Assembly: GCA_021805735.1 (NCBI GenBank)
Contig: JAJZEE010000005.1
Span: 1-61,291 of the forward strand
Direction of reading: 5' to 3'
DNA length: 61,291 nucleotides
Origin: Bacillota bacterium
GTDB lineage: Bacteria > Bacillota > Bacilli > Alicyclobacillales > SLC66
Part shown: positions 1-61,291 of the stretch, piece by piece
Layout: every line of letters starts with the position of its first letter
How positions within the stretch are numbered: the stretch's first letter is position 1
Notes under the pieces: generated by a model
Seen by the model: only the letters and a program-made list of their open reading frames with translations
Database searches by the model: none
Told to the model about the DNA's origin: nothing
Program-made: the position numbers and the translations under genes

Positions 1-93
1 GCCTCCGCTCCCCGCAAATCGCATATTCCGCAGGGCAAAATATGGAGCAAAAAGCTCAGGTTAACCGCCCTGATTGGTGCTAAGGATGCACCC

Positions 94-249
94 TCATTCT
101 TCGTGGGGCCTCTCTTTTTCGTCGTCCGGATGCTTGTCCGCATCGGACCGCTTCGGCAACCCGAACTCGCGGTAGAGTCCGAATATCAATTCCTTGTTCG
201 GTTTGCCCGTGACCTTGACGGTGACGTGTATATCAGATTTTCTTGCCAT
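94..249 (-). CDS. Small basic/acidic hypothetical protein (51 aa)
   Basis: The ATG at 249 is preceded on the minus strand by a strong AGGAGG ribosome-binding site, so I prefer it to longer reading frames. The product starts MARKSDIHVTVKV and ends in a very charged tail (DKHPDDEKERPHEE). It has no membrane segment and no family I recognise. It lies downstream of the 123-aa gene on the same strand, and the pair probably belongs to the integrative element whose integrase is at 1855-3000. Confidence 0.55.
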   Translation of the reverse strand: MARKSDIHVTVKVTGKPNKELIFGLYREFGLPKRSDADKHPDDEKERPHEE

Positions 250-357
250 GTTGTGCCTCCTCATGCGATCCTTGGACGCCACGCATAGACAAGTATAGCA
301 TCACCTGCAGCAGTTTGTTCCGGCGGCAGACATCTTTGTGATGCACGCACCCTCGCT

Positions 358-729
358 TCAAACGAGGCCGCGCACATCGACTGTCGGTAGGTCCATCGTC
401 ACACTCGGCACCTGATGTTCCAAGGTGACACACCCTTTCGAATACGTGAGCGTCAGCGCTTCGGCTGTCAGCGTTGCCGTGACGTCGCCAGGGAGCAGGC
501 GTGACAAGCCATAGAGATGCGTGAGGGCCACGTTGACTGTATGCTGTCCGTCTGTGATGGCGACAAGCGAGAAATGATTGGTGCGCGTCCTGTCGATCTT
601 GCCGTCTGGATTCACGTACTCGATGCGGACCTTGTGTGACTTCGGCAGTCCGCGAAGCGGCAGCAGGCGCTTGGCGAGCGCAGGGGCAGAGATGGTGTAG
701 GCGAGATCCCGTTCGGCCACGGTTTGCAT
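358..729 (-). CDS. Hypothetical protein of the integrative element (123 aa)
   Basis: ATG at 729 has a GAGGGGG ribosome-binding site about 7 bases upstream. The 123-residue protein looks soluble, with alternating short beta-like stretches (HKVRIEYV, HFSLVAI, VTATLTAEALTLTY). The strand pattern faintly recalls a beta-clamp-like fold, but I see no diagnostic motif and make no functional claim. It is probably co-transcribed with the 51-aa gene downstream (108 bases between them). Confidence 0.6.
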   Translation of the reverse strand: MQTVAERDLAYTISAPALAKRLLPLRGLPKSHKVRIEYVNPDGKIDRTRTNHFSLVAITDGQHTVNVALTHLYGLSRLLPGDVTATLTAEALTLTYSKGCVTLEHQVPSVTMDLPTVDVRGLV

Positions 730-1374
730 GCTAGGCCCCCTCAGATGAATCGTTACGACGCGCGTCGTGCGAATTCAGCGATCCTCAAGGTGAGGACTAC
801 TGCCAAAAAGCATACCTGCAGAGCGCGGATGGTTCAAGCGGGAGAATAACGGCGGCGTCAGCCCAAGTCCTATAGAGGCTGCACAGACGGAGTGCAAGAG
901 TTATTTCGTACTTCTCTGCGCAACCTGCATGTCCGGGAATCCACGCCGCGCAAGGGTTCGCGGGGTTATTTCGTTAATTCGTTTCTTTCGTAAGCGAGTC
1001 CTGCAACACGTCACCACGCGCATTAGTGTCAATTGTGTCGGTTAGTGTCAAGCGGCCTTCCGCATGTCTTTCCGACACCGATAAACCCTTACAGGACAAG
1101 GCTTCCCGCATTAGTGTCAATTCTGTCGAAAGTGTCACCTAAAGGTGTGTGCATGAATTCGCCCAATATCACCAGACAAAGAAACAAAAAAAGAATGCAC
1201 TCACTTACTTGCAAGATAACTGTATAGAGGCATAGAATGCCTATCCTCGCTCCCCCGTAAGGCATGCCGGAGCATTGGTAAGCCGTCAATACACAGCCAA
1301 AAAGAGACCACCCCAAAAACGAGTAGTACTGACGCATTGAAATTACATTCTGTTATGTTGTTATTGCGAAACGT
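730..1374. other. Gene-free stretch with transposon-end-like repeats
   Basis: No open frame here has a convincing ribosome-binding site or protein-like composition. The stretch holds two TTATTTCGT boxes (about 901 and 965) and the TGTC-rich repeats listed separately at 1019-1138. It looks like the junction of mobile DNA rather than a promoter region for one gene. Confidence 0.5.
1019..1138 (+). repeat. Two direct TGTC-rich repeats (possible transposon end)
   Basis: Copy A (1019-1051) and copy B (1108-1138) both read GCATTAGTGTCAATT, then one variable base, then TGTCG, two or three variable bases and AGTGTCA. Each copy therefore carries three TGTC(A/G) boxes at roughly 10-base pitch, and the copies are about 89 bases apart in the same direction. 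Arrays of TGTC(A/G) boxes are typical of the ends of Mu/Tn7/Tn5053-like elements with DDE transposases of the TniA/TnsB group. No transposase of that kind is in the window, so the assignment is tentative. Confidence 0.4.
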
Positions 1375-1593
1375 TTATCTTGCCCCATGCCTCATGTTGG
1401 CTTTCTTGCTTTTCACTTTCTCCCCGGCAAACAGACGAACCGAACGATATACCAATACACCGATAACGGCAAAAATTCCGAGATCCAGCAGAGATTCCAC
1501 AGCATCCGGAATGACGGCGGAATTAACACGGATCACGTACAAAGCGGAACCGGCAGCAAGCATGGCAAGACCATCTCGAGTTTCTTGCTTCAT
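1375..1593 (-). CDS. Small membrane protein (72 aa)
   Basis: The ATG at 1593 has an upstream GAGGAGG box at good spacing, which decides the start over the longer frame beginning at 1608. The product MKQETRDGLAMLAAG... has one clear hydrophobic helix (about residues 34-53, LLDLGIFAVIGVLVYRS) and a weaker one near residues 9-25, with a basic C-terminus. No family is recognised. It sits between the TGTC repeats and the integrase and is probably element cargo. Confidence 0.55.
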   Translation of the reverse strand: MKQETRDGLAMLAAGSALYVIRVNSAVIPDAVESLLDLGIFAVIGVLVYRSVRLFAGEKVKSKKANMRHGAR

Positions 1594-1780
1594 ACCACAC
1601 CTCCTCAATTCAATGTATTCATGGGCCGAGAAGTCCTAGTCGTTGAGTGGTGATCGGAAGATGAAATTTTACTTTGCCCGAACAAATGGAACGCGCAGAC
1701 AGGTGGCAATGATATACCGTCAGCTAACGTAGCTGAACGTATGCTTATAAGGGTTGAAATAGCGAGGTTTATTTTGCAAT

Positions 1781-1813
1781 GATCTAGTTTTGATCTAGTA
1801 TTTATGCTATACT
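1781..1813 (+). promoter_or_regulatory. Integrase promoter with paired GATCTAGT boxes
   Basis: Two identical GATCTAGT boxes (1781-1788 and 1792-1799) lie 11 bases apart, one DNA helical turn. Immediately after comes an extended -10 element TGCTATACT (1805-1813), about 45 bases before the integrase ATG. A matching pair in inverted orientation lies beyond the integrase at 3060-3078. The layout suggests arm-type recombinase sites that also cover the promoter, allowing self-repression; this is inference from position and repetition. Confidence 0.55.
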
Positions 1814-1854
1814 TAGCCGCAGGAGATGTATTTAGGTGAAGGGGGATACACGAC

Positions 1855-3000
1855 ATGGCAACCATCACGAACCGGGGCAAGGACAAGGACGGCAAGGATG
1901 TCTGGTACATACGCGTATTTGTGGACGGCAAGCAAAAGGGGTTCACCTACCACGGCAGCGAACGCGCGGCGAAACGGGAAGCGTCCCAGGCGGAGAATCG
2001 GAGACAACAAGGGGAGACCATTACGCCATCGCGCATGAAAGTGGCCGACTACCTGAATGAATGGATGGATACGTATCAGAAGCAGGAAGTTAATAAGCGC
2101 TGCTACTACAATCATTCCAGTTTGGCCCGGGTACACGTCCTTCCGGCCATTGGTGACAAACGCATGTCCACCATCTCGCCGATGGACTGTCAGAAGATCA
2201 TGAACAAGTTGGCAGCAGAGGGAAAGACCCGTACCGCTGTCATCGTGTTCAATTTAATGAAGAAGGCGTTTCGCAAGGCTGTCGAGTTGGGTTATCTGGT
2301 CAAGAATCCAATGGACCTAGCGACGAAACCAAGGGACCGCGCACAGGAACGCCCCGCGCTTACCGTCGAACAGGTAGATGTATTCCTGGAGGCTATCAAG
2401 AACGACGGCATGCATGCGCTCCTTGCGTTTCTCACACTCACCGGCGCGAGGCCAGAAGAGGCATTCGGCCTAAGGTGGGAAGACGTGAACTTTGGAGATC
2501 GACTTGCTGGCTTTCGTCGCGCCGTCAAGCGCATTCCTGGCGGCGGTTGGGAATTTGCTGAACTGAAGACAGCGGACAGCGAGAGCGACTTCCCCCTTAG
2601 CGACGAACTTATGGAGATGCTTCGGGCGCACAAAAAGGAGCAGGCCAAGATGCGCTTGTCGATGGGCGAGGACTGGACCGATAACGGACTGGTGTTCACG
2701 AACACTGTGGGGAATCCCGTTGACATCGTAGTGGTCAGAAAGCACTTGGCCAAGATTTTGGAGCAGTCAAACCTTCCGTCCATCCGTCTGTACGATCTGC
2801 GGCACAGTTTCGGAAGCGCCCTGCTCGAAAACGGAGAAGACATCAAGACGGTGAGCCTTCTCATGAGACATGCCGACATCAAAACGACAGGGCGTTACAT
2901 GCACGGACACGCGGCCCGCAATCGTCTGGCCGTGGAACGTTTGAGTAAACGTTTGTCGAAGGAGAAGAAGAAGACGGAAGATCAACAGGATGCACAATAA
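1855..3000 (+). CDS. int: Site-specific tyrosine recombinase (phage-type integrase)
   Basis: The 381-residue protein has the three-part layout of Tn916/phage-type integrases: an N-terminal arm-binding domain (about 1-55, TITNRGKDKDGKDVWYI), a SAM-like core-binding domain (about 60-160), and a C-terminal catalytic domain (about 170-365). Catalytic residues visible are Arg in TGARPEEA, the DLRHS motif (the usual preceding His is Tyr: LYDLRHS), the second His in LMRHADIKTT, and the nucleophile Tyr in GRYMHGH. It should catalyse strand exchange between attP and attB. The gene points toward tRNA-Gly, the usual target arrangement. The start ATG at 1855 follows GAAGGGGGA. The charged tail (KKKTEDQQDAQ) is common in this family. 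Confidence 0.93.
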   Translation: MATITNRGKDKDGKDVWYIRVFVDGKQKGFTYHGSERAAKREASQAENRRQQGETITPSRMKVADYLNEWMDTYQKQEVNKRCYYNHSSLARVHVLPAIGDKRMSTISPMDCQKIMNKLAAEGKTRTAVIVFNLMKKAFRKAVELGYLVKNPMDLATKPRDRAQERPALTVEQVDVFLEAIKNDGMHALLAFLTLTGARPEEAFGLRWEDVNFGDRLAGFRRAVKRIPGGGWEFAELKTADSESDFPLSDELMEMLRAHKKEQAKMRLSMGEDWTDNGLVFTNTVGNPVDIVVVRKHLAKILEQSNLPSIRLYDLRHSFGSALLENGEDIKTVSLLMRHADIKTTGRYMHGHAARNRLAVERLSKRLSKEKKKTEDQQDAQ

Positions 3001-3059
3001 TTCCATTTGTGGTGTCCAGGCAGACTGCTGCGGTCTATGTGTAGATCATGCTCGGCCAG

Positions 3060-3078
3060 ACTAGTCCAAAACTAGATC
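3060..3078 (-). repeat. Inverted second pair of integrase-type boxes
   Basis: On the minus strand this reads GATCTAGT, three bases, then GGACTAGT. The first box is identical to those upstream of the integrase and the second differs at two positions. The 11-base pitch is the same as at 1781-1799. The two pairs bracket the integrase gene in opposite orientation, as arm-type sites on either side of a recombinase gene could. Confidence 0.5.
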
Positions 3079-3086
3079 AAACGAGC

Positions 3087-3123
3087 AATCGGATGGCAGC
3101 CATTTACAGGCGACCATCCGATT
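3087..3123 (+). terminator. Hairpin between integrase and tRNA-Gly
   Basis: AATCGGATGG (3087-3096) pairs perfectly with CCATCCGATT (3114-3123) around a 17-base loop, followed by TATG rather than a long T run. It sits between two converging transcripts (integrase on plus, tRNA on minus), so it may end both, though the weak U tract makes this less certain. Confidence 0.45.
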
Positions 3124-3149
3124 TATGTTGTCGTACCGGGCCTTTCTTG

Positions 3150-3224
3150 TGGAGCGGATGACGGGATTCGAACCCGCAACTTTCAGCTTGGGAAGCTGAC
3201 GCTCTACCGTTGAACTACATCCGC
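3150..3224 (-). tRNA. tRNA-Gly (anticodon CCC)
   Basis: Read on the minus strand, the acceptor arms GCGGATG and CATCCGC pair. The D arm contains GTTCAACGGTAGAGC, the anticodon stem TCAGC/GCTGA holds loop TTCCCAA (anticodon CCC, reading GGG), and the T loop contains GGGTTCGAATCCC. The discriminator base is T and CCA is encoded (3150-3152). The 3' end faces the integrase gene, making this the likely attachment site of the element to its left. Confidence 0.95.
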
Positions 3225-3397
3225 ATGCTTGTGACTGGTTCAAGAATACATCGAAGCCACGTTAATATCAAGTCGATATCCTTGGCGACAAAACCTAAAC
3301 TTCAGTTACAATAGGAGAGAAGCGCGCAACCGGATTTAATCGTGTAAAATGATGGAACGCTGTGGAGTTTAGTATAGACAGAAAGGATAGTGAAAGA

Positions 3398-4156
3398 GTG
3401 AAGGTTGCGTTATTTGTCACATGCCTGGTCGATCAATTCTATCCGAACGTAGCTGAGGCGATGATCGCCGTCTGCAACCAGTTGGGCGTATATGTAGACT
3501 TTCCCGAGGCGCAAACGTGCTGTGGACAACCAGCGTTCAACAGCGGGTACGTCGAGGCCGCACGGTCGTCGGCTTTGACATTGCTCAGCGCCTTCGCTGA
3601 TTACGATTACGTGATTTCACCGTCCGGCTCCTGTACGGGCATGATTCATCACTACTTTGCAAAACTCTTCGACGATGACATCGTGCGCCGGGAATTGGCG
3701 CAGGATCTCGCATGCAAGACATATGAATTCTCCCAGTTTATCGTTAATGTTCTGGGTGTCACCGACCTGCATGCTGCCTTTCCCTACAGGGTTACATATC
3801 ACCCCTCATGTCACGGGTCGCGTCTGCTCGGAATTCGCGACGAGCCCTTGCGGCTTCTGGAAAAGGTTCGTGGGATTGAACTGGTCGAACTCGAACATCA
3901 GGAGGATTGTTGCGGCTTTGGCGGGACATTCGCCGTGAAAATGGCCGACATATCGGCGGCTATGGTATCGGAAAAGGTTGAACATGTGGAGGCAACAGGA
4001 GCACAGGTTCTGGTTGGCACCGACATGGGCTGTTTGATGAACATTGGCGGACGACTGCAACGGGAACGGAAGCCGGTTCGGGTGCTGCATCTCGCCCAAT
4101 TGCTTGCCGAAGGTCTTTTACAGTCCAGTCCACCCAAACTGGAGGTTGCGCGATGA
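3398..4156 (+). CDS. lutA: Lactate utilization protein A (CCG-domain Fe-S protein)
   Basis: This 252-aa protein is the LutA/YkgE subunit of the LutABC complex, which oxidises L-lactate to pyruvate in many Firmicutes. Two cysteine-rich CCG domains are visible: ETCCGQPAF-type spacing near residue 40 (QTCCGQPAFNSGY) and DCCGFGG near residue 170, with HPSCHGSR between them. I choose GTG 3398 because it follows AAAGGAT at good spacing and gives the usual start VKVALFVTC; an in-frame GTG at 3362 has no such site. It overlaps lutB by four bases (ATGA), indicating an operon. Confidence 0.93.
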   Translation: MKVALFVTCLVDQFYPNVAEAMIAVCNQLGVYVDFPEAQTCCGQPAFNSGYVEAARSSALTLLSAFADYDYVISPSGSCTGMIHHYFAKLFDDDIVRRELAQDLACKTYEFSQFIVNVLGVTDLHAAFPYRVTYHPSCHGSRLLGIRDEPLRLLEKVRGIELVELEHQEDCCGFGGTFAVKMADISAAMVSEKVEHVEATGAQVLVGTDMGCLMNIGGRLQRERKPVRVLHLAQLLAEGLLQSSPPKLEVAR

Positions 4157-5664
4157 AAACCTCAAGTGAATCCCTTGATTTACAAGACCGGGCAAGACGG
4201 GCTCTGGAGGATGATTTTTTGCGGACTGCCGTCCGCTTCACGACAGAGCGCCTCAAGACGAGAAAAAAGACGGCCACCGAACATTTGGGTCGGTGGGAAG
4301 ACTGGCGTGAACGGGGACGACAGATCCGCGCTCACACGGTGTCGCATCTGGATCATTACTTGGGCCAATTTGCGACAAACGCGCGCAAAGCTGGAGCCCG
4401 CGTTCATTTTGCCGCCGACGCCGCCGACGCAGGGCGGATCGTTCTTGACATTGCGAAACAGCAAGCTGCGACACTGGTGGCCAAATCAAAGTCCATGGTC
4501 ACGGAAGAAATACACCTGAACAGGCATTTGGAAGAACACGGCATTGAAGTTGTAGAGACGGACCTCGGAGAATACATCATTCAACTGGCGGGGGAGGCGC
4601 CATCGCACATCATCATCCCGGCGATTCACAAAACGCGGGAGCAAATTCGCGAACTCTTTGCAGTGGATGGGGCTGAGGATCTCACTACCGACACCAAAGC
4701 TCTCACGGCGTACGCGCGCAAGCGGCTGCGCGCGACGTTCCTGCAAGCGGATATCGGTATCACCGGTTGTAACTTCGCCATAGCAGAATCCGGATCGGTC
4801 GTGCTGTTTACCAACGAGGGCAACGGACGCATGGTCAGCACGTTGCCCAAAACGCACATCGTGCTCATGGGCATGGAGCGTATCGTTCCCAGGCTTGCTG
4901 ATCTCGATGTCATGGCTAACCTTTTGCCGCGCAGCGCGACGGGCCAAAAGCTGACCACGTACATGTCCATCGTGACCGGACCGCGCAAGCCGGAGGAACA
5001 GGATGGTCCTGATGATCTTCATATCGTGATTCTGGACAATGGGCGTTCCCGGCAGTTGGGGAATCCCGAATTCCAGGAGATCCTTCATTGCATCCGCTGT
5101 GGCGCCTGTCTGAACGTGTGCCCGGTGTACAGGAACATTGGCGGCCACTCCTATGGTTCCGTTTACCCCGGACCGATCGGCGCGGTTCTGACGCCGCTCC
5201 TGCAGGACGGACCAGAGTTCGAGGAGCTGCCCTATGCTTCAAGCCTCTGCGGAGCGTGCCATGAGGCCTGCCCAGTCAAGATTCCCTTGCACGACATGCT
5301 GGCGGCCCTCCGCCGTCGACAGGTGGAGAAGGGACGTGGAAGACGCAGCGAACGAATGGCGTTTCGCGGCTTTCAGATGGCCTTTTCGAACGCCCGCCGC
5401 TACAGGGGAACACTTCGTTTGGCACGGATGGCCCAGTCGGTCTTTGGTGTCAGGGAAGGCCGGATCGACGCACAGTTTGGCGCACTGCGCGGATGGACGG
5501 CCACGCGCGCGGCCCCGGCGCTCGCGGACAAGTCCTTTCGGGAACGGTATGCTAGTTTGAAACAGGATGTCGCCACAGGCAGTTCCGCCAGCGGTACGGT
5601 ACAAACATCCGGCGCGGACGGCCAGCTGACAGTCGGGCAAACCGAAGTGAACCGCGATGAATGA
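4153..5664 (+). CDS. lutB: Lactate utilization protein B (iron-sulfur oxidoreductase)
   Basis: The 503-residue LutB/YkgF-type protein has an N-terminal LUD domain (about 60-290; GITGCNFAIAESGSVVLFTN is the typical segment) and a C-terminal ferredoxin-like domain with two 4Fe-4S motifs, CIRCGACLNVCP near residue 315 and CGACHEACP near residue 370. It is thought to pass electrons within the LutABC lactate dehydrogenase complex. It is translationally coupled to lutA (ATGA) and overlaps the start of lutC by eight bases. The tail after residue 460 is low in conserved features. Confidence 0.94.
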   Translation: MKTSSESLDLQDRARRALEDDFLRTAVRFTTERLKTRKKTATEHLGRWEDWRERGRQIRAHTVSHLDHYLGQFATNARKAGARVHFAADAADAGRIVLDIAKQQAATLVAKSKSMVTEEIHLNRHLEEHGIEVVETDLGEYIIQLAGEAPSHIIIPAIHKTREQIRELFAVDGAEDLTTDTKALTAYARKRLRATFLQADIGITGCNFAIAESGSVVLFTNEGNGRMVSTLPKTHIVLMGMERIVPRLADLDVMANLLPRSATGQKLTTYMSIVTGPRKPEEQDGPDDLHIVILDNGRSRQLGNPEFQEILHCIRCGACLNVCPVYRNIGGHSYGSVYPGPIGAVLTPLLQDGPEFEELPYASSLCGACHEACPVKIPLHDMLAALRRRQVEKGRGRRSERMAFRGFQMAFSNARRYRGTLRLARMAQSVFGVREGRIDAQFGALRGWTATRAAPALADKSFRERYASLKQDVATGSSASGTVQTSGADGQLTVGQTEVNRDE

Positions 5665-6352
5665 ACAGGACTTTCTCTTGCGCGTCGCAACACGTCTTGG
5701 TCGCAAGCAACCGTTGGGCGAGACCCCCCGAAGGGCGGTGGTCGGCGCGGCCGGTTTGCGCAGTGCGCGCCGCATCTTTCGGGAAGAAATCATCGCAAGA
5801 TTTTGCGTGGAACTGGAAGCGCAGGGTGGGGTGGCCATTCGTTGCGCGACCACGGCCAGCCTGCGTGACGAACTGTCGCGTGTGCTGCGGCAGCTGTCGC
5901 CGCGACATGTCGCATGTTGGGAAGACGGTCTCGCAGAAGCATTCCAGGTAGAACAGGCATTGTCCGGATACCAGGCGGATGGGCCGACGGCAGTCAGCGG
6001 TACTGCGCGCAAAACCTGGCTGCAAAGGATAGCCGAAGCCGACATCGGGATCACGGGGTGTGACTATGCGATCGCAGAGACCGGAACGGTGGTTTTGCTC
6101 GCAGGCGGTCAACGCGGGCGGGCGGTAAGCTTGCTGCCCAGTGTGCACATTGTGCTCGTTCGCGGAGGGCGCATCCGCATGCACCTTGGGGATGTGCTGC
6201 ATGAACTTGGGCATCTGCCAGATCACACAGGAACGACGCTTCCTGCCGTCAACTTCATCAGCGGACCAAGTCGTTCCTCGGACATCGAAAACGACTTGAG
6301 CATAGGGGTGCATGGACCGGCTGCCTTGTATGCGTTGATTCTGGAAGACTGA
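5657..6352 (+). CDS. lutC: Lactate utilization protein C
   Basis: A 231-residue LUD-domain protein of the LutC/YkgG family. It shares with LutB the segment ADIGITGCDYAIAETGTVVL near residue 130 and ends with SGPSRSSDIENDLSIGVHGP, a hallmark of LutC. It is the third gene of the lutABC operon and starts inside the end of lutB. It ends only 19 bases from the convergent nitroreductase gene; I see no clear terminator in that gap. Confidence 0.93.
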   Translation: MNEQDFLLRVATRLGRKQPLGETPRRAVVGAAGLRSARRIFREEIIARFCVELEAQGGVAIRCATTASLRDELSRVLRQLSPRHVACWEDGLAEAFQVEQALSGYQADGPTAVSGTARKTWLQRIAEADIGITGCDYAIAETGTVVLLAGGQRGRAVSLLPSVHIVLVRGGRIRMHLGDVLHELGHLPDHTGTTLPAVNFISGPSRSSDIENDLSIGVHGPAALYALILED

Positions 6353-6371
6353 TCACTAGTTGGCGAGAGGT

Positions 6372-7019
6372 TCAGAGTATGAGCCGAAGTATTTCCTCAA
6401 CGTCTTTCCTTTTGGGTATCGCAGGTTTTTCGCCAGGATAGCCAAGAGCAATGACCATATTGAGATGTCGGTCAAACCCGATGCCGAGAAACTCTTTTAT
6501 GCTGTGTTCGGCAAGAAGCGCAGGGCCCGTCATGGGGCAACTCCCAAGGCCCATGGCATGTGCGGCCAGCATCAGATTTTGGGCGGCCAGACAACTGCTT
6601 TTTGTGCTCTCCATATCCCAGGTCTGCTGTGACACGAACTGGAGAGGATCGAATATCTTGTCGCGGAACTTTGAGACGTAGGGAGTCGACAGGACAACCA
6701 TCAAGGCAGGCGCGTTTTCAAATGCAGTGGCGTAAGGTCCAAATGAGCGGGCGAGCAGACGCGCCTCCTTTTCAAGTCCGCGACTCTCGGCGTCTCTGGC
6801 CAGTTCGTGAAGTTTCCCCCACGTGATCTCGGAAATTCTGCGAATCTTGTCTGAGTTCAGTACGGCGATAAACTCCCATGTTTGCGAGTTGGTATCACTG
6901 GGGGCATAGCGAGCGCAGTCTACGAGTTCTCGTATGGCGTCAATTGGAACGGGCGTCGGAGCGAACCGTCTGACGCTGCGCCTTTCCCTGATGATCTCTT
7001 TGAATGCCCATTGATCCAT
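6372..7019 (-). CDS. Nitroreductase family FMN-dependent oxidoreductase
   Basis: This 215-aa protein has the family's opening FMN-binding pattern (RRSVRRFAPTPVP, then ARYAPSDTNSQTWEFIAV) and a C-terminal GYPGEKPAIPKRK. Such enzymes reduce nitro-aromatics, quinones or other substrates with NAD(P)H; the substrate cannot be read from sequence. ATG 7019 is preferred over the GTG at 7028 because GAGG lies at proper distance upstream. It is transcribed alone on the minus strand, convergent with lutC. Confidence 0.9.
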   Translation of the reverse strand: MDQWAFKEIIRERRSVRRFAPTPVPIDAIRELVDCARYAPSDTNSQTWEFIAVLNSDKIRRISEITWGKLHELARDAESRGLEKEARLLARSFGPYATAFENAPALMVVLSTPYVSKFRDKIFDPLQFVSQQTWDMESTKSSCLAAQNLMLAAHAMGLGSCPMTGPALLAEHSIKEFLGIGFDRHLNMVIALGYPGEKPAIPKRKDVEEILRLIL

Positions 7020-7144
7020 TGTCTGCACCTCGCGCTTCTGAATAGCTTCTAACTGAATGATTGCGCATTCTTGTAATGACTCGCCAGTTCCTCTCCTCTC
7101 CTGCGAGTTATCGTTTACATATCATTTTGGCTCATCGTTTGCAA

Positions 7145-7300
7145 GGATAGACTTCCATGCCTGAGTTTTGCGAAGCAAAATCTCACTTGCGCCACCAACA
7201 ACCGGGATGAAAAACCCGCTTGGCCGGAATCGTATGCTGTGCCGAGGCGAGTTCGGCGCAGCCGTGTTTGAGAAGCGGCGCAGCATACGGTTCTGGCGGG
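7145..7300 (+). repeat. Intergenic repeat element, copy 1, with long hairpin
   Basis: The element begins GATAGACTTCCATGCC, shows a small hairpin (GAGTTTTGC-GAA-GCAAAATCTC), then CACCAACAACCGGGATG and AAAAACCCGCT (7210-7220). A long imperfect hairpin follows: the arm at 7215-7243 (core CGTATGCTGTGCC) pairs with 7277-7300 (GGCGCAGCATACG). The loop carries GCGAGTT, a small CGGC-GCA-GCCG hairpin, and TGTTTGAG. The same leader recurs at 18243, the leader and hairpin layout at 37441, and a terminator version at 54947. Its function is unknown. Confidence 0.65.
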
Positions 7301-7385
7301 CTTGGATAATCCGCATGGGATACAGGGGAACACTACATCCCAGCGGCGCTTCAGGCAGAACGGAGTTCCCATAGGAGAATGATTC

Positions 7386-7715
7386 GTGGAGGCAGTCATC
7401 ATCGTGGAGGGCAAACATGACAGGGAGCGGTTGTTGCCCATGGTCAACGAGAACACCCGCATCTTCTGCACGTTTGGCATCCCGACTCACGGTTTATTGA
7501 TGCAACTCAGAGAGCAGACAAAAAACGCCCAAGTCTACATTTTTGCTGACAGCGACAAGGTCGGCAGGCGCATTCGCGCTATTCTTGGAGAGGAGTTTCC
7601 GGAAGCGATCCACTTGCATACAAAGGCAGAGTATCGGGGAGTGGAAGACACGCCTGTGGAGTACTTGCAGCAGGTGCTCTTAAAACAGGAATTGCTGAGG
7701 GCGGACTTTTTGTAG
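7386..7715 (+). CDS. Small TOPRIM-domain protein
   Basis: A 109-residue protein that is essentially one TOPRIM fold. The conserved glutamate is in VIIVEGKHDRERL (residues 4-16) and the DxD motif in FADSDKVGRR (about 59-68). Small stand-alone TOPRIM proteins resemble the catalytic part of RNase M5 and primases, so a nucleic-acid cutting or nicking role is likely but not specified. GTG 7386 has AGGAGA upstream. It follows repeat copy 1 and is separated by 169 bases from the acetyltransferase. Confidence 0.85.
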   Translation: MEAVIIVEGKHDRERLLPMVNENTRIFCTFGIPTHGLLMQLREQTKNAQVYIFADSDKVGRRIRAILGEEFPEAIHLHTKAEYRGVEDTPVEYLQQVLLKQELLRADFL

Positions 7716-7884
7716 GCGAATGTGGGCAGGCTGGAGGACGCATGTGGTCAAGCTGAGTCGCGTATAGTGGAAGGGCATGGCAATCCACTGTAAGGGGCGG
7801 ACGATGGTGCGACAGAGGCGAAGGGCACAGCGCAACAGAAAGGGACGCACGCGCGCAGTTGGCCGACGGCCTGGAGAACTCCAA

Positions 7885-8427
7885 ATGAATTCGGACCGGC
7901 TTGAGAGACCGGAACCCATTTCGTGCGTAGCCCGTCCTTTTTCGCTCGCCCGTGACGGAGAACGCGTGGAACGATACCATACAGAACTCATCTTGCTGCA
8001 GAATGAACTGTGGAGAAAACTGGCATCTCTACCGTATGATCCGCAAGAAACGAGACGTATGTTAAAGGGGCGTCAGGAAAGCGCGAATTTCGTGCGCCAA
8101 TTGTCTTCCATGATGTCGCGCGGGGAAGGTCATGTACTGATGCTGGACACCCCTGGCGGCGACCCGGTTGGGTACGCGTTTGTTACTGAGGCGTTTGACC
8201 CGCTCAGTTTTGAGCGCACAGGGATCATCGGGGAAATGTACGTGGAAGAGACGCTAAGAGGGCGAGGCGCTGGTACGCAGGCGTTGCAGGCAGCGGAGCG
8301 ATGGCTGGCCGGACGGGGTATCCGCACGTACCAGATATTTGTCACCAAGACAAACGTAGAAGCGGTTGATCTGTACCAGAAAAACGGGTACGGCATTGTG
8401 GACTACCGGATGGTCAAGCGCACATGA
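7885..8427 (+). CDS. GNAT-family N-acetyltransferase
   Basis: The 180-aa product contains the GNAT core: GHVLMLDTPGGDPVGYAFV (strands 2-3), GEMYVEETLRGRGAGTQAL with the acetyl-CoA loop (R/Q)GxGxG variant RGRGAGT, and a C-terminal NVEAVDLYQKNGY typical of the family. The substrate is unknown. A longer frame opens at 7777, but ATG 7885 has GGAG at 8-base spacing and removes a very basic, unconserved N-terminus, so I start there. Confidence 0.85.
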   Translation: MNSDRLERPEPISCVARPFSLARDGERVERYHTELILLQNELWRKLASLPYDPQETRRMLKGRQESANFVRQLSSMMSRGEGHVLMLDTPGGDPVGYAFVTEAFDPLSFERTGIIGEMYVEETLRGRGAGTQALQAAERWLAGRGIRTYQIFVTKTNVEAVDLYQKNGYGIVDYRMVKRT

Positions 8428-8562
8428 CAGGCAGCTGTGAACCCTCGCCGACTGGACGCGCTGGTGACGCCTGACCCTGATCGGACTGCCGCGGCAAGTC
8501 CAGTTGCTTTCGCCATGGCGAGGTTCAGTATGATACTATGAAGGGGAGAGGAGGCGCGCAAT

Positions 8563-9264
8563 GTGGACAAAGTCTATCCCTCGGCGTCTGCGGCTGTCAA
8601 GGACATAAAATCAGGCGATTCGTTGCTGGTGGGCGGTTTTGGGCTGGTCGGCATCCCGGAACATCTCATCGCCGCACTGCAGGAAAGCGGTGTCAGAGAT
8701 CTCGTCTGTATCAGCAACAATTGTGGTGTCGATGATTTTGGGCTTGGGTTGCTTCTGCAAAACCACCAGATTAAAAAAATGGTGTCCTCGTATGTCGGTG
8801 AGAATAAGACGTTCGAGCGCCAGTTCCTGAACGGCGAACTGGAAGTGGAACTGGTTCCGCAAGGAACGCTCGCAGAGCGGATTCGCGCTGGCGGCGCTGG
8901 AATCGGCGGTTTTTACACGCCTGCCGGCGTAGGCACGCCGATTGCGCAGGGAAGAGAAACCAGGGTTATAAGTGGACGCGAGTATCTGTTCGAATATCCG
9001 ATCGTGGCTGACTTTGCGCTGATCAAGGGCTGGAAGGCGGATCGCCTCGGCAATGTCATTTACCGGGAAACGGCGCAGAACTTTAACCCAATGATGGCCG
9101 CTGCTGGGCGCGTCACGATTGTTGAGGTCGAAGAACTGGTTGACGTCGGCGAACTCGGTCCAGCGCAAATTCATACCCCGAGCATTTACGTGCAGCGGAT
9201 TGTGGTGGGAGACCATTACGAGAAGCGCATTGAGAGGCGCACCGTGAGCGCCAGGAGAGACTGA
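8563..9264 (+). CDS. scoA: 3-oxoacid CoA-transferase subunit A
   Basis: A 233-residue family I CoA-transferase alpha subunit. It shows the opening [20 protein letters not shown] and the later [13 protein letters not shown] glycine-rich segment. With the beta subunit it would move CoA between succinyl-CoA (or acetyl-CoA) and 3-oxoacids in ketone-body or short-chain fatty-acid metabolism. GTG 8563 follows GAGAGGAGG. The ATG at 8561 is out of frame. Subunit B follows after 50 bases, so the two form an operon. Confidence 0.92.
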
Positions 9265-9314
9265 CTCGGGTATACGGTGAGGACTAGCCTTTGTAAAAAA
9301 GGAGTTGACGTGTC

Positions 9315-9971
9315 GTGGCGTTATCTCGTGAACAGATCGTGAAGCGTGCGGCCAGGGAAATCCCTCCGGGCTCATACGTTAATCTGGGTATTGGCATGCC
9401 TACGCTGGTGGCCAACTACATAGCAACCGACGCCGACGTGGTCCTGCATTCCGAAAATGGACTGCTTGGCATAGGACCGTATCCGGTCGAAGCCGAACTG
9501 GATCCCGATCTCATCAACGCAGGGAAAGAGACGGTGACTGCGGTGCCGGGAGCCGCGTATTTCTCCAGCGCTGAATCGTTCGGAATGATCCGCGGCGGAC
9601 ACATTGACGTCGCCATCCTCGGCGCCATGGAAGTGTCGGAGAAGGGCGATCTCGCCAACTGGATGATCCCTGGAAAGATGGTCAAAGGCATGGGTGGCGC
9701 CATGGACCTCGTACACGGGGCCAAACGCCTGATTGTGACGATGGAACATATGAGCAAAGCGGGAGACCCGAAAATCTTGAGAGAATGCACACTTCCGCTC
9801 ACCGGAAAGTCTGTGGTCGATCGAATCATCACGGATTTGGCTGTTCTCGACGTGACCAAAGACGGCCTTGTGCTGCGGGAAATCGCCCCTGGCCACGGTG
9901 TCGACGAATTGCGATCATGTACTGGCGCGCCGTTGATCGTTGCGGATGACCTGACGGAGATCGCTGTTTGA
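9315..9971 (+). CDS. scoB: 3-oxoacid CoA-transferase subunit B
   Basis: The 218-aa beta subunit carries the catalytic glutamate in the SENG motif ([14 protein letters not shown], about residue 50), which forms the glutamyl-CoA intermediate. Other family signs are [16 protein letters not shown] and [15 protein letters not shown] 9315 has GGAG 10 bases upstream. Exact substrate use (succinyl-CoA versus acetyl-CoA/butyrate) cannot be settled from sequence. Its stop lies 7 bases from the convergent gene's stop, with no room for a terminator of its own. Confidence 0.92.
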
Positions 9972-9978
9972 GGATGGG

Positions 9979-10623
9979 TCACAAGACCAGTTGGCCCTTG
10001 GCCGCGCGTTCTACGACCTGAACGGGCAACGAGATCACAAGATCTCTTGACGCTGGATCGTATCCAACCAGTCGATAGGCGCCAAACGTTCTTTCGATAT
10101 AGAGCGCGTCCCTTTGATCATTCACGTGGACTCCATACTGCGTGCCGTCACTGGCAATCGCGGTTAGCAAGAGCGTTTTGGGAACGGGAACGTGGTCCAC
10201 GGTGCCCGTCACATCGCTGAGCGTGAAATAGCCATGATTGACACTGGGTCGTCCGTAAATATCGATGGCTATTTGCAACGGAAATTGCGAGAAGGGTTTC
10301 GCGAGCAAATGAACGTGCACATCCTCGCCGCTCATCGCGAGGTTGACTTTTTGCGTCGAGCGCCAGGCAAGAAATTTTTCGAGTGGAAAGTACAGTTCGA
10401 CACGGTTTCCAGGAGCGGTTGCGTCTGGGGCCATCGCAAAAGAGGCGCTGTGCGCCGCCTGATCGCGCATATAGGTGAACGCGCCCGCCGCGAGACCGAC
10501 GAGAAGCGCGGCGGTCGCGAGGATTCCGGCAGCAAAGCCAATACCAAAGTACAGACGCGGACGCCGTCTGGAGTCCATGTTCTCGCGATGGGGCAAAGTC
10601 CGGGAAGGCGACGATTCGTTCAC
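9979..10623 (-). CDS. Membrane-anchored hypothetical protein
   Basis: About 214 residues with one N-terminal transmembrane helix (near residues 25-48, [20 protein letters not shown]) and a predicted extracytoplasmic remainder rich in beta-type stretches. A likely start is GTG 10623, which sits at usual distance from TGAGG; GTG 10632 overlaps that site. I recognise no family. It is divergent from the pseudouridine synthase gene, with 56 bases between the starts. Confidence 0.7.
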
Positions 10624-10679
10624 GACAAACACCTCATTCCGTCGGTGGCTGGCAACTCACAGTGGTGCACAGGGTCGCA

Positions 10680-11702
10680 ATGCGCGGCTATTTGTACAAG
10701 TATACACACGAGTTGACGCGACATGACCGCAAGGCGGTGCTAATTGTGCTTTATTTTGATCGCGTGATCAGCCAAGAGGAAGACGGGGTCATGGTCAAAG
10801 CCTTACTGGGCTCGCTCGCGCTCAGCAAACGACTGCGGCGCACGCTGTGCGCACAAGGACAAATCTGTGTCAATGGCGCGCCAGCGTATCTGACAGGCCG
10901 CGTGCGCGTCGGAGATCGGGTCACCGTCGAGGCCCCGGTGGAACTTGGCTCATCCATCGAACCGGAACCAATCCCGCTGCATGTGGTGTTAGAGGACGAG
11001 CATTTGCTTGTCGTGGACAAGCAAGCGGGGCTGATCGTTCATCCCACCGCTCACGAACGTCGGGGCACCCTGGCGTCTGCAGTGATGAACCACATGCGGG
11101 AGCGGGGCGAAAGCTATCCATTTAGGCCCGTACACCGTTTGGATCGGGCAACCTCTGGGCTGCTCCTCATCGCGAAGCACAAACTGGCGCACGAGAGACT
11201 GTCCAGATCGCTGAAGAAGCGCGCCATTTCCCGACAGTATACGGCGTTTGCAAGCGGTGCGTTGGCGGGGCGGGCAGAGCGGACGATCGACGCCGCCATC
11301 GGTCTGCTTCCAGGAACCTGCATCAAGCGGGCGGTTTATCCGTACGGCAAATCGGCAATCACTCACTTGCGGGTGGAGCGCGTGTATGAAGCGGCGGGTG
11401 CAATGAAACTGCTGGTTCGACTTGAGACCGGCAGAACCCATCAGATTCGCGTCCATTTGGCCCACATCGGCCATCCTATCCTCGGCGACAGTCTGTACGG
11501 TTCTCCGGAGATGAATGAGAAATTCAGCATCGCTTTCCCGGATGGGCGCTCACGCCATGCCCTGCACGCGCATCAACTGGAGTTTGATCACCCTGTCACG
11601 AATCAGACGATGACTCTCTACGCCCCGCTTCCCCCCGAACTGCAGCGACTCGCCGCCGCGTTGTCGGAGGGAGTAGACTGGCAGAGCAGGGCGATCCAGT
11701 GA
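10680..11702 (+). CDS. RluA-family 23S rRNA/tRNA pseudouridine synthase
   Basis: About 340 residues: an N-terminal S4-like RNA-binding region (about 45-85, [19 protein letters not shown]) followed by the RluA catalytic domain. The catalytic aspartate is in [12 protein letters not shown] (about residue 158), followed by [12 protein letters not shown] and the [11 protein letters not shown] motif. It would isomerise uridine in rRNA or tRNA; which site (RluD-, RluC- or YhcT-like) is not clear. ATG 10680 is chosen so that the full S4 region is kept; its ribosome-binding site is weak. Confidence 0.9.
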
Positions 11703-11777
11703 CCCGTCTCATGTTACATGACACCAAACAAACTCGGCTCCGCAATGTGTATCTGCGGATATTGGAGGTCAGTGTTC

Positions 11778-12845
11778 TTGTTCAATGCAAAAGAACTGCT
11801 CATTGGACTGACCGAGGCGACAGGCAGTCCCGGCGACGAATCAACACCTGCGGCCCTGCTCAGAGAAGCGGTGAACGGTCTGGCAGACACGATCGAGACT
11901 GATTCGATCGGCAACACGTTCCTGTACTGCGCCGGCGAAGGAAATACGCCGCGTCCTCGCGTCATGATAACCGCTCATACCGATGAAATATCGCTGATGG
12001 TGGCGCGCATAGACAAGGGCGGATTTCTGCGCGTCGCAGAAGTGGGCGGTTTCGATCCGCGTACGCTGCTTGGGCAAGAAGTGATCGTGCACGCCAAGCG
12101 CAAGCTGCTTGGCGTAGTCGGGTCAAAACCGCCCCATTTGACTTCGCTGGCGGAGCGCAACAAGAGTGTGCCGCTGCAAGAACTGTTTATCGATTTGGCG
12201 ATGCCGGAAGAATCCGTACGCGAGTTGGTGAACATCGGTGACTTCATCACCATCTCCAGACGTACGATGGAGCTTTCAGGCGGAAGGCTCGCCGGCAAGG
12301 CGATGGACAATCGGGCAGGTGTTACAACCCTGGCGCTCTGCCTGAGCGAACTCCGAAAGCTCCGATTTGCAGCTGATGTGTACGCCGTTGGCACCGTTCA
12401 GGAAGAAATCGGGTGCAAAGGGGCGCAGACGGCCGCCTTTCGATTGCTGCCGGATCTTGCGGTGGCGATTGATGTATGCCATGGGGAAACACCTGGCGTG
12501 GCGTCTGATCTGGTGCAAAAACTGGGGGGCGGACCGGTCGTTTCTTTCGGACCGCGCATTCATCCAAAGCTGTTCAAGAGACTCACAGACGTGGCCAGAG
12601 ACGCCAATATTCCCGTCCAGATCGAAGTGACGCAGGGCCCTACATGGACAGATGCAGACCCGATACAGATTGTGCAGGCGGGCATTCCGACGGCGCTTAT
12701 TTCGATTCCACTGCGTTATATGCACACTTCTGTGGAAACCTTGGCGTTTGAAGACGTGCGACACGCAGGCCTGCTGCTTGCCCGTTTTATCGCCAGCCTG
12801 GACATGGCATACGTGGAGGGGCTCACATGTTACTTAAAAGATTGA
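11778..12845 (+). CDS. M42 family metallopeptidase (first of three)
   Basis: About 355 residues of the M42 glutamyl/leucyl aminopeptidase family (PepA-like TET peptidases), which trim short peptides in the cytoplasm using two metal ions. Visible ligands: AHTDE (first His/Asp), MDNR (bridging Asp), the general base and ligand pair in VQEEIG, and the final His in RYMHTS. I prefer TTG 11778 because GGAGG at 11764 is 9 bases away; GTG 11772 would be only 3 bases from it. It overlaps the next paralogue by 19 bases. Confidence 0.88.
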   Translation: MFNAKELLIGLTEATGSPGDESTPAALLREAVNGLADTIETDSIGNTFLYCAGEGNTPRPRVMITAHTDEISLMVARIDKGGFLRVAEVGGFDPRTLLGQEVIVHAKRKLLGVVGSKPPHLTSLAERNKSVPLQELFIDLAMPEESVRELVNIGDFITISRRTMELSGGRLAGKAMDNRAGVTTLALCLSELRKLRFAADVYAVGTVQEEIGCKGAQTAAFRLLPDLAVAIDVCHGETPGVASDLVQKLGGGPVVSFGPRIHPKLFKRLTDVARDANIPVQIEVTQGPTWTDADPIQIVQAGIPTALISIPLRYMHTSVETLAFEDVRHAGLLLARFIASLDMAYVEGLTCYLKD

Positions 12846-13852
12846 CAGAAGCTTCCGGACCGTCAGGATTCGAAGACGAAGTGCGCCAGATCATTTACGA
12901 TGAGGTCAGGGGTGTTGCTGACCGCGTCTATACTGACGCGCTCGGCACACTGATTGCAGAGACGAACATGGGCGCCCGGGAACCCAAAGTGTTGCTCACC
13001 GCGCACATGGACGAAGTCAGCTTAATGATTGTCGCCATCGAGGAACAGGGACTGCTGCGCTTTCGGCCCAACGGCGGCGTCGATCCGAGGATTCTCGTGG
13101 CAAAGCCGGTGCGAGTTGGCGCAGAACGCCTGGTTGGGGTCATCGGGTCCAGGGCTGTCCATCTGCAAAAACCGGAGGAACGGGAACAGCCGCACAGTCT
13201 TGAACAGTTGTTTATCGATATTGGCGCCAGTTCTCGCATGGAAGCGGAGAAATACGTCCAACCAGGCGATTTTGCCGTCTTTGCCACCGAATATGAAGAG
13301 ATTGGCGAGCGCCGCGCCAAAGCGAAGTCGTTCGATGATCGAGTGGGCTGCGCCGTGCTGATTGAGACCATGAAGAAGAGATTTGAACTTCCTGTTATTT
13401 ATGCGTTTACCGTTCAGGAGGAAACTGGACTGCGTGGAGCGGGTCCGGTCGCCTATCGAACGGAACCCGATATTGCCATTGCCATTGAGGGCACCGTGTG
13501 TTTTGACGTGGTGGAGACGCCTTCACATGGGCAATCGACGATTCAGGGCGGGGGACCCGCCGTGTCTGTTGTGGACGCGCGAACGATCGCGCACACGGCG
13601 TTTCGTGAGCATATTGTGCGCGTCGGCGAGGAACAGGGAATCCCGGTGCAACTGCGCCGGACTGTCGGCGGAGCGAACGATGTCGGCGCCATCCATCTGA
13701 CGGGATCCGGCATCGTGAGCGCAGCTATCAGCGTACCCACGAGGTACATCCATGCGCCAGCCCAGATCATCAGCCTGGACGACTACGAGAATACCATCAG
13801 GCTGCTCGAAGCTGTCCTTAGAAGCATAGAACAGGGAGGTTTTTCCGTCTGA
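12827..13852 (+). CDS. M42 family metallopeptidase (second of three)
   Basis: 341 residues, beginning MLLKRLTEASGPSGFEDEV, the classic M42 opening. Metal-site motifs are intact: AHMDE, SFDDR, VQEET and RYIHAP. The position usually occupied by Asp in the A(I)D ligand segment reads AIEGT, with Glu, a tolerated acidic swap. The ribosome-binding site GGAGGGG lies within the end of the preceding gene, and it shares one base with the following start (TGATG), so the three are translated together. Confidence 0.9.
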   Translation: MLLKRLTEASGPSGFEDEVRQIIYDEVRGVADRVYTDALGTLIAETNMGAREPKVLLTAHMDEVSLMIVAIEEQGLLRFRPNGGVDPRILVAKPVRVGAERLVGVIGSRAVHLQKPEEREQPHSLEQLFIDIGASSRMEAEKYVQPGDFAVFATEYEEIGERRAKAKSFDDRVGCAVLIETMKKRFELPVIYAFTVQEETGLRGAGPVAYRTEPDIAIAIEGTVCFDVVETPSHGQSTIQGGGPAVSVVDARTIAHTAFREHIVRVGEEQGIPVQLRRTVGGANDVGAIHLTGSGIVSAAISVPTRYIHAPAQIISLDDYENTIRLLEAVLRSIEQGGFSV

Positions 13853-14850
13853 TGAAAGAATTGATCCGGCAACTGACGATCCCATCTGGTCCTTCCGGTT
13901 ATGAGGCGCCCGTAAAGGAAGTTATACACACATTGGTTCAGCCGTACGTCGACGAAGTGTACGATGACGCGCTCGGCAATTTATACGCCGTCAAACGGGG
14001 AGCGTCTGGCCCTGCGGCCAAGACCATCCTGCTTGCGGCGCACATGGACGAGCCTGCGCTCAGCGTCATCGACATCGACGATCAAGGCTTTTTGCGAGTG
14101 GCGCCGTTAGGACCGCTGCGGGCGTCAACACTCGGGGGCGCCCGGGTCATATTTGCGCGAACGGGAAGGCGGGGCATCGTGGGCGCTGAGCATGGCGTCG
14201 CGCAAAAGGATCTCGACTTTTCCCATCTGTTCGTCGATATTGGAGCCATTTCTTTGGATGACGCCAGGGAACATGTCCGCATAGGAGATGCGGCTACTTT
14301 TGCGTACGGATTCGATGAAGTGGGCGCGGACCTCATCGTCGGTCACGCCCTTGACAATCGCGTAGGGTGCGCAGTACTCGTGGAAGCGCTGAAACGGACT
14401 CATAGCGGCTACACCATTGCCGCTGTGTTTTCCGCCCAACAGGAAGTGGGTTCTCGGGGAGCGCGGGTGGCTGGCCAGCGCATTCACCCCGATGCGGCGC
14501 TCGTGCTTGATGTCAGTCCTGTCGGGGACACTCCGAAAAGCGAGCGTCTTGCGCTCACACTTGGGGGAGGACCGGGCATCAAGGCGCTCGACGCAACCAT
14601 GGTCGTAGCCCCAAAGGTACGGGACATGATCGTCGACGCGGCCCGGTTGGCGGATGTGCCCTATCAGATTGAGGTGTCGCCGCGCACAGCCAGTGACGCG
14701 GGCGCGCTCTTTCTTAGCCGTGAGGGAATCCCCACGGGTGGCATTGTCGTTCCCGCGCGTTACGTGGGCACGCCTTCGCAGATGGTGCATCTGCGCGACG
14801 TCGAACAGACGGTCACACTGTTGACGGCTTATCTCGGCCAATTGCAGTAG
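13852..14850 (+). CDS. M42 peptidase paralogue, probably inactive (third of three)
   Basis: 332 residues with the M42 fold signature (MKELIRQLTIPSGPSGYE, AHMDE, ALDNR). Two catalytic positions differ from the two upstream paralogues. The general-base Glu of the EE pair is Gln (AQQEVG, Gln197-Glu198), and the last metal-binding His in the RYxHxP motif is Gly (RYVGTP, Gly306). The protein should fold and could co-assemble with the others, but is unlikely to hydrolyse peptides by the usual mechanism. It is co-translated with the second paralogue. Confidence 0.88.
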   Translation: MKELIRQLTIPSGPSGYEAPVKEVIHTLVQPYVDEVYDDALGNLYAVKRGASGPAAKTILLAAHMDEPALSVIDIDDQGFLRVAPLGPLRASTLGGARVIFARTGRRGIVGAEHGVAQKDLDFSHLFVDIGAISLDDAREHVRIGDAATFAYGFDEVGADLIVGHALDNRVGCAVLVEALKRTHSGYTIAAVFSAQQEVGSRGARVAGQRIHPDAALVLDVSPVGDTPKSERLALTLGGGPGIKALDATMVVAPKVRDMIVDAARLADVPYQIEVSPRTASDAGALFLSREGIPTGGIVVPARYVGTPSQMVHLRDVEQTVTLLTAYLGQLQ

Positions 14851-14910
14851 CGCGCTTGATCCGTCGACACAGCAACCACCTTCCGGGTTTATCTCTGGAG
14901 ATGTGGTTTG

Positions 14911-14919
14911 TAGTATAAT
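14911..14919 (+). promoter_or_regulatory. Likely -10 element of the aroC-aroB operon
   Basis: A perfect TATAAT (14914-14919) lies 27 bases before the aroC ATG, inside the 96-base gap after the M42 genes. No good TTGACA-like -35 is visible at 17 bases, so this is a partial match only. Confidence 0.45.
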
Positions 14920-14946
14920 GTGACAAATTGCGTAGGGAGGGCACTC

Positions 14947-16119
14947 ATGTTACGGTACCTGACAGCCGGGGAATCGCACGGACCGGCGCTCACGGCGATC
15001 ATTGAAGGATTGCCGGCGCAACTCCCCATCGATATCGCGCAAGTCAATCATCAGCTCTGGAGACGGCAACAGGGATTCGGACGCGGCTATCGCATGAAAA
15101 TTGAGTCGGATACTGCGGAGATCCTCTCGGGTATGCGGTTTGGTTCGACGTTGGGATCGCCGCTGGCCTTTACGATCGCCAATCGCGACTACAAGAACTG
15201 GATCACGCGCATGTCGCCGACGGGTGACCGCCCAGAAGACGTCGCGCCAGTCACGAAGCCGCGCCCTGGCCACGCCGACCTGCCGGCCGCGTTCAAATAC
15301 GACTTTAGCGACATGCGCGACGCGCTCGAACGCGCCAGCGCCCGCAACACCGCGACCATTGTGGCGGTGGGCGCGATCGCCAGGCAACTGCTGGCGCAAT
15401 TTGACATCGACCTCTGCGCCCACATTGTGCAGATCGGCGAACAAGCCGCGTCGAGAGACACGCTTGCTGGGTTGAGTCTGACGGAAATCGCTGAACGCTC
15501 TGAAGAGTCGCCTGTGCGAACCGCCGATCCAGAGGCTGAAGCACGGATGCTGGCCGCCATCGAGGAAGCCAGGGAGCAGGGCAACACACTCGGCGGGATC
15601 TTTGAAATCGTGGTCTCCGGCGTACCCGTGGGTCTGGGAAGCTACGCGATGCCGGACAGGCGGCTTGACGGCCTGCTCGCCGGTATGCTGATGAGCGTTC
15701 AGGCGATCAAGGGTGTGGAGATTGGCCTTGGCTTTGCCGCCGCTAAAATGCGCGGCAGCACAGTGCATGACGCGATCTATCACGACCCGGCAAAGGGATT
15801 TTATCGCACGACAAACGGCGCTGGAGGCATCGAGGGCGGTATCTCAAACGGCGAACCGATCGTCGTGCGGGCTGCCATGAAACCCATTCCGACTCTGTAC
15901 AAGCCGCTCCCGAGCGTCGATATTCACACGAAAGAGACGTATCTGGCAGCTATCGAGCGCTCCGATGCGTGCGCAGCGCCGGCTGCGGCCGTAGTCGGCG
16001 AGAACGCGGTGGCGTGGGTGATCGCACAGGCCTTTCTGGACAAATTTGGCGGAGATTCACTCTCTGAGGTGCGCAGAAACTATGAATCTTATAGGGAACG
16101 GGTGAGGGAACGGTCATGA
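14947..16119 (+). CDS. aroC: Chorismate synthase
   Basis: A 390-residue enzyme converting 5-enolpyruvylshikimate-3-phosphate to chorismate with reduced FMN, the last common step to aromatic amino acids. Signatures: MLRYLTAGESHGPALTAI at the start, RPGHADLPAAFKY, and SARNTATIVAVGAIA. The name aroF is used in B. subtilis. ATG 14947 has AGGGAGGG upstream and gives the standard N-terminus; an in-frame GTG at 14920 would add 9 unneeded residues. It overlaps aroB by four bases (ATGA). Confidence 0.97.
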   Translation: MLRYLTAGESHGPALTAIIEGLPAQLPIDIAQVNHQLWRRQQGFGRGYRMKIESDTAEILSGMRFGSTLGSPLAFTIANRDYKNWITRMSPTGDRPEDVAPVTKPRPGHADLPAAFKYDFSDMRDALERASARNTATIVAVGAIARQLLAQFDIDLCAHIVQIGEQAASRDTLAGLSLTEIAERSEESPVRTADPEAEARMLAAIEEAREQGNTLGGIFEIVVSGVPVGLGSYAMPDRRLDGLLAGMLMSVQAIKGVEIGLGFAAAKMRGSTVHDAIYHDPAKGFYRTTNGAGGIEGGISNGEPIVVRAAMKPIPTLYKPLPSVDIHTKETYLAAIERSDACAAPAAAVVGENAVAWVIAQAFLDKFGGDSLSEVRRNYESYRERVRERS

Positions 16120-17447
16120 CAGACGAAGCGGAAATCACAAGGATGGAGCGTTCGACCCCCCGAATCATCGGCGTTGACGACCCGGACGGCGATGCGGCAG
16201 GCATGAACGGTTGGGCGGAGAACGGCGACGGTTCGGCGGAGGATGCGAATGGCCGTGCAGAGAGCGCGGGTCGTCATGAGGAAAACGGGAATGGCCATGC
16301 AGAAGGTCCGGACGATCAGGCGAAGGATGCTTTCTCGCGCCTTCACGTGCATCACGTGCACAGACTGCGCGTGAAGGCGTCTGCGGGCGATTATGACGTG
16401 GTCATTGGATCGCAATTGCTGGCGGCCGCTGATCGTTTTTTCGAAGCTGTCGCCCCGGCGGACGCGGCGGTGCTCATCATCTTTGACGAGGCGCTCGCAA
16501 CCGCGGGATATCCACAGACCTTACGGACGGCTCTCAGCCTACGTTTCTCTTCGGTTCACGCTGTCTCCCTGCCTACTGGAGAGGCGTCCAAGTCTCTCCA
16601 GCAGGCGGAACGGTTATATGCAGAATGTCTGGCTGCGGGTCTGGACCGCAAGTCTGTGATTGTGGCGCTTGGCGGCGGCGTGGTAGGGGATGTGGCCGGT
16701 TTTGTCGCGGCCACTTTCATGAGGGGGATTCGTTTCGTTCAGGTTCCCACGACGCTGCTCGCTCACGACGCAAGCATAGGCGGTAAAGTCGCGATCAACT
16801 TGCCGCAGGGCAAAAACCTGGTCGGCGCGTTTCATCCGCCGCGACTGGTGCTCTACGATGTGGAGACATTGCGGACACTTCCACCGGCAGAACGATCGAG
16901 CGGATTGGCGGAAGCCATCAAACACGGAATCATTCGCGATCCCGGTTTATTTGCGTTCATCTCCGCGCATGCCGAAGCGTTGCTTGAGGGAGATCCTTCG
17001 CTGACCGCCGAACTGCTCGCGCGGTCGTGTCAGGTCAAAGCGGACATCGTCAGCCTCGATGAACGGGAATCGGGGCTGCGCGCCATCCTCAATCTTGGAC
17101 ACACGGTGGGACACGCCGTGGAGGCCCTCGCTTATGGCGCCTACACGCACGGGGCAGCCGTCGCCATGGGCATGGTGTGTGAGGCGCGTATTGCAGTGCG
17201 CTTGGGGCTCGCGCAACCGGACCTCGTGTCAACCATCCAGCAGATCCTTGCACGCGTCGGTTTGCCCAACGAATTGCCTGACAGTCTGAAAAACGCCGCG
17301 GCCATCGATGAACTGATTGCGCACATGCGCCTCGACAAGAAGGCGATCGCGCGCAGTCTTCCCTTCGTTTTGCCTGATGCTCTCGGCTCCGTCCGCTTTA
17401 TGCCCGCCGTCTCTGAAGAGATTGTTACAGCAGCGCTGGCGGATTAG
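16116..17447 (+). CDS. aroB: 3-dehydroquinate synthase with an acidic N-terminal extension
   Basis: The second enzyme of the shikimate pathway converts DAHP to 3-dehydroquinate using NAD and a metal ion. The core (from about residue 80) has GGGVVGDVAGFVAATFMRG, HDASIGGKVAINLPQGKN and LNLGHTVGHAVE with zinc ligands. The protein is 443 residues, about 80 more than typical bacterial AroB. The extra N-terminus (about 1-78) is low-complexity, rich in Asp, Glu, Gly, Asn, Ala and His, with imperfect repeats such as ENGDGSAEDANG and ENGNGHAEG. The only start coupled to aroC is the ATG at 16116, so the extension looks translated. Confidence 0.95.
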   Translation: MTDEAEITRMERSTPRIIGVDDPDGDAAGMNGWAENGDGSAEDANGRAESAGRHEENGNGHAEGPDDQAKDAFSRLHVHHVHRLRVKASAGDYDVVIGSQLLAAADRFFEAVAPADAAVLIIFDEALATAGYPQTLRTALSLRFSSVHAVSLPTGEASKSLQQAERLYAECLAAGLDRKSVIVALGGGVVGDVAGFVAATFMRGIRFVQVPTTLLAHDASIGGKVAINLPQGKNLVGAFHPPRLVLYDVETLRTLPPAERSSGLAEAIKHGIIRDPGLFAFISAHAEALLEGDPSLTAELLARSCQVKADIVSLDERESGLRAILNLGHTVGHAVEALAYGAYTHGAAVAMGMVCEARIAVRLGLAQPDLVSTIQQILARVGLPNELPDSLKNAAAIDELIAHMRLDKKAIARSLPFVLPDALGSVRFMPAVSEEIVTAALAD

Positions 17448-17486
17448 GAGTTCGCGATGGCTTTGCCAAAGGGAGGTTCTAATTAA

Positions 17487-18236
17487 ATGAAACGATGCGC
17501 CGGAGTTGTAGCAATCTTTTATTTTTTAACTATTGTCGGCTGGGTGGTATTCAATATTTTGTATAGTAATTTTAGGCCGTATATCCCCGTTCCCTTTAAA
17601 TCCAATTTCGGACCCGAAGGGGCGTCGGTAGCCCAAGGGTTACTGTACGATACGCATCATTTCGCTGTGATTGGATTCGATCATGGCACAAAAGGTCTCA
17701 TGTTTTTGATTTCAATGATCATTCCAATAGCTCTGTTTTCGATGTTACATAAGAAAAACTACCAATTGGGAGCGAATTTGGTTGCTCTGGTGTCCGGAAC
17801 ACTATCTTTTTTTATTATGTCGGTATCATTCATCTTACAGGCTACATTGGCAGAGTACTCAATCCATTTATTTAAAGTTTCCCACGGGTTATTTCAGAGG
17901 GATTTTGCGATCTATTTATTTGACTGGGCAATCCAACAGGGTGGTTTTTCGGATAGTCTGTACACGATAGGCAATATACTCCTGTCGGTATGGTTGCTCA
18001 TACATTCGTTCGCGATCAGAAAAATATTTGATAAAAGGGCGATTTTCTATATAGGAGTTGCCTGGGCGATTCTTACTCTTATTACTCAGGCGACTGTGTT
18101 TTGGTATTTAATACAGGGCATTGACACTGTGTCATTTTTAGCTCAGGCAGTAGTTATGATAGGACCCGTATGGATGCTGCTCGTTGGAATATGGTTGTTA
18201 GGAACTAAGGATTCGCAGACTGCTCAGACGCCTTAG
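17487..18236 (+). CDS. AT-rich multi-pass membrane protein, unknown
   Basis: 249 residues with about seven hydrophobic segments (near 8-27, 68-88, 98-120, 137-157, 165-180, 190-212, 218-238). I cannot assign a family with confidence; it resembles small uncharacterised integral membrane proteins (DUF4386-like in general shape only). GGGAGG precedes ATG 17487. Codon use and base composition are clearly more AT-rich than in the flanking aroB and trp genes, pointing to recent transfer. It opens the block of foreign DNA separating aroB from trpD. Confidence 0.75.
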   Translation: MKRCAGVVAIFYFLTIVGWVVFNILYSNFRPYIPVPFKSNFGPEGASVAQGLLYDTHHFAVIGFDHGTKGLMFLISMIIPIALFSMLHKKNYQLGANLVALVSGTLSFFIMSVSFILQATLAEYSIHLFKVSHGLFQRDFAIYLFDWAIQQGGFSDSLYTIGNILLSVWLLIHSFAIRKIFDKRAIFYIGVAWAILTLITQATVFWYLIQGIDTVSFLAQAVVMIGPVWMLLVGIWLLGTKDSQTAQTP

Positions 18237-18242
18237 CTATTG

Positions 18243-18330
18243 TCCGGGATAGACTTTCATGCCGCTGCGCAGCACCAACAACCGGGAAGAAAATGCGCGT
18301 GCGGCGATTTTCCGGGAAAGGTGTGTTGGC
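18243..18330 (+). repeat. Intergenic repeat element, copy 2
   Basis: GATAGACTTTCATGCCGCT (18248-18266) and GCAGCACCAACAACCGGGAA match copy 1's leader almost base for base (GATAGACTT-CATGCC, then CACCAACAACCGGGA). Here the leader is followed by GAAAAT-GCGCGTGCGGCG-ATTTTCCGGG, which forms its own imperfect hairpin instead of the ACCCGCT arm. It lies directly after the stop of the AT-rich membrane gene, as a possible downstream element. Confidence 0.55.
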
Positions 18331-18840
18331 TGAACCGGTGGTATGCCTACTGTCTCTGTGGATCCTGGTCCAACGGTCGAATCGCGAGGATGTGCGCGTC
18401 ACGGCGCTGAGTGGGGAGAAGACGGGTCGATGCCCGATTCCGTTTGCGTCGTACGCGATCGATTTCGTGCCAATCGGCCAACTGAACGAACGGCTCGCGG
18501 TCGATTTCAAGGTGGCGCCGGGAACGCGGGGAACGGGGGTGGACGGAGGAATCATTCCGTCTAAAGAGACGCTACAGAAGACCTTACTGAGCAGGACTTG
18601 GCGGGGGCACTGCGTGACATTCAAGGTGACCCAGTTCCTCGTGCTGGAGGTGGGTATTATGACCATTTGGATGAAGTTAAAAATTTGTTGCGTGGACTTT
18701 ACGCTGTTGAAAAAAGTCTACAAGGTGGCTTGAGGAATCCAAATCGTGAAAGGGCGGCGCGCGCAGCACTCGACAGCGGGCTTAGCAAAGCTCAACAATA
18801 CATTGGCAAAATTAACGAGATACTGAATGGAGGTAAATGA
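18293..18840 (+). pseudogene. Broken polymorphic toxin (C-terminal toxin domain)
   Basis: The 3' part (18559-18840; usable TTG at 18598) reads DIQGDPVPRAGGGYYDHLDE followed by a helical stretch ending IGKINEILNGGK, like the C-terminal toxin modules of Rhs/CDI-type polymorphic toxins (resembling the type 28 module as I remember it). Upstream, another frame (18293 onward, FASYAIDFVPIGQLNERL ... GVDGGIIPSKET) seems to continue into it if one indel near 18555-18570 is allowed; an in-frame TAA (18556-18558) now separates them. The delivery part of the toxin is missing. It is coupled by ATGA to the immunity gene. Confidence 0.55.
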
Positions 18841-19292
18841 TTGTGTCTTCTGTAAGTTTGCTTCACATTGTAGACATTGAGAAACAGTTAGGCATTTCAG
18901 AACCCGTGACTGACTCAAGGTATTCTTTGCCAAAGTGGTATGAAAGAATTCGTTCAAAGACAATTGGTGATTTAACTGATGGTGATTTGGCCCGCTTGTT
19001 GAGGCAAAACATGTATGTTGAATTCATTTTCCCTGAAGTGCTTGAGAGACTTGAGTCAAAGCCGTTGATTGGAGAACTTTATGATGGAGAATTAATTACG
19101 GCTTTGTCAATACTGGATCCAGTACACTGGGGAAAATCGGATGTTCTGACGAGGCAACTTCTGAACATCATTGATTCGATCACGGTAAACGGACAATTAA
19201 GGCAGGGTCTTGAGTTACCCTCAGACGAGGAGGAATCACAGATTATCGAAAGTCTCACCGAAATAAGAAAGAGAATTGGCGGTGTTGAATAA
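18837..19292 (+). CDS. CDI-type immunity protein
   Basis: 151 residues resembling the contact-dependent growth inhibition immunity family often annotated beside polymorphic toxins: a conserved-looking IGDLTDGDLARLLRQNMYVE and FPEVLERLESKPL..GELYDGELITAL. Such proteins bind and neutralise the matching toxin domain in the cytoplasm. The start overlaps the stop of the toxin remnant (ATGA), the usual toxin-immunity coupling. The frame is intact although the toxin is broken, so it could be an orphan protecting against neighbours. It is AT-rich compared with the chromosome. Confidence 0.65.
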   Translation: MIVSSVSLLHIVDIEKQLGISEPVTDSRYSLPKWYERIRSKTIGDLTDGDLARLLRQNMYVEFIFPEVLERLESKPLIGELYDGELITALSILDPVHWGKSDVLTRQLLNIIDSITVNGQLRQGLELPSDEEESQIIESLTEIRKRIGGVE

Positions 19293-19415
19293 CACGAATT
19301 TCAGGTGCTGTAACCGCAAGGAACTGGCCCCGTTACATTGGGCTTGGCTCTCTCTCTTTTCACTTGATCATTCAGTCGCCTTAGTACGGCCACGGGTGAA
19401 CCCGAGTGAAGCGGC

Positions 19416-19590
19416 AACACGCTAACCTACACGTACGACAAGCTCGGCAACCGGAGATCTGTGATCAACTTGGCAACGGGGGTCACTACGACCTACATGT
19501 ATGACGCAGATGGCAATCGGCTGACGTCGGTCGGAAGCACGAGCCTCTCGAACGATGCGAACGGCCAGATAACCGCCTACGGCTCTAACA
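19416..19590 (+). pseudogene. RHS/YD-repeat protein fragment
   Basis: One open stretch encodes two YD repeats: NTLTYTYDKLGNRRSV and TTTYMYDADGNRLTSV, then NDANGQITAYGSNTYT. These repeats build the shell of Rhs and related polymorphic-toxin proteins. There is no start upstream and the frame leaves the family after about residue 58, so this is debris, likely from the same system as the toxin module at 18.3-18.8 kb. The order (toxin end first, YD repeat second) shows it is rearranged or a separate copy. Confidence 0.7.
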
Positions 19591-19782
19591 CGTACACGGA
19601 CAGGATGATCGCGACTTTTATGAGTGTTATCGTAGACGTTTGGCTCGCGCCGAAACCGTCAACTTTCGCTCAAAACCGCGACAACCTTTGCGGCGGCCGT
19701 TCGGCGTGACCGACGGGAGCCTGTGTTCCTTGCGAGCCTGATGTGGGCGCTTGGGACAAACAGAGATCGACGGATGAACGTC

Positions 19783-19805
19783 AAAAAACCGGCCTGTGCG
19801 CCGGT
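19783..19805 (-). terminator. Intrinsic terminator of the toxin-antitoxin pair
   Basis: On the minus strand ACCGGC pairs with GCCGGT around a 6-base loop, followed by TTTTTT. It lies 27 bases past the toxin stop, the right place and orientation to end that transcript. Confidence 0.8.
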
Positions 19806-19831
19806 AGGAATGAATGGGTCTATCAGTTTGG

Positions 19832-20134
19832 CTAGGGTTGCTTGAGCGCGTCGTCATGGTGATCAATGTTGCGTAGGAGGATGGTGTGTGGAGCGGTGAA
19901 CTCAAACGTGATCCGGATATCCATGTTGACGGAACACTCGAACAAGCCATCCGTTCCCTGAATGTGTTTCATTCGAAGCGATGGATGCGGAGGCGGATAG
20001 CGCAGCAGAGCATCGAGTGTTTTCTCCACCTGATCCAGGATGTTCGGATTCTCCTTTGCCAGACTGTGCAGCTTCTTATCGAACTTCCTTTTGCGTTGAA
20101 GGTTCGCTCGCTGGAGGCTCCTTGTCGATCTCAT
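19832..20134 (-). CDS. RelE/YafQ-type toxin
   Basis: A 100-residue protein of the RelE/ParE superfamily, whose members cleave mRNA at the ribosome or poison gyrase. Typical features: basic N-terminal helix (RKRKFDKKLHSLAKENPN), a middle segment MKHIQGTDGLFECSVNMDIR, then ITFEF and a C-terminal ILLRNIDHHDDALKQ, which matches the family's closing strand and the His-Asp motif. ATG 20134 lies inside the end of the antitoxin gene (59-base overlap), a normal coupling. A terminator follows. Confidence 0.82.
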   Translation of the reverse strand: MRSTRSLQRANLQRKRKFDKKLHSLAKENPNILDQVEKTLDALLRYPPPHPSLRMKHIQGTDGLFECSVNMDIRITFEFTAPHTILLRNIDHHDDALKQP

Positions 20135-20363
20135 TCAAGCTTCGCCGAACGGCGCGCATGACGTCGTGGATGTTATCGAAGGGGGCGCTGACCACCGTGT
20201 CCTCATCAGCCTCGCGTTCCTCGGCCTGCCACCGTTCCGTCCAGTACCACGCCTGGTCGTCGTGCTCCACAATGGCCCTCACCGCCGCGTAGGCCGACTC
20301 CAATTCAATCGGATTCTCAATGCGCTCAATCAGCTGATACAGTTCTTCTTTTGTGATCGCCAA
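20076..20363 (-). CDS. Antitoxin partner of the RelE-type toxin
   Basis: The reading frame extends upstream to 20540, but that part continues a dead transposase. I place the antitoxin start at TTG 20363, because GGAGG lies 8 bases before it and the product then begins MAITKEELYQLIERIEN. The 95-residue protein is acidic and helical (VEHDDQAWYWTERWQAEERE), has no classical ribbon-helix-helix or AbrB motif I can name, and is called an antitoxin from its size and its overlap with the toxin. Confidence 0.65.
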   Translation of the reverse strand: MAITKEELYQLIERIENPIELESAYAAVRAIVEHDDQAWYWTERWQAEEREADEDTVVSAPFDNIHDVMRAVRRSLNEIDKEPPASEPSTQKEVR

Positions 20364-20384
20364 TGCCGACACCTCCGCGGTTCC

Positions 20385-20861
20385 ATTATACTGCTTTGAG
20401 GTCGGTTCAAACAGCACGAGCATCTTGAATCTGGCAGTGATAGACTTGAGACCCCGCCGTTTGAGGATAGCGGTGACGTGGTTTCGAATCGATTCCTCGG
20501 TGGGTTTTTGTTCCCGCTTTCCCTTCTCGAAGGCGGTCATGACTATGCACTGCAGTTCATGCAGTGCCGCGTTGGCCTATTTCAGTTGGATCAACTGTCC
20601 TTGCTTCTGTCCGAGGTACAGCGCTTCATTGTAGGTGATGACGACGGCGCGAGTGACACCGAACACAGGGTGGTTCAACCGATACGCCATCACGCCGCCC
20701 AAACGGGCATCGTCCAGTGGCACGTAGTCTTCTTTGGGGATGGCCAGCAAATCCCGGTGATGGGAGGGCGTTAAAGAACCGACGAAATGAAAGGGGTGTC
20801 TTCCAATTACGGCAGGTTGCCCTTGGAATTGTCGCCATAGATTGAACCGGAGTCTTTCCAA
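20385..20861 (-). pseudogene. IS1634-like transposase fragment
   Basis: Minus-strand residues PFHFVGSLTPSHHRDLLAIP and FGVTRAVVITYNEALYLGQK match the middle-to-C-terminal part of IS1634/IS4-superfamily transposases as I know them. An in-frame TAG (20577-20579) interrupts the frame, after which ANAALHELQC and the RNHVTAILKRRGLKSITARF tail continue in the same frame into the antitoxin region. N-terminal DDE residues are absent. It is dead; the toxin-antitoxin pair sits directly at its 3' end. Confidence 0.65.
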
Positions 20862-20931
20862 CTGACGCAGAAGGGTTCACGAGATCACCGTCGAAAGAAA
20901 ATGTATCCAATGGGAGCGGCGGTGATGCGAC

Positions 20932-21280
20932 ATGGAGGCAAAGTCAGCTATCGAAGAGATCGAAGGGCATATTCGGCGCACAAACGATCGCAGAATGTAC
21001 GAACGCCTGCAGGCGATTCACCTTTTGTTACTCCGGGCACCCGTCAAGCAAATCGCGGAGATGCTGCGTCGTTCCGACAAGACCATTCGCACCTACATTC
21101 GTGCCTACAAGGACAGCGGTTTCGAGGAACTGGAGATCAAGCATGCCCCTGGAAAGTCGTGTCGCCTGACGGCAGAACAGCGCGATGAGTTGAAGCAGGT
21201 CATGATCAACCAAGTGCCAGCAGACGTAGGCTTTCCTGCGAAATTCAACTGGACCCTGCAGATCATCGCGCAGTACATTT
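20932..21280 (+). pseudogene. IS630-like transposase, N-terminal fragment
   Basis: ATG 20932 opens a helix-turn-helix region typical of IS630-family transposases: RMYERLQAIHLLLLRAPVKQ, then IAEMLRRSDKTIRTYIRAYK and the VGFPAKFNWTLQIIAQYI segment. After about residue 115 the sequence departs from the family (next residues LTKAISLFPTV), and the DDE catalytic domain is missing. The frame stays open to 21405 by chance. I did not find clear terminal inverted repeats. Confidence 0.7.
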
Positions 21281-21409
21281 TGACCAAAGCGATTAGTCTG
21301 TTTCCAACAGTCTTAATCCCTCACGCCGGAAGGTGGTATGTACAGATCGGATACAATCGATCGCCGGTTCTATGGCAACAAATTTTATCAAATAAAAAGG
21401 GGTGATCAA

Positions 21410-21757
21410 ATGAAACTCAAGGATATCCTGTACAGCGTGCTCTATGGCCCAGTATATGTAATGCTATTGTACGGAGCTTGGTCCATGTTTCGGAGAATCG
21501 GTAATGTTGAAGGTGTTTTGGCTGAGGCGGTAGTTGGCCTGCTCGCTCCATTGGTCCTGCAGGCAGCGCCTGAAGTTACCCAGGCTCCTGTTGGCCGCTT
21601 GGTGATCAAGTGGATCTCTCTCATCACATTTCTGCTGACTTGGATTGCGGCGGCTGGAACGCGTTTGTTTGCAACATTGTGGATCGTTATGATTGCAGTT
21701 GTCTTGGTTCGAGGCATCTACGATATGTTTGATGTCTTGCGCCGCAAGACGGCATAG
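21410..21757 (+). CDS. Small membrane protein, unknown (115 aa)
   Basis: ATG 21410 has AAAAGGGGTGA upstream; the longer in-frame start at 21338 lies in transposase debris. Two to three hydrophobic helices are visible (about 8-25, a weaker one near 38-55, and 65-100 split in two). No family is recognised. It is the last gene of the foreign block before the trp operon. Confidence 0.6.
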   Translation: MKLKDILYSVLYGPVYVMLLYGAWSMFRRIGNVEGVLAEAVVGLLAPLVLQAAPEVTQAPVGRLVIKWISLITFLLTWIAAAGTRLFATLWIVMIAVVLVRGIYDMFDVLRRKTA

Positions 21758-22148
21758 AAGCGTCCGATCGTAATGACAGGAACCGTGAAATGATCATAGA
21801 TTGACCATTTGCCCGGATCGTAGTAGGATTACGGTAATGGTGCAGCGATTGCGCGCAACCTGGCAGCATGTTGCGGCAGGCGCCATAGCGAGACGGGGTT
21901 TCCCTGTCGCCTTGGTAGCGTGAGCGGAGCTTAGCTTAGCAAAAGTTGAAAGGATTGCGCAGTACGACTGCAGTTCGGCCGATCTTTTCGCGTACAAGCG
22001 GCGCGTTCACGAGAACCGGGGAAAATCCTTGGTTCTCTATTTGTTGTTCAGGTTGACGGCGCAGTCTGTGTTGACGGTGGAGAAGCAATGTTCACGACGC
22101 AGACGGGGCCAGGGAGCGCATAGACGGCGTACGAGGAGAGGTTGCCTA
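21758..22148. other. Leader region upstream of trpD
   Basis: 391 bases without a credible gene. It contains a hairpin (GACGGGG-TTT-CCCTGTC near 21892-21908) and other short stems, but no T-box sequence of the AGGGTGGNACCGCG type, no clear array of spaced GAG/TAG triplets as bound by TRAP, and no leader peptide rich in Trp codons. A GAGGAGAG ribosome-binding site for trpD lies at its end. How the operon is controlled is not visible here. Confidence 0.45.
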
Positions 22149-23174
22149 ATGAGAGACATTCTGTTGAGACTGGCCAATGGTGATGAACTGACGGAAAAAG
22201 ACGCGGAGTCGGCCATGCATGCGATGATGGATGGATCGGCAAGCTCCGTGCAGATCGCCGCGTATTTAACGTTGTTGCGGGCGAGGGGAGAGACCATCGC
22301 TGAACTCACGGGAAGCGCCCGCGCCATGCGCGATCATGCCTTGTCCATGGCGGCGCAGCCTGGCGTGATCGACACCTGCGGAACCGGAGGAGACGGAGCC
22401 GGCACGTTCAACATTTCAACTGCGGCCGCGATCGTGGCGGCAGCCGGTGGGGTGGCGGTGGTCAAACATGGCAATCGGGCGGCGTCAAGCCTCAGCGGGA
22501 GCGCTGACGTGCTGGCCGCGCTGGGCGTCGCGATTGAAATGAGTCCGCAGGCGGCGGCGAAGTGTCTGGCGGAGACGGGAATCTGCTTCCTGTTTGCGCA
22601 GGCATACCATCCCGCCATGAAGCATGTGGCGCCAATCCGCAGAGAACTGGGGTACCGCACGATGTTCAATTTTCTCGGTCCGCTCACAAATCCAGCCAGG
22701 CCAAAACGTCAAGTGCTCGGCACGCCGAACGCTGTGATCGCGCAAAAGATGGCGCATGTTCTGGCGGCGCTTGGCAGCGAGCACGCTCTGGTGATAAGCT
22801 CTGTGGATGGCCTGGATGAGATTGCCGTCTCGGGGCCGACAAGGGTGTATGAGGTAAGGCGGGAACAAGTGTCGGAGTGGATGATTCAGCCATCGGACAT
22901 GGGTCTGCCGCAATACCCGTTGGCGGCCGTGCGCGGCGGCGATTCTGCGGACAACGCCGCCGCGGTGCGCGCCATATTTGCAGGAGAGACGGGAGCCCGC
23001 CGGGATATCGTAGTGGCCAACGCCGCCGCCGCCTTTTATGTGGCGGGCCATGCGCCAGATCTGACGACAGGAGCGCGCATGGCAGAACGGATCCTTGACG
23101 ATGGACGCGCGGCGAGTAAACTCAATCAGTTGGCAGAGTACAGCCAGCAATTGACGAATGGAGTGAGCGCGTGA
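22149..23174 (+). CDS. trpD: Anthranilate phosphoribosyltransferase
   Basis: 341 residues. It transfers phosphoribose from PRPP to anthranilate, the second step of the tryptophan branch. Motifs: the PRPP-binding GTGGDGAGTFNISTAAAIVA, KHGNRAASSLSGSADVLAAL, and HPAMKHVAPIRRELGYRTMF. I start at ATG 22149 (after GAGGAGAG), which gives the standard MRDILLRLANGDELTEKDAE opening; the frame's earlier start at 22029 adds an Arg-rich non-homologous stretch. It overlaps trpC by four bases (GTGA). trpE and trpG are not upstream. Confidence 0.97.
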   Translation: MRDILLRLANGDELTEKDAESAMHAMMDGSASSVQIAAYLTLLRARGETIAELTGSARAMRDHALSMAAQPGVIDTCGTGGDGAGTFNISTAAAIVAAAGGVAVVKHGNRAASSLSGSADVLAALGVAIEMSPQAAAKCLAETGICFLFAQAYHPAMKHVAPIRRELGYRTMFNFLGPLTNPARPKRQVLGTPNAVIAQKMAHVLAALGSEHALVISSVDGLDEIAVSGPTRVYEVRREQVSEWMIQPSDMGLPQYPLAAVRGGDSADNAAAVRAIFAGETGARRDIVVANAAAAFYVAGHAPDLTTGARMAERILDDGRAASKLNQLAEYSQQLTNGVSA

Positions 23175-23965
23175 CCATCCTGGATCGCATCCTGGAAACA
23201 AAGCGCGCGGAAGTGACCTTGCTGCACAGCGAACAGGGTCGGTCGGGCCTGCTTGAACAAGCGGCAGAGGGGCCGTCTGTGAGGCCATTTGCGACTGCGC
23301 TGCGGGGAAAGCATCCGGTTGCCCTGATCGCGGAAATCAAGAAGGCGTCGCCGTCAAAGGGGGTCATCGCGCCGGGGTTTGATCCCGTGGCCACGGCCGC
23401 ACAGTACGAAGCGGCCGGCGCGAGCGCGGTGTCGGTGCTCACGGATCGCACCTACTTTCAGGGTTCGTCTGATATTTTGAAGTCCGTGCGCGCAGCGACG
23501 CGCTTGCCGATACTTCGCAAGGACTTTATCATCGATGAGTTGCAGGTTCTGGAAGCGCGCGCCATGGGGGCGGACGCCATCCTGTTGATCGCGGCGGCTT
23601 TGTCTGACGAGTCGCTGCAGGAACTGTACACGCTGGCCACAGACTGGGGAATGGCGGTCCTTGTGGAGATTCATTCCGTGGACGAATGGCGGCGCGCGGC
23701 GTCTCTGCACCCGCAGATCGTCGGCGTTAACCACCGGAATTTACGCACGTTTGACGTCGATTTGAGTCTGACCGAAACGGTCGCCGAAGCGATTGACCAG
23801 GATGTGATTCTCGTCGGGGAGAGCGGAATCAAAACGGCGAGTGACGTCGATCGATTGCGCAAAGCGGGTGCACACGCGATTCTGGTTGGCGAAACGCTGA
23901 TGCGCTTTGGCGTCGATCGGATAGGGGAGGGAGTCGCGCAACTGCTTGGTTCGCGACGAGTCTGA
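23171..23965 (+). CDS. trpC: Indole-3-glycerol-phosphate synthase
   Basis: A 264-residue TIM-barrel enzyme closing the indole ring from CdRP. Signatures: LIAEIKKASPSKGVIAPGFD, the GASAVSVLTDRTYFQGS segment, LPILRKDFIIDE with the catalytic lysine, and VGVNHRNLRTF. The GTG start overlaps the trpD stop, and its stop overlaps the trpF ATG (TGATG), so it is translated within the chain. Confidence 0.97.
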   Translation: MTILDRILETKRAEVTLLHSEQGRSGLLEQAAEGPSVRPFATALRGKHPVALIAEIKKASPSKGVIAPGFDPVATAAQYEAAGASAVSVLTDRTYFQGSSDILKSVRAATRLPILRKDFIIDELQVLEARAMGADAILLIAAALSDESLQELYTLATDWGMAVLVEIHSVDEWRRAASLHPQIVGVNHRNLRTFDVDLSLTETVAEAIDQDVILVGESGIKTASDVDRLRKAGAHAILVGETLMRFGVDRIGEGVAQLLGSRRV

Positions 23966-24621
23966 TGGTTCGTGTGAAACTGTGCGGGTTGAGAACCCTT
24001 GCGGATGCCCGCGAGGCTGTACAGGCTGGCGCCGATTATATCGGGTTCGTGCTTGCCAGCAGCAAACGCGAAGTGAGCGGCGTGCTCGTGAGACAGATTG
24101 TGGACGCCCTGAGACAGGAGCGCGTAGAGGAACGCCGACAGGAACTCCTGCCGCAGCCGGTCCTGGTGCTGGTGAACCGTTCTGGAACAGACACGCTGCG
24201 TCTCGCGGACGAGACGGGCGTTCGCCATGTTCAACTGTCCGGGGACGAAACGCCCGCTCTGTGCGCAGAACTTCGCGGGCGCGGCCTGACCGTCTGGAAA
24301 ACGTGGCGGGTTCGCGGCACAGAGGACGACCAGGCGGTGGGCGAGTTCGCCGGTCATATTGATGGGTTGCTGTTCGATTCATGGCACGGCGGCTCGTATG
24401 GAGGAACTGGCAGACCCTTTGCCTGGCAGGATATAGACCGCTTGAAACCCTTTTTGGCGGGAGTGCCCATCATTGTGGCGGGCGGTTTGACACCGGGTAC
24501 TGTCGGTGAACTGGCGACGCGATACCAGCCCTTCGCCGTTGACGTTTCGTCAGGCATCGAAACAGACAACCGTAAGGATCCGACGAAAATGAGGGCCTTT
24601 GTCGACGCAGCGAAGAACTGA
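23965..24621 (+). CDS. trpF: Phosphoribosylanthranilate isomerase
   Basis: 218 residues. This beta/alpha-barrel converts PRA to CdRP. Seen: VKLCGLRTLADAREAV with the catalytic Cys, YIGFVLASSKREV, VRHVQLSGDE, and the phosphate-binding IIVAGGLTPGTV and VDVSSGIET. A short stretch (about 52-66, RQERVEERRQELLPQ) is slightly longer than in most TrpF. It lies between trpC (1-base overlap) and trpB (29-base gap). Confidence 0.95.
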   Translation: MVRVKLCGLRTLADAREAVQAGADYIGFVLASSKREVSGVLVRQIVDALRQERVEERRQELLPQPVLVLVNRSGTDTLRLADETGVRHVQLSGDETPALCAELRGRGLTVWKTWRVRGTEDDQAVGEFAGHIDGLLFDSWHGGSYGGTGRPFAWQDIDRLKPFLAGVPIIVAGGLTPGTVGELATRYQPFAVDVSSGIETDNRKDPTKMRAFVDAAKN

Positions 24622-24650
24622 AAGAGAGAACTGAAATGGGGGTGTAGAGG

Positions 24651-25841
24651 ATGTTTCCAGATGAACGCGGGCGATTTGGGGAATTTGGCGGCAAATACGT
24701 ACCAGAAACGCTCATGTCTGCCTTGGTGGAGCTGGAAGCGGATTATCGTCGATTGGCCAGTGATCCTGAGTTTTCCCGCCTGTTGCGCTCGTACCTGAGA
24801 GATTACTCCGGGAGGCCGACGCCCCTATACTTTGCTTCGGGTCTGACCGAGTTCGCGGGTGGAGCAAAGATCTATCTGAAGCGGGAAGACCTGAACCACA
24901 CGGGAGCTCACAAAATCAACAATACACTCGGTCAGGGATTGCTCGCCAAAATGACCGGCAAGCAGCGCGTGATTGCAGAGACAGGCGCCGGTCAGCACGG
25001 TGTGGCGACGGCGACAGTGGCGGCGCTCTTTGGACTTCAGTGCACCGTATTCATGGGTGAGGAGGACATGGAACGGCAGGCGCTGAATGTCTTTCGCATG
25101 CGGTTGCTTGGCGCCGAGGTCGTACCTGCGAGATCCGGCACAAAGACTCTTAAAGACGCGACCAACGAGGCAATCAGGCACTGGGTGGAACACGTGGAAG
25201 ACACCTACTATATTATCGGATCTGTGGTTGGACCCCATCCGTATCCCATGATGGTGCGTGATTTCCAACGCGTGATCGGAGATGAAACGCGGGAGCAAAT
25301 CATCGAACGGGAAGGCCGTTTGCCCGATGCTCTGGTCGCCTGTGTAGGCGGCGGAAGCAACGCGATGGGTCTGTTTTATCCGTTTTTGCGCCATGACAAT
25401 GTACGTTTGATCGGAGTGGAGGCTGCGGGGGAAGGAATCGAGACGGCGCGGCATGCGGCGACGATTGCGAAAGGCAGTCGGGGTGTATTGCATGGTTCCA
25501 TGACGTTGCTCATGCAGGATGAGTTTGGTCAAGTCCAGCCTGCACACTCCATTTCCGCCGGACTGGACTATCCGGGCATAGGACCAGAACACGCCCATCT
25601 CGCCAAGAGTGGTCGGGCGTCCTACGAACCGATTACGGACCAGGAGGCTCTGGATGCCTTTACGACACTCACCCAAGTGGAAGGAATCATTCCCGCGCTG
25701 GAGTCGGCGCACGCGATTGCCTATGCAGTCAAACTGGCAAAGACGCTGCCCGCAGACGCTTTAATCGTTGTCAATCTGTCCGGACGCGGCGATAAAGACG
25801 TGCATACCGTCGAGCGATTGATAGGGGGCAGCTTACAATGA
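24651..25841 (+). CDS. trpB: Tryptophan synthase beta chain
   Basis: 396 residues. The PLP enzyme condensing indole with serine. The PLP lysine is in [14 protein letters not shown]; other signatures are [19 protein letters not shown], the phosphate loop [10 protein letters not shown] and [20 protein letters not shown]-type site precedes ATG 24651. It overlaps trpA by four bases, as expected for subunits made in equal amounts. Confidence 0.97.
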
Positions 25842-26662
25842 CCATGCGCGGCCAGAGTGCAATCGAACAGGCGATTCGAAACTGCTCCAAACGCACCGCA
25901 TTTATTCCCTTTGTCTCCGCAGGCGATCCCAATGAAGACGTCAGTTATCGAATTCTATTGGAACTGGCCCAGTTCTCTGACGTCATCGAAGTCGGCATTC
26001 CATATTCCGATCCATTGGCGGACGGTCCGGCGATCCAGGCGGGTTCCCTGCGCGCCCTTCAGGCTGGCATGACGTTGCCAAAAGCGCTTCGCCTCATTGC
26101 CCGTGTACGCGCGGTCAGCGATGTTCCGCTTGTTGTCTTCACTTACGTGAACCCCGTGGTGCAGTACGGTGTGGATGCACTGATGCAGGCTTGCGCAGAT
26201 GCCGGGGCCGATGGCCTGATTATTCCTGACCTGCCTTTTGAGGAGAGTGCGGAAACGCGTGAAGCCGCCGTCCGTCACGATCTTGCCCTGATTCCGCTTA
26301 TTTCGCTGACCAGTCATGAGCGGGTGCAAATGATTGCCGCCAGCGCCACCGGATTTGCTTACTGCGTTTCATCACTGGGAGTCACCGGTGAACGCGCTTC
26401 GTTTGCCACGGAACTGCGCGCCTTTGTGGACGCGGTAAAGAGGGCCAGTTCCGTGCCTGTAGCGGTGGGGTTTGGCGTGAGCAGCCCGCTGCATGTGCGA
26501 GAACTCGCTGAGTTCGCCGATGGCGTGATCGTCGGGAGCGCAATCGTAAAGCGCTGTGAAGACATACAAAACGCTCTGTCGAGTGGAGACGCTGCGCGCC
26601 TCGACGATTCCATTGAGGCGCTGTCCCAATTTGCGCGTGAACTTTCAGAGGCAGGTCGCTAA
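25838..26662 (+). CDS. trpA: Tryptophan synthase alpha chain
   Basis: 274 residues. Splits indole-3-glycerol phosphate and channels indole to TrpB. Active-site Glu is in [15 protein letters not shown] and Asp in [32 protein letters not shown] is the phosphate-binding part. ATG 25838 overlaps the trpB stop; a second ATG two codons on is possible. tyrA follows after 15 bases. Confidence 0.97.
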
Positions 26663-26677
26663 AGGAGACTCGAACCA

Positions 26678-27799
26678 TTGACAGCAGGCAGGCAGTTTCA
26701 CAGAGTGTGCGTCATCGGGTGCGGACTGATCGGCGGATCGCTCGCTTTTGCGCTGAAACAGACAGGGATGGTCAACCATGTCATCGGCTATGACGTGGAT
26801 CGCAGAACGCTTCGCGCCGCGCTTGAACGAGGGGCCATCGATGAAACTGCGGAGCGGCTTGACGCGGCTTTGCAAGGCGCCGATCTCGTCGTCATTGCGG
26901 CGCCTGTGCCAACGACGATCATTTTATTGAAGGACATTGCGCGCCACGAGTCATTATTGGCTGAAGGCGCCATCATCACTGACGTCGGCGGCACCAAGAG
27001 ACGCGTGATGGACACAGCACAACAGTTATTTGCCCGCTGTGAGTTCATCGGCGGCCATCCGATGGCAGGTTCTGAAAAATCCGGCATTCTCGCCGCCAAT
27101 GCCCGACTGTTAGAAAACGCGGTGTACGTGCTCACGCCAATGGACAGTACGGATTCCCAGGCATTCCTCGCTTTGAGTACTCTCATCCAGGCTACAGGCG
27201 CGCGAGTACACCGCATGGGCGCGCACCAGCATGATCGTGTGGTGGCCTCCATCAGCCATGTGCCGCACTTGATTGCCGCCGCTTTAGTCAACCAGGTGCG
27301 CGTGCGCGCGGACACGGACCCGTCGCACACTGAATTGGCTGCAGGAGGGTTTCGCGACATTACCCGCATAGCTTCAAGCGATCCGCTGCTGTGGCGCGAC
27401 ATGACCCTTGAGAATCACAGTGAGATCGTGCCGATCCTGGATGACTGGATCTCAGCGGTCACCAGTCTAAAAATGGCGGTCATCGCCAACGACGGGGATG
27501 CGCTGACGGAATTCTTTCGTCTGGCGCGGCAGTTTCGCGACGCCATACCGGCAAAGGCAACGGGAGCCATCAGAGCTGTGTTCTCGATTACCGTGTCAGT
27601 TCCAGATGAACCCGGACTGATCGGCAAGATTGCCACCCTTCTCGGGGAGGCGGACATCAGTATTCGCAACATCGGAATCATGGAGAGTCGTGAAGGCGAC
27701 GACGGGCAGTTGCTTCTGCAGTTTGATACTTCACAGTTTTGCGGACAAGCGGCCAGTCTCTTGCGGTCATGCGGTTATATTGTCACGGACCGGGAGTAA
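26678..27799 (+). CDS. tyrA: Prephenate dehydrogenase with C-terminal ACT domain
   Basis: 373 residues. Oxidatively decarboxylates prephenate to 4-hydroxyphenylpyruvate for tyrosine. The NAD-binding GCGLIGGSLAFALK is at about residue 14, DVGGTKRRVMDTAQ and FIGGHPMAGSEKSGI mark the catalytic region, and residues about 300-373 (FSITVSVPDEPGLIGKIATL) form an ACT domain for tyrosine feedback. The TTG start at 26678 is set by AAAGGAG 10 bases upstream. In B. subtilis hisC lies between trpA and tyrA; here it is absent. Confidence 0.95.
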   Translation: MTAGRQFHRVCVIGCGLIGGSLAFALKQTGMVNHVIGYDVDRRTLRAALERGAIDETAERLDAALQGADLVVIAAPVPTTIILLKDIARHESLLAEGAIITDVGGTKRRVMDTAQQLFARCEFIGGHPMAGSEKSGILAANARLLENAVYVLTPMDSTDSQAFLALSTLIQATGARVHRMGAHQHDRVVASISHVPHLIAAALVNQVRVRADTDPSHTELAAGGFRDITRIASSDPLLWRDMTLENHSEIVPILDDWISAVTSLKMAVIANDGDALTEFFRLARQFRDAIPAKATGAIRAVFSITVSVPDEPGLIGKIATLLGEADISIRNIGIMESREGDDGQLLLQFDTSQFCGQAASLLRSCGYIVTDRE

Positions 27800-27909
27800 A
27801 TTTGGTCATCGTTGCGATCACTGCCGTATTGACTTCCGAACGCTCGGTCGAGTATGATCGATTCGGGATGTGCAATGTAGTTTCTCTCCACTCCTATAAT
27901 CTCTCTCTT

Positions 27910-27939
27910 GACTCGCATGGATCAGGCGAGTCCTTTTTT
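27910..27939 (+). terminator. Intrinsic terminator of the trp-tyrA operon
   Basis: GACTCGC (27910-27916) pairs with GCGAGTC (27926-27932) around a 9-base loop, followed by CTTTTTTA. It lies 110 bases after the tyrA stop. Confidence 0.85.
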
Positions 27940-28016
27940 ATTCCTGAAAGCGTATACGAGATGGTTGCTTGGCGCATGATACCCTAAGGAAAGATGGATA
28001 ACATTGGGGTGCCCTC

Positions 28017-29693
28017 ATGCGTTTGTCCGAATGCCTCAACCAGAGTGACATCAGTCGACTGCGCCGAATCGCGGTGCGTCAGGCGATTTCGTGTTCTTTG
28101 TATTCGAAAAATGCATTGCTGCAAGCGATTCTCACTTCCTATGCCGAACCGGAACATGTTCCCACGCGATTACAAAGCATCTCACGGGAGGCGCTTTCGG
28201 CCATTCAGGAAATTGCCCTCGATGGGCGTCTCTGCTATGCCCAAGAGGAACTCTTCGCCATGCTCCATCGAGTGACTCCAGCACAGGAAGCCAGCCGCGA
28301 TCAAGAAAATAGCACCCTGACGCTGCTCAGTGAACTGCTTGAAGAGGGCATGGTGTTTGAACTTGGCAGCCCTTCGCGCAGGACGTACGTCTGCCCGATC
28401 GATGTGTGGAAGCGTCTGTCCGCCATCACTGCCAAAAACTTGCGCGATACGGTGCAGCGCTACGTTCATGAACCCGCCGTGTATCGTTTCGATGGTTCGG
28501 CCATGGCCCGCGACGCCGTCACATGTCTGCTGTTTTTCGCCAGACAGGATGTAAAATTGACTCAGGATGGAGTAATATTCAAACGGCAACAGAGTCAACT
28601 CCTGCAACTTTTGGAAATCGCAGAAGAACCATTGCCGACGCAAACAGGATGGCGGTTTGGCTTTGGACGGCGATTTCACGATTATCCTGAGCGCTTTGCC
28701 CTGATCTATGATCATCTGTGCGACGAGGGCTGTATCATTGAAGATCCTCAGGGCCAGCTGGGTGTGGACAGAGATGCGAGCGCCGCCTACATGACTCGCG
28801 CCGAAGACGAACGCGCTCGAGCCTTGGTCCGTTTCTATGTTCGCACCTATCGCGGCGCGATCCGGACGCTGGCCAGAGTAGTGGCAAGGATCGGGAGACT
28901 GACCGCGCGCGACTGGGTCTATGGCGAATCCATGCTGCATGCGCTGGGCGATCTGGTCACTGACTACTACTATGAGCCAAGAGCCAGCGTGTATGAGTGG
29001 CGTGTCATGCAAATGCTTGTGTGTCTGGGCGTACTGATGAAAGGCCAGGGGGAGAATGGCGCGCCTGTCTACAAAATGTCAGAACCAGGGTCTCTCTGGC
29101 TGAATCATTCGGAAGAATTGGACCCAGGTGAAACCGATCAGTCCATGATGCCTGCCGCTGTGATTCAACCGACATTTGACATTCTGCTTCCTGCGGAAAG
29201 CGACTCCATAGTGGGCTGGGATCTTCAGCAGGTGGCCGTTTCAGTGACACGGGATCGCATGTGCGTCTATCGGTTAACGCGCGACAGCATCTATATCGCC
29301 TTACAGGCCGGTTGGACGGAGGGGCGTCTGCTCGAATTTCTTTCCCGCGTCAGCGGCAACTGCATTCCTGGCAACGTCGAACACACCATCCGAGGATGGT
29401 GTGAAGAGTATGGCCGAGTCAGTCTGCTTGTGTGCTGCGTCCTGAACTGCCGGGATGAACAGACCCTCGCGGAAATCGAACACCTGCCCCCTGTTCACGA
29501 CAGGCACATTGGGCGATTCGGAGAACTGGCGCTGGCATTTAGTCCGAATCAGTTGCAAGATCTGTTTGCGCTGCTCAAAAAACTTGGTTATCTGGTGAAG
29601 ACTACTGTAACGGACGCGTCGGAAAAGAACGACCCTCAAGCCAATGCCGTTGCTGCACTGGGAAAATCAGCGGTCAACGCGCGAAGAAGATGA
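28017..29693 (+). CDS. Helicase-associated (XPB/Ssl2 N-terminal-like) domain protein
   Basis: 558 residues without Walker A or DEAD/H motifs. The C-terminal third (about 380-540: VIQPTFDILLPAES, YRLTRDSIYIALQAGWTEGR, LEFLSRVSGNCIPGNVEHTI) matches the helicase-associated domain seen at the N-terminus of XPB/Ssl2-like proteins, here as a stand-alone protein. The N-terminal part is helical, perhaps winged-helix repeats. Its role is unknown, possibly DNA repair or transcription. The ribosome-binding site before ATG 28017 is weak. It stands alone after the tyrA terminator. Confidence 0.75.
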   Translation: MRLSECLNQSDISRLRRIAVRQAISCSLYSKNALLQAILTSYAEPEHVPTRLQSISREALSAIQEIALDGRLCYAQEELFAMLHRVTPAQEASRDQENSTLTLLSELLEEGMVFELGSPSRRTYVCPIDVWKRLSAITAKNLRDTVQRYVHEPAVYRFDGSAMARDAVTCLLFFARQDVKLTQDGVIFKRQQSQLLQLLEIAEEPLPTQTGWRFGFGRRFHDYPERFALIYDHLCDEGCIIEDPQGQLGVDRDASAAYMTRAEDERARALVRFYVRTYRGAIRTLARVVARIGRLTARDWVYGESMLHALGDLVTDYYYEPRASVYEWRVMQMLVCLGVLMKGQGENGAPVYKMSEPGSLWLNHSEELDPGETDQSMMPAAVIQPTFDILLPAESDSIVGWDLQQVAVSVTRDRMCVYRLTRDSIYIALQAGWTEGRLLEFLSRVSGNCIPGNVEHTIRGWCEEYGRVSLLVCCVLNCRDEQTLAEIEHLPPVHDRHIGRFGELALAFSPNQLQDLFALLKKLGYLVKTTVTDASEKNDPQANAVAALGKSAVNARRR

Positions 29694-30036
29694 CAGCGCA
29701 TGAATCGCCGACAGCCACGAATCCCGCCGTGATCGGCGATGAAACGGCGCAGTTCCCGACCACCTTCTCACCGCCTCCATTCCGGTAATCCTCCGTTCCG
29801 GTAATCCTCCACGACCGCATCCATAGCCAAATAGGCGCGCCACAAAGCATTCGTCTCACTCACTGTCCGCGACGAATGCTGTCTTTTCCTGTGCTCAATG
29901 TGTCGGGGAATTTATTCTTTCGCAGGAGGAAAGCGACCAGGCGTTGGCGAATACATGATATAAAGCGCAGACAGTTCTCACTTCTCGGCGGGCCATGGAC
30001 CGTGTTTTTGCAAGCAGATACGGGAGGGGTGCGGTC
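29694..30036. other. Gene-free region upstream of ypiB
   Basis: 343 bases with no credible gene. It holds a 16-base tandem duplication (listed separately) and a TATAAA box at 29959-29964 preceded by TTGGCG, though the spacing between the two is too short for a normal sigma-A promoter. A strong GGAGGGG ribosome-binding site for ypiB is at its end. Confidence 0.4.
29781..29811 (+). repeat. Two tandem TTCCGGTAATCCTCC units
   Basis: TTCCGGTAATCCTCC occurs at 29781-29795 and again at 29797-29811, a perfect 15-base unit with 16-base period. There is no coding context; slippage duplication is the simplest reading. Confidence 0.8.
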
Positions 30037-30591
30037 ATGAAAGACATGATCACAGGTGCGGATAAAAAACAGTTCATCAAGTGGTTTCTCGAACACTACG
30101 AACTGAAGAATCCGGAGGCGGAGTGGTTGCTTCAGTACCTCTACTCCAGCGAGCAATTGTTGGCAAGAGTGCACTTCACAGAGCACTTTCGCAGTTCGCC
30201 GAAGGCGCTGCTCATGTCAACCACCTGCGTTCAGATGACGGCCTTCAAGTTTTACAAAAACAAGCGTGTCACTTCTGACGTCGAAAAGGCGTTTTTAGAT
30301 GTACACAGCCACCCTGAGGAAGACATCTATGTCACTCTATACTTTAACGGACGCAATACCTGCTCCCGCTATCTGGCGGTTCTCGAAGAGGTCGAAGAGC
30401 CGAAGCCAACGGTTACGGGCACTGAGGCGCTCATCGCGTTGCAGGCCGAACTCGTCCTTGATCAGATTGAACGCGAATGGCGGCGCGAACGATATGATCG
30501 GGAGATTGACGCCGCTCTTGTCAACGGCGACCGCGCCGCCTTTTTTCGTCTCGCGGCCGAATACGCCAAATTTGTGGACGCGCGACAGTGA
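30037..30591 (+). CDS. ypiB: YpiB family protein (UPF0302)
   Basis: 184 residues, matching the YpiB/UPF0302 family by the N-terminal KKQFIKWFLEHYELKNPEAE, WLLQYLYSSEQLLARVHF and the C-terminal ALVNGDRAAFFRLAAEY. The molecular function is not well defined. ATG 30037 after GGAGGGG is preferred to the in-frame ATG at 29995. In B. subtilis ypiB follows ypiA between aroE and qcrABC; here ypiA, aroE and qcrABC are missing. Confidence 0.88.
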   Translation: MKDMITGADKKQFIKWFLEHYELKNPEAEWLLQYLYSSEQLLARVHFTEHFRSSPKALLMSTTCVQMTAFKFYKNKRVTSDVEKAFLDVHSHPEEDIYVTLYFNGRNTCSRYLAVLEEVEEPKPTVTGTEALIALQAELVLDQIEREWRRERYDREIDAALVNGDRAAFFRLAAEYAKFVDARQ

Positions 30592-30610
30592 AATTGTCGC
30601 GATTCTGGCG

Positions 30611-30639
30611 TTGCAACATTGATGTAAATGAGGTAATAT
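30611..30639 (+). promoter_or_regulatory. Sigma-A type promoter for the riboswitch transcript
   Basis: TTGCAA (30611-30616) and TAATAT (30634-30639) are separated by 17 bases. The start of transcription would fall around 30646, about 30 bases ahead of the aptamer. Confidence 0.65.
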
Positions 30640-30674
30640 AACCGTTAAGCGGCGCGCCGCCCAATTTTATAGTA

Positions 30675-30795
30675 CACGCTCAATTCCGATTCTCGGAAGC
30701 GGGGGAACCAAGCAATTGGGGTGAATTCGGTGAACAACCGATAGGGGAACTCTCAACCCGAACCCGTCAGCTAACCTCGTCAGCGGAAAGAGGGG
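30675..30795 (+). ncRNA. c-di-AMP riboswitch aptamer (ydaO/yuaA type)
   Basis: The conserved blocks of the ydaO class appear in the right order: GGGGGAACC (30701-30709), TTGGGGTGAAT (30717-30727), a GATAGGGG segment (30740-30747), and the hallmark AACCCGTCAGCTAACCTCGT (30761-30780). CGCT (30677-30680) can pair with AGCG (30782-30785) to close the aptamer. This class binds cyclic di-AMP, normally switching genes for cell-wall remodelling, K+ or osmolyte handling off when c-di-AMP is high. Here it precedes an uncharacterised 161-aa protein. Confidence 0.95.
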
Positions 30796-30837
30796 TGAAC
30801 GGTTATGTCGATAACCTTCTCCGTCCAGTTCGCGCTT

Positions 30838-30872
30838 CCGTGACCTATATGATCACGGTTTTCTGTTTTTTT
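30838..30872 (+). terminator. Riboswitch expression-platform terminator
   Basis: CCGTGA (30838-30843) pairs with TCACGG (30853-30858), followed by TTTTCTGTTTTTTT. It lies between aptamer and start codon, the expected layout for an OFF switch acting by premature termination. Confidence 0.85.
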
Positions 30873-30903
30873 CAGACTATAACGCGAAAAAGGGGAGACA
30901 GAC

Positions 30904-31389
30904 ATGACTTTGCAAGTTGAGATTGGCGAAGGAATCAAGCACGGGATCGCACTGGAAAACACATCTTCAGAAACGTGCATCTGTTCGGTCGTCACGCACG
31001 AAGTGACGATGCACTGCAATGGGTTAACCAGCGATCTGGAACGCATTGAGAGCATTCCGGCCATCGCGCGACGCGTGGTCACAGGGGTATATGAGAGTCA
31101 CGTTCCGTTTCACTCGTTTGCCATCGCGGAGTTGACTCGTGGGATTTTGCACGGACTTGTCTGCGTGGGGTTAGACGTATCGTATGTAACCCGTCCTGCC
31201 ACCAAAGGCATTCGAGAGGGCATCTCGCTGCTCGACGAGTATTCGCCGGAGGCCGAACAGGCGATCCGTGAAGGCGTGCGTCAGGCCCTGGAGGATCTGG
31301 GCATGAAACGTCTGGAAGAAGACCACTCGCTGGACCTGCCCGGTTTTTTCCTCAACCAGACCCTAATGTTCGGTGAGGCCGTGTACTAA
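30904..31389 (+). CDS. Unrecognised protein under c-di-AMP riboswitch control (161 aa)
   Basis: ATG 30904 follows AAAAGGGGAGA. The protein appears soluble, with no signal peptide or membrane helix. It starts MTLQVEIGEGIKHGIALE, has a central His-containing segment (ESHVPFHSFAIAEL, then GILHGLVCVGLDVSYV) and an acidic helical C-terminal half (SPEAEQAIREGVRQALEDLG). I recognise no family; there is a very faint likeness to HutP-type proteins around the H-x-F-A segment that I do not trust. It is the only gene between the riboswitch and a terminator, so it is the sole target. Confidence 0.85.
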   Translation: MTLQVEIGEGIKHGIALENTSSETCICSVVTHEVTMHCNGLTSDLERIESIPAIARRVVTGVYESHVPFHSFAIAELTRGILHGLVCVGLDVSYVTRPATKGIREGISLLDEYSPEAEQAIREGVRQALEDLGMKRLEEDHSLDLPGFFLNQTLMFGEAVY

Positions 31390-31483
31390 CGGAACTATCG
31401 TGGCACACGCTTCACACAGACCAAGCAACATCCCTCTTACCTGTTTGTTTCCAGTGACAACTGTGTTCGCTCCGCACCTTGCC

Positions 31484-31519
31484 AGAAACCGCCGATCCTG
31501 AAGGAAAGGCGGTTTCTTT
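31484..31519 (+). terminator. Intrinsic terminator after the riboswitch gene
   Basis: AGAAACCGCC (31484-31493) pairs with GGCGGTTTCT (31508-31517) around a 14-base loop, ending TT. It closes the riboswitch transcript about 95 bases past the stop. Confidence 0.85.
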
Positions 31520-31568
31520 ACGCATGAAACCACCTGGCTGCGCGCATACTGCGAACCGAGGTGACCCG

Positions 31569-32273
31569 ATGGAACAACGGTGGGCGACAGTCATAAGCAT
31601 GGTGAAAAAGCGCAAGGTCCTGTACATCATACTCGGGGTCAATATCGTAGGCGCCGTGTTTGGGTTCGTTTGGTACGAGGGCCAGTTGGCGAGAACACTG
31701 TGGTACTTCCGACCATTTGTGCCTGACAGTCCGTTGTCGGCGCTCTGTTTCGCCATCGCCTTGGCTGGCTTCCTCTGGCCGCCTCGTCATGCGTATGCGC
31801 GACGCCTGATTCCCTTTATAGCGGCGGTCGCCGTCACCTGGCTGCCAAAATACGGGCTGTGGTGTGTCTTTGTTCTCTTGTGGGAGTGGACCCGACTGCA
31901 TTCACTGCCACTTGCGACCTGGGTCCTGATCGGCTCCCATATGGGGATGGCGATGGAAGCTTTGTTAGTAACCCGTATGGTTCCGCTGTTGCGATTTTCG
32001 CGAGAACATCTGGCGGTGGCGGCTGTCGCCATGTTGTTGAACGACTATGCGGACTACGTGTACCGCGTATTTCCGTATCTTCCTTATAACGACATGTTGC
32101 CGTTTATGACGGTCTTCACTCCACTTCTGTCCGTGGCCATCCTCGCCGCGTGGTGGCGCGTGACCCCGTCGACTCTCGATCACAGTTCCGCCAGCGGCGA
32201 TGATGTTTTCCAAAACGAGGCAGACGCACACCAACGCGAGACCTGCGTCTCAGCGACTGAACCCTTCCCCTAA
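31569..32273 (+). CDS. ypjA: YpjA family membrane protein (DUF1405)
   Basis: 234 residues with about six transmembrane helices and the DUF1405 pattern WYEGQLARTLWYFRPFVPDS, KYGLWCVFVLLWEW and a conserved NDYADYVYR near residue 160. Function unknown. ATG 31569 follows GAGGTGA; the in-frame ATG at 31479 lies within the preceding terminator. Its last 24 bases overlap the end of the convergent YitT-family gene. Confidence 0.88.
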   Translation: MEQRWATVISMVKKRKVLYIILGVNIVGAVFGFVWYEGQLARTLWYFRPFVPDSPLSALCFAIALAGFLWPPRHAYARRLIPFIAAVAVTWLPKYGLWCVFVLLWEWTRLHSLPLATWVLIGSHMGMAMEALLVTRMVPLLRFSREHLAVAAVAMLLNDYADYVYRVFPYLPYNDMLPFMTVFTPLLSVAILAAWWRVTPSTLDHSSASGDDVFQNEADAHQRETCVSATEPFP

Positions 32274-33074
32274 GACGTCGTGAACGTCATTTAGCACGAT
32301 GAACGCTCTGTCATCCAATGCATGTACGAGTTTCTGAAGACGAATCACCTCGTCCCGGCTGACGACACAGTACACGATCTGTTTGTCCTCGCCGGTGAAC
32401 CCGCCCTGACCGTTTAGAAATGTGGTACCACGACCCATTTCCTCGTGAATGACGCTTGCGATCTGTGTTGAGCGATCACTGATAATAATTGCGGCTCTCG
32501 AGGAAGAAATCCCTTCGATCACAAAGTCGATCACGCGGCTGGCCGCAAAAAGAGCAACCAGGGAGTACATGGCTGTCTCCTGGCCAATCACGATGGCAAC
32601 CAGGGCAATGACGACGACATCGGAGGTAAAAAGGATTCGGCCCATGGAATACCTCAGATAATGCCTCGCGATCCGAGCCAGTATATCGACGCCGCCCGTT
32701 GTTCCGCCGCTGCGAAAGATAATGCCGAGACCGGCGCCGCAGATGACCCCGCCGTAGAGAGCGGCCAACAGTCGATCATGCACAGGTTCCAGAGCGTGCT
32801 GTGTTACAATCGAGAAAACGGATACCGCAACCACGCCCAACATCGTTTTTACGATAAAAGACTTGCCAAAAAACCGCCAACCCAAAATCAGAACTGGAAT
32901 GTTCAAGATAAAAAAGGATAGCCCTATAGGCACATGGAGCCTGTACAGAGCCACAATCGACAAACCCACGAATCCGCCTTCCGCGAGGTGATTGCCAACG
33001 ATAAAGGCGTTCAGTCCCAACGAGTACACGAGCGCTCCAAACGCGATCAACAAATAAGGCAATAGCCGCTTCAC
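32250..33074 (-). CDS. YitT family membrane protein (YpjC-like)
   Basis: 274 residues: five N-terminal membrane helices followed by a soluble DUF2179 domain (about 205-270, TTFLNGQGGFTGEDKQIVYC then IVLNDVHDVLGEGF). FRSGGTTGGVDILARI is the typical YitT motif. The family is uncharacterised membrane proteins, often several per Bacillales genome; YpjC occupies a similar place in B. subtilis. It overlaps the convergent ypjA 3' end. Confidence 0.88.
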   Translation of the reverse strand: MKRLLPYLLIAFGALVYSLGLNAFIVGNHLAEGGFVGLSIVALYRLHVPIGLSFFILNIPVLILGWRFFGKSFIVKTMLGVVAVSVFSIVTQHALEPVHDRLLAALYGGVICGAGLGIIFRSGGTTGGVDILARIARHYLRYSMGRILFTSDVVVIALVAIVIGQETAMYSLVALFAASRVIDFVIEGISSSRAAIIISDRSTQIASVIHEEMGRGTTFLNGQGGFTGEDKQIVYCVVSRDEVIRLQKLVHALDDRAFIVLNDVHDVLGEGFSR

Positions 33075-33141
33075 GCACCCACGCTCCCCAAGACTTCCTC
33101 TGTCTCATTATAGAGATAGTTCAGGAGACGGGCAAAACAAT

Positions 33142-34200
33142 CTATAGCTTGAAGATCCGCCTTTCACTGAGAAGAAGAACGATAAGGATCAACAACCCCA
33201 CATACCCAAAAAGAGGGTAGGCGACACTCACTATGGGGGCAAACCCGACTTGGCACACGCCAAAAGCAACGGTCAAAATGATCGCTGCAGCAGGCAGAAA
33301 ATAACGCGGATTTCCCGCTGTGAGTTCACTGGCCATGCCAAACAGGTTGCCCAAGAGCGTGGAGTAGATCTCGCCCCACAGGACCCACGCAAATCCGTAG
33401 CGAAGCATAGGGGGTAGACGTTGGGCGATATAACCCATGGGTACTTCGAATGCAAACACGTGTGGATAGATCGAGACAAGCAGGAGATGCAAAATAAGCA
33501 GCAATACCGTGAGCCCCACTGCGCCTAGAAGGGCTCCCGCCGTCAGAATCTTTGCGCTTCCTGGAACCTGGCCTAACGGCACGAGCACGGTCAAGGACAG
33601 ACCGATATTAAATCCCGCGTATGTGCAGGCAGACACCAGCAGCCGCCACGGAGAGACAACCGTGGACACTGCGGGAGAGGGCGGCAGAACCATGTGGCCA
33701 GTGCGCCAGAATGTCAGGAATCCAATGGTCATGACAATACCGATCATAAGAGGAACGATGATTGAGTTCGCCGACATCATGCCGCGCATGCCCGCCATCA
33801 GCGTCGCAAAGGTCAGACCGGCGGTCAAGAGAGCCCCCGCAAAAAAGGGAATTCCAAATTGTTCGTATAGCAACGCGCCGCTGCCGGCCAGCATGGCGAC
33901 GGTCACGCCAAACAGCAGGACCATGAGCAAAACGCTCAGCGCTTGCCTGGATCGAGGACTCATGCAGTCAGCGGCCACCTCGCCAAATGTGCGGACGCCG
34001 TGGGCTCTTCCAACTGACAGGGCATAAAAACCGAGCGCAAAGAACAGCACGCCAGTCAGTCCAATGGCTGCCAGCGCTCCGGAACCAAAACGAGTGAAGA
34101 ACTGAAGCACTTCCTGCCCCGAGGCGAAGCCGGCTCCCACGACCGTTCCTATGTATGTTGCCGCAATCTGCAAAGCGACTCCGATTTCACCCTTGCGCAT
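33142..34200 (-). CDS. YkvI family membrane protein
   Basis: 352 residues, about ten transmembrane helices, with the YkvI-like opening AATYIGTVVGAGFASGQEVL (an amino-acid/polyamine/organocation-type fold). Related proteins are poorly characterised transporters; the substrate is not known. Start ATG 34200 follows AGGAGGTG. It is divergent from uppP, with 107 bases between starts. Confidence 0.85.
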   Translation of the reverse strand: MRKGEIGVALQIAATYIGTVVGAGFASGQEVLQFFTRFGSGALAAIGLTGVLFFALGFYALSVGRAHGVRTFGEVAADCMSPRSRQALSVLLMVLLFGVTVAMLAGSGALLYEQFGIPFFAGALLTAGLTFATLMAGMRGMMSANSIIVPLMIGIVMTIGFLTFWRTGHMVLPPSPAVSTVVSPWRLLVSACTYAGFNIGLSLTVLVPLGQVPGSAKILTAGALLGAVGLTVLLLILHLLLVSIYPHVFAFEVPMGYIAQRLPPMLRYGFAWVLWGEIYSTLLGNLFGMASELTAGNPRYFLPAAAIILTVAFGVCQVGFAPIVSVAYPLFGYVGLLILIVLLLSERRIFKL

Positions 34201-34307
34201 AATGCCACCTCCTGTCTTCTCGCTATACTCTCAGAGACTGCCAAACAAACATGCGGCTTGTACTGTTCAGCCTGGGACAACCATAGAATGTGGCAGGAGG
34301 TGAATCT

Positions 34308-35090
34308 ATGACCGTTATTCAGGCGACGATTCTGGGTGCTCTGCAGGGGGTGACAGAGTTTTTGCCGATCAGCAGTTCGGGTCATCTTGTGCTGGCGCAA
34401 AAAATGATGCATGTACCAGGTAGTTCACTGAGTTTCGACGTATTTCTTCATTTCGGCACGCTGTTGGCCGTTCTGTTCGCCTTTCGCCGTGATATCTCAA
34501 CCCTGCTCACGAAACCCCGTGACCGATTACTGCGGCTGCTGCTTGTTTCAACTCTGCCAACTGTCGCGATTGGCCTGGTGTTTGAACGGACCATTGAACT
34601 AGTCTTTCACTCCGGAGCGACACTGGGGATTGAGTTTGTCATCACCGGACTTTTACTGCTCTACGTGGAGGCCGCAGTAGTGCCTGGACGACTCCAGGCG
34701 CGAGACATCAGCTACCGCCGCGCATTTTGGATCGGAATGGCGCAGGGCGCCGCCATACTCCCGGCGTTGTCGCGCTCCGGACTGACACTTTGCGCATCAC
34801 TCGGCGCAGGTGTTGAACGTCAGGAAGCCGTGAGATATTCCTTCTTGCTGTCCGTTCCCATCATCCTTGGAGCAACCGTACTGGAACTAAAGAACTTCGG
34901 TCCGTTTGCATGGAGCGCGTCTTTGCCGCTCCTTTGTGGAATGATCGCGAGCGCGCTGACAGGCTACGCGGCGATTCGGTATCTGTTGCGTTTCATTAAA
35001 GCGAGGAGTTTGCGCCCGTTTGGCTATTATGTGATCGCGCTTGGACTGCTTGTGATCGCTGATCAATGGCTCACACATCGCTTCTTTTGA
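34308..35090 (+). CDS. uppP: Undecaprenyl-diphosphate phosphatase
   Basis: 260 residues of the BacA/UppP family, recycling the lipid carrier undecaprenyl pyrophosphate for cell-wall synthesis and giving low-level bacitracin resistance. The two signature regions are LQGVTEFLPISSSGHLVLAQ near residue 11 and ILPALSRSGLTLCASLGAG near residue 155, the latter holding the catalytic Ser/Arg. ATG 34308 follows AGGAGGTGA. A strong terminator lies 6 bases after the stop. Confidence 0.95.
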   Translation: MTVIQATILGALQGVTEFLPISSSGHLVLAQKMMHVPGSSLSFDVFLHFGTLLAVLFAFRRDISTLLTKPRDRLLRLLLVSTLPTVAIGLVFERTIELVFHSGATLGIEFVITGLLLLYVEAAVVPGRLQARDISYRRAFWIGMAQGAAILPALSRSGLTLCASLGAGVERQEAVRYSFLLSVPIILGATVLELKNFGPFAWSASLPLLCGMIASALTGYAAIRYLLRFIKARSLRPFGYYVIALGLLVIADQWLTHRFF

Positions 35091-35095
35091 TTGAC

Positions 35096-35137
35096 AGTCA
35101 GGAGCCCTGGATGCTGTGGGGCTCCTGACTGATTTGT
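35096..35137 (+). terminator. Strong terminator between uppP and ylbJ
   Basis: AGTCAGGAGCCC (35096-35107) pairs perfectly with GGGCTCCTGACT (35119-35130), followed by GATTTGTTT. It serves uppP; the hairpin could also slow the convergent ylbJ transcript. Confidence 0.88.
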
Positions 35138-35171
35138 TTGACCCACGGGGAGTGAAAGACCGCCGGGCAGG

Positions 35172-36428
35172 TCACGATGAACGGCTGTAGAACAAAGACA
35201 GACGGCCCTTTTGAACGATGTGAATCAACACCGACAGACAGAGCGCCAGTGCCAGACAGGCGGCCCACGTTGCAACCGCGGTAAGCGCCATGCTCCAATG
35301 CGCGCCTGCGCTGGCCGTGAGTGGCGCCATCGCGGCTACCGCACGCGGTACCATGGCTGAACTCGTGCCCAGGCCCATACGGTACAGAAGAAAAGTCGCG
35401 ACGGCGGCCACAATCGCTTGATAAACGCGCGCTACAAGGTATGGACCAATTCGAATATCAGTGTTCGTCAGAACACTGGCAACCTGCGCGTGAACCGACA
35501 GACCGCTCCACGCGATAATGGCGCTCACAACGCTCACGCGTTCAATCAGTGGCGCCGATACCACAGCCGAAGCGGCGGATCCGATGTCTATTTCGAACAG
35601 TCCCGAAATAAGCGGCGATACCAAGGAGGTGTTCATGTGCAGCGCCTGAAACAGCGCGACAAGCGGAATGGCAATGACGTCCACCACACCTGCCTGCGCC
35701 ATCACGCGCAGCAGAACTGCAAAGAACATGATGAAACCGCCGATCATAAGAAGGGTTTTTATAGAATCACTGACTGCGTCACCCAGAAGACGCCCCAAGG
35801 GTCTGCCGTCGTGTTCACGCGCGATCATCATCTCCCGATAGGCGCGGCGCAGCATGGAACCGCTGTCACGCTGACGTTGGCGCTGGGGGCGTTCATAACG
35901 TTCCTCTCTACGGCCGTAAAACTTGAATGTCACACCGACAACAAAGGCAGAAATGTAGTGAGCGGCCGCCAGCAGCACGCCCAGCGCCGGTGACTTGAAC
36001 ATTCCCACGGCCACCGCTCCAAACATGAACAGAGGATCAGCAGTGTTGGTAAACGCAAGCATACGTTCACCCTCCACACGCGAACACTGCCCTGAGCGGC
36101 GAAATTTGGCCGTAATGACAGCATCCATGGGATAGCCGGCCGCCAGACCCATCGACAGAGCAAAAGCGCCCACCCCCGGAACGTTGAACAGCGGGCGCAT
36201 CAACGGCTCCAGAAAAACGCCCAGAGCGTTTACCACACCGAGACCGAGCAACAGATCGGAAAGAATGAAAAACGGCAACAGGGAAGGGAACACAACATCC
36301 CAAAACACTTTCAACCCTGCAATGCCTGCCTGGAAACCCTGTTCGGGATATATGACAAGGGACGCTGTGAACAAAACCACGACAGTCGCCAGCAAGATCG
36401 TCCCGATCTGTTTGCCGCGTCTTTGCAA
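35172..36428 (-). CDS. ylbJ: Sporulation integral membrane protein YlbJ
   Basis: 418 residues with eight or more membrane helices and two nucleoside-recognition (Gate) domains. Recognisable segments: FPSLLPFFILSDLLLGLG, AAGYPMDAVITAKFRR and FTNTADPLFMFGAVAVGMF. YlbJ is needed for spore cortex formation in B. subtilis, so its presence suggests a spore former. Near residues 175-190 there is an Arg/Gln-rich cytoplasmic loop (ERPQRQRQRDSGS). Start ATG 36428. Confidence 0.9.
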   Translation of the reverse strand: MQRRGKQIGTILLATVVVLFTASLVIYPEQGFQAGIAGLKVFWDVVFPSLLPFFILSDLLLGLGVVNALGVFLEPLMRPLFNVPGVGAFALSMGLAAGYPMDAVITAKFRRSGQCSRVEGERMLAFTNTADPLFMFGAVAVGMFKSPALGVLLAAAHYISAFVVGVTFKFYGRREERYERPQRQRQRDSGSMLRRAYREMMIAREHDGRPLGRLLGDAVSDSIKTLLMIGGFIMFFAVLLRVMAQAGVVDVIAIPLVALFQALHMNTSLVSPLISGLFEIDIGSAASAVVSAPLIERVSVVSAIIAWSGLSVHAQVASVLTNTDIRIGPYLVARVYQAIVAAVATFLLYRMGLGTSSAMVPRAVAAMAPLTASAGAHWSMALTAVATWAACLALALCLSVLIHIVQKGRLSLFYSRSS

Positions 36429-36497
36429 CCAGATCCCCTCCGTAGTGGAACATGCTATCTACGCTAGACTATGATGGCTGTCCAAGACTTATGAGGA

Positions 36498-36503
36498 TAT
36501 AAT
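36498..36503 (+). promoter_or_regulatory. Possible -10 box for dapB
   Basis: A perfect TATAAT lies 71 bases before the ypjD stump and 140 before dapB, in the divergent gap after ylbJ. No convincing -35 was found. Confidence 0.4.
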
Positions 36504-36568
36504 ACGGGGTATGGCGCTCACCACATATCGCAAAACCGTGATGAGGGCGTCGAAAGGATGCCAGAACA

Positions 36569-36637
36569 GTGACACGCACCCTGGGAGATCTGCAAAAGGA
36601 AGTCGACGAGTACATAGGGCAGTTTCAGGAGAGGTGA
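36569..36637 (+). pseudogene. ypjD: 22-codon stump of ypjD (MazG-like pyrophosphohydrolase)
   Basis: GTG 36569, preceded by AAAGGA, opens a frame TLGDLQKEVDEYIGQFQER ending at TGA 36635-36637. This matches closely the first residues of YpjD-type nucleotide pyrophosphohydrolases (as remembered, TMKDIQAEVDRYIGQFKEGY), the gene that normally precedes dapB. Everything after the first helix is gone. The start site and ribosome-binding site survive and the stop abuts the dapB ATG, so the stump may now act as an upstream coupling ORF. Confidence 0.6.
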
Positions 36638-37387
36638 ATGGATACGAACCATCTACGAGTTGCGGTCGCTGGCATCCATGGTAAGATGGGACAAGAAGTC
36701 GCGCGGGCCGTAAACGGCGCAGCCGATCTGCTACTGGTTGGAGGAGTGGCCCGAGAGCAAACGGACGACCATGCAAGAATCAGTGAAGAGGCCGTGACCG
36801 TTCCGGTATACGACGATCTTCGCACCTGTCTGCTCACAGAAAAACCAGACGTTCTGGTTGATTTTACGCATGCGCAAGCGGCTCAACAGCACATCGCAGT
36901 CGCAGTAGAACTCGGCGTCAGACCCGTGATTGGCACCACGGGGTTTGCCGAAGACTTTCTCGAACAGACAGACGAACTCCTGAGGGCGCGGGAACTCGGG
37001 GGACTATACGCTCCGAACTTTGCCGTCGGCGCGCTCCTTATGATGCGCGCGGCCGCGATGGTCGCGCCACTGCTGCCGCAGGCAGAAATCATCGAGTACC
37101 ATCACGAACAGAAACGGGACAGGCCTTCAGGAACTGCAAAAAAGACCGCGCAGATGATTGCTTCGCAACTCCCGGAGGGAGTGAGCCGCGACATTCCCAT
37201 TCACAGTGTGAGATTGCCCGGATTTGTCGCTCATCAAGAAATCATATTTGGCGGTCAGGGTGAACGTCTGACCATTCGCCACGACTCAATGTCGCGCGTC
37301 AGTTTTATGCCAGGCGTCCTGCTGGGAATTCGCAAAGTGATGACCGTCACGGGTCTGGTCGACGGATTGGAACACTTTCTGTTCTAG
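36638..37387 (+). CDS. dapB: 4-hydroxy-tetrahydrodipicolinate reductase
   Basis: 249 residues. NAD(P)H-dependent step in lysine and diaminopimelate synthesis. N-terminal AVAGIHGKMGQEVARAV binds the cofactor; the active-site motif is EYHHEQKRDRPSGTAKKTA near residue 150 with the catalytic His pair; VDFTHAQAAQQH is also typical. Its ribosome-binding site (CAGGAGAGG) lies inside the ypjD stump. mgsA follows after repeat copy 3. Confidence 0.95.
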   Translation: MDTNHLRVAVAGIHGKMGQEVARAVNGAADLLLVGGVAREQTDDHARISEEAVTVPVYDDLRTCLLTEKPDVLVDFTHAQAAQQHIAVAVELGVRPVIGTTGFAEDFLEQTDELLRARELGGLYAPNFAVGALLMMRAAAMVAPLLPQAEIIEYHHEQKRDRPSGTAKKTAQMIASQLPEGVSRDIPIHSVRLPGFVAHQEIIFGGQGERLTIRHDSMSRVSFMPGVLLGIRKVMTVTGLVDGLEHFLF

Positions 37388-37419
37388 ACCCGCATGATTG
37401 GCGTCCAGCAATCGCTGTC

Positions 37420-37560
37420 GTTGCATGAATAGCCGAGTCCATACGAATGAAAAACCCGCTCGCCAGGACGGATCATGCATTGCACTGCAGCGAGTTTTGC
37501 GGCCCTTTGGGCCGCACCTGTTCGAGCGGCAGTGCAATGCATGATCCGTCCTGGCATGGC
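37420..37560 (+). repeat. Intergenic repeat element, copy 3, with perfect 27-bp hairpin arms
   Basis: After GCATGAATAGCCGAGTCCAT comes GAATGAAAAACCCGCT (37445-37460), the shared leader end. Two 27-base arms (37462-37488 and 37529-37555) are perfect reverse complements; their cores are ATCATGCATTGCACTGC and its complement. The 40-base loop has GCGAGTTTT, an inner GCGGCCC-TTT-GGGCCGC hairpin, and TGTTCGAG. The loop boxes match copy 1 (GCGAGTT and TGTTTGAG) although the arms differ. It sits between dapB and mgsA. Confidence 0.75.
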
Positions 37561-37604
37561 AGGAACGACTATATTTACACTGTAGAGAGCGGGGAGAGAG
37601 ACGA

Positions 37605-38033
37605 ATGCGCATCGCGCTGGTGGCGCACGACAGAAAGAAAGATGACATGGTCAATTTTGCGATAGCCTATCAGGCGCTGTTCACTGGTCACGAATTATTT
37701 GCAACCGGCACAACAGGCGGTCGTATCGCAGAAGCGACCGGTTTGCCCATTCACCGTTTCCGCAGTGGACCACTGGGCGGCGACCAGCAAATCGGAGCGC
37801 TCATCGCGGAAAATCGCCTGGACTTGCTGATTTTTCTGCGCGATCCTCTGATGGCCCAACCGCACGAGCCAGATATCATCGCCCTGCTCAGATTGTGCGA
37901 CGTCCACGATGTTCCGGTAGCGACCAACATGGCTTCGGCGGAGATGCTGCTGCGCGGCATCTGGCGCGGCGACCTGGCCTGGCGCGAGATCGCGGCCGAA
38001 ACAGGAATAGAAACAGGGGAGCAAGCTGATTGA
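37605..38033 (+). CDS. mgsA: Methylglyoxal synthase
   Basis: 142 residues. Converts dihydroxyacetone phosphate to methylglyoxal and phosphate, a bypass of lower glycolysis. Motifs: [17 protein letters not shown], the phosphate-binding [27 protein letters not shown] with the catalytic Asp, and [15 protein letters not shown]. The dapB-mgsA-bshB1-bshA order is as in Bacillus. Confidence 0.96.
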
Positions 38034-38049
38034 GAATAGGGGTAATCGC

Positions 38050-38751
38050 ATGTCCGATATGTTCTTGCTAGCGTTTGGCGCGCATCCTGATGACGTCGAA
38101 CTGGGCGCGGGAGCAACGTGTGCTCTGCACGCGGGAGACGGGGTCGCCATTTGCGATTTGACAGCCGCTGAACTGTCTTCAAATGGAGATCCGGCAACAC
38201 GACAGACAGAAGCGGCCCGAGCCGCGCAAGAACTTGGAATCACCGCGCGTTTGTGTCTCGGCTTGCCTGATCGCGGGCTGTCCGTCACGCCGGAATACGT
38301 AGCGGCCATCGTGAACGTGATTCGCCAGTACCGCCCGCGCGTAGTTCTTGCGCCGCAAGCGCGCGACCGTCACCCAGACCACAGTCAGTGCGCCCTGCTC
38401 GTGCGAGAGGCTGTGTTCACTTCAGGGCTGCGCCGATTCGATGACGGACTTCCCCCATATCGACCTGTGGCGTTCTACCACTATTTTATCAACGGCTATG
38501 AGCAGCCTACCATCGCCGTCGACGTATCCACCGTGTATGAGCGCAAGATGCGGGCGTTACGCGCGTATACGACGCAATTCGCTCCTTCGCGCGGGGTGCA
38601 GACGCCACTGACCAGTGAGGCGTTCCTGCCGATGATCGAAGGCCGCGACCGCCTGTTTGGGCAGGCTGTCGGGTGCCGTTACGCCGAGGGGCTGTGGCGT
38701 GACGAACCCGCGTACGCAGGATCGCTCAGGGCCGTGTTGCCCGAATCGTAA
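38050..38751 (+). CDS. bshB1: Bacillithiol biosynthesis deacetylase BshB1
   Basis: 233-residue PIG-L (LmbE-like) zinc deacetylase. It removes acetyl from GlcNAc-malate, the second step in bacillithiol synthesis. Zinc ligands are in GAHPDDVELGAGAT (AHPDD) and HPDHSQCALLVREA; ASYT-like end region present. It lies between mgsA and bshA, as in Bacillus, which supports BshB1 over other PIG-L proteins. Confidence 0.93.
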   Translation: MSDMFLLAFGAHPDDVELGAGATCALHAGDGVAICDLTAAELSSNGDPATRQTEAARAAQELGITARLCLGLPDRGLSVTPEYVAAIVNVIRQYRPRVVLAPQARDRHPDHSQCALLVREAVFTSGLRRFDDGLPPYRPVAFYHYFINGYEQPTIAVDVSTVYERKMRALRAYTTQFAPSRGVQTPLTSEAFLPMIEGRDRLFGQAVGCRYAEGLWRDEPAYAGSLRAVLPES

Positions 38752-38810
38752 GCGCAGGAGATTTGGAGGACCGCGATCTACGCACTGCGCGGTTGCAAGG
38801 AGGCCACAAC

Positions 38811-39950
38811 ATGAAGATTGGCATCAGCTGTTATGCGACGCTTGGCGGCTCGGGAGCGGTTGCGACCGAACTCGGCAAGGCTCTTGCGGCCCGGGGTCAC
38901 GAAGTGCATTTTATCGTCTCAGGCATTCCTTTTCGACTCGGCTATTTCCATGAGAACATCTATATCCACGAAGTCGAGACCGCATCCTATCCTGTACTGC
39001 GGTCCAATCCGCATGATCTGGCGCTGTCCGCGAAAATGGCTGATGTGGCGAGTCATTATGATCTAGACATCCTGCACGTTCACTACGCCATCCCGTATGC
39101 GGTCTGCGCGTTTCTGGCCCGCGAGATGCTTGGCGCAGACCACCCACTGCGCATCGTCACGACCCTTCATGGAACGGACATCACAGTACTTGCCCAGGAT
39201 GCGCTGTTGCGCGACGTCATCCGACTGGGCATTGAACGCAGCCATGCCGTGACCGCCGTATCGCAGAGTTTGATCGACCAGACAAACGAACTCTTTGAAC
39301 CACACTGTCCCATTGTGAAAGTACATAACTTCGTAGATCTTGAGGTCTATCAGCCTTCGCCAAATCCCGTTTGGAGGCGCCGCGTGGCGCCACGCGGCCA
39401 ACACATTCTGTTGCATATGTCCAATTTTCGCGCCGTCAAGCGCGTCGATGACGTGCTCGACATCTTCTTGCGCGTGAGACGCGTCGCGCCTGCAAAATTA
39501 CTGTTGGTCGGGGAAGGTCCCGATCTTGACAAGGCGCGTCGAAAAGTGAACGATTGGGCAATGAATGACGACGTACTCTTTCTAGGAAAGCAGGATGAAG
39601 TTGCGGCGCTTCTCTCTCTGGCGGATCTGCTGCTCCTGCCGTCTGAAAAGGAGAGTTTCGGACTTGTCGCGCTGGAAGCGATGGCCTGCGGCGTACCTGT
39701 CATTGGCAGTACCGCAGGAGGAATTCCGGAGGTCGTGGAACACGGTGTGTCAGGGCTTCTGACGCCAGTTGGCGACACTGCGCAGATGGCTGCAGACGCG
39801 CTGTCATTGCTCACCGACAGTGTGCGCTATCAGGCGTTTAGCGCCGCGGCGCGCGAACGGGCCAAGCTGTTTTCGACGGCAGACAAGGTGTCTGAATATG
39901 AATCCATTTACATGCGACTGGCAGCGAAGAGACTGGATGCTTGCGTGTGA
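38811..39950 (+). CDS. bshA: Bacillithiol biosynthesis glycosyltransferase BshA
   Basis: 379-residue GT4 glycosyltransferase joining GlcNAc to L-malate. Typical BshA features: MKIGISCYATLGGSGAVATE, HVHYAIPYAVCAFLAREML, TLHGTDITVL, HNFVDLEVYQP and the sugar-nucleotide motif EKESFGLVALEAMACGVPVI. ATG 38811 follows AAGGAGG; the open frame extends to 38763 without a start signal. The third enzyme, BshC, is not in the window. Confidence 0.95.
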   Translation: MKIGISCYATLGGSGAVATELGKALAARGHEVHFIVSGIPFRLGYFHENIYIHEVETASYPVLRSNPHDLALSAKMADVASHYDLDILHVHYAIPYAVCAFLAREMLGADHPLRIVTTLHGTDITVLAQDALLRDVIRLGIERSHAVTAVSQSLIDQTNELFEPHCPIVKVHNFVDLEVYQPSPNPVWRRRVAPRGQHILLHMSNFRAVKRVDDVLDIFLRVRRVAPAKLLLVGEGPDLDKARRKVNDWAMNDDVLFLGKQDEVAALLSLADLLLLPSEKESFGLVALEAMACGVPVIGSTAGGIPEVVEHGVSGLLTPVGDTAQMAADALSLLTDSVRYQAFSAAARERAKLFSTADKVSEYESIYMRLAAKRLDACV

Positions 39951-39986
39951 ACGGACACGCGACATTGTCGGGGGTGAATAACTCAA

Positions 39987-40835
39987 ATGAGAAGGACATG
40001 GGAAGCGTTGTCGCTCGATGAAGTTCGGGCCAATCTGCAGAGCGAGACTCGTGACATGCGCCTTGAACACTATGAACACGTGCTGTCAACCAACGATATC
40101 GCGTACCAATATATCCTCCAAAGTGAACCGGATACATTTCTCGCTGTTCTGGCAGAAGAACAGGCGGGCGGGAGAGGGCGTCGCGGGCGTAAATGGTACT
40201 CGCCGCCAGGAACCGGATTGCTGATGTCAACGGCGGTGTCATTCGTGTCGCATGTGGCCGTCCGGTTTGAACAATGGCCGCTGCTCGCCGCTCTGGCGAC
40301 TCGAGAAGCCATCGCAGATTTCGTCGATGTTCCGGTGCAGATCAAGTGGCCAAACGACGTCATGATTGGCGGAAAAAAGGTATGCGGTATACTGACCGAA
40401 CTCGGCAGCTATCAGCATGGACGATACCTGATCATAGGATTCGGCGTGAACGTGAGCACAGATCCGGCGGATTTGCCTGAAGACCTGCAGGATCGCGCCA
40501 CGTCCATTTTGAGCGCCACCGGCCAGTTTTGCGATCGCAATGAACTCGCGGCCGCCATTATCAATCAGATGCAGCGCGTCCGGATAGATTGTTATGATGG
40601 GAAGTATTTTGCCGACCGCTATGACGAGTGGGTCATGCACTGCAACACTCCAGGGCAATATGTCCGCGTGCAGCAGGGAAAGGATTTGTTTGAGGGCGTC
40701 GCCGAACGAATTGACGAGCGGGGAACATTACACATTATCACCGGTGACGGCAAACGTCACCAAATTGTGAGCGGCGAAATTGTGGAGAGCTATCCGGGCC
40801 CCAATTTTCCAACTGAAGGAGCGAAGCGCACATGA
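39987..40835 (+). CDS. birA: Biotin--[acetyl-CoA-carboxylase] ligase without HTH domain
   Basis: 282 residues. Attaches biotin to acetyl-CoA carboxylase and similar enzymes. Motifs: GGRGRRGRKWYSPPGTGLLMS-type loop (residues about 64-83), KWPNDVMIGGKKVCGIL, and GFGVNVSTDPADLP, then a C-terminal SH3-like part (GQYVRVQQGKDLFEG). Unlike B. subtilis BirA, there is no N-terminal winged-helix; only about 25 residues precede the catalytic domain. It should therefore not repress biotin genes. Overlaps panB (ATGA). Confidence 0.92.
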   Translation: MRRTWEALSLDEVRANLQSETRDMRLEHYEHVLSTNDIAYQYILQSEPDTFLAVLAEEQAGGRGRRGRKWYSPPGTGLLMSTAVSFVSHVAVRFEQWPLLAALATREAIADFVDVPVQIKWPNDVMIGGKKVCGILTELGSYQHGRYLIIGFGVNVSTDPADLPEDLQDRATSILSATGQFCDRNELAAAIINQMQRVRIDCYDGKYFADRYDEWVMHCNTPGQYVRVQQGKDLFEGVAERIDERGTLHIITGDGKRHQIVSGEIVESYPGPNFPTEGAKRT

Positions 40836-41695
40836 CAAAGGCGAAGCACACGACGATTACCATCCAGTCCATGCGGCAAAAAGGGGAACCGATTGTCATG
40901 GTGACCGCCTATGACGCGTCGCAGGCGAGCCATGCGCAAGACGCGGAGGTCGACGTAATCCTTGTCGGCGACTCCGTCGGCATGGTGATGTTGGGTTACG
41001 ACACGACGATCCCCGTTACGCTTGACGATATGGTGCATCACGCAAAAGCCGTACGACGCGGAGCGGGGAACACGATGGTGCTGGTTGACATGCCGTTTGC
41101 GTCTTACCGCCAGACCGTGGCGGATACTGTGCGGCATGCCGCGCGTATCATGCAGGAAGCGCAGGCTGACGGTGTAAAGCTGGAGGGTGGAACGGCCATT
41201 GCACCCCATGTTCAAGCGCTTACGGATGCGGGGATTCCGGTTTGCGGTCATCTTGGGCTCACTCCGCAGTCGGTTTTGCAACTTGGCGGGTACCGCGTGC
41301 AGGGACGTGACGAGAAGACGGCTGAACGAATGTTCGAAGACGCCCGCGCGCTGGTGGATGCCGGAGCTTTTCTGATTGTGCTCGAGTGTGTGCCAAACGC
41401 TCTCGGAAAACTGATCACCGACTCGGTGTCTGTGCCGACGATAGGCATCGGCGGCGGACCCGACTGTTCCGGTCAAGTACTCGTGTATCATGATTTGCTG
41501 GGCCTAAATGGAACTCACGAGGCGAAATTTGTGAAACGGTATTCGTCATTGCGTACACAAATTGTTGACAGCATTCGGACCTACCGAAATGAAGTAAAAG
41601 AGCGGTCATTTCCAACATCCGCGTATGGGTACGACGTGGCGGCCGCCGCCGTGGAAGCGCTGTCCGCACGCGTGAGAGGAAGCGACAGCGAATGA
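40832..41695 (+). CDS. panB: 3-methyl-2-oxobutanoate hydroxymethyltransferase
   Basis: 287 residues. First step of pantothenate synthesis, making ketopantoate from alpha-ketoisovalerate and methylene-THF. VTAYDASQASHAQDAEVD, ILVGDSVGMVMLGYDTT, VKLEGGTAIAPHV, CGHLGLTPQSV and TIGIGGGPDCSGQVLV are characteristic, including the catalytic Glu in ECVPNALG. It is coupled at both ends to birA and panC. Confidence 0.97.
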   Translation: MTKAKHTTITIQSMRQKGEPIVMVTAYDASQASHAQDAEVDVILVGDSVGMVMLGYDTTIPVTLDDMVHHAKAVRRGAGNTMVLVDMPFASYRQTVADTVRHAARIMQEAQADGVKLEGGTAIAPHVQALTDAGIPVCGHLGLTPQSVLQLGGYRVQGRDEKTAERMFEDARALVDAGAFLIVLECVPNALGKLITDSVSVPTIGIGGGPDCSGQVLVYHDLLGLNGTHEAKFVKRYSSLRTQIVDSIRTYRNEVKERSFPTSAYGYDVAAAAVEALSARVRGSDSE

Positions 41696-42597
41696 TCGTG
41701 TGCACCTCTATCTCGCAGTTCAGGGAGGAGCGCGCCCGGTTGCTGGCGGCATCTGAGACTCCGGGCAGTTTGGGGCTGTTTCCGACCATGGGCTACCTTC
41801 ACGCCGGACACGCAGAGATGATTCGCATCGCGCGGAAAGAAAATCGTCTGGTCGCTGTGTCGATCTTCGTCAATCCTTTGCAATTTGGCCCACACGAGGA
41901 TTTGGAACGCTATCCGCGCAGCCCGGAGGCCGATGAACAACTGTGTCGACTTCTCGACGTCGACCTCCTGTTCATGCCCTCCATAGTGGAAATGTACGGT
42001 CAGCAACCGGTCCTCAGTTCCGTACACGTGGGCATGCTCGGCAGTCATCTTTGCGGAACTTCGCGCCCTGGACACTTTGACGGAGTATGCACAGTGGTTG
42101 CGAAACTCTTCAACATCGTCATGCCGACGCGCGCCTACTTTAGCCGCAAGGACGCGCAACAACTGCGCATTGTCCAGCAAATGACCCGCGACCTGTCATT
42201 TCCGGTAGAGATTGTTGCCGGTCCGATCGTGAGAGAGGAGGACGGGTTGGCCATAAGCTCCCGCAACGCGTACCTGACTGCGTCAGAGCGTTCGATTGCG
42301 CCGCGCATAGCGCAGACACTGCGCACGATTCAGCGCCGGGTCGCACAGGGAGAGCGAGACGTCGCCCTGTTGCAACGCGAAGCAGTGCACACACTGGAGG
42401 CTTACGAAGGGATCCGCGTCGATTATCTCAGTTTCGTGGACCCTGATACGCTGCAGCCCTTCACGACGCTCGTACCGGGGCGCGAAACACTGTGCGCCGC
42501 CGCAGTGTATGTAGGCAAGACTCGCCTGATCGACAACATCGATGTGCGTGCTCCCGCTTCAACAGAGTATACGGTTACAGCGCGGGGGAAACGCTAG
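41692..42597 (+). CDS. panC: Pantoate--beta-alanine ligase
   Basis: 301 residues. Final step to pantothenate. HxGH is in GYLHAGHAEMI; KDAQQLRI and AISSRNAYLT are the ATP-binding KMSKS-equivalent and pantoate-site regions. It overlaps panB by four bases. panD (aspartate decarboxylase), which follows panC in B. subtilis, is absent here; a TPR gene takes its place. Confidence 0.96.
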   Translation: MIVCTSISQFREERARLLAASETPGSLGLFPTMGYLHAGHAEMIRIARKENRLVAVSIFVNPLQFGPHEDLERYPRSPEADEQLCRLLDVDLLFMPSIVEMYGQQPVLSSVHVGMLGSHLCGTSRPGHFDGVCTVVAKLFNIVMPTRAYFSRKDAQQLRIVQQMTRDLSFPVEIVAGPIVREEDGLAISSRNAYLTASERSIAPRIAQTLRTIQRRVAQGERDVALLQREAVHTLEAYEGIRVDYLSFVDPDTLQPFTTLVPGRETLCAAAVYVGKTRLIDNIDVRAPASTEYTVTARGKR

Positions 42598-42621
42598 GAA
42601 AAAACTAGCGGCGGTGTTGTT

Positions 42622-44265
42622 ATGCTCTTTTCACAACCATTTGAACGTCTCTTTCGAGCTGTCAGTCGGATCGCTGAACAACTCAAGCAGGCCGATGTGG
42701 ATCAACGTCAATACCTTACAGAGGAACTGGAAGCGCTGCGCGCTCTGTCGAGTGATGTGTTTGAACTTTGGCTCCAGTTTGAAGATGAAGTTGACGCCCT
42801 GCTTGAGCAGTACCATCCAACCGAAGCGTATGGGTCTGACGCCCACTTGCCACATCCTGGTCCGACCGAGAATCATCCCACGAGCGCGAAGCCCCCGGCG
42901 AAAGCGGGCGGCAACCCTTTCCCCAAATCCCACGCAGCGGATGCGAAAGCCCCGGCTTTGACGCCGCAGAATGCCATACCTGCCTCATCGTTTGTGGCTG
43001 ATCTGGGATCCGCATGGGAAACCCCTGCCGGTGTCAGGCTCTTACGGCGGGGGCTAGGCTATTTTGACCTGCTGATGTTTCCGGAATCCATCCGTGAGTT
43101 CGAACAGATGGTGGCGCTCGATCCCGGCATGGTTGTGGCCCGGCTGTACTTGGCGCTCAGTTATATCGCCATGGATGCCTTTGGGGAAGCAGAGACGCAC
43201 TTGGCGCTCGTACGCGCCACAGCGCGCGATGTGGTTGTACAGGCGGCGGTCCACGATGCGACGGCTCAAATGTATATGAAGCAACAGCGCTACCAGCACG
43301 CACTGAATGAACTGGAGCACGTGCTGGCGATTCAGCCGCAATACAGCGACGCGCAGATCAACCTGGCGATCTGCGCCTACAGTTTGGGCGATTACGCGAA
43401 GGCCCGGCGAGCGGCGGCGGGAGCTCTCCAACTTTCGCAGGACGACGCCCTCGCCTGGCGGCTGTACGGCGCTTCATCGTGCGCGCAAGGCGATCTGCAA
43501 GAGGCGCATCGGGGATACCGCAAGGCCTGCGACCTCGCCCCCGCCAACACCCCTGTGATTCTGGAAATGGCCGCTCTACTGACGCGGCTCAGGCGTGTCC
43601 GGGACGCCGAATCGCTACTGCGCGATCTGCTGAGCAAAGGCCGTGAACCGCAATCTGCCCTGAAGGGGTTGGCAGAAATCGCCTTGCAAAACGGTCAGTA
43701 CGACGAGGCGATAGGGCTGTTAAAGAAATGCGGTTCTTTGAGGCGGGGCGCGGACCAGTCGACTGACCGTCTTGGTTGGGCGCTGTACGGGGCCAATCGT
43801 CTTGATGAAGCAAGGCGCGCGTTTGAGCGGCATCTGTCGACCAACGGAGCCAATGTGTCCAATCTGACCGGCCTAGCCCGGATTGCCGCCAGCGAGGGTA
43901 ATGTGTCCGAGGCTCGTGAACTCCTGCTGCGATTTACCCATCACGCCAATCCGACATGGCGAGCGCATGGATTGACGGAGCTGGGTCGCCTGTACCTGGA
44001 ACTTGGCGATACGCCCCGCGCGATTCGCTATTTGCAAAGCGCTTTGGCCGTGGATCGCCGCCAGGAAGACGCGCTCATGTACCTTGGAATTGCCATGCGC
44101 GCCGCAGGCCATAAGTATCAGATGCCTGCGTGCGTTCAATCTGCCCCTTTTTCGCCTCAACGCCAGGAACAGAACGGTCTTGAACCGCACATGCAGACCG
44201 GGATTGACAGCGATGCGCTACTCTTTGATACTGAGTCTATTGATCCGCTGCAGGACAACCGGTGA
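42622..44265 (+). CDS. TPR-repeat protein
   Basis: 547 residues. Residues about 140-490 hold roughly ten tetratricopeptide repeats (for example YQHALNELEHVLAIQPQYSD and GDTPRAIRYLQSALAVDRRQ). Residues 1-60 are helical with a possible coiled coil, and 70-120 are Pro/Lys/Ala-rich linker. No signal peptide or membrane helix is seen, so a cytoplasmic scaffold is likely. The partner is unknown. It lies between panC (24-base gap) and dinG (about 60 bases). Confidence 0.9.
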   Translation: MLFSQPFERLFRAVSRIAEQLKQADVDQRQYLTEELEALRALSSDVFELWLQFEDEVDALLEQYHPTEAYGSDAHLPHPGPTENHPTSAKPPAKAGGNPFPKSHAADAKAPALTPQNAIPASSFVADLGSAWETPAGVRLLRRGLGYFDLLMFPESIREFEQMVALDPGMVVARLYLALSYIAMDAFGEAETHLALVRATARDVVVQAAVHDATAQMYMKQQRYQHALNELEHVLAIQPQYSDAQINLAICAYSLGDYAKARRAAAGALQLSQDDALAWRLYGASSCAQGDLQEAHRGYRKACDLAPANTPVILEMAALLTRLRRVRDAESLLRDLLSKGREPQSALKGLAEIALQNGQYDEAIGLLKKCGSLRRGADQSTDRLGWALYGANRLDEARRAFERHLSTNGANVSNLTGLARIAASEGNVSEARELLLRFTHHANPTWRAHGLTELGRLYLELGDTPRAIRYLQSALAVDRRQEDALMYLGIAMRAAGHKYQMPACVQSAPFSPQRQEQNGLEPHMQTGIDSDALLFDTESIDPLQDNR

Positions 44266-44324
44266 GGACCAGTCAATTCATGGCGTGAGCCAGCGCGTAG
44301 AGTCACGTGAAAAGAGGACAGCCA

Positions 44325-47294
44325 TTGCGTTATGTATCACTGTATTTTACACATTCCCATGTCAACGGCCAGCTATCCATCGAACGCATGCAGTTGTCTA
44401 TGTGCGACCTGGAGCATGACGCCCCGACGCTGCTCCTCGAGGCTGAGCGGAGTGCAGCGACAGGCATCGGCGAACCATCGTACACCATCCATGATGACGA
44501 ACGAACCCAGAGGGTCCGCGACTTTGGCGAACTGTGGACGCACTGTCTGAGAGCCGTCGGTGATTATCCGGTCGCCGTGAGGCGACGCGCCGAAAAGGCA
44601 GAGATTTTGGACTCAATGGCCCAAGAGTACGGATATCTGACCGTTCCCAAGGAACGAACTCTGGATTGCGAGACGCTCGCCCGCATTGCGCTCCCAACCC
44701 TGGCCAAGCACGACCTGGATACGGTGGCCGCGTATCTGTCTGAACCCCGACACAGGGAGAGGGCCAGGAACAATCATACGATTCAGCGCTCTGCCTCGCC
44801 TACAGGATTGCCCTTTGTGTCCATGGCACTCCTGAAGAGACTGCAGACGCTGCCCCTCATTACGCTCCAGACACTCGCCTCAACCGTTCCTGAGCGCGCG
44901 TTGCGCGACGTGTTGACCCAATTGTCGATTGATCGGATGGCTCACTATGTGGAGACAGACGACGATCTGAAAGTCGTGCATGGAATTGCCTTTATAAAAT
45001 CCCCCGAACCGTCATCCGGCAAAGCGGCCAGTGCTGCTGAAACGAAATGGCGCGACGGCGGGGAGACACTGACTGAAGCCAGTTTGCAACGGCTTCACGA
45101 ACGCTTTGGGAAGCGGTCAAACGACGGCGATGAGTTCCTGCTTTATCCAGCCTTTGAACGTCGCCTCGGACAGGAACAAATGATCGGGCTCGTGGCGCAG
45201 GCGCTCTCCACCGATTCCCATCTGATTGTGGAGGCGGGAACAGGTACGGGAAAGTCACTTGCCTACCTGTGGCCGAGCGCCCTGTTTGCTTTGCACACAG
45301 GGGAACGCGTGGTGATAGCGACACATACGATCGCTTTGCAGGAACAATTGCGTCAACAGGATCTTAAGGTTGTTTCGGAGCAAATGGGCAACGGCGTTAC
45401 ATTCGCGCTTCTCAAAGGCCGAAACAACTATATCTGTTTGCGCAAGCTGGCTGATCGGGTCGAGTCGCTGCCGGCCCTTTCTGTATCGGAACAATTATTT
45501 TATCTTGCCGTATCGGTATGGGTAACCGGCACCGAAACAGGGGATCGCGAAGAAGTCGCCTTTGCCCGCGATGAGGAGGAGTATTGGCGGCAGATTGCAA
45601 GCGAAACCGAATCCTGCGTCGGCAAACGCTGCCCCTTCTTTAAGGACTGTTTCTACTTTCGCGCGCGCCAGGCGGCTGCTGGAGCCGATCTTGTCCTGAC
45701 AAACCATTCGCTGGTGCTCTCAGATCTGCAAGCCGATCATCGTGTGCTGCCGAGCTATGATCGGCTTATCGTCGACGAAGCGCACCAGTTTGAAGATCAG
45801 GCGACAAAACAGCTCGGAGCGGAAGTGGCCGAGCAGGATATCGTCCGCTTGCTTGACCGGCTGCTGGGCGGCCGTGGAGGTCTGATTGCCGAGACGCAAA
45901 AATCACTCTCCACAAGGATGCGCGGCGACATGCCCGAAGCGGGCGTGTTGTTGGGTCTGCTGGATAAACTGGGGCGGTTGGTGCTGCGCGTCACGCAAGA
46001 GACAAAGGTGTTGTTTCATGCCCTGCAACAGTTTATGAACTCCGTGACTGGCGCTCAGGCCGAATATCGTCTGACATCGGAACGGACGCAGACTGTCGAG
46101 TACGATCCGGTGAGAACGGCCATCACGGATGTTGCCGAAACCCGGAAGCTTTTGGCCGCGTGTACGAGGGAATACGAGCAATCGGGAATGCAGGACGAAC
46201 TCGACGACAGCCTGCACGCGCGCGTCGCGGACGCATTTGGCTATGCTCGGGAATTGGAATACGCTTTGCAGGTCTGTGCAGACGTGCTCCAACTGCGTCT
46301 CGATCAGGAACGGTTCGTCGGATGGATTACGCTGCGCAAAGGCGTGGGGAAGGGACGCGTTTCCTTGCATCTGGCGCCGTTGTCAGTGGCGCAAACTCTG
46401 GAACGCCAGTTGTTTGCAAACAAGCGGACAGTCATTTTGACTTCAGCCACGCTCGCGGTGGGCAGTTCTTTTGATTTTTTCGCTGACGGCATCGGGATGC
46501 GATCGTTCCTGACTGAAGGCGCCGCTCGGGCGCAGAGCGTGCCATCGCCATTTGATTATAGCCGACAGTCACTGCTGTGCGTTCCAACGGACCTGCCGGA
46601 TGTGAGAAACAAAGACGCTTATACGGAGGCCGTGGGGCGGGCCATAACGCGCATTGCCACGCTGGCCGACGGGCGCACCCTGGTCCTCTTTACATCCAAC
46701 CAGATGTTGGCGCAGGTGTACAGCCGGGAGCATGCGCGCCTGCGCGACGGCGGCATTACGCTGCTTGCGCAGGGATACCACGATCACCGCAAGACTCGAC
46801 TGATCGAGGCCTTCCGGAACGAAGAGAAGGCTGTACTCTTCGGGGTCAACAGTTTCTGGGAAGGCATTGACATCCGCGGCGATGATCTCGGCTGTCTAGT
46901 CATCGTTAAACTGCCGTTTGCCGTGCCGAGTCACCCTGTTGTGGAAGCCCGCGGCGAATTGTATGAAAAGGCAGGGAAGCGACCCTTTTTTGACTACAGC
47001 GTACCGCAGGCGGTCATCCGTTTTACCCAGGGATTTGGTCGTCTCATCCGTTCGCAGTCCGACCGGGGAACGGTCTTTGTTCTTGACACGCGGATTGTCC
47101 TCAGTAACTACGGGCGGCTCTTCATCCGCTCCCTACCGGGCCCAAAGGTCTGCATTGGATCACTGGATGAGACTTGTGAGCAGGCGCTCGCATTCTTTTC
47201 GCCGTCCTGTCACAATCTACAAGTGAGAAGAGAGACGGGTTCGGCGGGGGAAGATGCTCCGGATGCTGAGCACAGGAAAGATCAGTTCGCTTAG
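44325..47294 (+). CDS. dinG: DinG-family ATP-dependent DNA helicase with degenerate exonuclease domain
   Basis: About 989 residues. The helicase part has Walker A EAGTGTGKSLAY (about 302), four Fe-S cysteines in NNYICLRKL and CVGKRCPFFKDC (about 366-440), LTNHSL, DEAH box VDEAHQFED (about 483), and C-terminal motifs LTSATLAVGS and FTQGFGRLIRSQSDRG. Firmicute DinG has an N-terminal DnaQ-like exonuclease; here that region is recognisable (RYVSLYFTHSH, CETLARIALPTLAKHDLDTV) but the acidic DEDD residues are missing. TTG 44325 is chosen because AAGAGGA lies 6 bases before it and gives the domain's natural first strand. Confidence 0.9.
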   Translation: MRYVSLYFTHSHVNGQLSIERMQLSMCDLEHDAPTLLLEAERSAATGIGEPSYTIHDDERTQRVRDFGELWTHCLRAVGDYPVAVRRRAEKAEILDSMAQEYGYLTVPKERTLDCETLARIALPTLAKHDLDTVAAYLSEPRHRERARNNHTIQRSASPTGLPFVSMALLKRLQTLPLITLQTLASTVPERALRDVLTQLSIDRMAHYVETDDDLKVVHGIAFIKSPEPSSGKAASAAETKWRDGGETLTEASLQRLHERFGKRSNDGDEFLLYPAFERRLGQEQMIGLVAQALSTDSHLIVEAGTGTGKSLAYLWPSALFALHTGERVVIATHTIALQEQLRQQDLKVVSEQMGNGVTFALLKGRNNYICLRKLADRVESLPALSVSEQLFYLAVSVWVTGTETGDREEVAFARDEEEYWRQIASETESCVGKRCPFFKDCFYFRARQAAAGADLVLTNHSLVLSDLQADHRVLPSYDRLIVDEAHQFEDQATKQLGAEVAEQDIVRLLDRLLGGRGGLIAETQKSLSTRMRGDMPEAGVLLGLLDKLGRLVLRVTQETKVLFHALQQFMNSVTGAQAEYRLTSERTQTVEYDPVRTAITDVAETRKLLAACTREYEQSGMQDELDDSLHARVADAFGYARELEYALQVCADVLQLRLDQERFVGWITLRKGVGKGRVSLHLAPLSVAQTLERQLFANKRTVILTSATLAVGSSFDFFADGIGMRSFLTEGAARAQSVPSPFDYSRQSLLCVPTDLPDVRNKDAYTEAVGRAITRIATLADGRTLVLFTSNQMLAQVYSREHARLRDGGITLLAQGYHDHRKTRLIEAFRNEEKAVLFGVNSFWEGIDIRGDDLGCLVIVKLPFAVPSHPVVEARGELYEKAGKRPFFDYSVPQAVIRFTQGFGRLIRSQSDRGTVFVLDTRIVLSNYGRLFIRSLPGPKVCIGSLDETCEQALAFFSPSCHNLQVRRETGSAGEDAPDAEHRKDQFA

Positions 47295-47314
47295 AGAGGG
47301 AGGCGATTTCAACA

Positions 47315-48193
47315 ATGACGTTCCTTGCGGTGGTGTTCACGGCAATCGCAGTCATGGCTGAAACGCTGATGAATTCTCCGGCGACCGGCACCAACCCGCT
47401 TCAGACAGCCTCACGGCTGGTTGCGCAGGCGAAGCCTTACGCTTCTTTGACTGTCGAGGCTCCTTCGCATGAAGTTGCGGTCGCGCTCCCGTATTCTTCG
47501 CTCGCGGGACTGGAAAGAGACACCAACGCGGCGCCCACGAGGCGTGTGCAGGCCGTCATTGTGTACGATGTTCCTGCCTTACGCGCTCAGTCTGACTGGG
47601 TGCGCATGGTTCAGATCATTCATGGACATTATCGAGCTCAAAAAATTCTGCTTGCCCCCGTCTCATTGACCTTCCAGCACCTTGGGCCGGGTAAGACGCA
47701 GGTTGGACAGACCTGGTTGCACCGCGACGGGAAGGAAACGGTGCCCGGCGTCGGCGCGGTCAGCGTCCATGTTTTGCCGCGCACCGATAACGGCGCGCAG
47801 TCGCTCGCCATGCTTCAGATTGATGCGCCTCATGTCAGCGTCGGTGTGATTTACCGTGTTCCAGCTCAGTCTAACGGCGCCTGGCCTCGGGAGCACGAAG
47901 TGATCGTCCTGCAACTCTCAAAACTGTACCCCGTTGTGGATTTGCGTTCCCTGACCATCCTCGATCCGGAAGTGGCCATAGTGCTTAACGACCAGGAAAT
48001 GCGGCCTAGTGACCCCGCCCTGACTTCCATGATCGAACATCTGCGCGATTTGTGGGTGGATGTTTATCAGGTGTCATCGAACCGCCCCTTTGTCATTTTG
48101 GCAGGCAGCCATGGCCTATTGTTGCCGATGCACAGCACTGTATCCGGAAAGTCTGTCTCTCTAGGGAAGAACCTGGCAGGGAATCGCCCTTAG
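47315..48193 (+). CDS. Secreted or membrane-anchored hypothetical protein
   Basis: 292 residues with a short N-terminal hydrophobic stretch (TFLAVVFTAIAVMAETLM) that looks like a signal anchor or signal peptide. The rest is beta-rich and without a family I can name; it includes TRRVQAVIVYDVPALRAQ and IVLNDQEMRPSDPALTSM. GGGAGG precedes ATG 47315. It sits between dinG (20 bases) and rex (44 bases), probably in the dinG transcript. Confidence 0.75.
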   Translation: MTFLAVVFTAIAVMAETLMNSPATGTNPLQTASRLVAQAKPYASLTVEAPSHEVAVALPYSSLAGLERDTNAAPTRRVQAVIVYDVPALRAQSDWVRMVQIIHGHYRAQKILLAPVSLTFQHLGPGKTQVGQTWLHRDGKETVPGVGAVSVHVLPRTDNGAQSLAMLQIDAPHVSVGVIYRVPAQSNGAWPREHEVIVLQLSKLYPVVDLRSLTILDPEVAIVLNDQEMRPSDPALTSMIEHLRDLWVDVYQVSSNRPFVILAGSHGLLLPMHSTVSGKSVSLGKNLAGNRP

Positions 48194-48237
48194 AAACGAG
48201 AATATCCACATGATGACTGTCTTATGGAGGCGAGCAC

Positions 48238-48870
48238 ATGCCAACCAGAGATCCAAAAATCTCTCCTTCCGTCGTGCGTCGGTTACCCATCTACTTGCGT
48301 CATATCCAGATACTGCGCGGACAGGGAGTCGAACGTGTCTCATCGCAGGAAATGGGGAACAATCTCGATCTCAATCCTGCGCAGATTCGTAAAGACCTCG
48401 CCTCGTTTGGGGAGTTTGGCAAAAAGGGGGTCGGATACGAAGTTTCTTATTTGGAACGCAAATTGCGCCAAATTCTCAATTTGGACCGTCATATCGGCGT
48501 GGCCCTGATCGGAGCCGGCCACCTGGGAATCGCGCTGTCCAATTACGCGCGCTTTCAGAGCGAACGGATGACGATCGATGGTCTGTTTGACAGCGATCCA
48601 CAAAAAATCGGCGCGAAAATCGGACATCTCACTGTAGAACACGTCCGTGATCTTGAAACCGCGTGTCAGACTCGGCGCATGCAGATTGGCATTATCGCCG
48701 TTCCGGCGATTGCCGCGCAAGGAGTATGCGACGCGCTAGTGCAGGCGCAAATTCGCGTGATTCTCAATTTTGCGCCCGCGAGCCTGCGTATCCCAAGGGG
48801 CGTCCACTTGCGCAATACAGACTTTACGACTGAACTGCAGTCACTCGCTTTTTACCTCGCCGATGATTGA
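48238..48870 (+). CDS. rex: Redox-sensing transcriptional repressor Rex
   Basis: 210 residues. N-terminal winged helix (PSVVRRLPIYLRHIQIL, SSQEMGNNLDLNPAQIRKDL) and a Rossmann domain with GAGHLGIAL binding NADH/NAD+. Rex represses fermentation and respiration genes when the NADH/NAD+ ratio is low. GKKGVGYEVSYLERKL is the typical link. GGAGG precedes ATG 48238. I did not find a clear TTGTGA-N6-TCACAA operator nearby. Confidence 0.95.
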   Translation: MPTRDPKISPSVVRRLPIYLRHIQILRGQGVERVSSQEMGNNLDLNPAQIRKDLASFGEFGKKGVGYEVSYLERKLRQILNLDRHIGVALIGAGHLGIALSNYARFQSERMTIDGLFDSDPQKIGAKIGHLTVEHVRDLETACQTRRMQIGIIAVPAIAAQGVCDALVQAQIRVILNFAPASLRIPRGVHLRNTDFTTELQSLAFYLADD

Positions 48871-48921
48871 TAGGATGTGATACACTCTCTGCGAGGCTGT
48901 TACAGAAAGGACGGATTTACC

Positions 48922-49707
48922 ATGTTGCATGCCGATTACGCGATCATCGGTGGCACGGGCGTGTACGACCCGGCTCTGCTGGAGAACGCGCGCGAAGAAG
49001 AAGTGAAGACGCGGTACGGTGTGGCCGGCTGTACCATCGGGGAGTATCACGGCAAGCGCATCGCTTTCATGCCCAGGCACGGAAAAAACCATCATACGCC
49101 TCCTCACCAGGTCAATTACAAGGCCAATATTCAGGCCCTTAAAGAGCTCGGCGTCAAACACATATTCGCCACCGCTGCCGTAGGCAGCATGCGGCAGGCG
49201 CTTGCTCCCGGAGCCCTGGTGGTTGTCGATCAGTTCCTGGATTTTACGAAGGGACGCCCACTCACATTTTTTGAAGATGGAGAACCAGTCACTCATGTTG
49301 ACATGACGGATCCGTACTGTTCACGGCTGCGTGCGCACCTGGTTACGACCGCCGCGCACGCGGGAATCGCTGTCGCAAACGGCGGTACATATGTATGCAC
49401 AGAGGGACCGCGCTTTGAGTCGCCGGCGGAAATTCGCATGTTTGCACAGTTGGGGGGGGACGTCGTAGGGATGACTTCGATTCCTGAGACGGTGCTGGCC
49501 AAGGAACGTGGTCTTTGTTACAGCGCTGTCGCGATGGTGACGAATTATTGTTCAGGGATGTCAGGCGCGGCGCTCACTCATCAGGAGGTACTCGATGAGA
49601 TGGCAAAAAATGTCCATTTGCTCCGCAAGCTGTTCTTTGACGCGATCGCTGCGCTGCCGCTCGAGTCAGTTTGCGCCTGCCGCACGGCCGCCGGCGGCTC
49701 CATGTAG
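48922..49707 (+). CDS. mtnP: S-methyl-5'-thioadenosine phosphorylase (MTAP/PNP family)
   Basis: 261 residues. Splits 5'-methylthioadenosine into adenine and methylthioribose-1-phosphate, or a related purine nucleoside. Motifs: AIIGGTGVYDP, FMPRHGKNHHTPPHQVNYKA-like phosphate and base site, and TYVCTEGPRFESPAEI. SIPETVLAKERGLCY fits MTAP rather than classical PNP. ATG 48922 follows GAAAGGA; the frame opens earlier without a site. It precedes the MTA/SAH deaminase by 51 bases. Confidence 0.9.
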   Translation: MLHADYAIIGGTGVYDPALLENAREEEVKTRYGVAGCTIGEYHGKRIAFMPRHGKNHHTPPHQVNYKANIQALKELGVKHIFATAAVGSMRQALAPGALVVVDQFLDFTKGRPLTFFEDGEPVTHVDMTDPYCSRLRAHLVTTAAHAGIAVANGGTYVCTEGPRFESPAEIRMFAQLGGDVVGMTSIPETVLAKERGLCYSAVAMVTNYCSGMSGAALTHQEVLDEMAKNVHLLRKLFFDAIAALPLESVCACRTAAGGSM

Positions 49708-49758
49708 CGGAGCGGCCCCTTTATCCGTTGCCAGAAGTGAAGAATGGAGGCTCGCCAA

Positions 49759-51057
49759 GTGCGACTGCTAATCAAGAATATCGCGTACATCGATGTATTG
49801 TCTGGGGCTGTAATCGAACACGGTCACATGATTGTTGGCGGATCTCGCATTGAGGCGATCGGACCAGGCGACACTGTGCAGAGCGGACCATTCGAAGAGA
49901 TCATGGATGGAACGGGTCGCCTGCTGCTTCCCGGGTTCATCAACACTCACGGACATGCCGCGATGTCACTCTTGCGCGGGTATGCCGACGACATGCCGCT
50001 TCAGCAGTGGCTAAACGATCTCATCTGGCCGGCCGAAGCCCAACTGTCTGCAGAAGACATCGGGGTCGGCACACAACTGGCGATGCTTGAAATGATCGAA
50101 ACTGGAACGACGACGTTCACCGATATGTACATGCACATGGATCATGTGGCCGCCGCTGTGATTGAAGGAGGGATGCGGGCGGTGCTCGGACGTGGTCTGG
50201 TCGGACTCGCGCCAAACGCGTCAGAGATGCTCGCCCAGGCTGAAGCATTCATCATGGAGTATGAGGGAACCGGGGATGGACGGATTCGGACCACTCTTGC
50301 TCCGCATGCACCCTATACCTGCCCTCCGGAGTATCTTAAACAGATTTTACCGCTCGCGGAACGTCTCGGTGTGCCGCTGCAGATTCATATCGCGGAGACG
50401 GCGCGGGAAGTCGCTGAATCCCGCGCGCAGTACGGACTCACGCCGACAGAACTGTTGCACCGTGAAGGCGTGTTTGCATTTCCGGTTGTCGGCGCACACT
50501 GTATACATGTGACGGATCGCGACATCGACCTGTTGGCTCTGGGCAGAGTGCACGTCGCTCATAATCCCGGCAGCAATTTAAAGCTCGGCAGCGGTATTGC
50601 TCCGCTCACCAGTTTTCTTGCGCGCGGCGTCATCGTCGGACTTGGTACGGATGGAGCTGCAAGCAACAATAAGCTCGACTTGTACGAGGAGATGCGACTC
50701 AGCGCACTGCTTCACAAGGGAACGCTTCAGGACGCCGCAGCAGTGAACGCTCATCAAGCATTGCGACTCGCGACCGCAGGAGGAGCTGAGACACTGTTTT
50801 TAGATGAGGACTTGGGCACTTTGCAACCGGGCGCCGCCGCCGACTTCCAGTTAGTGGATATCACTGGGCCGCGTTACTATCCCAGGCACAATCTGCTCGC
50901 GCACATTGTCTATAGTTCACATGCCGGTGATGTCACAGACGTGTTTGTGGCGGGTCGCCCCTTACTGCGCAAGAGACAATTTGTAACTCTCGACAAGGAA
51001 AGAATTTTGGCGCAGGCTCAGACGATCGCAACAAAATTTGCAGTAACGTCTCGGTAA
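49759..51057 (+). CDS. mtaD: 5-methylthioadenosine/S-adenosylhomocysteine deaminase
   Basis: 432-residue amidohydrolase. Zinc ligands: NTHGHAAMSLLRGYADDMPL (HxH), a His in QIHIAETARE, VVGAHCIHVTD, and the Asp in LGTDGAASNNKLDLYEEM. It deaminates MTA, SAH or a related 5'-modified adenosine. GTG 49759 is chosen because GGAGG (49746-49750) lies 8 bases before it; the ATG at 49744 contains part of that site. The pair with mtnP points to methylthioadenosine/SAH recycling. Confidence 0.93.
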   Translation: MRLLIKNIAYIDVLSGAVIEHGHMIVGGSRIEAIGPGDTVQSGPFEEIMDGTGRLLLPGFINTHGHAAMSLLRGYADDMPLQQWLNDLIWPAEAQLSAEDIGVGTQLAMLEMIETGTTTFTDMYMHMDHVAAAVIEGGMRAVLGRGLVGLAPNASEMLAQAEAFIMEYEGTGDGRIRTTLAPHAPYTCPPEYLKQILPLAERLGVPLQIHIAETAREVAESRAQYGLTPTELLHREGVFAFPVVGAHCIHVTDRDIDLLALGRVHVAHNPGSNLKLGSGIAPLTSFLARGVIVGLGTDGAASNNKLDLYEEMRLSALLHKGTLQDAAAVNAHQALRLATAGGAETLFLDEDLGTLQPGAAADFQLVDITGPRYYPRHNLLAHIVYSSHAGDVTDVFVAGRPLLRKRQFVTLDKERILAQAQTIATKFAVTSR

Positions 51058-51062
51058 CGTAA

Positions 51063-51209
51063 TCAATGAAGCTCAGAAAATGCATATCGATATAAAATGA
51101 ACGCACAGGCGATGAGCGGGCGGTCCTCTTGCGCCATCACGATGGCGGGAATCCGCCGCAACGTTCTCTGGTCGTCCTCACTTCGTTGTGCCCATGACTC
51201 ATCGGCCAT
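51063..51209 (-). CDS. Small unknown protein (48 aa)
   Basis: ATG 51209 has a very strong GGGAGGAGG site 7 bases upstream, and the gene lies antisense between mtaD and surE. The protein (MADESWAQRSEDDQRTLRR ... PLIACAFILYRYAFSELH) has a mildly hydrophobic C-terminal helix. The frame reaches to 51437 over surE, but that longer part is a shadow. No family known. Confidence 0.5.
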   Translation of the reverse strand: MADESWAQRSEDDQRTLRRIPAIVMAQEDRPLIACAFILYRYAFSELH

Positions 51210-51300
51210 CACGACGCCTCCTCCCACGCTGCTAGTATCACCCCGGCAAAGCGCCGACATGAGGCGAATGATATGCCAATACAGAAAGGAAACTGCGGAT

Positions 51301-52059
51301 ATGCATCTGCTTATCACGAATGATGACGGCATATACGCCAAAGGCATCAGGGCGTTGGCAAACCATCTGAGCAAAACGAACAAGGTGACTGTGGTCGCCC
51401 CGGATCGCCAGCAAAGCGCAACCAGCCATGCGATCACTCTTCACAAACCGTTGCACGTGGAAAGGGTGAATCTCGGAGACGAGACCGTTACCGCCTACCA
51501 CGCAAACGGAACACCGGCGGACTGTGTCAAACTGGCGCTTGGCGCACTGTGCGATGAACCGCCGGACCTCGTGATCAGTGGCATCAACAGCGGCGCCAAT
51601 CTCGGCCTCGACATCATTTACTCTGGCACGGCGTCGGCCGCCGCGGAAGCCGTCTTGCAGGGGTATCCCGCCATTGCCGTATCCCTGACAGGACCGCCCT
51701 TTGATTTTTCAGCCAGTGTTCTGGTTGCCGAACGCCTGATCGATATGGTCATGCAGCGCGGGCTGCTGGCAGATACGTATCTGAATGTAAACGTTCCGCC
51801 AAGACCGTATGAGGAACTCACAGGCATTGCGATCACGCGAACAGGCGTGCGCAAATACCGGAATTCTTATGAACGCAGGATCGATCCGCTTGGCCGCAGC
51901 TATTACTGGCAGGTCGGCGAAGTACTGCAGATGCACAACGAACCGGATACGGATGTGCGGACGGTGGAAGATGGAAAGGTCAGTGTCACGCCGGTCCATT
52001 TTGATTTTACAAACGGGCGGCTCCTTGTTACACTCAAGGAGTGGGAACTCACGCTGTGA
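51301..52059 (+). CDS. surE: 5'/3'-nucleotidase SurE
   Basis: 252 residues. Metal-dependent phosphatase on nucleoside monophosphates. The N-terminal LLITNDDGIYAKGIRAL holds the metal-binding Asp pair; VAPDRQQSATSHAITLHKPL, GTPADCVKLAL and VISGINSGANLGLDIIYSGT complete the site. ATG 51301 follows AAAGGA; the open frame from 51097 runs through the 48-aa gene's promoter side and is not used. Confidence 0.95.
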   Translation: MHLLITNDDGIYAKGIRALANHLSKTNKVTVVAPDRQQSATSHAITLHKPLHVERVNLGDETVTAYHANGTPADCVKLALGALCDEPPDLVISGINSGANLGLDIIYSGTASAAAEAVLQGYPAIAVSLTGPPFDFSASVLVAERLIDMVMQRGLLADTYLNVNVPPRPYEELTGIAITRTGVRKYRNSYERRIDPLGRSYYWQVGEVLQMHNEPDTDVRTVEDGKVSVTPVHFDFTNGRLLVTLKEWELTL

Positions 52060-52075
52060 GGGGACAATATCGGTT

Positions 52076-52246
52076 ATGGATCGGGAGCACATGGTCATTG
52101 CGACAAGAGATGTTGAAGGCACCGCAGATTTGTATGTGTTAATCGATTTTTTAAATCGCACCTTGAAAGACAAGAACGTCATTTTCGGTCTCGCAAAAGC
52201 TGCTGAGGCGGGGAAATTCACCGTGACGATCTACAGGTCCGAATGA
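52076..52246 (+). CDS. ypmA: YpmA family protein (DUF4264)
   Basis: 56 residues. MDREHMVIATRDVEGTADLY and LNRTLKDKNVIFGLAKA with the end FTVTIYRSE are typical of the YpmA/DUF4264 family, found next to dinG and ypmB in Bacillales. Function unknown. It shares bases with the ypmB start (ATGATG), so the two are co-translated. Confidence 0.85.
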   Translation: MDREHMVIATRDVEGTADLYVLIDFLNRTLKDKNVIFGLAKAAEAGKFTVTIYRSE

Positions 52247-52791
52247 TGCGCGGCAAATGGACTGTTCCCCTGCTTAGCATATCAGTCATCATCCTCTGCT
52301 GTATCACGCTGGCCGTGATCTGGATCCTGCCCTATCTGACTTCAGTCGATCCAGCCGAACAGCAGGCGGCGTTATTTGCGCTTGACCATACGCCCATGGA
52401 GCACGTTTTGCGGGTGCAGATGTATACTGGCGGACCCACTGACCTCACGGTCACGGGCACAGACGCGTTTGGCAGGAAGTTGTACGCGTTTGTCCGTCAC
52501 AACTCCGCCACCATCATATATCAAAGTCAGACAGTGTCAAAACAGAGGGCCGAAGCAGCGGTTTACGGGCTCCACGCAAGTATCGTCTCCATCGTCAGCG
52601 CGGTGCCCGGACTTGTCGATACAAACAGTATCACTGCAGTGTTCCAGCGCGCCAGCGGCAACGCAGTGTGGGAGATCACGGCGCGTTTGCAGGACGGCGG
52701 TTTTTTATTCGCTTATGTCGATATGTACACAGGAAAACTGCTAACCAGCTTCGAAACGGGCAACGCACCGACTTTGCAGCCGACTTTGTAG
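52243..52791 (+). CDS. ypmB: YpmB-like membrane-anchored protein (DUF5590)
   Basis: 182 residues: one N-terminal membrane helix (about 10-32) and an extracytoplasmic PepSY-like region ending with VWEITARLQDGGFLFAYVDM and YTGKLLTSF, the feature shared by YpmB proteins. Role unknown; often next to aspB and asnS, of which only asnS is present here. Start ATG 52243, with ATG 52246 as an alternative. Confidence 0.82.
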   Translation: MMRGKWTVPLLSISVIILCCITLAVIWILPYLTSVDPAEQQAALFALDHTPMEHVLRVQMYTGGPTDLTVTGTDAFGRKLYAFVRHNSATIIYQSQTVSKQRAEAAVYGLHASIVSIVSAVPGLVDTNSITAVFQRASGNAVWEITARLQDGGFLFAYVDMYTGKLLTSFETGNAPTLQPTL

Positions 52792-52846
52792 AGGAAGCTT
52801 TATGCGTGAATGGACGACTTTGCTGGCTGAAGCAGTCGGCAATCCG

Positions 52847-52855
52847 TGATATACT
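52847..52855 (+). promoter_or_regulatory. Extended -10 promoter element
   Basis: TGATATACT (TG-N-TATACT) lies 70 bases ahead of the TTG start of the next gene, in the gap after ypmB. No matching -35 is evident, as is usual for extended -10 promoters. Confidence 0.5.
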
Positions 52856-52924
52856 ATAGCTAGATGCGCATGGACAGATGGACTTCGCTATACAGAATTG
52901 ATCACAAGAGGGAGAGTGGTTCGG

Positions 52925-53452
52925 TTGTCAAGGATCCGCATTCTCCCAACGGTAACCGCTCTGATCCTGACGTTCGCAGTTTTGTTCGGGGGACTTCAGA
53001 TCTATCGGACATACGAAGTCGTACAGCCGCTTGAGTCGCAACTGGCAAAGATCCCGGCGGTTCAATCAGTCCAGATTGCAACGGGCGCGCAATCGCCGAC
53101 TGTCGTGATCGCTCTTGCTAAGGTGCCCGATTTGCAGACCACATATACTCAGATTGAAGCCGAAGTGTCAAACAGCCTTGGCGGACCGATGAACATCAAT
53201 TTGAAAGATCGCCGCACACCTGCGCTTGCCTCCGCTTACGAGGCCATGCAGCCGATTCTGCGTCAGGGAATCGCGCACGGCGATTATGTGACGATGATCA
53301 GCCAACTTGAGCACGCTGCAGCCAGGGAACAGATGACCTGCGTCGTTACGATGAACAGCCAGGACATCTTTGTCCAGTTGGCGCAAAAGAGCAACTATCT
53401 TTATGGCATTGTTCCCTATACCATCATGGCGTCAGGGGTGAATGGACAGTGA
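52925..53452 (+). CDS. Single-pass membrane protein, probable partner of the FtsH-like protease
   Basis: 175 residues with one N-terminal helix (about 7-26, PTVTALILTFAVLFGGLQIY) and an alpha/beta outer part (about 30-165). No family is recognised. TTG 52925 is preferred since AGGGAG (52909-52914) is 10 bases away; GTG 52916 overlaps it. The stop overlaps the start of the FtsH-like gene (GTGA), so the two are made together. The FtsH-like protein itself has almost no extracytoplasmic loop, which this protein may replace (inference). Confidence 0.75.
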   Translation: MSRIRILPTVTALILTFAVLFGGLQIYRTYEVVQPLESQLAKIPAVQSVQIATGAQSPTVVIALAKVPDLQTTYTQIEAEVSNSLGGPMNINLKDRRTPALASAYEAMQPILRQGIAHGDYVTMISQLEHAAAREQMTCVVTMNSQDIFVQLAQKSNYLYGIVPYTIMASGVNGQ

Positions 53453-54936
53453 GGGATTGGCTGATTGGCGCTGGCGTGGCCGTTGCCATTTTTCTGGCTT
53501 TGATAGGCATCAATGTGTTGCCGTTGCTTGTACTGGGCGCACTCGGATTCGCTTTCTATACGCTGATCGAACGGAGACAGGTCGCTCCGACTGGTTCCAA
53601 GGAAGCGGCCATCAGACACTCTGTTCATTTTGACCACATTGGCGGACAGGACCACGCCAAACGAGAATTGATGGAAGCCCTCGATTTTTTGCGTTATCGA
53701 GATAAGATACGATCCTTGGGAATCCGACCCCTTAAGGGGATTTTGCTCACTGGACCGCCCGGAACGGGCAAAACCATGATGGCCAAAGCGGCCGCCACTT
53801 ACACGGATTCTACTTTCGTGTCAGCCTCCGGCAGCGAGTTCGTCGAGATGTACGTTGGAGTTGGCGCCCAGCGGGTCCGGGAACTGTTTCGCAAGGCTCG
53901 TCAGAGCGCGCGCAAAGAAGGCAGGGACAACGCCATCGTATTTATCGATGAGATCGACGTTGTAGGTGGAAAACGGGGCGCTCACAGCCATCAGGAGTAT
54001 GATCAGACGCTGAATCAGCTGCTGACTGAAATGGATGGCATGCAAACCACGCAGACTCCCATGATTCTTGTCATTGCCGCCACCAACCGAGCGGACATTC
54101 TCGATGGCGCGCTTTTGCGTCCAGGCCGTTTTGATCGGCAAATCAAAGTGGATTTGCCCGACAAGGAGGGCCGCTTGCATATTTTGCGGATTCAGACGAA
54201 AGACAAGCCGCTTTCTGAGGATGTAGACCTTGAGCATATCGCCAGAGAAACGTTTGGATTTTCTGGGGCTCAACTGGAAAGTTTAGCCAACGAAGCTGCG
54301 ATCATCGCACTTCGCCAGAATGCGCAGCGCATCACCCAGGACTTTTTTCGCGACGCCGTGGATAAGGTGTTGATGGGGGAGAAGACAGGTCGTCTGCCAA
54401 CCGTCCATGAACTGTACCGCGTCGCGGTTCACGAACTGGGTCACGCCATCGCGTCGGAAGTGATGCGCCCGCATTCTGTGTCGCACATCACGATCGCGCC
54501 GCGGGGCAACGCGCTGGGTTTTGTACGGCAGATTCCTGAATCGGACGGGTATCTGTACACCAAAGAACAGTTGGATCAACAGGTCGTTGTGGCCCTCGGC
54601 GGCGCTGTTGCTGAGGAGTTGATTTTTAGCAATCGTTCGACAGGCGCGCAAAATGACTTTCTGCAGGCCAGTCGCATCGCTCGCACGGAAGTGATGTGCG
54701 GTCTTAGCCGCATTGGCATTGTGGCCGAGGAGCATTTGCCAGAAACGATACTGGATGAAGAAGTGCGACACATTCTCGCGGCGATTGAGGATAGAACTCG
54801 CGATGTGCTGGCGCCGTATGCGGAGGCGCTCAAGGCATATGCGGATTATGTTGTGTCTCAGGAGAGCATCGATGGAGACAGTTTCCGATCGTGGCTTTCC
54901 GATTGCACCGACGACCGGCAACCAGTCGCCAATTAG
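53449..54936 (+). CDS. Short FtsH-like AAA zinc metalloprotease
   Basis: 495 residues. Two N-terminal helices (about 3-20 and 22-40) are joined by only a few residues instead of the usual periplasmic domain of FtsH (roughly 75 residues). The AAA module has LLTGPPGTGKTMMAKA, Walker B IVFIDEIDVVG and SRH-type RPGRFDRQI; the protease site is VHELGHAIAS (HExGH, as HELGH) with a downstream NDF. LeTGA-like segment: NRSTGAQNDFLQAS. It lacks the long tail of classical FtsH. It probably degrades membrane or cytosolic proteins with the coupled partner upstream. Confidence 0.88.
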   Translation: MRDWLIGAGVAVAIFLALIGINVLPLLVLGALGFAFYTLIERRQVAPTGSKEAAIRHSVHFDHIGGQDHAKRELMEALDFLRYRDKIRSLGIRPLKGILLTGPPGTGKTMMAKAAATYTDSTFVSASGSEFVEMYVGVGAQRVRELFRKARQSARKEGRDNAIVFIDEIDVVGGKRGAHSHQEYDQTLNQLLTEMDGMQTTQTPMILVIAATNRADILDGALLRPGRFDRQIKVDLPDKEGRLHILRIQTKDKPLSEDVDLEHIARETFGFSGAQLESLANEAAIIALRQNAQRITQDFFRDAVDKVLMGEKTGRLPTVHELYRVAVHELGHAIASEVMRPHSVSHITIAPRGNALGFVRQIPESDGYLYTKEQLDQQVVVALGGAVAEELIFSNRSTGAQNDFLQASRIARTEVMCGLSRIGIVAEEHLPETILDEEVRHILAAIEDRTRDVLAPYAEALKAYADYVVSQESIDGDSFRSWLSDCTDDRQPVAN

Positions 54937-54944
54937 ATCCGCAT

Positions 54945-55011
54945 GCCGCTTTGCAGCACCATCAGCAATATGAAAAACCCGCTGATTGCATTGCGGGTTT
55001 TTTCTTTTTAC
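54945..55011 (+). terminator. Intergenic repeat copy 4 ending in an intrinsic terminator
   Basis: GCATGCCGCTTTGCAGCACC (54946-54965) and ATATGAAAAACCCGCT match the leader of copies 1-2 (CATGCCGCT-GCGCAGCACCA; GATGAAAAACCCGCT). Here AAAAACCCGC (54973-54982) pairs with GCGGGTTTTT (54993-55002), followed by TTTTT runs, a perfect terminator for the FtsH-like gene. This shows the leader end can be one arm of a terminator. Confidence 0.85.
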
Positions 55012-55046
55012 AATGATGCTAGCCTTGAAACAGTGGTTGGGGGGAT

Positions 55047-56345
55047 ATGTTGTTGAAAACAGTGAGTATCAATCATCTTGGACAACATATTGGCGAAGAG
55101 GTCGCCGTATACGGATGGCTTCACGCCAAACGATCGTCCGGGAAAATAGTGTTTTTGCAAATGCGCGATGGAACTGGATTCGTTCAGGCCGTCATGGTGC
55201 GATCAGATGTCTCTGACGATACGTTTACGGAAGCTTCTGCATTGACGCAGGAAAGTTCCTTGCGAATCACAGGCATCGTCAAGGCGGATGAACGCGCGCC
55301 CTCTGGAGTGGAGCTGCAGGCAGTCACTCTGGAGACTTTGCAGCTTACACACGACTATCCGATCACCCCGAAGGAGCATGGCGTCGATTTTCTGATGGAT
55401 CATCGTCATCTGTGGATTCGGTCGCCGCGTCAGCGTTCCATTTTGAAGATCCGGGCAGAGATCATCCGAGCCATTCGAGCATTTTTTGACGATCGTGAGT
55501 TCACCCAGGTGGATCCTCCGATTTTGACACCGTCCGCATGTGAAGGCACGACCAACTTATTTCACACCAAGTACTTCGACGAAGACGCATATCTGACGCA
55601 AAGCGGGCAACTGTATATGGAAGCGGCCGCCATGGCTCTCGGTCGAGTGTATTCGTTTGGCCCGACGTTTAGAGCAGAGAAATCAAAGACGCGCCGTCAC
55701 CTGATCGAATTTTGGATGATTGAGCCCGAGATGGCCTTCACAACCCACGAGGAGAGTGTGGAGATTCAGGAGCAGTTGATCGTACACGTGGTTGCGCACG
55801 TTCTTCGGCACTGTGAACTGGAACTGCGTACATTGGGTCGGGATATTGACAGATTGGCGAAAGTTGTATCTCCATTTCCGAAAATATCCTATGACGAAGC
55901 GGTTGCATTTTTGCAGAAAAACGGGCATGAGATCACCTGGGGCGACGACTTCGGCGCGCCGCACGAAACCGAAATAGCCGCCCAGTATGAGCAGCCCGTG
56001 TTTGTGGAAAGGTATCCTACATCGCTGAAAGCCTTCTACATGAAACCGGATCCCATGCGCCCCGAGGTTGTGTTATGCGCAGACCTGCTGGCGCCGGAGG
56101 GATACGGTGAGATTATCGGCGGTTCCCAGCGGATCGACGACGCCGATCTGCTGTTTCAGCGCTTCGAGGAACATCAACTCCCTGCAGACGCGTATTCCTG
56201 GTACCTGGACCTGCGCAAATACGGATCGGTTCCGCACTCCGGCTTTGGACTCGGACTGGAGAGAACCGTCGCCTGGATTTGCGGACTGGAGCACGTGCGA
56301 GAAACCATACCGTTTCCCCGTCTGTTGTATCGTCTATACCCGTAA
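55047..56345 (+). CDS. asnS: Asparaginyl-tRNA synthetase
   Basis: 432 residues. Class IIb synthetase charging tRNA-Asn. OB-fold N-terminal ([20 protein letters not shown]), motif 2 [20 protein letters not shown] and motif 3 [16 protein letters not shown]. The [15 protein letters not shown] segment and overall length fit AsnS rather than AspS. The start ATG 55047 follows GGGGGG; TTG codons just after are possible. It directly follows the FtsH-like gene's terminator. aspB, normally beside it, is absent. Confidence 0.95.
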
Positions 56346-56366
56346 CGAACTGGCGCGACACCTGTC

Positions 56367-56396
56367 AGATTGTCCGCATTTGCGGGCAATCTTTTA
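56367..56396 (+). terminator. Terminator after asnS
   Basis: AGATTGTCCGC (56367-56377) pairs with GCGGGCAATCT (56382-56392, one G-T pair) around ATTT, followed by TTTTA. It lies 21 bases past the stop. Confidence 0.85.
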
Positions 56397-56431
56397 TATG
56401 TTTTGGAACTCTATTCGGTCGGATAGGAGAA

Positions 56432-56440
56432 TGGTATACT
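56432..56440 (+). promoter_or_regulatory. Extended -10 promoter for dnaD
   Basis: TGGTATACT (TG-N-TATACT) lies 20 bases before the dnaD start GTG. No clear -35. The messenger would have a very short leader carrying AGGGGAGG. Confidence 0.5.
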
Positions 56441-56459
56441 GATAGGGGAGGTGGACGGT

Positions 56460-57224
56460 GTGGGCAAGCGGTTACTCGATCACGCGATCGACGCCATTGA
56501 GCAAAGTTATGTAACATTCCCATATATACTCCTTACAAAGTATCGGTCCATAGGACTTACGGATCAGGAAGCGATGGTCGTCTTCCAGGCCGCCGCTTAT
56601 CAGCAGATCGAACACTCCTTTCCCAGTCTGGATGAACTGGTCTCGCGCATGAGTATCTCCAAAGATCAGATCGCGGCCATATTGCAGAGCCTTTTGGGAC
56701 AGGGCCTGCTCGTTCACACCAATCATAGGCTCAGCCTTCGCCCGTTGTTTGAGCGCATGATCGGAGTGCAATCCAATCAGACCGCCGCGCTGTCTGTATT
56801 CACGCGGTTTGAAGAGGAATTCGGGCGACTGCTGTCACCGCTCGAATATGAACAGGTGATCCATTGGATTGATGAAGATGGATACACAGAGTGGCTCATT
56901 GTGGAGGCGCTCCGCGAGTCAGTGTTGGCAGGAGTGTATAATTTCCGCTATGTCGATACGATCCTGCGAGAATGGGAACGTTCCAACGTCAAAACCGAAC
57001 AGCAACTCACAGAGCACCGCAAGCGTCACCGGGTCACGCAACGAGGCGACAAGGCGCCAGGCTCTAACAAGTCTTCGGGCAGCCGCCAAGGTGCGCCGCG
57101 AACTGACAGACAGGCAGCGGAGGAACGCATTGTGCCCGCCGTGCAACCTGGCAAGTATGAACGTTTTTATCAGGTGTACAAGGGAACCTCGGCTCCGTCT
57201 GCTTCTCAGGAAGCTAAGCCTTGA
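56460..57224 (+). CDS. dnaD: DnaD-family replication initiation protein
   Basis: 254 residues. In low-GC Firmicutes DnaD acts with DnaB and DnaI in loading the replicative helicase. The N-terminal winged-helix part (about 10-95, YILLTKYRSIGLTDQEAMVV) is followed by the DnaD C-terminal domain (about 110-185: VFTRFEEEFGRLLSPLEYEQ, EALRESVLAGVYNFRYVD). The last 60 residues are basic and disordered. GTG 56460 has AGGGGAGG 7 bases upstream; GTG 56451 overlaps it. nth, its usual neighbour, is not seen. Confidence 0.92.
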   Translation: MGKRLLDHAIDAIEQSYVTFPYILLTKYRSIGLTDQEAMVVFQAAAYQQIEHSFPSLDELVSRMSISKDQIAAILQSLLGQGLLVHTNHRLSLRPLFERMIGVQSNQTAALSVFTRFEEEFGRLLSPLEYEQVIHWIDEDGYTEWLIVEALRESVLAGVYNFRYVDTILREWERSNVKTEQQLTEHRKRHRVTQRGDKAPGSNKSSGSRQGAPRTDRQAAEERIVPAVQPGKYERFYQVYKGTSAPSASQEAKP

Positions 57225-57357
57225 TCTGCGACCGCAGGGATGAATGGCCGCGCATGCACAGCAGGCTGGTTGATGGGTCAGCGACGGTTGAACGCAAAGG
57301 TGGACGCTGGCAGCACAGTTCTTGTTACGCCTCAGTTCAGTCAAGAGGAGTCATGCA

Positions 57358-58311
57358 GTGAATCAGGCAAAATCCGCGACGTACTCGCCATATGTGATTA
57401 TGAATCGAGAAGAGTGGGCAGAGTTGCGCCTTTCCACGCCTTTGCCGTTATCAGAAGAAGAATTGGATCAGCTCCGCGGACTCAATGATGAGGTCTCCCT
57501 TGTGGAAGTGTCCCAGATCTATCTTCCTCTGTCGCGTCTTCTAAACTTATATGTATCGGGAACGCAGAACCTTCAAGAGATTACTCATACATTTCTGGGC
57601 GGCGCATCGGTCAGTGTGCCTTACATCATCGGCTTGGCCGGCAGTGTTGCGGTGGGGAAGAGCACGACCGCGCGCATCATTCAGGCCCTTCTGGCGCGCT
57701 GGCCCAACCACCCTCGCGTTGAGTTGGTGACCACCGACGGGTTTCTTTTTCCCAACGCGATTCTGGAAGCGCGTCATCTGCTGCATCGTAAGGGATTCCC
57801 GGAGAGTTATGATGTTCGTCGTCTCATTCGATTTCTGGCCGACTTGAAGTCTGGCCGCGAGTATGTGACAGCGCCTCTATATTCCCACCTGTTATACGAT
57901 ATCGTACCTAATCAGACGCAGGAAGTGCATCGCCCCGACATCGTGATAGTCGAAGGGCTCAATGTGCTTCAGGCGTCAACACGGGGAGACAGAACAGGCG
58001 CCCAGGTCACCGTGTCGGATTTCTTTGACTTCTCCATTTACGTCGATGCGGATGCCAGCCATATCGAGAGATGGTATATCGATCGGTTTCACATGTTGCG
58101 GCGTACGGCGTTTCGGAATCCCGAGTCATATTTCCGGCGATTTGCCCAATTGACAGACGAAGAGGCGGAGCAGACGGCCGCCCAACTGTGGCGGGAGATT
58201 AACCTGATCAACTTGAAGGACAACATATTGCCGACGCGGGAGCGGGCCAGGCTGATCCTTGAAAAAGGGTTTGATCATGCGGTCCGCCGCGTGCGACTCC
58301 GACGCTTATAG
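57358..58311 (+). CDS. coaA: Type I pantothenate kinase
   Basis: 317 residues. Phosphorylates pantothenate, first step of CoA synthesis, and so links to panB/panC in this window. P-loop [36 protein letters not shown]; and [30 protein letters not shown] is characteristic of CoaA. GTG 57358 follows AAGAGGAG at 7 bases. Many Bacillales use the type III CoaX instead or as well. Confidence 0.95.
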
Positions 58312-58396
58312 CGTGTCCGCATCAGACAGGCTGTTCTGGGGCGCCCGCAAAAGAGGAGAACAGTGATTCAGCGGGATTGTGAGAGGGGACCCATGC

Positions 58397-59437
58397 GTGG
58401 AAACAGAACACCTGAGCGCGCATACGAGCATCATGACGGCTGCGCCGGAATCGCTGCAGATTGCCCTGAATGAACTGCACAAGACGGGTGCGGGCATTGA
58501 GTGGCTCGGCGCACTCGGTCCGGGTATTGGACGCGTCCGTTCACAAGCGGGCCATCAAGATCTTGCTCGGCGCCTCCGGCAACATTCCCCAGTCTTTATC
58601 CGCCATATCTGTCCAGCCCAGTTGGCGGTTGCGCTCGATCACACACCCGCTGATGTCGCGCGCTTGGCTGACGCCTGCGAAAGACTCACTGGATTCATCG
58701 ATCCCGCCGTTTCCTTATCAGTACAAACTCGCTCTTTATACGGCGGCAAAGATCCTTACTCAGTACACGATCTCAATGATGCATTGGCCAAACGCGCACA
58801 AGAAACAGGCGCCCCCCTGGACGTTCGCCATCCAACCCAGGTAGTGTCTGTTGTCTGTGGCAATGATAAAGCGTTCCTGGGGGTGTCCCTTGCTGCTGAC
58901 AATCTCAGCGTCTGGTCAGGCGGGGTGCAGCGCTTTGCGCGGCAGGCAGAGCAGATCAGCCGAGCGGAGTTCAAGTTGCTCGAGGCAATCGATCTGTTTG
59001 GCATCCGCGTAAAGAGAGGCGATGCAGCGCTCGATTTGGGGGCGGCACCTGGCGGATGGACGCGGGTTTTGAGGAGCTTTGGCGTGCAGGTGACCGCTGT
59101 GGACCCGGCGGAACTGGCGCCGTCGCTGCAGTCGGATGAACTGGTGTTGCATCATCGCGAAACGGCGCAGGCCTATCTGCGCCACGCGGATACATTCGAC
59201 ATCATTGTCAATGACATGAAGATGGATGTTGGCGAATCAGTGGCCTTGATGAATGCCGCGGCGCACTCGCTGCGCCCCGGTGGAATCGGCGTCATGACGC
59301 TCAAACTGCCGGAACGGCAGCAGGAACGCCTCGCGACGCTTTCTCTGGGTAGACTTCGGCATGCGTATGAGATCCTAGGAGCGCGTCAACTCTTTCACAA
59401 TCGCAGCGAAGTGACCGTGGCTCTCAGACCCATTTGA
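58397..59437 (+). CDS. FtsJ-like (RlmM-type) RNA 2'-O-methyltransferase
   Basis: About 346 residues. N-terminal half (about 60-180) resembles the THUMP-like RNA-binding part of RlmM proteins; C-terminal half is an FtsJ-type SAM methyltransferase with ALDLGAAPGGWTRVL (about 213-227), DIIVNDMKMD, and MTLKLPERQQ, matching the K-D-K-E tetrad (Lys from FKLLEAID, Asp, Lys, and Glu from NRSEVTVAL). The target RNA is unknown, likely 23S rRNA. GTG 58397 has AGGGG at 9 bases; an in-frame GTG 58379 is possible. Confidence 0.85.
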   Translation: METEHLSAHTSIMTAAPESLQIALNELHKTGAGIEWLGALGPGIGRVRSQAGHQDLARRLRQHSPVFIRHICPAQLAVALDHTPADVARLADACERLTGFIDPAVSLSVQTRSLYGGKDPYSVHDLNDALAKRAQETGAPLDVRHPTQVVSVVCGNDKAFLGVSLAADNLSVWSGGVQRFARQAEQISRAEFKLLEAIDLFGIRVKRGDAALDLGAAPGGWTRVLRSFGVQVTAVDPAELAPSLQSDELVLHHRETAQAYLRHADTFDIIVNDMKMDVGESVALMNAAAHSLRPGGIGVMTLKLPERQQERLATLSLGRLRHAYEILGARQLFHNRSEVTVALRPI

Positions 59438-59440
59438 GTT

Positions 59441-60184
59441 TCATTCCTCGGGCCGCGAATCGACACGGCGCTGCATGAGCGCGGCCAGCGCGATAAAGAG
59501 CATGGAGTATGCCAGAAGGATCGCAACGTCGGACCACTGCACAGAGCGACCGGCCAGCAGGTTCCATGCCGGTCGGGCGAAATGATACGTGGGCATCCAT
59601 CTGGCAATCTGCTGCATGGTTTTGGGCAAGACCTGTACAGGCGTCATAAGTCCTCCCAACATGGAGAGCACGAGATACACGAGAGTTCCGAGCACCTGCG
59701 CCGCGTTGCCAGCCATGCCGATCAGCACGCCGAGCGCCGCAAAAGGCAGCGATCCGAGCCAAAGCCAGGCCAGAATCTCCAGCCACCGAACGGGCGCCAA
59801 GTCGACATTCTGCGAAAAATGGGCGACGGCAAATATCACAATTACGATAAACAGCGACAAAGTCAACTGCGTGAGCGTCTTGGCCAGGGCGTATCCGACG
59901 GATGACAGGGGAGTCGTACGCAGGAAACGAACCCAACCGCTCTTGCGTTCCGCGGCCAATCGGACCCCGAGCGTATTGACAGAGGAACCCAGGACGCCAA
60001 ACGCGGCCATGGACACCATGAAGTACTCACCCCAAAAGGTACCGGCAATCTTCACATTGCCGCCCTGTTGATTGATGAAGATCAGGTAGAACGCGATCGG
60101 CATGCCGAGTGTCAATAAAAAGAATCTGCGGTCGCGGGCTGTGCGCAGCAACTCCGCCTTCCACTGTGAAAACATCGCTTTCAT
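59441..60184 (-). CDS. ABC-2 type transporter permease
   Basis: 247 residues with six membrane helices (near 20-38, 50-72, 100-122, 132-155, 162-182, 218-238), typical of ABC-2 export permeases. ATG 60184 overlaps the stop of the ATPase gene (ATGA), so the two are co-translated; the frame open to 60268 crosses the ATPase and is not used. It ends 3 bases from the convergent methyltransferase. Cargo is unknown (peptide, drug or lipid). Confidence 0.9.
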   Translation of the reverse strand: MKAMFSQWKAELLRTARDRRFFLLTLGMPIAFYLIFINQQGGNVKIAGTFWGEYFMVSMAAFGVLGSSVNTLGVRLAAERKSGWVRFLRTTPLSSVGYALAKTLTQLTLSLFIVIVIFAVAHFSQNVDLAPVRWLEILAWLWLGSLPFAALGVLIGMAGNAAQVLGTLVYLVLSMLGGLMTPVQVLPKTMQQIARWMPTYHFARPAWNLLAGRSVQWSDVAILLAYSMLFIALAALMQRRVDSRPEE

Positions 60185-61080
60185 GCATGATCCCCCATTT
60201 CTGTGGTCAGGCGGACAAACGCGTCTTCGAGACCTGCGCCAGTGACCTGAATGTCGCTGATATCCCATTCTCCCTGGATGAGACGCCGCAATAGGGCGTC
60301 GGAGTCCGTGGTGCGAACGGTAACTTTGCGACCTGCTGTATGAACGCTCAATACATCCGGCAGGCGATTCAACTGTGCAAGGTCAACTCCGGGGCCTGCG
60401 GCGAACGAAAGCTGGCGGCCGCCAAATTCCATTTTAATCCGTTCCGGCGGCGCGTCCGCGACAATCGTTCCTTCGTTCATGACGATCACGCGGTCTGCGA
60501 CCATATCCGCTTCCTGCAGGTCATGAGTGGTGAGAAGCAGGGTTTTTCCCGACGCGATGAACCCGCGCAACTCGTCCCAAAACTGGCGTCGGGATGTGAC
60601 ATCCATGCCGACCGTGGGCTCATCAAGAAAGAGCGCTTGCGGATCGCCGGCCATGGCGAGGGCGAACTGCAGTCGCCTCATTTTCCCGCCAGACAGTCGA
60701 TTCGCCATCGTGCGCGCGTCATCCTTCAGGCCGGCAGCGGACAACAAGCGCAGGGTGGGCAGGGGAGCGGGGTAAAATCCGCGAAACAGGTTGATCGTTT
60801 CCGCCACTGTCAACCGATCTGGCACGCTGACGTTCTGTAACATGACTCCCAGGCGAACATGCTGGCGCGGTGAACCGGGATCGCCTCCTAACAGCCTGAC
60901 CTGCCCGCGAGTGGGGCGCAAGAGACCCAGCATCATGGCGATGCTAGTGGTCTTTCCGGCGCCGTTTGGTCCGAGCAGGGCGACAGCGCTTCCTCTGGCG
61001 ATGGCGAGCGACACGTTTCGCACGGCTTGCTTGCGCCCGAATTCTTTCGCGACGTCGATCATCTCCACTATGGCGTCCAT
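60181..61080 (-). CDS. ABC transporter ATP-binding protein
   Basis: 299 residues. Walker A LLGPNGAGKTTSIAMMLGLL (about 37-56), signature NRLSGGKMRRLQFALAMAGD (the usual LSGGQ is LSGGK), Walker B ALFLDEPTVGMD, and the H-loop LLTTHDLQEADMV. The C-terminal part (about 225-299) resembles the DUF4162-like tail of drug/antibiotic exporters. ATG 61080 has AGAGGAGA upstream. With the permease downstream it forms a two-gene exporter operon. Confidence 0.93.
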   Translation of the reverse strand: MDAIVEMIDVAKEFGRKQAVRNVSLAIARGSAVALLGPNGAGKTTSIAMMLGLLRPTRGQVRLLGGDPGSPRQHVRLGVMLQNVSVPDRLTVAETINLFRGFYPAPLPTLRLLSAAGLKDDARTMANRLSGGKMRRLQFALAMAGDPQALFLDEPTVGMDVTSRRQFWDELRGFIASGKTLLLTTHDLQEADMVADRVIVMNEGTIVADAPPERIKMEFGGRQLSFAAGPGVDLAQLNRLPDVLSVHTAGRKVTVRTTDSDALLRRLIQGEWDISDIQVTGAGLEDAFVRLTTEMGDHA

Positions 61081-61291
61081 AAGACATCTCCTCTCAGAGG
61101 TATGTAATCTCTGCATGGATTGATTGTATCTCTGCCAGAGTAATCCAGCGTCTATCCGCAAGGGGAAATTGGGGCGATCCGCCTCTATCCGCAGATAGAT
61201 GAGACAGGAGCGGGTCTAGTCGACCAAGCGGGAAGATGGGGTCAGTCGACCAGGTGGTTGCGGATCGCAAAGACAACGGCCTGAGTCCGAG
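61081..61291. other. Upstream region of the ABC exporter with short direct repeats
   Basis: No convincing gene; an antisense frame at 61094-61276 lacks a ribosome-binding site. AGTCGACCA occurs twice (61218-61226 and 61244-61252, 26-base pitch), a possible regulator site for the exporter, which is transcribed leftward from here. Confidence 0.35.

Follow-up and report, generated by a model that had tools for sequence, protein, structure and literature searches.

A dispersed chromosomal hairpin with a conserved loop on changing stems in a Bacillota genus and in Coriobacteriaceae and relatives

The window, the whole stretch of 61,291 nucleotides analysed here, comes from a Bacillota genome (contig JAJZEE010000005.1; genome G000 below) and carries two long hairpins. 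One of them, copy 3, lies between dapB and a gene with an MGS domain; the other, copy 1, lies upstream of a short open reading frame. The features of the two sites are as follows.

7146-7205, + strand: companion short-palindrome module adjoining copy 1
7223-7244, + strand: 5′ arm of copy 1 (type A), 22 pairs including 3 G.T (sequence reading)
7247-7253, + strand: box 1 of copy 1, GCGAGTT (pattern match)
7254-7264, + strand: inner hairpin of copy 1, CGGC-GCA-GCCG (sequence and fold)
7265-7272, + strand: box 2 of copy 1, TGTTTGAG (pattern match)
7276-7297, + strand: 3′ arm of copy 1 (sequence reading)
7386-7715, + strand: ORF of 109 aa downstream of copy 1, same strand, Toprim / RNase M5-like by eye
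18248-18312, + strand: companion modules without boxes, presumably copy 2 of the original prediction
36638-37387, + strand: dapB (DapB_N/DapB_C), upstream neighbour of copy 3, same strand (domain match)
37445-37459, + strand: 5′ foot of copy 3, GAATGAAAAACCCGC, common to other copies, bordering the stretch that differs between type B (G000) and type A (G002)
37462-37488, + strand: 5′ arm of copy 3 (type B), perfect 27-bp stem (arm complementarity)
37490-37496, + strand: box 1 of copy 3, GCGAGTT (pattern match)
37499-37515, + strand: inner hairpin of copy 3, GCGGCCC-TTT-GGGCCGC (sequence and fold)
37519-37526, + strand: box 2 of copy 3, TGTTCGAG (pattern match)
37529-37555, + strand: 3′ arm of copy 3 (arm complementarity)
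37605-38033, + strand: MGS-domain gene (methylglyoxal synthase-like), downstream neighbour of copy 3, same strand (domain match)

The 27-base arms of copy 3 had been predicted to pair perfectly, and they are complementary throughout. An inverted-repeat finder reported the hairpin as 30 nt at 97%, and the RNA fold of positions 37447-37570 reached −82.5 kcal/mol (z −11.0). Copy 1, as also predicted, forms a long stem of a different sequence; apart from the 3 G.T pairs the stem is Watson-Crick, and its RNA fold has a z score of −5.3. Both loops show the described order of GCGAGTT, an inner hairpin whose sequence differs between the copies, and TGTTYGAG. This pair of boxes is matched twice in the window; 100 dinucleotide shuffles gave a mean of 0.00 matches. 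The region around 18248-18312 has flanking modules in common with the box hairpins; no boxes were found in it, and the RNA fold of 18268-18312 was no more stable than those of its shuffles. The companion modules at 7146-7205 and 18248-18312 alternate with box hairpins and can replace them at one site (L013 versus L321). At window positions 54965-55010, the start of a companion module, CACCATCAGCAATATGAAAAACCCGC, leads directly into GCGGGTTTTTT, like a repeat turned intrinsic terminator.

Searching the window's genome with the pattern GCGAGTT-N5..30-TGTTYGAG gave 62 matches, compared to one for the reversed pattern used as control, and 61 of the 62 are long hairpins. Fifty-six of these 61 lie outside open reading frames, as called by a heuristic caller written for this analysis; the remaining five (L015, L040, L041, L047 and L057) lie inside a called frame, whose start, we think, was placed too early. 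Three main types have the loop in common: type A (loop CGGC GCA GCCG), which includes copy 1, type B (GCGGCC...GGCCGC), which includes copy 3, and type C, with a stem ending GTGCCCGTC / CAGGGGCAC. A variant box, GCGAGTA, was also found. Near-identical copies are present alongside the high copy number, and 2 of 179 copies are chimeras that join type A and type C arms. Left out before counting were L048, which has no hairpin fold, L010, which is cut by a contig end, three copies with weak register, five of unclear type and one cross-matched array row.

All three genomes of the genus have pattern matches, with 31 and 70 in the congeners, which are the MAGs DX2.bin20 (G001) and JA1.bin52 (G002). 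A covariance model, R1, matched 5 of 18 genomes of the window's family. Its match counts, such as 133 among the best 150 candidates in G000, are not copy numbers, since palindromes match on the other strand too. In a more distant genus of the family (G016), loci L061-L065 hold degenerate copies with a conserved flank of their own, which occurs on one side of the hairpin or the other. L060 (G000:C168) and L315 (G002:C93) have an identical stretch of 2103 bases in congeners that otherwise differ by about 5%; a recent transfer or a mis-binned contig may be the cause.

In the rest of the phylum the pattern occurs in 6 of 397 other genomes, which is about chance because the reversed control matches 3 genomes. 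A second model, R2, trained on both groups of copies described here, matched none of the 397 at E 1e-4, a weak result in that the best 12 candidates per genome were scored. Among the 129 matches listed in the pattern scan of named genomes, one clear hairpin fell outside the genus: L195, in the uncultured Coriobacteriaceae MAG RUG11733. After the title of this MAG the second group is called Coriobacteriaceae and relatives (Actinomycetota). R1 matched 22 of 61 genomes of the family of RUG11733; the boxes confirmed 16 of the 22 (G422 among them), leaving six without confirmation (G424, G425, G432, G435, G463 and G476). R2 matched 15 of 40 genomes of the order, and all 15 were confirmed by boxes. 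Both boxes were present in a long stem at 33 of the 50 loci of the first set and at 28 of the 30 loci of the second, which come from all 15 genomes. The box hairpin was absent from 17 first-set loci, 9 of them from genome G468 (two overlap). At the G468 loci (L339, L386-L394) most model matches are palindromes without boxes, either another hairpin class or false matches. In the viral contigs, one off-pattern stretch among the 120 listed passed a loose arm filter; it was judged not to be the element, and a viral origin was set aside for the matches listed.

The identical loop thus sits on unrelated stems in a second phylum. The boxes GCGAGTT and TGTTYGAG, predicted to be conserved in further copies, do recur, with the reservation that they are also the search seed and part of the models. 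Most copies within a Coriobacteriaceae genome have unrelated distal stems as well. Contrary to this rule of private stems, two copies in G467 (L353) have near-identical ones. These stems, at 1524 (−) and 2337 (+) of L353, are inverted relative to each other and, by eye, flank an nrdG-like gene downstream of nrdD.

Covariation at the stem positions is overwhelming. In a MAFFT alignment of the genus copies, which was not fitted to structure, both sides had changed in 22 of 26 pairs, and 89.1% of cells were paired versus 71.2% after shuffling. Cells changed on two sides numbered 149, compared to 43.8 in shuffled alignments and 10-22 with slid partners; for 35 sequences from both groups the figures were 257, 84.7 and 60-90. 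The helix covaries, and the unpaired residues that it surrounds are invariant. Conservation covers GC-GAGUU and UGUYYGA-GC, in which GA lies opposite GA and is flanked by G-C pairs, a geometry that suggests a tandem sheared G.A motif. Median stem length is 23 bp (range 19-40) for 43 distinct copies of the window's genome and 26 bp (19-44) for 67 copies of the second group, very short stems being excluded by the score threshold. Conservation falls off away from the loop: in the 14 copies of G474, the loop-proximal 11 bases of the 5′ arm are 73% alike and the 15 beyond them only 38%.

We take the covariation to prove that pairing is maintained, but not by what route. Copy exchange and template switching also generate covariation, so that by itself it does not prove selection acting on sequential mutations. 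With about 5% of stem sites changed, 1 to 2 double changes would be expected under independent change (our own arithmetic); whole-module exchange and template switching could produce the same excess. Template switching has been argued to be able to create and mend stems (Monttinen and Löytynoja, PMC8794818). The original prediction had read stems that change and still pair as the signature of structure-conserving selection. It is partly supported: that inference, taken by itself, goes too far, since whole stems are exchanged at orthologous sites, chimeras occur and one multi-base block is changed in both arms together, all of which copy exchange and template switching can bring about as well.

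These exchanges occur at fixed positions. The dapB-mgsA site is occupied by type B in the window's genome and by type A in G002, whose DNA is about 94% identical, and the flanks of the two genomes are nearly identical up to the hairpin. Among 37 pairs of G000 and G002 copies whose two flanks both match, 13 differ in type, some of them through cross-matching within arrays; these counts lack the pair L034/L223 (0 one-sided and 6 two-sided differences). When 38 copies of G002 were mapped into G000 sequence, 34 sites were occupied, which is no unbiased rate since the G000 sequence compared was chosen around known copies. Of the four sites scored as empty, three are taken up by another copy or a degenerate one and the fourth (L280/L406) by unrelated sequence that lacks the hairpin; no clean empty site was found among the 38. 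In the second group, L364 and L366 (flanks 93 and 95% identical) have entirely different paired stems between the same neighbours, with a sister hairpin conserved in the gap, and L382 and L397 differ by a multi-base block changed in both arms. Over 17 second-group pairs with both flanks matched, the stem was judged common in 4, partly so in 1 and different in 12, several of the 12 not being clean; some pairs involve two-hairpin gaps or flanks whose alignment begins some way from the hairpin. Orthology is clean for L364/L366 and L382/L397 in the second group, and in the genus for L030/L117, L309/L110 and L330/L112. A donor of the distal stem was sought for 72 second-group copies and appeared in 35, versus 34 of 72 in the control, at the loci examined; none stood above control.

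Differences within the stems are asymmetric. One-sided stem differences between orthologues in the genus comprise 21 changes to G.T, 6 to A.C and 4 others (p 0.006). The G.T:A.C ratio is 11:4 in one mutation class and 10:2 in the other, so the excess cannot be put down to C-to-T deamination alone. The asymmetry is weaker when distinct column states are counted in the genus (G.T 31, A.C 18). In 72 second-group copies the stems have 51 G.T and 27 A.C (p 0.009), bearing in mind that the covariance model used in the search itself favours G.U. The bias fits RNA and single-stranded DNA alike, since G.T is the best-tolerated mismatch in single-stranded DNA also.

Orientation was scored for 51 copies of the window's genome that lie outside open reading frames and have both neighbours called. 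Relative to the two neighbours, 33 copies are same/same, 8 same/anti, 5 anti/same and 5 anti/anti. Where both neighbours run against the gene majority over 20 kb, the element goes with the neighbours in all 5 copies (3 loci). It follows the majority against the upstream neighbour in 5 rows, or 3 after removing doubly seen copies (the overlapping stretches L414/L415 count two copies twice), and is opposite to both neighbours and majority in 2 rows; rows with one conflicting neighbour only are mixed. By this comparison, replication-strand bias is a less well supported cause than neighbour orientation. Orientation agrees between G000 and G002 in 29 of 29 sites with a pattern element at the mapped G002 site (30 rows). 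In the second group, orientation is unbiased (10 same/same, 11 anti/anti and 16 mixed; n = 37), and neighbouring copies less than 400 bp apart diverge in 12 of 12 pairs (about 9 independent), neither of which is predicted by a simple transcript element. That the strand bearing the boxes folds as a single strand draws support from the G.T excess over A.C and, in the window's genus, from orientation.

The genes next to the element are varied, with ribosomal protein L9, isopropylmalate/isocitrate dehydrogenase, SpoIIIAE and YqfD among them. Forty-two downstream genes on the same strand were listed; 24 of the 25 that were scanned fell into varied families, and with neighbours unrelated in function a common regulon was rejected.

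Taken together, we tentatively favour, with rather less than even confidence, a cis-acting hairpin, dispersed through the genome and active as a folded single strand, most probably RNA in the transcripts of neighbouring genes, that is read at the loop. The recognised part would be the apical internal loop 5′-GC-GAGUU-[inner hairpin]-UGUYYGA-GC-3′. Its G.A residues could stack as tandem sheared pairs flanked by G-C pairs, one side of the loop being U-rich. The sequence of the 20-30 bp stem would be free because the stem only needs to pair. In the genus, copies sit in arrays with companion palindromes and exchange with one another at fixed positions, the arms being re-matched through whole-module exchange and probably also through template switching. 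We infer that a protein or nuclease may read the loop and that the hairpin may affect mRNA processing or stability. A bolder claim, which we hold to be improbable, is that a single class of chromosomal hairpins spans both phyla, with an invariant loop as the recognised part and a stem that is created or exchanged at fixed positions by dedicated loop-reading machinery, most loci having a private near-perfect stem.

The main rival explanation, which we consider rather unlikely, is a folded single-stranded DNA site resembling attC or REP hairpins in its logic, at which a recombinase or transposase would read the loop and swap or insert hairpins at gene borders. The high copy number with near-identical copies, the type swaps at conserved positions, the two chimeras with arms of different types and the divergence of all 12 close pairs speak in its favour, and the strand asymmetry fits it too. 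The enzymes argue otherwise. Integron integrase (TIGR02249) scored over cut-off in none of 15 genomes, weaker tyrosine-recombinase matches being present in 15 of 15 and in 13 of 14 controls. Y1_Tnp genes occur in all three genus genomes; the five scanned match the IS200/IS605 model only, and the element lies near 1 of 12 Y1 loci in the genus, about chance by our own estimate. The REP-type or integron-type recombinase to which the original prediction had pointed was not recognised, and no RAYT was recognised among the five Y1 genes scanned. The lack of a clean empty site among the mapped G002 copies and of stem donors above control also counts against this explanation.

The block change mirrored in both arms of L382/L397 and the exchange of types in arrays would suit old palindromes without function of their own, kept perfect by template switching, which is reported to create and mend hairpins (PMC8794818), and by gene conversion, with the loop as the turn-round point. 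This is doubtful given that both boxes recur on unrelated stems in another phylum, and neither the strand asymmetry of the genus nor an orientation that follows the neighbours would be expected. Least probable of all, in our opinion, is a transcription terminator or border insulator that would stop polymerase entering a gene from outside. Among second-group copies with a clear distance, the loop core does come within 60 nt of the called gene for 18 of 29 on the 3′ side, versus 5 of 31 on the 5′ side (our own count), and paired copies of this group diverge. However, a run of 4 T within 10 nt of the 3′ foot is absent from all 43 copies of the window's genome and all 67 of the second group, and in the genus the element sits between co-directional genes such as dapB and mgsA, which commonly form one operon.

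On the preferred reading, a folded strand read at its loop, recognition (the loop) is separable from pairing (the stem). Selection on RNA structure is normally held to be proven by compensatory changes; here a stem can be replaced outright at a conserved site with the loop kept, which provides natural cases for setting template switching and module exchange against selection. Should the loop be read by a protein, the element would be a missed general element of mRNA processing or genome rearrangement, common to a Bacillota genus and Coriobacteriaceae.

A literature search found no description of the element, most subscription literature being outside reach. Compared with REP sequences, attC sites, terminators and Rfam families, it lacked a tested defining feature of each and was placed in no known family. 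It resembles the structured RNAs of Rfam in having a covarying stem around invariant loop residues. At gathering score, Rfam 15 matched in the window only a c-di-AMP riboswitch and a tRNA, both away from the elements, and the element was accordingly assigned to no known RNA family. The riboswitch (RF00379, 104 bits) lies at 30667-30799 on the + strand. Lowering the threshold to E up to 5 at five element loci gave eight matches, all far below gathering score; those on elements were to microRNA precursors (best E 5e-4) and one sRNA. Identity with an intrinsic terminator was rejected for want of a T-tract after the stem, which was found on the box strand in 0 of 43 copies of the window's genome and 0 of 67 of the second group (A-run 5′ of the foot: 1 of 43 and 0 of 67).

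The elements resemble REP, BIME and REPIN sequences, which likewise are short palindromes between genes, present in tens of copies and often in pairs or clusters. REP stems are given as 5-13 bp in one account of the GTAG class (PMC3733652) and as 8-9 bp in one of the CGTC class (PMC8266576), with a tag at one end, whereas here the median stems of 23 and 26 bp lie outside the 5-13 bp range, the conserved part is the loop and there is no consistent tag. Within 8 nt on the 5′ side of the foot, GTAG was present in 0 of 43 distinct copies of the window's genome and 3 of 67 of the second group, and CGTC in 0 and 1. Tags and stem length led us to reject a REP identity. An attC site is likewise a folded hairpin, recognised by structure and with little sequence conservation between sites according to PMC2727003. 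Identity with integron attC was rejected, no integron integrase having exceeded the cut-off in the 15 genomes. The attC core is GTTRRRY, whereas the boxes conserved here are apical and do not correspond to that core. ERIC, NEMIS and similar sequences are dispersed imperfect palindromes of about 100 nt between genes that have their stem sequence in common, whereas the stems described here differ between types and between sites.
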